From: Synura sp. LO234KE
Lineage: Eukaryota; Sar; Synurophyceae; Synurales; Mallomonadaceae
DNA length: 38,439 bases
Direction of reading: 5' to 3'
Assembly (NCBI GenBank): GCA_015143735.1
Contig: VKHC01000005.1
Span: 1 to 38,439, forward strand
The notes under the pieces are model-generated. The model searched no databases. It was not told the origin of the DNA and worked only from the letters and a program-made list of their open reading frames with translations. The first letter of the stretch is position 1, and each line of letters starts with the position of its first letter. This document shows positions 1 to 38,439 of this stretch, piece after piece. The position numbers and the translations under genes are program-made.

Positions 1-884
1 GTTTGAGGTTAAATGTAGAGGGCGGAATGTTGGAATCGGGGATGTTGATGGAAAGGCAGAGGAAGAATTTCCTGGGGAAAAAGAGTTAGCACGGGTGTTT
101 CTATCGGTTGTGATAATTGGTTGTCTGATAGAATTAGGTGGAAAAAGTGGATGTGAACGTGGTGGTGGTAGATTGGAGTGCGAAATTGGTGGGTCGGAAA
201 AAGTTGGAAAATGAGCCGTGCGAATGGGATGTTGATCAGATTGGACGTGAAAAGTGTCTGTAGGCACTGGAAATAATTCGGAATTACTGGGATCGGGTGC
301 TGTGCGATTTGCGAGAATTGTGTTGAGGTCAGCTGGGGAAATTGTCAAACTAAGATCAGGTGCGAGGAGGCCCTGATAAATCAGATAGTTGATAATTCCG
401 TCGCGAGGATCAATGTTTGCGGGGTTTGGTGTAGATGGTAAGGCTGGGAATGATGGTGGAGTGTCAGTGTGATGGCGAGAAATCAGATTCGGAGATTGCT
501 GGTGAATATTCGGAGCGGAAGGTCCGGGAGAGGGGGCAATACCGGAATTCGACCCTTCGGTGACGCCATGAAAGAGAAAACTGTTGTTGTTGTTACTTGA
601 TTGCATCTTGGTACGTTAAAAAGACACTGAAAGCTTTTGTAAACACGAAACTAATCTTAATTAAAAGACTGGCGAAAGATGAAATTCAACATGAAATATC
701 TTAAAAGGTCATAAAAATGAAAAGTACAGTGTGAATGATGGTCGAGTAAAGGTGACTGGAAAACCTAGTAAATATTTTTCTCTAACACCTTAGCCTTGAG
801 GAACACCTTTGGATTCCTTTCTCCTTGACGGTCGCTATCTTTGATAGGTTGGGAATTCCGGTTTTGCTGTTCGCCATTTTCCAT
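1..884 (-). CDS. Pro/Ser/Asn-rich protein, 5' part (runs off left edge)
   Basis: The minus strand reads without a stop from an ATG at 606 through position 1, at least 202 codons. The reading is rich in Pro, Ser, Asn and His, starts MQSSNNNNSF, and has one more ordered stretch (DGIINYLIYQGLLAPDL). A short upstream exon at 884-789 (32 codons, start MENGEQQNRN) can be joined in phase 0 across a 182-nt intron (788-607) with a gtgtta donor and a T-rich acceptor ending accaag. The exon-1 start is supported because its codons align, with one 3-base indel, to a second gene start at 38320, where the upstream DNA is also similar. Composition suggests a disordered regulatory protein or a gag-like leader of a mobile element. 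No domain was recognised and the C-terminus lies outside the window. Confidence 0.55.
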
Positions 885-1050
885 TTCGCAGCGTACGCTA
901 AAAGCCGGGAGCAGTGTCGCCTGCGCTTTTGAAGGCTTAGATAACGTATATCTAGAGGCCTTTTGGCAAATACTGAGGCAAAACTACCCAGAAGCCGAGT
1001 AGTAAAACACTTAGATATGCTTTGGTACAGTCACACAAAACACGTTTTTT
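851..1050 (-). repeat. Inverted-repeat block, left copy (promoter/5' region)
   Basis: Read on the minus strand, this block matches 38151-38354 read on the plus strand, with scattered substitutions and small indels. Shared landmarks in order are a run near AAAACGTGTTT, then GTGTGACTGTAC, then TTTTACTACTC-GCTTCTG, then CCTCTAG-TATACGT-ATCTAAG, then GCGCAGGCGACACT, then GGCTTTTAGCG, and the start of a coding frame. It lies directly upstream of the left-edge gene start, so it probably holds promoter and 5' leader. The two copies point outward from the window. Confidence 0.8.
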
Positions 1051-1613
1051 ACAAAACTATCTCACAGATGATAGTTAAAGTACAGAGAAAGCAAACCCTT
1101 ATAATAAGTCCTCGAAGAAGAGGAATAAAAAAACGCAAGAAAGTCGAGAATATCATGAATCCTTCCACCACGCACCACGCCGCCCCCATGTTGTGGTTCC
1201 TTCTATTGGGGCGCTCTTCGGTCGTGCAGCGATTGCGGGGCTGGTACTTCGGAGGTGTTGGTGTTGGGTTCGCGTGGTCTACTTCACGAATATGATTCCT
1301 CGGGGGCGGGGCGGTCTCATGTTCTTTCTTGCTGACCTTCTTTCTTTACGCACCACGTACTAAACTAAAATAATATTTTCGGTTTTCCCGTTGCATATAC
1401 TATGCTTCCGAGCTACAATACTATTGTTTCGCCAAGAATAATCGGCAAGGCGCGAAATCCAGAACTCGCTCAGATTCGAGTAAGATAGTAAGCGAAAAAC
1501 CATTCTTATATAAATTACAAAACTTCGTTCAAATACAATATTGATATCCTTGGCGCGGGATTGCGATGATATTAGAATAAAGATAAAGAAAGAGGTGAAT
1601 TCTTTCCTCAAAA
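1051..1613. other. Intergenic, with a GC-rich patch
   Basis: Between the Sec5 stop and the left inverted-repeat block. A GC-rich patch at about 1165-1315 stands out from its AT-rich surroundings. On the minus strand it holds an open stretch (1277-1153, ending in TGA) that could be a terminal exon behind a gaagtag acceptor, but nothing upstream supports it. The remainder shows no convincing gene. Confidence 0.4.
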
Positions 1614-4600
1614 TTACCGCGTAGCTTGGTCAAAACTTAGAGCCATAATCATCACCTTCATCTTCTCACGCATTTCCTGCTGAAGTGGGGAAACAGAAAG
1701 ACCTAATGATCGGAATTCTCTTTGGTCGCTGAGGCTGTTCAGTACGGTTGAAGATGTACTGCCAACTGGCGTTATACCTATTCTATTCACCGTCGTATCT
1801 ACTCCTCCATGATAACCCTTTTCTCTCTTTTCAGAAAGATCCCCTTTCCGTCCAGAGCTCGCATCGCCATTATTGAAATCACCAAAAAGATTTTCCCATA
1901 GAACAAACTGCGTTGGTAAGAAGAAAAGTGAATCTAGAGCGGTGATGATCAAGCGAATACGACGGGCCTGTACGATATAATGCATAGCCATAGTGAAGTT
2001 ACCTTTACGAATATAGTCTCCTCCTCCATTAATCGCAAGAACGATGTGCTGATTTGTTTACCTGTCAGAGTAATGGGGTCAGATTCATTTTCTTTTTGCG
2101 ACATGAAAACAAGATTACTATGCATTTGTATTTCTCTAGAATATATTAGAATTTGCCGTAATATGGCCTCACCAGTGAGCGAATTCACGATGTCCTGGAC
2201 CAGCGCTGTGTGGCTTGAAACAAGTCTCTTACACAGTTCTCGGAACAACAGGAACTGATCAGAGCACGTCGTGTAGACAACGATAGGAATCGAATGCAAC
2301 GTGTGAGGGGATTGAAATTTCGCGGTGGGGGGCACAGAAGTCGTATTTACGAATGGCGTAACCAGATATTCGTCCTCACCGCATACGACGTGTCCTCCGT
2401 CCCAGGCTCAGAGGGCGATATCTTCAGGTCGATCTTTCCTAACTGAGTGTAGATTTCGCTCTAAATAAGTGGGGTTGCAATCAGCCACATTCGGTTAGCA
2501 GGGAATACTAATCAAAGAAAATATATACGCATACATCATCAGCCTTAACAAGAGAATCGATATTGAACATTACCTTGGTGGCTATGACTCCCATCAAGAA
2601 GCGTGTCATATGAACCGAACTGGAGACATCGACTACAGCGCTCTGTGCATGCTGAGTTTACACGGTAAGCCTGTAGAAGTCTTCTAAAGTAAGTGTGCAG
2701 AATGGTAACTTACCGCATGAATAGTAGATTGGTAGCCGCTACTCAGAGTAGACATCGCAATTGTGATTTTGGATAAGATGTATTTCTCGGCGATTTCGCT
2801 CTCTACTGTAAGCACAGATGAAACCATCCGCACTGCAAATACAAAAGGGTTGTTGCACAATAATTGCACATATCACGGTTCATGGCGATCCAAGTAATCT
2901 TATTACTGCGCACCGGGGACAGCTCCATCTATCAAATGCGGGTTGAGTGCCGATGCGACTGACACGTCGTTGCCTCCAAACTTCTCTCCGGCATCATTAA
3001 GCTTCTCGCTCAGTCTAAAACATAAATAATCATACGAGCGGCAGCAATAAAACGGAATATGAATACGGGTAATATATATCATCGCTTATGATGACAGTGA
3101 AAGACAACTTTCTCTCACAAATGACTGCGTACCTGGAGCTTAAGCGGTCGTATATACGTAGCTTAAAACGAACCCACGGTTTGACTGGACGAAAAGAAGT
3201 CAAGGGGGCGCGCGAATGAATTAATGAAGAGGGAAGATGGGAATTAACGACAACGGTTACTCTTTTTTACCTGCCTCCGGAAGCGCTTTTGCCACTTGTT
3301 TAACCTTATCCCCTGTGTTATCTCGCGGTAAAGGCGACTTCCCGTTACTGGTCCCACCAAAACCGACTAAGGAGCGACCAAGATTTGCTATTTTCATCCC
3401 GCCCTCTCTAGGTAGTCCTTTCACTGCGGAGGCCGTGGAGAGTAGCATAGAGGATGGAGATTTGAAGGATTTTAGAGCAGGAATTTTAAAGCCTCCACCT
3501 CGCCCTGCAGCGCTAGCATCCCTGATATGATTCGCCGCAATTGGAGTGAAGAAAACTTCCCCGTCATAAGGAAAAGTGTCTCGGACGATTCGCCACACCT
3601 GAAATGAAATATATCATGAATATATCAAAATGTTTTTCTCTATCACAAAACGTTACTCCCCACAACGGTGTACCTTAGCGGCCACTGAGCCTCGGAGGGA
3701 CGAACATGCTCGGACGAGGTCCAGCAATGACGTGGTCCAGGGTGTGCAGAAGTCAGTACCTCCTGCTTGCAAGAAGGCCGACGGCGTATTCACATTCTGA
3801 TGAGAACCCTTCCACACTCGGCCATGACTGTGCCTTGACAAAACTATCTGAAAAGGTACATATGCGGAATTAGGTATACAATGAAGTGGTCGATTAGGTT
3901 ACTGACAGAAGGCAATACACACTTTAGAAACTGAATTGACGGCTAATCCGCGGCCAAATCATTCTTTTTAAAAGCATTAAAGGCTACGTTACGCCGTTAC
4001 AATATACTCGTAATCATCTTATCCCAAACAATTATCAGCACAAGTACTTAATTATTTTCTCAACAACACAATATTGAGACGAATGCAAAGAGTACTATAT
4101 CATAGAGCGAAGCTAGTCATAAATTGAATCGGCACCGAGCCAAACGTGTTCAAGGGCATAACTTACATCTAATTGCTTCTCGAGTTGGGACACATTCGCA
4201 GACAACTCGGTGCCCAGAACATTTCGGCAGAACGATAATGAGAAATCGTGAACAGGAGAATCAGAATCCTACGGAGACGACACAGGCGCACGAAATGATA
4301 ACGATGAACAGCATACAAGCCCCGGGCAGAAAACATACTGTAGCACAATCGTGTCATACGGACTGCACCTCGCTGTCATGGTCTTGGTTTGGGGAGGAGC
4401 TCGAGTCTGAGCAGAAAATTCACAATGAGATCAGGAAGAGTAAAGAAAGTCGCAATAAATACAGTCTACAAATGGAAAATATGTGACACGTTGGTTTATT
4501 AGAAAACAATTATAATAATATGTAAGAGTTGGTCGCTCCGCCGCACCTGACACGATAGACTGAAGAGACGATGAGAACTCGCTGAACACACTTTGCATAC

Positions 4601-7600
4601 CCAGCCAGACTAACATGGACACCCATCGAGGTCTAGAGGTCCAGGACATGTGACGGGATCAAAGCAACAGAAGCAGAAATAAGATTAATTTGATGAAAAT
4701 AAATATCATTTTCCCCAGCAGTGTTGTTATGAAAACGCATGAGACCTTACCGCTTGCATCGAGAGGAAAGAGTCTTCAGGGTCTTGAGACAATGCTGTTC
4801 TAGTGTCTAAAGAAAGCACGGAGTATCTTTAGTTGAACCATAACTGCTTTGTGTTTATCGACGCACTGAAATGAAGTCGATTAAAAAATAGACGTACTGA
4901 AATCAATTTCTCGTAACTACTGGAGGACGAGGACGAGGACGAGCCCACGACCCGTATCGGTTCCATTCCCGTTATCGCAGAGATGCGCATTTTCTCAATT
5001 TGTTCGGGTTTCATCATTTCCTTCGCCTTTTTTGTGAGAGAAGAAATCGCTTCTCGAGCAGCTGACGTCTCTCCCTGTTCACAAAAGAGTCCCCGGATTA
5101 AAAGATTGTTGTAATTAACAATTAAAAATCGCGAAAAGTACAATTGCAAAACTGTTCCAATCTTACGTCTTTGGCAAGCTTGCCCAGTTTATCCAGACAC
5201 TCCGCGAAAACCTGGCCCACTCCGCCCTGCAGTAATTTAGCAATAAAATAGACGTAACGGTGGACTTGCAGGAGACCCCTCACTAGTAGTGGTGTATCGG
5301 GTGGAGCGCTCGAGAAGCCAGTGGGTGGCGTGAGCTGACAACACACAAACAGAACTCGTATTAGAAATTTGAAATGAATGGATAATATGCCCTATAGAAG
5401 CATGGACTACCGCTGGAGCGGGTCGATCCCCGACGTGAACGGAGGAGTCCGCTACGCTGCCATTCCGCGCCCCAACAGGAGGATCTGATGGGTTTCCAAA
5501 GGAGCTTCCGTACAGCAGATTTTCCAAATGGTCATAGAGATCTGACACGAGTACCACCGCCGCACTAAAGAAAGGTTCGCTGCCGAAACGACGACCATTA
5601 GGATAATCAAAGAGGACAAGTTAAGTGTGGCGGCAGAAGGGGAAAATTGCATCGTAATCTCACAGCAGTGGGTCCTTGAATGCTTCAGCGGCCTGCGGTC
5701 CTTTCATCATATCGCTGCCTGCAAATCCGTTGACAGCGCTGTGCAATCGTCAGGTACGATCTATAGAGTAAATATTCTACCACCATGGGTGGTTGGTTCG
5801 TATTGACGGTTGTTTCCCTCCCAGACTTCGAATGTTTCCGCCAGTCGGATCAGTCCCAACTACCGCTGCAAATGCAGAGTACTTACCCGCTTAAGTAGTC
5901 CATGAAGCCAGAGAGAGTTTCCGCGAGAAGCACCGACGGCTGGAAGCCGGAACGGTCTCTACCGTAGACGATTCCCCTCCTGGGGAAGACACCATCAACC
6001 ACCGCTATCGTTAAGATATGTGACCGTTGTCGAGTACATAAGGTGTATGTGGGAAATGCTGACCGGGTGCCACCAGACTCGTCGGCCTTTATCAAATCCA
6101 TCAAACTGATGCAACAGACGAGTAATAGATAGATGACACAGGACATAATCATAGATAATGTAGCGCGAAGGAGATGCAAAGTCAGCCTTACCGAAGCAGG
6201 CCTGGCAGCGCTCGCCTAAGCTGTAGGGGTTCAATGGACGAAAGAGTGCAAGTCAATTAGTTTGAGAGATGTGTCACGCTATCGAGAAGAATCTCACCAA
6301 CTCTATCACCGTCCGAACATAGGTCAGTCGGTAACTGTAATCGGATGGTTGTAAAATATGAACGGATGAGAGAGATTAGATTGTCGTGGAAGAAGAACAA
6401 TATCATATGCAGAACCTGCAACACTTGGCTTTCAGCGGATCCAACTCCTCAGCTGTCGAAAACAGTGTTGAGTCAAATATGTGACCAAAAGGAGTACTGT
6501 AAGCCAATCTCACCAAGCGGTGTTTTGACACCCGTAGCTGCAGACGTCTCGCCTACAGTCGACGAAGTAATGTGTGAGGCATAGGGTGGCTCTGCGCTCT
6601 GCTGAACGATCAAGGACGCACCCAAGTCTTTCATCAACTGACGCCGCCTCCCTCTCGTCTTCTTCAATTTCTTAGACGAACGCCTCCGTCTTTCCAAAGC
6701 GGACTCCTCCTCCTCATCATTCGCCTCTCTGCCCAACGCGGCGTCTATGTCCATAGATAAACTGCAAGGCAAGCACGTAGGTAAGTCATGCACCACTCGT
6801 ACAAGGAGGCAGGTGAAAGTGGGGGGCGTTACTCACTGTATCAAAGCGCGGTGTTGAAGTATATAATCTGCTTTCCTCAGACTCGTATCTGTCGGAGGTG
6901 AGTTATCCGACGAGAAGGAGGACCGGCGTACTGGTATAGCAGCGACACCAGCATTGTCCCTTTTGTCACAGCGAAGAAATTGGGTCAGGGTACAAATAAA
7001 AAAGCTACTTAAAACAAGGCCTTCTCACTTGTGATTCGATGATGACCTCAAGAACAAACTTTTCGACTGATTTTGACCTCTTAAATATATCTGAGTACAG
7101 TAGTCAGACCAAGAGAGACAGGTAAGCTATTCGATACATGACCGGTGTCACCACCCCTGGAGCTTGCCTGAGTGACCTCTTCGCGGAAGACCTCAAACGC
7201 GCGCTTGATACGGTTGGTCAAGCTCAGCAACTGCGCTGAAAAAGCCTGTCGAAGTATCTCTCTGGGAGGCGGACGTAAGTATAGGAGGCAAGACTCAACG
7301 TATGAGTTTTTTTCAAGAGAACATACACCATTGCTTACCGATAGGCTTCTGGATCCTCCAACTCACAGAGGATCTTCGCAGCACGGAGAACTGAGGCTTG
7401 TCCCGCTTCTGCTCAAGTACATCGGTAGGTTTCGCGCGTAGACAATTAGAGAAGGAAGAAGCGGGGCACGAAATGCCGCGAGGATGAGGTTACACGCAGG
7501 TACCCGTTCTTGACCCCACCCACCGGATCTATACAGAGTGGAGAGACAATGCCCTCTAAGCTCCTCCAATATCGCGCCAGCGCTGTTCCGAGATAATGCG

Positions 7601-9956
7601 TCACACCAGAGGAATGGAAAGTATGCAAATATAAAAACAAGCACAGCAGCATTAATGTAACTGCCATCGATATTGAGAGAGCAGTGCACTCAGCATGTTG
7701 TCAGCCGAAATCGTACCTTTGTTTAATGCGAATTATGATTGGCTTCGTTTCCGGCAATTCCTTAACGCGCTGTTAAGCAATGCAATCCCATTGATCGGAA
7801 AGCACTTTAGTAGGAGACGACGTGTTGAAGTTCCCATACACGCCAATCACGAGCCCGAAAATAGGCTGAGAAATACGATCGTGCCTTACACCGATCTAAA
7901 CTGATTCGGTCTATTTAGCTCCAAGGACCCTACTTAGCGGGTCAGTCGAACAGATATACACACAAGCCGTGCGATCCGCCATGACCCACTCACCTCGTAC
8001 ACCACTAGTGCCTCCTCGTGCTTCCTTCGATCCACCAGAGCGCGCATCTGGGAGGGGTACGCAAGTTGGGCCCTCACTTCATTCAAAAGCTAATCCAGAC
8101 GAGAAGAACAATGAGAACCATTATGACGCTAACGACGTGTATCGGTAAACGAGGGGTAAGACAGACTCACATTCTGTTCCATTTTAATTCGTTCTGATTT
8201 CGCGATGCATTTGAGAATTGGAGCCAAAGACGATTGTACTAAATCCTTGCCCTAAATACAACATCATTATTGATGCGAGTAGGAAAAGTTCTCGACGGCC
8301 TTCACCTTGTTTAAATGGTCGAAGGCGCGATTGAGAGCGTGATCAGCCACCTCGGCATTAGCCGCAGCGGATCTAGTAACGGCATTTAGTCGTCGCGGTC
8401 GGATTCCGATCGGGGCCACAGCTGCTAAGCAATCCAATAGAGGATGATGGGGAAATTGAGGACGTATCATTCATCTATCGCATTTATGCTGTCAAATACT
8501 CTTCCAATAATCCAATGGAATGGTAATATGAGAGTATTCTTAATCTTCAAGTAGTGACATCTAGTATGCGAATATTTATGTGTTGCAAGACTATCAAATA
8601 CTTTTCCGGCGTTACCTGTGGCAGGGGTCAGGGTCCCCAAGACGTGCGCACTGTGGTAGCCCTTCACCCACTCCAGCCCCTCTGCACACTTAACATACAG
8701 CCCAAAGTGTCGCCGAACCAGGTCTGCCCGGAGATCGCTCTGTCGCCCTAGAAGCGCATCAAGATTCTACAGACAAGCGAATCAAGCGAAGAAAATCGTC
8801 ATGGCCCAGCGACGATAGATTCGAGGGCTCCGATGACACCTAAGCTAGAGAGCCACCGACAACCGACAGCTTTCCCTTGCGGGCAACCAATCCTTACTTT
8901 CAAGCCATCATTTATTTCCGCTAAATTGCGGTGCTGGTGCACCACGGAGAGGAAGAGCGCTGCAATAGTCCGTACCGAAGAACATATCCGTGGACAAGTA
9001 AGGAGGAAGAAAAGCGAAAAAAAAGCGTTAAATATAGCATACCAAAACGGAGAAGAAACGCTCTCATGACTATACATGTCTTCTACTGCACAAAGTCACA
9101 AGGCATTTACCTGGACTGAACGACTTCTCATTGTATAGTATGGATGCGTTGTCCAGTAGCGCTTGCACCGTCGCCTTCTTCGAAACCTCTTCGGGAGATC
9201 CCTCCTCGCCGCCCCCCGCTCCACTCGAGTTCCTGGCCTTGTTACCGTCTCCGACCCCGAATACAAGGTCCCGTACAGACCCCGCCCGCGCCCTGCTGCC
9301 TGCTCGATTCCGCTCCTCCCTTGCGGCCGCATGTGCGAGACGACGGGAGGACGCGGCGGAGTCCCCGCCCACGTGCGCCTTCCGCTGCAGTCCCAGTTTG
9401 TTTAAGATGGTTATTTTCGATCGCCCTGGTACAGCCGCACCCTCCACAATTTCGTCAGTGAGATTCCCTGCAGTAGAGCGCGTGTGTTCGGGGGGGCGGG
9501 CGGAAATGAGAAATACAGGAATTCCACGTCAGAATCGGCTAAGTCCCAGCGGACCGATTCACAACCTGATTCATAATACGAAGAATGGCTCAATGAAAGC
9601 TAAATTCGTTTCTATAGAAGTTGATCACAATGTACACTTCTCTTCAAGGACGACACATATAGCGTATATGACCCGTTGGCGGTAGAAAGGGGACCGGCGA
9701 TGAGACCACGTGCTTTACCTGTGTCCGTGACAGCCTTCAGTTTCCTTAAATCGATGGCTTCGATTCCCAGCGGATCTAAGATGGCGTCGTTCACGGGCCC
9801 CGCCACCAACTCCTCCACACCGTAGCCCTCCTCGTCCTCCAACAGAGGCACCTCCACGAGACGAACTTCAGACCACCTCTCCGGCCGTTTCACCTCTGCT
9901 AACCGCCGCGTAACCTTTTCCTTCTGCTTCTGTTGCTGTGAACTGACCTGTTCTAT
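1614..9956 (-). CDS. SEC5: Exocyst complex component Sec5 (EXOC2-like), ~30 small exons, 5' end unresolved
   Basis: Sec5 is a subunit of the exocyst, which tethers secretory vesicles to the plasma membrane. Exons resolved by frame and phase, 5' to 3': 9956-9719, 9467-9111, 8959-8898, 8766-8616, 8424-8306, 8251-8171, 8089-7994, 7769-7717, 7582-7524, 7408-7339, 7261-7168, 7090-7029, 6959-6837, 6761-6514. About 15 more follow to the TAA at 1614. The first exon has the Sec5-type DPLGIEAIDLRKL motif. The next exons follow the family helix order: LYNEKSFSP then ALFLSVVHQH, SDLRADLVRRHFGLYVK, NEVRAQLAYPSQMRALV and AAKILCELEDPEAY. Later exons include YRLTYVRTVIEL-LRRALPGLLR and, near the end, FLLFRELCKRLVSSHTALVQ. 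Total length is perhaps 1,400-1,500 residues against 900-1,100 usual, because of Ser-rich and basic inserts (about 7090-6514 and 3598-3240). Introns are mostly 50-150 nt. The start codon is not found; an upstream exon before 10040 is needed. The N-terminal half is assigned with good confidence. The part below 4700 fits the same reading phase but could be a separate gene. Confidence 0.72.
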
Positions 9957-10615
9957 CTGTGGGCACGCGTGTGAGGAAGAAGAGGAGTTATTATAAGATG
10001 ATGGAGATGGAATAGTAAAAGGAGCATCACCGTTACAAGTCAATAATTAATATACGACAGAGATAACGTCGCCGAATACATTTCAAATATTTGACAGTTT
10101 GCCATTTGCTTACATCGATAAGTAAAGTGAAATATATATATATATATATATAGAAGAAACTTTGAACTAACACGTGAATAACACAGCAATTCCTTTGTGA
10201 AATATAATGCAAAGAATATCAAGAATGGTGTCCTGAGTCGTCCGGTGTGTACTCTATTTCTAATATTTGGGATTTGGAAGCGACGAAACCCCAAATGTGG
10301 CTATAAACGGATAAGGGCATAAGGCATGCGCACACGAGCGTTTGTTTAAAAATACTATATATGAATTGTTCCGTATTGATAGCCTAGAGGGGTGGGAGTA
10401 CTGAGAAGGAACATCGTGCACCAAAAGCTACATATACTCCCCCTGGCTCTGAGCGTCGAGAGCTGGGGTTCAAGTGTTGACTCAGTGATTCCGTCAAATA
10501 AGTTAAGACTCGCGAATGTGCCAATCTATGATACTTTATTCAACAGGGACGAAATTGAATGAAATTTAACTGCTTCCAATATATGTACTCGCCGACATAA
10601 ATTATCAATATTGTG
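9957..10615. other. Upstream region of Sec5 (unresolved first exon, (TA)n tract)
   Basis: The strong acceptor at 9957-9959 (minus strand, cgtgcccacag after a pyrimidine-rich run) implies at least one upstream Sec5 exon here. A gtaacg donor around 10035 would give an intron of about 80 nt, but no ATG-led frame could be joined with confidence. A (TA)n microsatellite occupies 10132-10152. No other feature was seen. Confidence 0.45.
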
Positions 10616-11297
10616 TTAACTTGCCTCTTCTGCCGCGGTTCTCTCTAACCATTGCATGAACGATTGTTCACAAAATGTGTTGTGATCGAACAATACCCCT
10701 AAATCGATGGGATCTGCCTCTCCATCTTCCGTCTTATGATCTCGAATCAGAACAAGAACTATTTCATACACATCATCACCCTGTTGAGTTGATTTTCCTG
10801 CGAGCGATACACTTTTAATACTACCATGCTTAGATTGAATATGAGTAGCAAAGTTTATAAGCTTCAGTTCATCAATAGGAAGAGATACGAATCGTTCAAA
10901 GAATATGTTCTCTGCATTATTTTCAGGTACTAGGAATATAAGGAATCGGAGAAGCGAAACAGCCGCCGCGCATATTCGTTTAAGCTCTCCTTTCTTTTTG
11001 GACGACGAGACACCACACCAATATAGAAGACCACGTTTTCCAGTTGCCTTGCCCTCTTTACCAGTAAATAATAAATCAACATCATCGTCGTAAACCTAAG
11101 AAGTGATCACTCAAGTTAATTTGGAATTTGTGAAAAAATGGAACCTCAGGTTTGTATAAAGAAATATATTCCCTGAAGCTTTTTATCCCCTTATCTCTTG
11201 TGATATGCGATGAGTTATTAATGTCTAATAGTAACTTTCTTATTTGCTCCCCCGCAACGATCGGAGTCTTCCTTATTTGACCAAGGTTTGCGTTCAT
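10616..11297 (-). CDS. Uncharacterised 210-residue protein, two exons
   Basis: Exon 1 is 11297-11145 (51 codons, start MNANLGQIRK) and exon 2 is 11095-10616 (159 codons plus TAA). They join in phase 0 across a 49-nt intron (11144-11096) with a gttcca donor and an acttcttag acceptor. Exon 2 has no internal ATG start, so simple ORF calling misses it, yet it stays open for 480 bases. The N-terminus looks helical, with TRDKGIKSFREYISLYKPE recalling helical (ARM/HEAT-like) repeats. The middle is basic (GLLYWCGVSSSKKKGELKR) and the C-terminus is acidic and hydrophobic, ending FMQWLERTAAEEAS. I do not recognise the family. Its start lies 120 bp from the divergently transcribed ankyrin-kinase-TIR gene, so the two may share a promoter and be functionally linked. 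Confidence 0.7.
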
Positions 11298-11417
11298 TTC
11301 AGATTTCAGATGAGTGAGTAAACACGACTGTCTGACGTTGTTTAGACCCAAACACAAACTGTTACTAAAAAAAAATACGAATGAAGAAGTCAGATTAGTT
11401 TTTGGAGAATATCAATA
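11298..11417. promoter_or_regulatory. 120-bp divergent intergenic region (putative bidirectional promoter)
   Basis: This is the only DNA between the ATG of the 210-residue protein (11297, minus) and the ATG of the ankyrin-kinase-TIR gene (11418, plus). It is AT-rich, with an A-run near 11368-11376. No defined TATA element or operator could be named. Shared control is inferred from spacing alone. Confidence 0.5.
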
Positions 11418-14400
11418 ATGTCTAAAGCTAAGATGATGGCGCTTAAGGTAAAGATACATTCCTTACAAGAAATTCTGTTTAAAATTTTATTTCCGCAACA
11501 ATAGCTTCTCGAATACGTTCAGTCGGAGAATGTGGTCGCTAGTGGAAAAATTCTCAGCGACTACCCAGATTCGGTTAGATGCAAAGATCATGTAAGATAT
11601 TTATACTCATGTTTTTCAAATCTGCTGTTCATATTTCTTCCTAGGAGGGATCGTCACCAATTATCCTCGCTGCCGGAAAAGGCAACGAAGAGATATTCAA
11701 AGTGCTACTCGCGAAAGGAGCAGACATAAACTTAAAAAATTATGTAAGGATCTGATCTGTCACTGCTACCACTTCTAAAACTCCTCACTTGTACTCCTGG
11801 TAACCTTAACGTGATCAGAACGGTTATACGCCGTTAATAATGGCATCTCAGGCTGGATCATACAGTATCGTATCAACTTTAGTTGAAAAGGAGGCTAAAG
11901 TAAACGATAAAACTAAGGTTCTCCATGATAATTATAAACGCATTAAAGTCGGAAGTTAATGGTTACTGTTTTACATTAATATGAAAATTCCACTATTGCA
12001 CATTCGCTGCATTAGACTGGATCAACTGCGCTGATGGAGGCGGCTAGAAATAATTTTGTCGATATATGCACCTTGCTGCTTGACCACGGGGCATCAATAG
12101 ACGACGTGAACACTGTAAGATTATGCTGCTTAATTTTGAAACTATTCGCCTTCCTTGATGTGTTAGTTGACGCTCGGAATAATAGAACATCACTCAAGGC
12201 GTAAATACTTAAAGCCATTAAATTAATTGCTTATCGTATAATATAGAGCGGTTACACAGCTTTGATGCTAGCTTGCAGGAGCGGACATGAGGAAGCTTGT
12301 ACTTTACTAGTTGATCGAGGAGCAAATATTAACCTCGAGAATTATGTGAGTGACAACTACTCTTATCAGTTCTTATATACTATAAATATCAGATTGACTT
12401 GAAGAATGTAGTTCGCCTTAACCCGAGTATCCTCTGTCACGTTGAATATCAAACTGTTTCACCGTTTCGTTAGAGTGGTAACACGGCCTTAACTCTAGCT
12501 GCTAGTGTTGGGCATGCGAGGGTTTGTGCAAAGCTTATATCCCACCAAGGAAATATATGGACTACTAATAAGGTAAGTTTATAGTAAACAAATGCATATT
12601 ATTTCTGTTACTTCCATCACCGCCCGTCCCAGTCATTCATCAGTTTTCAGGCCGCTGCTGATGTTCGGCTCATACACATATTCCGTATCAAATAGCTTAT
12701 CCCAACGCAATAATCCTATTCCTAGTTGACTTGCGCTGTCCCCATTCTCGTTTCTCACCCTATTCTTACTCTCCTACCCCTGCTCCATTACCAGAGTGGC
12801 AAGTGTACCTTAGAGTACTTGAATGAAAAGAACATTCATGACGCGGTCTTCCAGTCCTGTGTCCCAAACATGGCGGTTACAGATGATATCCTCCGGGACA
12901 GCGAACACGTTGTTACAAAGCTGTGGCTTTATATCGTCTCTGAAACCCGTGACAGATTCGTTAGTGAAGTCTCACAGCTGCTAGACAGCAATATGAGCAG
13001 AATAAAGTTAATGATGGATGCAAAAGATGAGAGTGGTAGGGCTGCCATGGATGTGGCCACCCCGAAGTGCAAACGCGCAATGCAGGAACGCACATTCTTC
13101 TTACTCCGCTATGAGATGAAGGAGGGCTTAGCGGAACACGTGTCTTCAACGTGTCAGGTTCGATTAGCAAAAGATCACGCCCACGGAGGACGACGTGTCG
13201 CTTTGAAGTTTGTCAAAAAACGAGAGCATTTTCTTCGGGAGACTGCAGCCCGTGACTTCGGGAATCTGGACGCACAGTATGTAATCGAGGTACTGGACAC
13301 GTACGACGGAGAAGTGCAAGAGCAGTACAGATCCGAGGCGGCGAGCCGTGGGTATTATAATCATTGCATTGTAATGGTGGCAGCGGAGCGCAATCTGGCT
13401 GCAGTTTTAACGCATGAGCACTTGGCTGGGAGGGACTGGGACAAGCTGCGCATGATTGCTCGAGAGATCGTTGGAGCGGTGGGGCATATGCATAGTAAGG
13501 GACTCGTGCATGGAGATTTGAAACCGTTGAATATAATGCGAACTCAAGGGAGATTCAGATTGATCGATTTGGACGGAAGTGTCCGGACAGGTACTGCTTC
13601 TAGGCTTGGATATAAGCTCAGCACGGCCTACTGTCCGCCTGAATGTCTCGCGTATCGGAGTGCTGCTGTGGTGGGCGGAGATAAGGGTTCGAATTCTGGT
13701 AGCAACTCTGGTGTCTGTGGGGGAAAGATTGGGACGAAGACTGTACCGGCGGACCCGTCATTTGATATGTGGTCGCTGGGCGCTACCCTCTTTCATCTGT
13801 TTACAGGACAGCCGCTGCTCTTAGCCGATGATGAAGGAAACACGAACGTGCATCAACTACAATTATTACACGACTGGACCGACGAATTTAAGTCCGAGAG
13901 ACTGGACTGTGTCCGTGACAAGTCAGCGCGAAACCTGTTGTCTCGACTGCTCACGAAAGATCCCAAAAAACGACCAGATGTGGCACATGTACTCGCCCAT
14001 CCATTCTTTACGGGGAGGAAGGCTGCGAGGATGGTGGGCGAGGAGGCGGAGTACGACGTGTTTATATCGTATCGAGTGGCGAGCGATGCGCACTACGCGG
14101 AGCTGATGTACGACTTGTTGACGAAAGAGGGGCTCAAAGTATGGTGGGATAAGCGCTGTCTCAGACCTGGGGTGCCTTGGGAAGAAGGTTTCTGTGACGG
14201 ATTACTATCCAGTCGGACGTTCGTACCCATTCTCAGCAGAAGGGCGATCAAGAATCCTGGCAGTGAAAGACAGAATTTTGAATTATTAACGGCTGCCTCG
14301 TCCATTGATAGTGTTCTTCTAGAACACAGGATGGCGCTCGAGTTTCAGCACTTGAAGCTCATTGAGGGCATATATCCGTTGATGATCGGCGACGCAATAG

Positions 14401-15363
14401 GTGATCCCAGAGCTGATCCGATCACGTTGGAGTACACCGATTACTTCGCCACGGGATGTCATCCCAACGTGCCTGACGTTCATGTTCTCGCGGTAGAGCG
14501 CAAGTTGAAGGAGCATTTTGACCGATTGGGTCTCGGAGAGCCGATCGGACTCGAGCGTAGTGTGAAGGCCGTGATGGACAAAGTGATGGAGAATCAAGGT
14601 GGGTTAATCGCTGGTCCTGGAGAAGTGGCGTTTCCATCAGCAGTACGGGCAATTAATGAGATGGTGGAAGACCTGAAAAGTAAGGAAATGTGGTTGCGTA
14701 AGGCGCGTAGTACCTCGGTAACCGGTATGGGTGAAGCTCTGGCGGAGGCGTTAGCGTTAAAGGATGCTCAATTGGGAGAGATGTCACTGAAGATGAACCA
14801 GGTCAAGGAAGGCCTCCACCGCCTGGAAGTCATATTGACCGATGTGATGAGGGCAGAAGGGAGGCTTAGGAGTGCCAATGGCAGGTCCACGGTAAGTACC
14901 TTGCACGATAGCGTTCATTATTGGGCGTTGCAGTTCACAAGGTTATGGATAACTAAGACATGCAAGTATGTTATTTTAACTTGTATGATTGTGTCTATGC
15001 AAACAGGAGAATTCCTCAAGGCGGCGTCCATCGGTACTTCAAAGCGGTAGCAACAGCTTGGGTGCACTTCCCGTCCTCTCGGGTAGCAGCAGCGCTTCTA
15101 ATACAGCTTGGTCATCAAATCCTAATCATTCTTCAACAGTTTCGTGGACGGAGCGCCTTTCGATTGGTCTTGAGGAAATCAGAAATCTTATCGGTGAAAC
15201 GACTGAAGACTTCTGGTCAGGGAAACAATCAAACAACACCAGCGACGGCCGCTTAGTGCCATACGGTGGAATCAGGGAGGAGCCGTCACCGGCCCTACCA
15301 TCGATACATTCGCCAAGTTCAGTTATCATCAACGCTCGAATGATACGAACAGCTAAGTTCTAG
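11418..15363 (+). CDS. Ankyrin repeat - protein kinase - TIR domain protein (1021 residues, nine exons)
   Basis: Exons, all phase 0: 11418-11447, 11505-11591, 11645-11743, 11819-11917, 12016-12114, 12247-12345, 12474-12572, 12795-14891 and 15007-15363 (TAG). Residues 40-204 are five ankyrin repeats of exactly 33 residues, one per exon, with the usual G-T-AL-A-G-LL-GA pattern. Residues about 305-611 form a kinase: VALKF lysine near 342, HGDLKPLN with Asp 445, DLD in place of DFG at 462, CPPE near 487, and DMWSLG near 528. HGD for HRD makes it a non-RD kinase. Residues about 623-737 are a TIR domain (EYDVFISYR, then KVWWDKRCLRPGVPW). The glutamate of LLEHRMALEF (near 714) sits where NADase TIRs keep the catalytic Glu. 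A helical stretch, a probable coiled coil (about 850-895) and a Ser/Asn-rich tail follow. There is no signal peptide or membrane segment, so it is likely cytosolic. A stress or immune signalling role is inferred from TIR and non-RD kinase precedents. It is divergent from the 210-residue gene. Confidence 0.9.
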
Positions 15364-15757
15364 CAGTTATGGAAAATCTCCGTTAGTTGCACAGGGAAAA
15401 ATCATGTGCAAGGAAAAATGAAATCTTTGTCAGCCAACAATTCGTACGACGAACCCCCCCCCCTATGAGCCTACCGGCAAGTACCGGATGCTGCGATGTT
15501 TTAGGTGTATACTTGTATATTCTGCTCGTTTTTAATGGAATATTCAAGTTAATAGATAATTGTTGAATTTCTTAACTTAACAATTAGATTATAGTTAGAT
15601 AGAGGAGAAGATAGAATCTCAAGGTGAGTGGTATAAGGCGACAACAATAGCTATATATGTATATTCTTCTCCTCTAATTCTCATATCTAATTCGTAAGAA
15701 ATGGCGATTACCGTTCTTCTTACTAATAATCTTGGTAGTGATTAGAAATTTGTATCA
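15364..15757. other. Intergenic region after the TIR gene
   Basis: AT-rich DNA with a C-run at about 15456-15464. The sequence just after it (cctatgagcctaccggcaagtaccgg) loosely resembles the dispersed hairpin element described at 16193. No gene was seen. Confidence 0.5.
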
Positions 15758-16104
15758 CCTACAAATGCGCGCGGTATGATTACTAGCACCAGAGCATTGA
15801 GTATCTCGTGCGTCGCTGATAAATGCATTTTTAGAATTGTATGATGCATGGGGTGGCTGCGGGCGGAGCAAAAAAAAGAAATTTTTTTCCCGTCATTTTT
15901 GGACGTAGTTCTGTGAAGTAATTGCCGAAAATCCACCCAGTAGTTATTTATTGAAGTCCTGTGGAGTAATCATACTCAGATGCTTCCTAATATGCGAGAT
16001 GATAAATCGACCTTGAAGTTACCATTTCTTAAACTTATTGACAAACTAACTATACCAAACGCAATATCAGTGGTTGCTGTGAATATGATACAAGGAATTT
16101 TTTC
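15758..16104. repeat. Direct repeat, left copy (retroelement flank)
   Basis: Starts cctacaaatgcgcgcggtat and ends caaggaattttttc. It is about 90% alike with 18414-18781 by eye, apart from a few indels of up to about 15 bases near its start and middle. In the minus-strand sense of the retroelement this is the 3' copy. Confidence 0.9.
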
Positions 16105-16192
16105 CGTGCCGAAAATCTGAGAGTTACTTACGAGTCAGAAAGGGAGAAGCAGGATGAGATTAAGCAACCAAACCTACACATGACTAAGTAAG

Positions 16193-16247
16193 AAACCACC
16201 CTCTATGCACCAAAGGGCAAGTCCCGTGACCGAGTAGAGGGAACCGA
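16193..16247. repeat. Dispersed hairpin element, copy A
   Basis: CCCTCTA (16199-16205) and TAGAGGG (16235-16241) form a 7-bp perfect stem around a conserved loop containing gcaagtcccgtgaccgag. A near-identical copy is at 32718-32772 and a diverged one at about 32161-32206. This copy lies at the 3' end of the retroelement core, just inside the left direct repeat. Confidence 0.75.
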
Positions 16248-16543
16248 GTGAAACCACTCGGTCGGGAATTTTTAATCACCCACCAGGTCCCCGTTATAGT
16301 CGTGGACAGGGGCAGCAGGGATAGTAAGACTTCGAAAACGCAGAGCAAGACGTCAAAAGAAAAAACGCAATGGGAGGGGTCGACGAGGGTCAAAGGAGGG
16401 CAGCCGAGGGTCCACTCGAGGAGGACAGGGGCGCTCCGTAGGTCCGCGAGAGGTGCGAAGGGCGGGTGCTGTCCTCGGTGAAGGACGATGTAAGCCGGGG
16501 AGTGGCAATCCCAAGACCTCTGAAGGGAGAATGAGGGGAGAGA

Positions 16544-17230
16544 TCAGGGTCCTCGGGTCAGGGTCTCCAGGCGACGAGCAGTCCGGCCTCTGGCGGCGAG
16601 ATTGTCCACCACCTCCGCGTTACCGGGGGCAAGTGGAGTATCCGCTGCAGTGTACGCCGGCGTCCAGGAGATGGATATGTCATTGTCCCGTTTGACTTGG
16701 TCCAGTAGAACATTAATCCGGGCGATAAGGCGCTTGTTGGCCACGGGTTTGATGGAGCGGGTGGCAACGAGCTTTACACAATGGTCGCTGTCAGATACGA
16801 GATTGTAGCGCGGGCGGATGTCCGGGGGGATAGACTTGCATCTCTTCCGACTCCAAGCGAGGGCTTGGTAGATGGAACTAAGTTCCACGGTGGTGCTGGT
16901 GGGCCGCATGGCACCAATCCAGGAGGGGCGGGCGGCGGATGTGATCACTGGTTCCCAAAGCGCTTGGGTCTCAGGGGAGCCGGGGAAGGTAATGTGAATT
17001 CCCCAGCCTGCCGGGCCGTTGTGAAGCGCAGAGCCGTCAGTGAACAGGAAGGCGGTGGGGTCGTCGAATAAAGGGTCGCCGGGCCAGGTGGACTTGGCCA
17101 TGTATTCCTCGGCCCTCGTCATCGAGGAGAAACGCTTGACATCAGAGTGGATGCCGAGGGTGTGGGGCCGTGCTTCTTGCCACGATGTATAGATCCCGGG
17201 GACATGACCCAGGCGTATCGCATAGAAAAC
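16544..17230 (-). pseudogene. RNase H domain with hybrid-binding domain (retroelement pol 3' part)
   Basis: The frame runs open from about 17300 to a stop at 16544. It first encodes an RNase H1-type RNA/DNA hybrid-binding domain: FYAIRLGHVPGIYTSWQEA, then VKRFSSMTRAEEYM. The RNase H catalytic domain follows, with the four acidic residues visible: FTDGSA (Asp), TTVELSSIYQAL (Glu), LVSDSDHCVKL (Asp) and GNAEVVDNLA (Asp). The catalytic module therefore looks intact. The upstream part of the polyprotein lies in another frame (18218-17457), so the element as a whole is broken or incomplete. It would degrade RNA in RNA/DNA hybrids during reverse transcription. Confidence 0.82.
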
Positions 17231-17456
17231 AGTGGGTGGGGAAGCCGCAGCTGACCGAGCTTGGAAACAGCGGCATTGTAGAGCGCGTACCGTGAGTGGA
17301 TATGCTTCAGGCGTGGAGTAGATAGCGCGAAAGTAGGCCGCCTGCTATCAAACCTATTGACTAAGTGCTTGCTCAGAGTGAGAAGACTGTTACTCAGGGC
17401 TTGCACCAAATCAGTAGGTTGGACCACATGGTCAAGTTGAGTGATCTGATAGGTAT

Positions 17457-18218
17457 TCAGTTACCCATGCAGAGGCGGTGGCCGTCCTCCTCTAGTGATA
17501 GTCGTAGGAGGACCTGAAAAAGTCGCTGGTCGAGGTCCGTAAGCAGGGGAACAGTGAGCAGATACTGTTTGACTGAGGCCGCGCTTGGCAGTGAAGAGCG
17601 GTAGAGATGATCATAGGTGTCCTCTGCCGATGTTGAGTCAGATGCGCAGAGTGGGCGGATGAGTAGGGTCTTGCGAGCTGCGGCCGTCTTGGCGCCCTTG
17701 CCGACATTATGTCCTACCATCCAGTGGCGCTCATGAAGGAGGCGTTCGTAGTGTCCCCTTGCCCCTGGTGACAAGGAGGCGAGGTTGAGGACCTTGGAGG
17801 CAAACCGAAGAGTGACATCCTGCAATCGGGGAGGATAGAGACGAAAGGCGCGGTCTTGGTCGCGAGCGAGTTGGGCTTCCGACCTCTTGGTGTCCAGGAT
17901 GCGGTCTTCAAGGGGGATGAGAAGCATGGCATCCGTGGAAGGGTCCAGCCAGACCCAGCGATCGAGAAGAAAATCCCCGGGTACACACACCGCCAAGGGG
18001 AGGACCTGGAGAGGTTGCTCGCGAAATTTAGTCCCATAGATGGAGGAGCAGAGTTCCACCTGAGAGAGGCCCGACACGGCATAGGCGGAGGCTAAGGCCA
18101 TCCCCAGGGCGGGAGCGGTGAGTGACTCCGGGGTGAGCCCCCCAGGAGTGGCGGCATAGCAGACTCGGCGCGAGGAACTGAGGTGAAGATGGGCGATCTC
18201 ATACAGAAGATCTGCCAC
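17457..18218 (-). pseudogene. Retroelement pol fragment upstream of RNase H (zinc-knuckle-like region)
   Basis: A 253-codon open frame with a His/Cys-bearing stretch (LLHERHWMVGHN, then PLCASDSTSAEDTYDHLY). This recalls the region after reverse transcriptase in non-LTR elements, where a C-x2-C-like knuckle and an EDT-H motif precede RNase H. No YADD or FADD polymerase motif is present. A stop at 17457 separates it from the RNase H frame. It is most likely the 3' remnant of a 5'-truncated or decayed pol. The assignment rests on layout and short motifs, so it is tentative. Confidence 0.5.
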
Positions 18219-18413
18219 TTCATTGGAGAAAGACTCCGGAAAAGAGCGGAAGGATTTGACAAGAGCAGGATCTGGGAGGCAAATGTCCAGATCACGGACA
18301 TCCGCCTCCGGGTCGGGCTCCCATAGACCCCGTAAGATACCGGCGAGTAGCAGAACTCTGGTGGTAGGGCTGGTGCTCTTAGAGGGAATCTCGCTCTGAT
18401 AAAGGGTCGGTGT

Positions 18414-18781
18414 CCTACATATGCGCGCGGTATCATTACTAGCACCAGAGCATCACAGCATTTAGTACCTCGTGCGTCGCTGATAAATGCATTTTTAGAA
18501 TTGCATGATGCATGGGGTGGCTGCGGGCGGAGCAAAAAAACAAAGAAAATTTTTTCCCGTCAGTTTTGGTCGTACAAGTGTTTCGAAGTTCTGTGAAGTA
18601 ATTGCCGAAAATCCAGTAGTTATTTATTGAAGTCCTGTGGAGTAATCATACTCAGATGCTTCCTAATATGCGAGATGATAAATCGACCTTGAAGTTACCA
18701 ATTCTTAAACTTATTGACAAACTAACTATACCAAACGCAATATCAGTGGTTGCTGTGAATATGGTACAAGGAATTTTTTCT
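18414..18781. repeat. Direct repeat, right copy (retroelement flank)
   Basis: Partner of 15758-16104, in the same orientation. It starts cctacatatgcgcgcggtat and carries small insertions relative to the left copy, including cacagcattta and cgtacaagtgtttcga. Downstream of 18781 the sequences differ, marking the repeat boundary. Confidence 0.9.
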
Positions 18782-19010
18782 GTAGTATGTTTTTACTCTA
18801 ATATTTCTCGTACATTTGCTTTTTACTGCTCCCCTTCCACCTAATCATTTCAAATTCGACATCACCGGCCTATTGTCGGGTCTCGCCAAGTAGGAGAAGT
18901 GAACGCAAAAGTGTTTCAAGCAGGTACTGGATGTTAGATTTCAATCGAAATTAATTCAGAACGCTATAAAATAATTTACATTTGTTTTGAAAAAATTTGG
19001 GCCAATACGC

Positions 19011-19052
19011 TTCCAAATTTGGGAAATCAGCAAACGGCCTCCAAATTTGGAG
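19011..19052. promoter_or_regulatory. Pair of CArG-like boxes (CCAAATTTGG)
   Basis: CCAAATTTGG occurs at 19013-19022 and 19041-19050. The second is the centre of a perfect 14-bp palindrome, CTCCAAATTTGGAG (19039-19052). The form CC(A/T)6GG is the consensus site of SRF/MADS-box factors. No gene start lies close by, so function is unproven. Confidence 0.4.
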
Positions 19053-20514
19053 ACTCGGAGAACGTAAGGTCCGTCAGCATGCAATTGCAAAAAAAAGGGT
19101 CCTATAGTCCGACACGAGCTGCCCTCCCTGTCGTTCTCTAAGCAACATCCCGGCGGATCCTCGGCCGCGCTCACGTGGCTTTCTCGGTCACTTCACCCTA
19201 CAGGTACAACTGACGGGGCGTTTGACCCACTCTGTGGAAGTGGTCTGAGTTGCGGGAGACGCCTGTCAGGACCCAAGATCAGAGCGTCGTCCACGCTTCA
19301 CTCCGCTCGTGTCGCCGAAAGATACACATTCACTACTCGGTTAGAAGGCGTTCTAACACTGACGCTACAGATGCAGTCACCTGGAGCTCTCTACTAAGTG
19401 ATCGGGGCTTGCCAATGGGTACATAGGGACATAGGCGTGGTTTCTCACGCGGCGTCATTTCCTGGTAGGTATACGTCCTGTCGTGGTATTATAACTAACT
19501 ATTTCGATTTTCGGAAATTACGTCGAATTACTAGCGAGTCTCATTCAATCGAAAAATTACGCTTCTTGTTCTTGTCAAATTATTTTAAATTTTAGTGCAA
19601 GGACCACAACTTGATTCCTTTCGTCTCGTGCCACAGTCTGCGATAAAATATTTATATTGGTGCTGAACACTCAAACCTCCACGCGGGTCTATTCACTGGT
19701 ATGCGCGAGAGTGCGAGTCTGGCGAATTGTTTTTTCTTGCGGGGTATGCAAATTAAAGCAAGCTGTTCAGCACTCTCAAAGCACAACGTTCCCAGACATT
19801 CTTCGGCCGCGACTTGACGTTGTAATCATATTTGTTGTCAAATAAAGTCTGTGAAGATTTCTTCAATAATGGCGCTTGCTCCCAACACTGGGTATCACCG
19901 TGCCTGTAATTGCAACAAAGTGCTGGAGTAGATCGAAGTTCAACTCTTTTGCAGTAAAAACTTTTCATCTTTCGTCATTTTCTAAAAATGTCGAATGTGG
20001 CAGTGTAAAAAAGTCGAACGTAGCAGTAAAAGTCGAAATGTTCCAAAACCTCGGATTTTGGTATTTCATAAATTTTTTTATTAACAGCGGTTCTACGGCA
20101 CACCTCATACGGGTAGTATATATATGAAGTTATTATATCCCGCACAATCATTTTTTCTATGATACACGTTGTTTCCGTCAAATATTATCCCGAAACGCGC
20201 TCCCCTTGCCCATGATTTTGCTAAATCACCTCAAATGTCAACTTATTTCATGAAACTGGTAAATATATGCTACTACAAAGACGAACGTATTGTAGACTTT
20301 AACTACGCTGTTGGGGAATAGGATTGACGATGTAAAATTCTAAATAGTAATTATCTTTTTAAGGGGAGGAGTGGGGAGAGTCTAAAGTTTGCTTGCATCA
20401 AGCTACATGGTGATGCAGGCGCCAGGACCATTCATATAGACGGTAGACGGAGGATTGAGGGCTCCCAACGAAAAACTCCAATCTCCTTCTATATTGTATC
20501 GTTCTAGCGCCGCG

Positions 20515-20836
20515 AGGAGGACGACGAGCAAGGCGTTGTTGGTGGCGTGACGGCTAGAGTGTTTGGTGGTGAAGCAAGTGGTGGTAGGGTGGGTGGTGTA
20601 GCGTTGCAGAGCGGGCGCTGTGGTTACGGGGCCGTTGAGGTACTAGCAGGGGTGGACGCGTGGTGTGGTGTCGTAGCGTGGCGGATGGAGTTCTATTGGA
20701 TGGTGTAGTGACGGTGTGGGTAGTATATATTGGTTGCTTGGAGAGTGGTGGGGTGTATGGGTGTTGCGGATGGCATTTTAGCAAACCTGATGGTGTGGTG
20801 ATCACCGGGTGGCTGTGTGTGCTGACTGGGAGAGTA
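20515..20836. repeat. G/T-rich strand-asymmetric island
   Basis: About 300 bases in which the plus strand is dominated by ggtggt/gtgtgg words, with clusters such as gtggtggtagggtgggtggtg. It is low complexity without an exact repeat unit. The complementary strand has a His/Thr/Pro-rich open frame (20805-20554) that is probably a by-product of the composition. Confidence 0.6.
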
Positions 20837-20963
20837 GTTTTTTTTTTGCAGAAACTTAGCTTAGATTACACAGAAAGACATAGCAGACCGCAGAAACTAA
20901 GCACCCCTATGAGCTAATTAGCAGATCACACTAGGTGTAGGGGCAGTGACTGGGAGAGTAGTG
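20820..20963. repeat. Short direct repeat pair around a T-run
   Basis: tgactgggagagtagt is found near 20821 and again near 20948. Between them, cagaaacttagc and cagaaactaagc form a second imperfect pair. This may be a small local duplication or the footprint of a lost insertion. Confidence 0.6.
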
Positions 20964-21814
20964 TTTCAGCGCGGATATGGTAAGTACTTGTTGAATGACA
21001 TGCAAATTTCTATAACTTATTTCTTAATGAAATCTCTCCTTTTTGGTTAGTACTCAATGCCATAATGAATAACACATCAATAAAATCACGACAAAATATA
21101 ACACTCGCATCCCTGCAGCCCCCGACAGAAGATTGCAAAAAAAAAAGATTTTCGACGCTTTCAAACCATTAATTTATTATGTAAATTTAGATATTTTAAA
21201 ATTCTCCAAATATTCCTAATATGGTCTCTCTATATAGACGAGGTGTAAAATCTATACTTTAAAAATTTTAAACTGTGTTGAAGTTGAAGTTGAAATATAA
21301 ACTAAATTGAAGTTCTATTAGCAAAGAATCACGCGAGAAGATGAGCGCCCAAGAAGTCATAAAAGCACGTTATTTAGTCTAATGCGAGGCAGTAATCGAA
21401 TTATATCAAAAATACTGAATAGAAATGTCTTGAAACTAATGAAAACTACTGAAAAAATTTCCTAGGGCACTACGGCGTTTCAGGAAAAATTATTTCTGCT
21501 TCGTACAGTAAGCTCTATGCAAAATTAGGTTATTTTTTCAATATATGCGATTATGAGAATTATTCATTTGAAAAATGTTCCAAAATCTGAATGTTCCAAA
21601 TTCTATGGCGAATGACATTTCGTCATTCTTGGCAGGATCAAATTGGCTAGTAGTTGATTCAAAACTAACCTTGAAGGACAGTCTGGGGCTGCATAAGCCT
21701 CGCCGAAATGGGTGATTGAAGAAGAGTGAAGATATCTGGAGTGCTGTGTTACCATACTGAAATAAAAGAAGTATAAATACATTGGACGCTAGTAATAAAC
21801 AGAAGTCAAATCAT

Positions 21815-23353
21815 TCCAGGCACTGAGCGAAGTTGAAGCCTGAAGTAGTAGAGGTTCGTAAATGCAAAATCTCAGAAGTTCTACCGAAGCAATTTGCAAA
21901 AAGTTTAGATTCTGAGTTAAGTTCCGATGTGCTCGAAACCTAGTACATGGTTGCATAATATAACGTTGGTGAGGCCGAAATCCTGTTCCGGGAAGGGTTG
22001 ACGAGAAAACTTGAAACTTTTACCGCTGTCGGGATTGAGTTGACAGGAGGCCTGGAGTTCGTCGGAAACCTAATGATTATTGTCACGAGGTGAGCAGAAA
22101 TGTAAGAAGCGCGGGGCACCAGCAGAAAATATCTACCCCCGTGAAGAACCAAGAGGTGAGTCTCGAGTAGAGATACTTACTCCTTTCACTCCAGAATTAA
22201 TTAATAGCATCATCGTAGTACCCTCTTGGCATTTTGGCCCACTTCTATACGGATTCTTCCATTGACTACATAATCTTCTAAATTTCCTGCTTATCCTTGT
22301 GGTTTCTCGTCTTATTTTTTCCGCAATAGGTGTTGCTGCTATTGTATGTACCCTGAGAACTTCTCCAAATGACCAAAATGTTAACCAAATCTTAACCACG
22401 GAACTGCAGTCATTTTTTACTCCTAATTTTTGTGTCGACCTAATTCTTCTTCACCTGGCGTGCAAATCTTAGACACTTCCCTCGGACTCACTATTGCATG
22501 AAACCTCAGCTGGGTAAGCAAGAAAAATAAAATTTTCGCGTGTAAAAGTGGTTCAACTAAGGAGAATTGAAATCCAAAGATAATAATCCTCACTGGAATC
22601 AGATTCTCTCTTTTCTCCTCTAATATGGCATGAGTACGATTTACTTCACAGAAACTCTCCGACCTTTCTGTACTCCCTTTCTTACCATGCCCAACTACTT
22701 TGGTCAAGGTGGTATTTGTTCACCAGAGTGACCACGACTTCATGTGTTCGGTCGACTTACTTTCTTTTATCTCTCGGCTCGTTCACAGTATAACTTCTTT
22801 TGCCATCTCTACTATTGAGCTCGTGCTCCCCGCTCTGCAGTATCAAATTGTCGGCAAGACGCTCCACTGGCCATTGTCTTCATACCGACTCCAGACAAGA
22901 ACACACAATATCCAGCTGTAGTATCATCACTGATCGACCTCCAATTGCATGTTGTCATCTTTCCTACATCGCAAATCCCAAAAGTGGGCATTCCATATGA
23001 CGCACACCCCTGTCCCTCTTGGTCTGTAGCAGCTTGATTTTACGCTCCTTGGAAATCGCCCCGAAAATCTCATAGTTAATTACGGGAGAGTGGTTGGAGT
23101 CAGATCGCCAAGGGGGAAAGCCTGATGATATTTTTCTTGTGAACAACTCCCGATAAATTAGAAGCAAGACGCTCGCAGCGTCTCCACACTTAGTTCATCA
23201 TATCTAGATTCTTCACGATCGTACGACCGTGATACGCTGCCCTTGCACCCACATTTAGATGCGGCGCACTAGGTCTTGTCTCCTGCCCATCTGTAGATCA
23301 GACAGAAGGGTTCATTATCGTAATCAACGTGTTCGTCTACTCGAATTCTCTCT
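21815..23353. repeat. 1.5-kb duplicated unit, copy 1
   Basis: Aligns over its whole length with 23715-25326 in the same orientation. Shared landmarks include aatgtaagaagcgcggggca, a long block from about 22590 to 23180, and the end tactcgaattctctct. Small indels and substitutions separate the copies. Both contain a decayed copia-type RNase H fragment. Confidence 0.85.
22812..23000 (-). pseudogene. Ty1/copia RNase H remnant (copy 1)
   Basis: One minus-strand frame reads PTFGICDVGKMTT, then NWRSISDDTTAGYCVFLSG, then a shortened tail ending in TAG. This follows the copia pattern in which an Asp-bearing strand is followed by D-RS-SGY-FL and then a TAEAEY-like segment, here FDTAERGAR. The flanking sequence in this frame is broken, so it is a relic. 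Confidence 0.6.
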
Positions 23354-23714
23354 TACATCTGTGTACCAAAATCCGTATTAAAGTGTGGATATTTTAGGAA
23401 AATATGTTGGGGAAAAAAGTATACGGTAAAAGTACCGTACTTTAAATAAACTAGTTAGTTTAGATTTTAGTAGTAGCTGGAAGTTTTTCTACAAAAAACT
23501 CTAGCTTTACCGCAAAAACTTTAGTATCCGCTAAAGTAGAGCAGAATATTCCTAAAGTGCGGCTATGCTTTAATTGACCAACTCACAGTAGATTTGCCTA
23601 AAGGTAGAAATTTTGTTACTAGTTGTTGGTGCACAATTTTAATTTGAAATGATACATATTACACGGAGACATTTGCTATTTCGCGCCGCGGCAAAGTTTT
23701 ATTTTGGCTGAAGC
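23354..23714. other. Spacer between the two 1.5-kb units
   Basis: AT-rich. It holds a series of aaagta/actttag words, such as agtaccgtactttaaataaac, that look like a degenerate tandem array. No gene was seen. Confidence 0.45.
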
Positions 23715-25326
23715 TAATCATTCTGCAGTGGCTTTAGAAGATAATCACTCTGAAGTAGTAAAAGTTGGCATATGGAGTATATCAGGAGTTTTTCCGAAGC
23801 AACTTGCAAAATTTTTAGATTCAGTGTTAAGTTCCAATGTGCTCGAAACCTCTAGTAAATGGTTGCATAATATTTGGTTGGCCTAATTCCGGTTTCGGGA
23901 AGGGTTGACGAGAAAACTAGAAACTTTTACCGCTGTCGGGATTGAGTGGACAGGAGGGCTGGAGTTCGTCGAAAATCTAATAATTATTATGACGAGGTGG
24001 GTAGAAATGTAAGAAGCGCGGGGCACCAACCGAAAATATCTACCTTTAGATAAACCAAGTGGAAAAGTGCCAGAGCGGAGTAGAGGGAACAGAATGACAT
24101 ACTTACTTCACTCCAGAATTAATTAATATCATCATCGTCCCCACTTCGCATTCTTGGCATTCTTCCTTGCTGATTGTTCAATTGACAAGAAAATCTTCTT
24201 AATTTCCTGCTTATCATATTGTAGATACTCGTCTAACTTTTCCCCGCAACTGATCTTGTGACTATTGCACGAATCCTGAGCATTTCCTCGATTACTGACC
24301 AAAATGTCTGAATAGTTAAATAGCCAACCAAGTATTTACCACTGCAGTCGTTTTTCAAACTTATTCTTTATGCATCGACGTCACTGGCGTGCAAATCATA
24401 GACGCTTCACTCTGGCTGTGGCTCACTATCACACGTAATCTCAGTGGGGCAACCAAGAATAAGAAAGTTTCCGCGTATAAAAGTGGTTTAGAGTATAGAG
24501 ATCCGATAATCTTGACTCTTTTAGTATTTTTGATGACAATCTCATTCTCTCTTTTCTCCTCTAATATGGCATGAGTACGATTTACTTCACAGAAACTCTC
24601 CGACCTTTCTGTATTCCCTTTCTTACCATGTTCTACGACTATTGGTCAAGGTGGTATTTGTTCAGCAGAGTGACCACGACTTCACGTGTTCGGTCTACTT
24701 ACTTTCTTTTATCTCTCGGCTCGTTCACAGTATAACTTCTTTTACCATCTCTACTATTGAGCTCGTGCAGTATCAAATTGTCGGCAACACGTTCCACTGG
24801 CCATTGTCTTCATACCGACTCCAGACAAGAACACACAATATCCAGCTGTAGCATCATCACTGATCAACCTGCGATTGCATGTTGTCACCTTTCCTACATC
24901 GCAAATCCCAAAAGTGGGTATTCCATATGACGCACACCCCTGTCCCTCTTGGTCTGTAGCAACTTGATTTTACGCTCCTTGGAAATCGTCCCGAAAATCT
25001 CATAGTTAATTACGGGAGAGTGGTTGGAGTCAGATCGCCAAGGGGGGGGAAAGCCTGATGATATTTTTCTTGTGAACAACTCCCGATAAATTAGAAGCAA
25101 GCACATATCATAAGGACGCTCGCAGCGTCTCCACACTTAGTTCATCATATCTAGATTCTTCTCTCAAACTCGAAGACGGGGATCCGATTGTACGACCGTG
25201 ATACGCTGCCCTTGCACCCACATTTAGATGCGCGCGGCGCATTAGGTCTTGTCTCCTGTCCATCTGTAGATCAGACAGAAGGGTTCATTATCGTAATCAA
25301 CCTGTGCGTCTACTCGAATTCTCTCT
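23715..25326. repeat. 1.5-kb duplicated unit, copy 2
   Basis: Partner of 21815-23353. It differs by indels, for example a 12-13 base loss at the copia remnant and an 18-20 base gain near 25100. The left boundary is fuzzy because similarity fades gradually above 23715. Confidence 0.85.
24752..24930 (-). pseudogene. Ty1/copia RNase H remnant (copy 2)
   Basis: Same remnant as at 22812-23000, with a short internal deletion removing part of the TAEAEY-like segment. It shows the fragment was present before the 1.5-kb unit was duplicated. Confidence 0.55.
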
Positions 25327-25510
25327 AAATTGGTTTTCAAATTTATCTTGGCCCAGCTCGGCAAACCAGTCTTCTAGTACGCTATTTTCATCATCTTGTC
25401 TCATTGACACATTTGGGAAAAAATGGGTCTAATAATTTGGAAGTAGTTATTTACAACATAGATCTGAGCAACTACTACGTGATAAGCAACTTATAAGAAC
25501 GCTAAACGCT

Positions 25511-25979
25511 TTAGTATTGAGAGTTCATGAAGTGTCGCTTAGCTGCTCTGTCGAGCTCATCCATTCGATCTTGAAGAGTCAAATCTCGATTCATCTTTAT
25601 CTTTTTCCCTGTTATTATGCTTCTTGGACAATCTTCATTATCATCGGAGTCACTATTAGAACTATTGCATTCTGAGGATGAGGACGATCGCTTCGACTTC
25701 TTTTCTTTTGAGGCGTGCTTTCGTTTCTAAAGAAAAAATCCGTTGTGAACTCTTTTCCATTAGAGGTATTGATAGCAAGTAACCTTTTCTGATTTCTTTT
25801 TTTCTTTTTTCTTTTCTTTCTTTTTTCCCTTCTTTTTGCGCTTCACATCCTAAAAATCCGCGAAATAACGTTCGGTAACTATCTCAACAGGACAAATGAT
25901 AGTTTTCATCATGGTTCATTACTTCTAATTCAATTGAATTATCGGAAGCCGTTCTGGGGCGGTCCCGTTCTATAAACAT
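25511..25979 (-). CDS. Small Lys/Ser-rich protein (112 residues, three exons)
   Basis: Exons 25979-25923 (19 codons), 25849-25784 (22 codons) and 25726-25511 (71 codons plus TAA) join in phase 0 across a 73-nt and a 57-nt intron, with gtaatg and gttact donors and ttttag/ctttag acceptors. The protein starts MFIERDRPRTASDNSIELE, continues with an almost pure Lys/Glu run, then a Ser-rich acidic stretch. It ends with PRSIITGKKIKM and a charged helix. The ITGKKIK-type C-terminus together with Lys/Ser-rich repeats resembles small nuclear or splicing-associated eukaryotic proteins, but I cannot name the family. No exon is long enough to appear as an ordinary ORF. Confidence 0.68.
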
Positions 25980-26452
25980 GAAGGCAAATAAAGTGCCCGC
26001 GGTTCACCGATTTCCGGTTCGCCATGCGGGCCTACTAATTACTCTCTTTTAAGTTTTTCGTATATTTAAATGAGAATTACTTCTGTGTCCTGAGCTGATC
26101 TCGCCATCCTCAAGCTCTAATTTCTCAATTATTGGACGATTTTCCATCCTGTACTATAATTGAGAATTTTCTGGATCACACGGCTCATCACCACATTTAA
26201 TCAAATCATCTGTGATGAGGTGAGGTTTTATTAACACGTGCCAATAAAATTCGATTTCCAAGATATGCCGTAAGCTTTCACCATAATCCAAATATTTTTA
26301 GAAATAATCTGAGAATCTGGATGTTATTGATTGTTTGATATCGTCCAATATTTACGCCGTGGAAGAATATTTCTTGTTAGTTTTTCATGGGTATACAAAG
26401 TCTTCTGTGTATACCATTATAGTAACAGCGAAGTGACAAAGTTCCAATTGTT
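25980..26452. promoter_or_regulatory. Divergent intergenic region (Lys/Ser-rich gene / PIG-V)
   Basis: 473 bp between two divergent starts. Near 26000-26037, GCCCGC and GCGGGC flank ggttcaccgatttccggttcgccat, giving a 6-bp hairpin arm with two ggttc-c words inside. No other element was identified. Confidence 0.4.
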
Positions 26453-28125
26453 ATGGCACTCAAATTTTTTGTTTATGCGGTAGCAGTTCGTGTAGCATAC
26501 TGCGTTCTATCCGTCATTCTGGATTCATTTTTTGTTGACCATGAGGCGTCTGGTGTGGAAACACTGAAATTAGGATACCAAAGTGATACAAGGTTGATAT
26601 TGCTAAGGCCATTCACAAAATGGGATTCGGCTCATATTATAAGTATTGCTCAAAATTATTATAAGCGAGAAACTTCGTTTGCATTCTTTCCGTTATATCC
26701 GGCGCAGATCCGCAATGCTTGTTTAATGTTCAGTTTGGGGCGGTTCAAATGCTTAGAAGAGCACTTTGTTATATCTGGATTACTTCTTAATATTCTGTTT
26801 TTTTCGATTGCGAGTAATAGTCTCCTTAAAATCGCCACGGGATTTAATGCACCAACAAATCAAGTACGAGCAGCATTTTTCTGTTTTTGCTTTAATCCTG
26901 CTGGAATATTTTTTACCACAATATATACCGAGTCTACTTTTGCAAAGTTCGGTTTCATGGGAATACGGGCGATATCCTCAAATTCGGCCATTTCGTTGTT
27001 AATTTGTTATATTTTGTTTACATGTGCTTCATTTACTCGATCTAATGGAATCTTGAATGTCATTTTCACATCGTGGCAAATTCTGGTGGTGTTGAACAAC
27101 AATTTAATGAACGCTAAAGGTGCTCGATGGTTCCTAGCCTCAATGCAAGTGCTAGCATTATTCATGATGTCCATAGCCATATGTTTGCCTTTCTGGATAC
27201 ATAACGAAACCTCGCGAATTCCATTTTGCACGATAGGAAACAATCATCAATTACCTATATGTCAACAAGTTATCTTCGAGGGCAGTAGAAACGCATGCTG
27301 CTCTACTACCCCCAAATATGTACAGAGGTTCGCTAATGTGTATGCGTGGGTACAACGTGTGCACTGGAATGTGGGTTTCCTCCATCAATATCAGATTCGT
27401 CAACTACCCAACTTTATCCTATCCACTCCAATCGTCTTGTTGGCCAGTCACTGCATTTTTTATGAGATATATAGAGCGATGAAGGTGTATACCGCTCACC
27501 GTAGCGTCTTAACCTGCACCCGGGATAGGGCGGTGTGCGGGGGTGCGAGGGTTTCAAGGGACGTTATTTCAGTGAAGGGGAAGTTTTTGTGGAAGGATGT
27601 AACGGACTTTGTTGGGTACATGATTATGAGGCCAGAGACACCTCATCTGATTCATTTATCCGGTGAGCATTGTTTGAAGGGTAACCTTAGGAGACTTTAC
27701 CACCGTTCGCCAAGCCTTTCACCCCTCCCACGACGCCACTCATAGGACGACGCTCTGCACTAGTAATTCATTCCAGTCCTTTTCACTTTCTATTTCTCGG
27801 ATGTCCCTTGATCATCCACTCACAGCTATCCGCCACTAATTCAGGTTTATTCGATATATGAAATTATGGCACTCACCGCTACCCCTTATCCCATGCAGCC
27901 TTGCTTGCTTTAGGCATGTTCGTCGCCCATGTCCAAGTCACCACTCGTCTACTGTGCTCCTCCTGCCCTATCCTCTACCTACACATGGCACGGATTCTGA
28001 CGCAAGAGTTGGAGGGGTGGAGCCCGACAGGCCGGAGGGCGCTTCAACGGGTGTTTGTGGGGTATCTTGTGGTCTATAACGTTCTAGGAACCGCCCTACA
28101 CGTCAACTTTTATCCATGGACCTGA
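26453..28125 (+). CDS. PIGV: GPI mannosyltransferase 2 (PIG-V), two exons, ~478 residues
   Basis: PIG-V is a multi-span ER membrane enzyme that adds the second mannose to the GPI-anchor precursor from dolichol-phosphate-mannose. Exon 1 (26453-27662) ends in phase 1 at G|gtgagc. Exon 2 (27899-28125, TGA) begins after ccatgcag and restores the frame. Family motifs in order: FTKWDSAHIISIAQ in the first lumenal loop, AFFPLYP, FNPAGIFFTTIYTES, FTRSNGILN, VHWNVGFLHQYQIRQLPNF, then in exon 2 HVQVTTRLLCSSCP and the terminal NFYPWT. Many hydrophobic segments are visible. Length matches the family (about 450-500). The intron of 236 nt is long for this window. The start is the only ATG before the first membrane segment. 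Confidence 0.93.
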
Positions 28126-30697
28126 CTTGTCGGTTAACAATAACATAAACATAGGACATGTGACACAATTCTTTAAGTGCAATTATCCGGATGCGTCTTA
28201 AATTTCTGGTTTTGCTGGTGATAACAACAAGCTGCTAGCGAGATACTCTTAAATTGCTTTGAAATTCTAGCAGCCAATAGCAAGTACATCGGTGCACCTT
28301 TTGCCAACTGTAGCAATCCATTTTTAAGATCTTTCGCAAATTATTTAATGCTGCCAGATACATCCCGGGCTTTGCGACGAAAAGTACCTTTATTGAAATA
28401 TCACCACCTGCCTTTAAAATTTCGCATCGCCACACCATGTGGTACTGGTGCGGCGCTGCAATATATATAATTAATCTGGTTCCTTAGAAAATTTACCATC
28501 ATTCTCAGGTTTCTTAATCGTTTTATTAAACATAAGGATATTTAGTTTTAGCCTTCAATTAACTTTCTAATCCTCAACGTTCGTGCACTCAAAAGTATTT
28601 CGAAAGATTTGGAGAATAAAATTATTTCGCAAGTATTTTTCTTCATTTGCTAACACTTATCTCTCGAAACATTTGCACTTTTAATGGCGATAGTTACAAG
28701 AATATGAACCACCAGTGCACCACTAATTGCGTGGAAAAATATTGTATTTGTCGAATGAAAAAATAACGCCGAAATAAACCATTGGGCTGGGACGAGGTAA
28801 TAATATCAGTTGTTCTAATCCAGCTTCTAGATTTCTTTTGTTTCGATCTTATTTGATTGTATTTAGAAGTTTAGAATCTGTCAGAAGGTTGGGTCGGGTA
28901 AGTTTACTTGAAATATATTTTTATGCTGCCTTAAGCCAAGTAGAAATTTAGTGAAGCGAGCGACCTGTGGTATTTTCATGTTTGGAGCTCAATATTTCTG
29001 ACGTATCTGTTACCTTGTGGGAGGGTAATTCCTTTTGACTGTATCGGTATGTGAAACAATTGCCCCCGATTTACGCGTGCGATAACATATATGTTTAGTA
29101 TTGAGCGAGCTTAGATCCAAATATCAAAATGCTAGAAGCAACACAATTTGAATTCTTTTTTTTTCTGCATGATAGCGGCTGCAGACTGCTTTGATAGTAT
29201 GCATTGAAGGAAAAGTTTTGAAGTACTAAAGCATATATTGCTTTCTTCTACTACGGCGTTTTAGCGACCTCTTTTGCTTTTTCTCTTAGTGTTAGAAGTG
29301 CGTTGTACTAATCTATAATTAGACAGCATGTACAAAGTAAATTGTTTCTGTCGACAGTATCCGTTGTATAGGTACTATTATATTATTCTTATTGGCAGTA
29401 GTAGCGAACTACTACCCGTACTCTCCTTGCAAAATGGCATCTAGCGACTTCATGCGATGATTAAGAAACACTTTGGGGGTGTGCAATTTTTAGCTTCAAT
29501 TTTTCGCAATCATAGCATGAGTGTAGGACAACAAACATAAATATTGTAGAAAGAGGTGGTAGATGCTGTGTTAGCATAAGGTTATCGACCCTTTCTTATT
29601 GGAATCCCTGGTGTCATTTAAACAATGGACGATAGCAACTCTGATAGTATTGAATGTCGTAGAAATAAATGAATTTTGACTTAAAAAAAAATAAGATAGA
29701 GTGCAAATATTTTGAATCTCTATTATGATGTGAAAATGTAAGAAAGAGAGCAGATTGAATTCTCCGTCCATTACATTCTTTTAAGAATAAAGAGAGAAAA
29801 TATTAGAGCTTCTGTATTTATTAGAGGATGAAACCTCAATCCTTACTGAAGCAAATCAAAACTCATATTAAGAGAAAAATAACGATTCTCCCTTCAATTC
29901 ATTAGAGTTTATTTAAGTTTTTGGTATCCACAAGCGAACTTCAACTACGAGAGTTAGTTCAGGATATGTTGTTCAGAAAGAGTGTCAGTCTAGTGTCCGC
30001 AACAGAGAAGCGACAAGGTGCAGCTCCCATGTTGCAGGATTGATGTAGGTACTCATCGGAATTCTGAGTGACCTGAAGAATTAGTGTCAAGGAAAAACAG
30101 GCACACTTCTCCGGGAGCTTCCATCGACGTGCATGAAGTTCAAACAAGAATGAGTTTGTTAAAAAAGAGTGTGTTAAGAAAGTTTGTCTTAAAATTTGTT
30201 AACTAGAATTGGTCACCTACTGGTTAAGCCCACTTGGCTTCCGAAGGTGATTTCAGAGTAAAAGTAACTCAGATTCCACCTTCTCCATTATGAGACTAAT
30301 GAATAGGGATAGAAAAAGATAAATGGTTGTGCCTGTATCGGTAATAAACGTTTATTATGATATTAGGCTATCTACATATCAAATGAAAAATGAAGGATGA
30401 AGGCTGAATGAAGGCAGTGTTAATATTGGATTGTGCTTGCCATTTGGTACCTAGGGCAGTGGTTCTTTAGGTGGGGGTGCGGGTTTTTCCCTCATTTTGA
30501 TTTGTCTCTTTTGACTTTTCTACTACCCACACTAATTAGCTATTAAGATTTTCGGTAAATTGGATTGTCAAGTCATGGACACGATACATGAATCAATCTA
30601 AAACAAATTTGGTCTGTTGACTAACGCAACGATTTTATTGTATTCTATTGTTTATCGCTTCCCTCGAAGGAACCCATCAATTATATGATTCGAGCTT
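28126..30697. other. Long AT-rich intergenic region
   Basis: About 2.6 kb without a gene I can support. Open frames are short and unpaired with splice sites. No strong repeat was noticed. Confidence 0.5.
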
Positions 30698-31852
30698 ATG
30701 TTCACTCTTCTAATACTTGCTTGCGGTGTACTTTCCGGAAACGTTCTTGTTTCCAGCACAATTGCAGATACAAATGAGAGTATGAGCAATATCACTGTAA
30801 AATTGAATGAAATATCTGCACTGCTTATCCTCCAGAACGAGAATTCAAGTAAAACAAGCTCTTCTGACTGCAGGAGTTGCTTTTTTTCGAATTGCTACGA
30901 GGATATTACAAAGGGCTTGCCTGTGTATGTGAGGTTCATCGATCATATCGCTGATCGGTTTGGGAATAATCTTGGCTGGCTTATGAATGACTATGCTTGT
31001 GCGCACGTATCCGGTGCTCATTTTATTCTTATAGGATCACGATCTAATGAATCCCTCTTAGGTTATTTCCCTAATATTCTTCCTCATCATAATCCTGCAA
31101 CTAATATAAACGATGCAATTGAAATCGCTATGAAAACTTGCAAAAATACCGGATATGAGTGGGAAAATTTCGGTAGTGAGGCGTTATTGAATTCATCTGC
31201 TATTCAATTGGTTCGTGACCTTGTTCACCGTGCAGTTACTAGTCTTGCTGAGAATTTAATGGCGCTTGGCCGCTTGCAGCATTCTAATAAAGTGCTGTAC
31301 ACAACTTTGATGGACAGCGATCCGGAGCAATCATATTCGGTGGTCAGTGAGGCTACAATTCATTATCGTTGTTCCAATAATATTTTTCATCAATCGATGG
31401 GTCTACTTCCATTTCCAACCATTATCTCTGTTCTTCCGAAAGAGCCGAAGTCGATATACATACACACAGAGGGTACTCGTAAGGAACATCTGTGCTCTCA
31501 CGTCATTCGAACCCTTTTCGAAGATGTGTCAGACGCGTTCCCAAATGCACTTGTCGTTGTATTTGAAAACGAAAATGTCTATGCGACGATGTATAATTTC
31601 ATACATGCGGATACCCTTATCTGCTCCGCGAGCACGTTTTGCTTGCACGTTGCTCTTGGTAAAGTAAGGGGAAAAGTTTATATTCCGCCAAAATTTTACG
31701 GTGGGAAAACTCACTTTGCATATCAAGACTGGAATTATTTCGATTTTATACCAAGAATATTTTGGCCTGAGAATGTTATTAAAACAGCGGCTGGTCGAAA
31801 GTACTTGATAAATGCACTGCGAAATCTCACAATATATTTGCAAGACGGCTGA
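30698..31852 (+). CDS. Putative secretory-pathway glycosyltransferase, single exon (384 residues)
   Basis: Starts with a signal peptide or signal anchor (MFTLLILACGVLSGNVL), followed by a Ser/Asn-rich stem and a Cys cluster (about 57-67). The motifs fit a fucosyltransferase-like GT-B fold: DRFGNNLGWLMNDYACA near the start of the catalytic region (compare GFGNxLF), TIHYRCSNNIF with MGLLPFPTI in the middle, and TLICSASTFCLHVALGK near the end, where such enzymes bind the nucleotide sugar. Several N-x-S/T sequons suggest passage through the ER. It would act in the Golgi or ER lumen. Donor and acceptor are unknown. It is unusual here in having no intron. The stop is TGA at 31850-31852. Confidence 0.65.
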   Translation: MFTLLILACGVLSGNVLVSSTIADTNESMSNITVKLNEISALLILQNENSSKTSSSDCRSCFFSNCYEDITKGLPVYVRFIDHIADRFGNNLGWLMNDYACAHVSGAHFILIGSRSNESLLGYFPNILPHHNPATNINDAIEIAMKTCKNTGYEWENFGSEALLNSSAIQLVRDLVHRAVTSLAENLMALGRLQHSNKVLYTTLMDSDPEQSYSVVSEATIHYRCSNNIFHQSMGLLPFPTIISVLPKEPKSIYIHTEGTRKEHLCSHVIRTLFEDVSDAFPNALVVVFENENVYATMYNFIHADTLICSASTFCLHVALGKVRGKVYIPPKFYGGKTHFAYQDWNYFDFIPRIFWPENVIKTAAGRKYLINALRNLTIYLQDG

Positions 31853-31943
31853 GTAGAATCGTTCTACCACTACTTGTAAGTCGTTTGAAGACAATAGTAA
31901 CTATTTTAAAGAGGATTATGATTTCGTCCTTTCCGTCGTGCAT

Positions 31944-31996
31944 TTGAGAAAATCATACTCTAATTAGTTTTTGAGAAAATCATACTCTAATTAGTT
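31944..31996. repeat. 27-bp tandem duplication
   Basis: Unit ttgagaaaatcatactctaa plus ttagttt is present twice, head to tail, nearly without change, so it is a recent local event. Confidence 0.9.
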
Positions 31997-32160
31997 GTAT
32001 TGGGGAGTATGTAAGAAAGCAAAGCATTCTTGTTAGAGGAGAAAAAAGTAAAACGCCGGGATACCAACAAAACAGCTACGAATGCCGGGAAATCTCACAT
32101 TTTAATAATAACATGTAGGCAGGCAAAGGCAGAAACCACTCAAAATGTCTGCTAATGGAG

Positions 32161-32206
32161 AGCCCCTATGTGCCAACTGGCAAACACCGTGACCGGGTGG
32201 TGGGGG
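32161..32206. repeat. Dispersed hairpin element, diverged copy C
   Basis: Shares cctatgtgccaactggcaa and accgtgaccgggt with copies A and B at matching spacing. The stem is altered to CCCC/GGGG. Confidence 0.55.
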
Positions 32207-32717
32207 TGGGGGGAGGCAGCCGCCTCTGCCCGAAGGCACAGCTGTCAGCCGATGGCTGCCAACTAAGCTTATTATTTTGAGTACTCTGCCTCTCCTTACT
32301 GATTTTAAGTGTTTATTCTTGTTAATTGTATGCTGGAAACCGAAGAATAACTGTCGGGAGGAAATAGAAAATTTCTAATAAGGGCGGGAGTGCGTCAAAT
32401 GTGATTAACTTCTACATCATGGCTGACGCAATTCTTCTTTTTAGGGCAGCTTTATCGCGCGAATGTAATTCTGAAAATCAAATAGTTACTATCTGGCTAT
32501 CATTACAACTAGATTTGAACCGAAGAGTCGACAGAAATCAACAAGGGAAAACGAACTCAACAACTACTCAATAATTTTACTTGATAGAAAAGTGTCAACA
32601 AAGAGCTATCGAGAATATTTGGGTAGTAGGAAGAATGCCGGAAATTCAATAGTTAATTACATAGTCTGAAGGAAAGAACAGGAGGTGAATAACCCCAGCC
32701 AAAAAGACTACGTAGAA

Positions 32718-32772
32718 AAACCACCCTCTATGTACCAAGTGGCGAGTCCCGTGACCGAGTAGAGGGAATTGG
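32718..32772. repeat. Dispersed hairpin element, copy B
   Basis: CCCTCTA (32724-32730) and TAGAGGG (32760-32766) flank a loop almost identical to that of copy A (gtcccgtgaccgag shared). Similarity extends about 7 bases on the left (aaaccac) and fades quickly on the right. Confidence 0.75.
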
Positions 32773-33770
32773 GTAGGAAGAATGAATATCAAAGGGCTAT
32801 TAGTAAGAAAGAGCAAATGAAATAAATACTGCTTGCGCATGTTAAAGAGAAAATGCAATCATAAAAAAGTGTAACGACGGAATAAGTAAGTAATAAGAGT
32901 AATAGTTCAAATTAGTCAGAAAGTATTCAAAATACAATAAATACTGCAGGACGGCTTTTTCGGGTGAAATCTTGCCCGCAGTCATTCAACCGATGTAAGC
33001 AGTGAAGTAAACCACAACTTCTTGGTGCATCAGTAAATTTTACAGAGTTTAACCGTCTGGTGATCCGAACGACCAGATGTTTTGCTTTGGTCGACAGGCT
33101 TCACTTCGGTCAGGTGCTCGCTCAAAATAATGTAAATAGCTACGGTAGCTAGGACGATGCTGGCTATTTGCAATGCGAGGAACTTGCCTGCAGTCTGTCA
33201 AACGATTTAAGCTCTATGGTCTTGATGCCACGGCGCGAAGTGCCTGCTGCATCTTCAATTTGGCACCATTACAATCTGTAACAACAAGACCAGCGAATCT
33301 TATCATTTCTTTCTTTCTTCCCATCGCTTTCATTTCAGACTTAGATTGCTAAGAAGAAGAAAAGAGATGAGAGAGAAATGAACCCGCCGGCTAACCAACA
33401 TGCACCACGTGTACTATCGCCCAAGAAGAAGAAGAAGAATTTCCACACAGATCATCATTTTGCCGTGATTTCTTTGGTTGTTTTGAGCGACCAGGATTTC
33501 GATGATATGGATGATTCACTGTTGATTCATTTTGATGATTCAAAAAGGACGGATTTCAGTTCTGTGTCGTTTAGAAATGATTCTTAGCTACTAGTCTATC
33601 TCCTTTCTTACGCTCCTAGTGAGTACGCCGGTTGCCAAGGAGAGGGTGATTGGATGGTTGTGGTGGTACCTTCGATAGAGCGAGGTTAAGGGCGATTAGG
33701 TTGTTATTACTATTCTGCGTAACTAACACGAAGAAGAATGTGAATCCAATTAAAAACAGTAGTTTCAGTA

Positions 33771-33860
33771 GGAGTGTACAAGGGTTACTTATGAAATTAT
33801 TCGCAGACGATATTACCACGAAAATATGTTGCATCTATGACCGGCAGCATATCACCTAAA
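33771..33860 (+). pseudogene. Possible reverse transcriptase relic (FADD motif)
   Basis: A short frame reads LLMKLFADDITTKI. This recalls the (L)FADD catalytic strand of non-LTR reverse transcriptases. Nothing on either side extends the similarity, so it may be chance. Confidence 0.25.
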
Positions 33861-34021
33861 ACGTAATCGTAGTATTCGCGACATCGCATGAACCCAAAAT
33901 CGTAAGCTTAAACACCGATCATTTGCCTGGTGGGAGACAATTAATCGGGATATAAATAAACAATTCTCTGTACCTACAAACCAACATGCACGCATAGCCC
34001 AAGTCATCTCGAATAAGTAAC

Positions 34022-36624
34022 CTAATTTTGGTCCTCGCTCGATAGCTTTGTATCCAAGGTCTTTGGGAAGGAGGCGAACTTCTTGTATTTAGGCTTCGAC
34101 CATACCAAACCAAGGAGAGCAAGCAAGCTGTGTAACAACGTCAGAGTTCCTAGAGCTCGAGCACTTCTGCCTACGGTTGCATCCGGAATACGAAGCGCGT
34201 TCATTATGTGTAGACCAGGATCCTCGGGAGGGCAAAATGGGTCGCGGGACCCGAGTAGTGTCCTCCAGATGGGCATCCTCGATACTAGTGGAGCAAGGGC
34301 TCCGAGTATTCTATCTGGAAATTTAGAATAGCATTCCCGAGTCAGAGCAATAAATCAATTCCACGCAAGAGGTTGGTGGTGGCGATGATGTAGAGTGGGA
34401 GGATGGAGGTGGGGTAAGAGGAGGGGACCGGCACTGACATGGAAGTGGAGGCTTGTCTTGAGTCAAGTGGGCAAGTGGGGCATCTCTGAACTCCAGCGCG
34501 CAGAAGGCCTCACACCCCCATTTGATCGGACTGCCCTCGCGAAGGAAACTCAACGCTTTGGGTAACGGTTTCCCTAACGAAGACCGGTAGTCGAAATACA
34601 CAACGAAGGTGATTGTTAGCAAGGCACCCACGTCAATATATGTAGGCAAGTACTCTATTAAGCACAGTGCGCTGTTTATAACTGTCACGGTATATATCAC
34701 TCAACCGGAAACCAATCATCTCCGATAATAACGAAGGCAGGGGGAGGGGACATACCTGCTCCCGTGGGCCCGACCGCTCCTGTGATGACATAGACGATCA
34801 TTAAGGCAGGACCTACGGCCAGGGCGACCTCCCCGCTGGGAAATAAGGCGGCAACGGCCATACCCAACGTGGAGCAGGTCATGCCCAAGAGGACGGATAG
34901 CGCGGTGAAGCGGGCTCGGTCACACGCCATCTGGGTCTGTTGATGCAACACGCTGGCCATGATCTGGGTCATGGAGAAAAGGAATCACATACTTGAGAGG
35001 ATGGTAAGCGAGTGGGATGCTATGATAGGATATGGAGGCTTGTGCAGCAGGGAAGGGACGGCTTATGGGTGGGAGAAAGAGCGCGGTCTTTACTAGTTGC
35101 ATGTAATGGAATCCAAGTGTTTATGGGACAGTAACTCTGCCAAGGCGCACGGGAAGGGGGGAGCAGGGACGGAAAGGCGGACAGACGAGGACTTACCGCC
35201 GCCATCAGCGCCGTGAGAGGGGAGTCCGCCGTAAACTTAGCCAAAAGGTACTCTAGAGAATTATAGCTGTGCTGAACTCTCTCCCGCTGAACCACCACCC
35301 GCTCCCTCTTGAACGTCTGTAATGTCTTAATGGTGGCGAGCATCGCCACGTTCACTGCTAAGTTCGCAATTGCGGTGACCGCGTCTGACAGGCTCAGTGA
35401 TTCCCCTGCGGAGGGTTTGAATACGGAACCAATTGCAAAACCTAATATTGCCGATACAGATAACAGAGCGAAGCTGCCAAAGCCATCGCGTAGGTTTTGT
35501 TTCAAAGCTCGTCCCAGCACGAGGGAGAAGCGACGAAAGGAAGTCCTAATTGCCCTAAACGGTCGGAATAGTAATCTCACAACGCCTTGCTTGGAAGCTT
35601 GCTCGGCAATCGATATGTTGGAAAAGCTGCCGATATCATGATGATTTTTGTTACCTGCCCTATCCTCTTCCACAAGGTTAGCTGTTGAATGAAGACTGTG
35701 ATATAAGGAACTAGAAGAAAACGCTTCAGCCAGAGCATCCGCTCGCATTAGACTCTCTTCAATAGATCTTTTATTTGTACTGTTTCGGGAAACGATCTCG
35801 ATGAGAAACTCCGCAGGGTTGGTCAGGGCCGGACATGGATAGCCAATGGAATCGAAGTATGGAAGTATATTTATCCGGGGACCAAAGTAGGCAACTTTCC
35901 CGTGAAAAGTCAATAGTATGACATCATCTAGCATGCTAAATATTGAACTTCCAGGTTGATGGACAGTGCAAACAATAATCAATCGCTTTTCAACAGCTAT
36001 CTTTTTAAAAGTAGATATGACTTGATGAGCCTGGAAGAAATCCAATCCCGATGTGGGTTCATCCGCTATTAGTACCTTTTTGTTTCCCATGAGCTCACAT
36101 GCGATAGAAAGTCGCTTTTTCTCACCTCCACTCATTCCACGGACGTTTTCATCCCCGACACGAGTATTGGCAACATGATGTAAGTTGAAAGTAAATAGAC
36201 TTGATTCTACGAGATTTTTTCGTTGAATAGGATCATCATCAACATCTTTTAATGATGCGGCTAAGGCTAGAGTTTCTCTAACAGTCAGTAGCGCAAAGTG
36301 ACTATCTAATTGATCGACATACGCTATTTCATGCCTGAGCAATACTTTGTCGTTAATGTCGTTGTATTTTACATCGGCGGTAAGGCAAAATGAAGAGTGA
36401 TCAATTATTCTTCCAGATATAGAGTTTAGAAAAGTTGTTTTTCCACAGCCTGATGGACCAATAACACCTAAGAGCCTGCCTGAAGTCGCATTACCTTGAC
36501 CAATGGACAAAATAGTGCGATCTCTATAAGATGCAGTAATATTTTTCCAATAAATGTAAGAGCAAGATGAAAATTTTATCTGCGTGGCGCTCAGCAGAAA
36601 AATTCTAACAAATAACCCGATCAT
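34022..36624 (-). CDS. ABC transporter G family half-transporter (WHITE-type), four or more exons
   Basis: A nucleotide-binding domain followed by a membrane domain, the ABCG order. Exon 1 (36624-35197, 476 codons) has Walker A GPSGCGKTT near residue 57, the signature MSGGEKKRLSIACEL, Walker B VLIADEPTSGLD and CTVHQPGSS. Two membrane segments follow (FALLSVSAILGFAIGSV and then the AVNVAMLATI region). Exon 2 (34963-34756) joins in phase 0 across 234 nt and gives STLGMAVAALFPSGEVALAV. Exon 3 starts at 34573 (phase 1), with LPKALSFLREGSPIKWG and ALEFRDA. The last exon holds RIPDATVGRSARALGTLTLL and a final membrane segment, ending TAG at 34022. The exon 3/4 junction was not fixed. Members export lipids, sterols or drugs as dimers; the substrate here is unknown. 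The start lies 76 bp from the UPRT gene. Confidence 0.9.
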
Positions 36625-36700
36625 ATCAATATAAGGAACCGACGTGAAAATCGGACTACGACGTAGGCACTACAAAAGCTTCACGTCACAGTGACAACCT
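36625..36700. promoter_or_regulatory. 76-bp divergent intergenic region (ABCG / UPRT)
   Basis: The whole space between two divergent ATGs. An upstream non-coding exon for UPRT cannot be excluded. No defined element was recognised. Shared regulation is inferred from spacing. Confidence 0.45.
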
Positions 36701-37587
<887 letters not shown>

Positions 37588-38150
37588 GTCCGCCTCATGC
37601 TGACGCGGGGAACGTGATGAGTACGAAACATTCCCGTCTTAAAATTGCCTGTAGTCGAACATAATATTACCCGGCATCCACCGTGCCAGTGTGTAAATAG
37701 GCCTTGCTAAAGAAGCGGTTGATACTTTTGAAGTTATTGGTTATGCTACTTCCGTAATTTGAATTGTGGCCGGGAGTTCACTGTCATTGACGTTCGAAGT
37801 TGAAACTCTCTATTACTAATACGTTTAAGCACAGTCGACAATACAATGGATAGTAACCAATTATCTTCAGTGCAAAATGTATACCTAGATATGCATTCTG
37901 ACACACTTGAGAGTAGGTTTGCATGGATATTGGTTCATAATACTAGTTGATAGTTGTATCTCTAAGCTTGGCCATCGCAGCGCAAAAAATAGTAGTAATT
38001 TGTTATACTAGCAACGAGTATTATAATAAACTCATAAAGTAGTAGAACCACTAATAGGAGGAGTCCTGTAGTATCGTAACGGGCAATGTTAGCCTGCCCG
38101 GGGGGGGCCGTTTTAGTTGTATCCTAGTACTACTATTTGTTAACAATTTT
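37588..38150. other. Intergenic region with a GC hairpin
   Basis: CGGGCA (38080-38085) and TGCCCG (38095-38100) make a 6-bp stem followed by a G-run (38101-38107). The rest is AT-rich with no supported gene. Confidence 0.5.
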
Positions 38151-38354
38151 AAAAACGTGTTTGTGTGACTGTACATGTCTAATTGTTTTACTACTCCGCT
38201 TCTGCTGAGTAGTTTTACCTCAGAATTTCCCTAAGCCTCTAGCTATACGTCATCTAAGAATTCTTCATAAGCAAGCGCAGGCGACACTCCTCTTGGCTTT
38301 TAGCGAAAGCTGCAAAATGATGGAAAGAAATCGCGAACTACAAAACCGATTTCC
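38151..38354 (+). repeat. Inverted-repeat block, right copy (promoter/5' region)
   Basis: Mirror copy of 851-1050. Inside it, ACTACTC and GAGTAGT form a perfect 7-bp hairpin around cgcttctgct (near 38189-38212). In the left copy the arms are partly degraded. Confidence 0.8.
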
Positions 38355-38439
38355 TCTCCAACGAGTATTTCAGAGATAAAATGGAGGAATATAAATTGTT
38401 TTTAGAAAGGCACCCTGATTATTATGACGACGGTCTGAT
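38317..38439 (+). CDS. Start of a gene running off the right edge
   Basis: ATG ATG at 38317/38320 opens a frame reading MERNRELQNR, which aligns codon by codon with MEN-GEQQNR of the left-edge gene. It meets TAA at 38377. Another ATG at 38381 in a different frame stays open to the window end (MEEYKLFLERHPDYYDDGL). Either the gene starts at 38381, or a very early splice joins the two. The sequence beyond the window is needed to tell. Confidence 0.4.

Follow-up and report, generated by a model that had tools for sequence, protein, structure and literature searches.

The window, i.e., the whole stretch of 38,439 nucleotides analyzed here (contig C5 of an assembly of 8.09 Mb in 549 contigs), carries on its forward strand a gene that we rebuilt as nine exons and eight introns, all of them GT-AG and in phase 0, with a predicted product of 1021 residues followed by TAG. 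An uninterrupted nine-exon chain of 1021 residues had been claimed in an earlier sequence-only reading of this DNA, and the reconstruction reproduces it exactly. The features of the gene, in window coordinates, are as follows.

11418–11447 (+), exon 1: start ATG, 10 amino acids (30 nt), GT donor in phase 0; the related protein P0013 likewise starts with MS
11505–11591 (+), exon 2: N-terminal part ahead of the first full ankyrin exon, from the rebuilt model and the P0013 alignment
11645–12572 (+), span of exons 3–7: five 99-nt phase-0 exons, each with one ankyrin repeat
11645–11743 (+), exon 3: 99 nt, one ankyrin repeat
11819–11917 (+), exon 4: 99 nt, one ankyrin repeat
12016–12114 (+), exon 5: 99 nt, one ankyrin repeat
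12247–12345 (+), exon 6: 99 nt, one ankyrin repeat
12474–12572 (+), exon 7: 99 nt, one ankyrin repeat
12795–14891 (+), exon 8: 699 amino acids with a degenerate ankyrin-like linker (by eye), protein kinase, TIR, C-terminal extension and long helix
13116–13988 (+), protein kinase domain: about residues 312–602, from Pfam Pkinase, the Foldseek kinase fold and motif counts
13206–13208 (+), codon of K342: catalytic Lys
13509–13517 (+), HGD, residues 443–445: non-RD, with D445 as catalytic Asp
13566–13574 (+), DLD, residues 462–464: site of the DFG motif, with D462 as metal-binding Asp
14052–14390 (+), TIR domain core: residues 624–736
14322–14324 (+), codon of E714: pairs with SARM1 E642, candidate for the catalytic glutamate
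14727–14876 (+), long helix: residues 849–898 (exon-8 residues 645–694), from AF2 secondary structure
15007–15363 (+), exon 9: Ser-rich tail and stop, joined through a GTAAGT donor and a CAG acceptor, weakly similar to the P0013 tail

The predicted protein matches the Pfam families Ank_2 (1.5e-35), Pkinase (5.7e-27) and TIR_2 (3.1e-11), each above the curated cut-off. Its relative P0013 is an uninterrupted ORF of 1044 amino acids on a contig of 3430 bases, and aligns with residues 15–927 of the model in a single BLASTP segment (39% identity, E 0.0) that runs across every join from exon 2 through exon 9, with weak similarity in exon 9. Because P0013 spans these joins in one ORF, the exon model is not a product of chance; exons 1 and 9 are its least certain parts. 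The union of ankyrin repeats, a kinase and a TIR domain in one predicted chain, as the sequence-only reading had it, is confirmed by the Pfam matches and by the collinearity with P0013, and the five repeats that it had counted correspond to the five 99-nt exons. P0063, the EukProt model of the same gene (99% identical in the kinase), begins within exon 8 and has no ankyrin exons and only a minor part of the TIR, while P0060, a second record of the gene, stops before the TIR. Further relatives, located on long contigs, have ankyrin repeats, kinase and TIR encoded by one ORF, e.g., P0131 (903 amino acids, contig of 53,968 bases).

The AF2 model of exon 8 has a pLDDT of 90.1, and since the 50 Foldseek rows listed for it were matches to kinases, the TIR was modeled separately. 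Across 254 kinase domain rows, with gaps left out and with domain pieces and near-duplicates included both here and in the TIR counts below (P0060 and P0063, which are the window gene, and P0067, which is locus C477 of the same genome), the catalytic Lys (K342) is kept in 165/165 rows with a residue, the His of the HGD motif in 176/177, the catalytic Asp (D445) in 176/177 and the metal-binding Asp (D462) in 170/176. The residue preceding the catalytic Asp is G in 116 rows, A in 58, C in three, and never R. By these counts, the kinase is of the non-RD type and retains its catalytic residues; many immune receptor kinases are likewise non-RD. At the site of the DFG glycine (464), D is found in 166, E in eight and G in one of the 175 rows with a residue. 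The window protein has D, and the resulting DLD instead of DFG is unusual for an active kinase, so that the predicted kinase activity is uncertain.

The best structural match of the separately modeled TIR is the NADase SARM1 (27% identity over 128 aligned residues), which supports a SARM1-like fold for the modeled domain. The sequence-only reading had placed a glutamate near residue 714 at the position of SARM1 E642 and had proposed a structure prediction; besides the fold, E714 pairs with E642 in a MAFFT alignment in which the SARM1 letters were checked (hhalign and HMMER alignments end before this position), and a glutamate occupies the site in 176 of the 178 TIR rows with a residue there. 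It is thus plausible, judging from sequence, that the window TIR cleaves NAD+, but the conserved glutamate and the fold do not by themselves imply NADase activity, as the scaffold TIRs of IL-18Rbeta and MyD88 are also among the structural matches. In one paralog of the same genome (C250), Q stands where the family TIR has glutamate, and signaling by some members may therefore not involve cleavage. The likeness to SARM1 and plant TIR-NLRs lies in the TIR fold and the catalytic-type glutamate, whereas the window protein has ankyrin repeats and a kinase in place of their other regulatory domains (ARM-SAM in SARM1, NB-LRR in plant TIR-NLRs). The long helix predicted at residues 849–898 is consistent with a coiled coil. 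A further relative, P0001, matches the kinase-TIR query twice, and its first TIR has G at the glutamate site.

Being symmetric and in phase 0, the ankyrin exons can duplicate or move with the frame intact. Those of the window gene are not recent copies of each other, because pairs share just 40 to 53 of 99 bases, and recent duplication among them was rejected; at C222 (L043), an ankyrin exon of identical protein sequence occurs twice, at offsets 1967 and 4060. In the genome, 41 of 46 ankyrin motifs counted (strict motif, 15 sequences scanned, source strands with fewer than two motifs not counted, and zero contribution from L042 (C482), L044 (C148), L034 and L038) lie in a 99-base frame with AG directly before and GT or GC directly after, in the same register as the ankyrin exons of the window gene; the five misses fall in L036, L045 and L047 (one each) and L046 (two). 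One repeat per exon in constant phase, permitting exon shuffling, is also described for LRR-ROCO candidates of brown algae (PMC11378527), although there LRR exons in phase 2 accompany ROC-COR, whereas here ankyrin exons in phase 0 accompany kinase-TIR.

Eight TIR_2 matches, seven of them above the cut-off, and 22 segments similar to exon 8 were found in the genome. C23 (L031) has ankyrin-like repeats ahead of kinase and TIR, as two near-copies of the exon block; C38 and C365 have ankyrin repeats next to a linker-kinase match and both run off the contig; and at C152 ankyrin exons and a kinase are accompanied by a divergent TIR, which Pfam TIR_2 misses and the family's own profile detects. LRRs, kinase and TIR are encoded at C153, C126, C143 and C477, a transmembrane segment being predicted after the LRRs and before the kinase (in C126, a second hydrophobic stretch lies within the kinase), and at C250 LRRs and a transmembrane segment share one ORF, with the kinase and a degenerate TIR in the following ORFs. 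The kinase-TIR half is therefore a module, fused in the same genome to ankyrin repeats or to LRR ectodomains. HSP90 was searched for in the genome and nothing was found, so the assembly is probably partial.

The sequence-only reading had regarded the combination as uncommon and had suggested an architecture search. Relatives were indeed found, and the rarity does not hold: at least 47 ANK-kinase-TIR and at least 36 LRR-kinase-TIR proteins are among the matches listed, besides the LRR-fused kinase-TIR genes of the same genome. A first protein search, with exon-8 residues 360–569 as query, gave 64 proteins; kinase and TIR are accompanied by ankyrin repeats in nine of them and by LRRs in one. A second, with C477 as query, gave 20 proteins, including P0078, a class C GPCR-like 7TM protein with a kinase and a TIR cut short, and P0071, whose EukProt name bears an MMETSP number (MMETSP is a transcriptome project) and taxid 2988, Mallomonas. 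This ochrophyte is the only organism named for a kinase-TIR relative among the matches listed, and contamination of its data is possible. The third search, with P0071 as query, scored only the candidates with the most shared words and gave 139 proteins; the best 120 of 139, including the query, all have kinase and TIR, 44 of them with ankyrin, 36 with LRR and 40 with neither, the classes being read from the Pfam column. The total of at least 47 arises because three ankyrin proteins of the first search are absent from these 44. The ectodomain of P0136 is Cys-rich by eye, and a single transmembrane segment is predicted in this protein. P0081 has PF02825 (WWE), kinase and TIR domains, and gives no row with the family's TIR profile.

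In a tree of 45 kinase-TIR cores, made before the third search, all nine LRR rows lie on one side of a branch (100/100), with 25 of the 45 rows bearing no sensor label and possibly falling inside either group, and the window protein adjoins P0013 (97/99). To enter the tree, a row had to cover at least 380 of the 510 query positions with one hit, except that P0048 entered as one continuous piece; P0060, P0063, P0067, P0001 and P0042 were omitted. Three oomycete ankyrin-kinases from Aphanomyces (P0083, P0084 and P0085) share an ankyrin array and a similar linker/kinase part with the family, but have no match to its TIR profile; of the three, only P0084 has no kinase domain in Pfam. When GTDB genomes and IMG/VR were scanned with the TIR alignment, 16 stretches fitting the pattern came from GTDB and 20 stretches from IMG/VR, none confirmed as encoding a relative, and a bacterial or viral origin of the module was set aside; the scan patterns were strict, so distant bacterial or viral relatives may remain. 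PADLOC matches (to the kinase-bearing models mad6, MkoA and PD-T4-6, and short TIR matches) are interpreted as generic kinase/TIR similarity rather than membership of a system.

The host is probably a chlorophyll-c alga, an ochrophyte of the golden-brown type, because the genome has a fucoxanthin-type LHC gene: for its one chlorophyll-binding family match, the nearest PDB entries are fucoxanthin chlorophyll a/c proteins (best 4.6e-55). An insertion in EF1A is typical of opisthokonts, and the EF1A of this genome is without it; both observations argue against a choanoflagellate host. Nevertheless, the window protein looks like the single-chain kinase-TIR receptors described from choanoflagellates. 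Richter et al. (2018) introduced the names Kinase TIRs and Kinase TLRs, described both groups as unique to choanoflagellates, proposed a streamlined pathway without the need to recruit kinases, and separately reported ankyrin repeats associated with TIR in these organisms (PMC6040629). As in their Kinase TIRs, kinase and TIR stand in one chain without a transmembrane segment (none is predicted in the 1021 residues of the window protein, in which no 19-residue stretch reaches a mean hydropathy of at least 1.9); going by the published description, the window protein adds an ankyrin array to this plan, and its genome, unlike the choanoflagellate-only range given in the paper, has an FCP-type LHC gene. 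The LRR-TM-kinase-TIR order of Kinase TLRs (PMC6040629) recurs in C153, C126, C143 and C477, a likeness of the paralogs and not of the window gene, in a host that is probably an alga. Toll-like receptors have an LRR ectodomain and a transmembrane segment before the TIR, whereas the window protein has neither, with no LRR family among its Pfam matches up to E 0.01. The titles and abstract openings listed in literature searches contain no account of this kinase-TIR family in stramenopiles; an earlier description elsewhere is possible, subscription journals lying mostly outside this scope.

Taken together, we hypothesize, with a probability of about 0.5, that the gene encodes a soluble receptor-kinase-TIR protein, the cytosolic branch of a modular family, which acts through clustering-triggered NAD+ cleavage in innate immunity or cell-death control. 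Ankyrin repeats inside the cell, or LRRs outside it, would bind a foreign or altered-self ligand and bring chains together, upon which the kinase might phosphorylate itself, a neighboring chain or a partner, and the clustered TIR domains might cleave NAD+, thereby producing a nucleotide signal or bringing down the NAD+ level, as SARM1 and the TIR receptors of plants do. A single chain could in this way do the job that Toll-like receptors do via MyD88 and IRAK. Innate immunity or control of cell death would be the most likely use; against it, none of the seven neighboring ORFs scanned with Pfam points to defense.

TIR domains in receptors act mostly in immunity or cell death, which makes it unlikely that the protein is instead a receptor kinase that responds to an everyday cue of development, mating or nutrient supply and whose TIR tunes NAD+ or makes a nucleotide messenger. 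Such a role would agree with the diversity of sensors on the module, including class C GPCR-like and (by eye) Cys-rich ones, and with the life-cycle function proposed for oomycete LRR receptor kinases (PMC3268121). Somewhat less likely still is a TIR that, like those of TLRs and MyD88, serves as a scaffold for protein contacts, with the kinase as sole enzyme and the signal passing through TIR-TIR contacts, given the near-invariant glutamate (176/178 rows) and SARM1, an NADase, as the best structural match. That the ankyrin exons are a separate gene joined by a faulty model is highly improbable and was rejected: the start of P0063 inside exon 8 and the prediction of the window gene from DNA alone would fit it, but P0013 aligns across the joins in one segment of a single ORF, single-ORF relatives exist on long contigs, and every intron is in phase.

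The occurrence of kinase-TIR proteins in a probable ochrophyte, both soluble and with LRRs, widens the known range of such receptors. In earlier surveys, Toll-like receptors were confined to animals and a few land-plant cases, and diatom and brown algal LRR receptors were without attached functional domains, in 2010 (PMC2939053); two LRR receptor kinases were given for Ectocarpus in 2011 (PMC3268121); and kinase-TIR receptors were limited to choanoflagellates in 2018 (PMC6040629). We tentatively suggest, at rather less than even odds, that the module underlies an ochrophyte innate-immune-type receptor system, with ankyrin sensors inside and LRR, Cys-rich and GPCR-like sensors outside exchanged on one kinase-TIR unit with an NAD+-cleaving TIR, and with either a shared ancestor with choanoflagellate Kinase TLRs or two origins. 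Within such a system, the encoding of the ankyrin repeats by phase-0 99-nt exons would leave this part of the protein free to diversify. If this is true, common ancestry would place the fusion of receptor kinase and TIR long before the origin of animals, and otherwise the fusion would have arisen twice. The protein would also be a concrete and assayable candidate for an enzyme by which microalgae might detect viruses and bacteria, and kinase gating of a TIR NADase inside one chain becomes testable.

Elsewhere in the window, RNase H and Cauli_VI domains lie just downstream of the gene (16544–18452, minus strand), adjoining a retroelement-like ORF (by eye), and a PIG-V mannosyltransferase (26426–27745, plus strand) and an ABC transporter with an ABC-2 membrane part (35020–36669, minus strand) have no obvious link to the kinase-TIR gene. 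A linker-like match, G000:C64:9997-10260 (-), lies within an open frame of 4668 amino acids. TIR-like sequences of another kind, marked by a CK(K/Q)E-type motif, occur in the genome at L040 (C217) and L039 (C234); at C217, ankyrin matches come after the TIR-like sequence on the same strand, which suggests TIR-ankyrin proteins.
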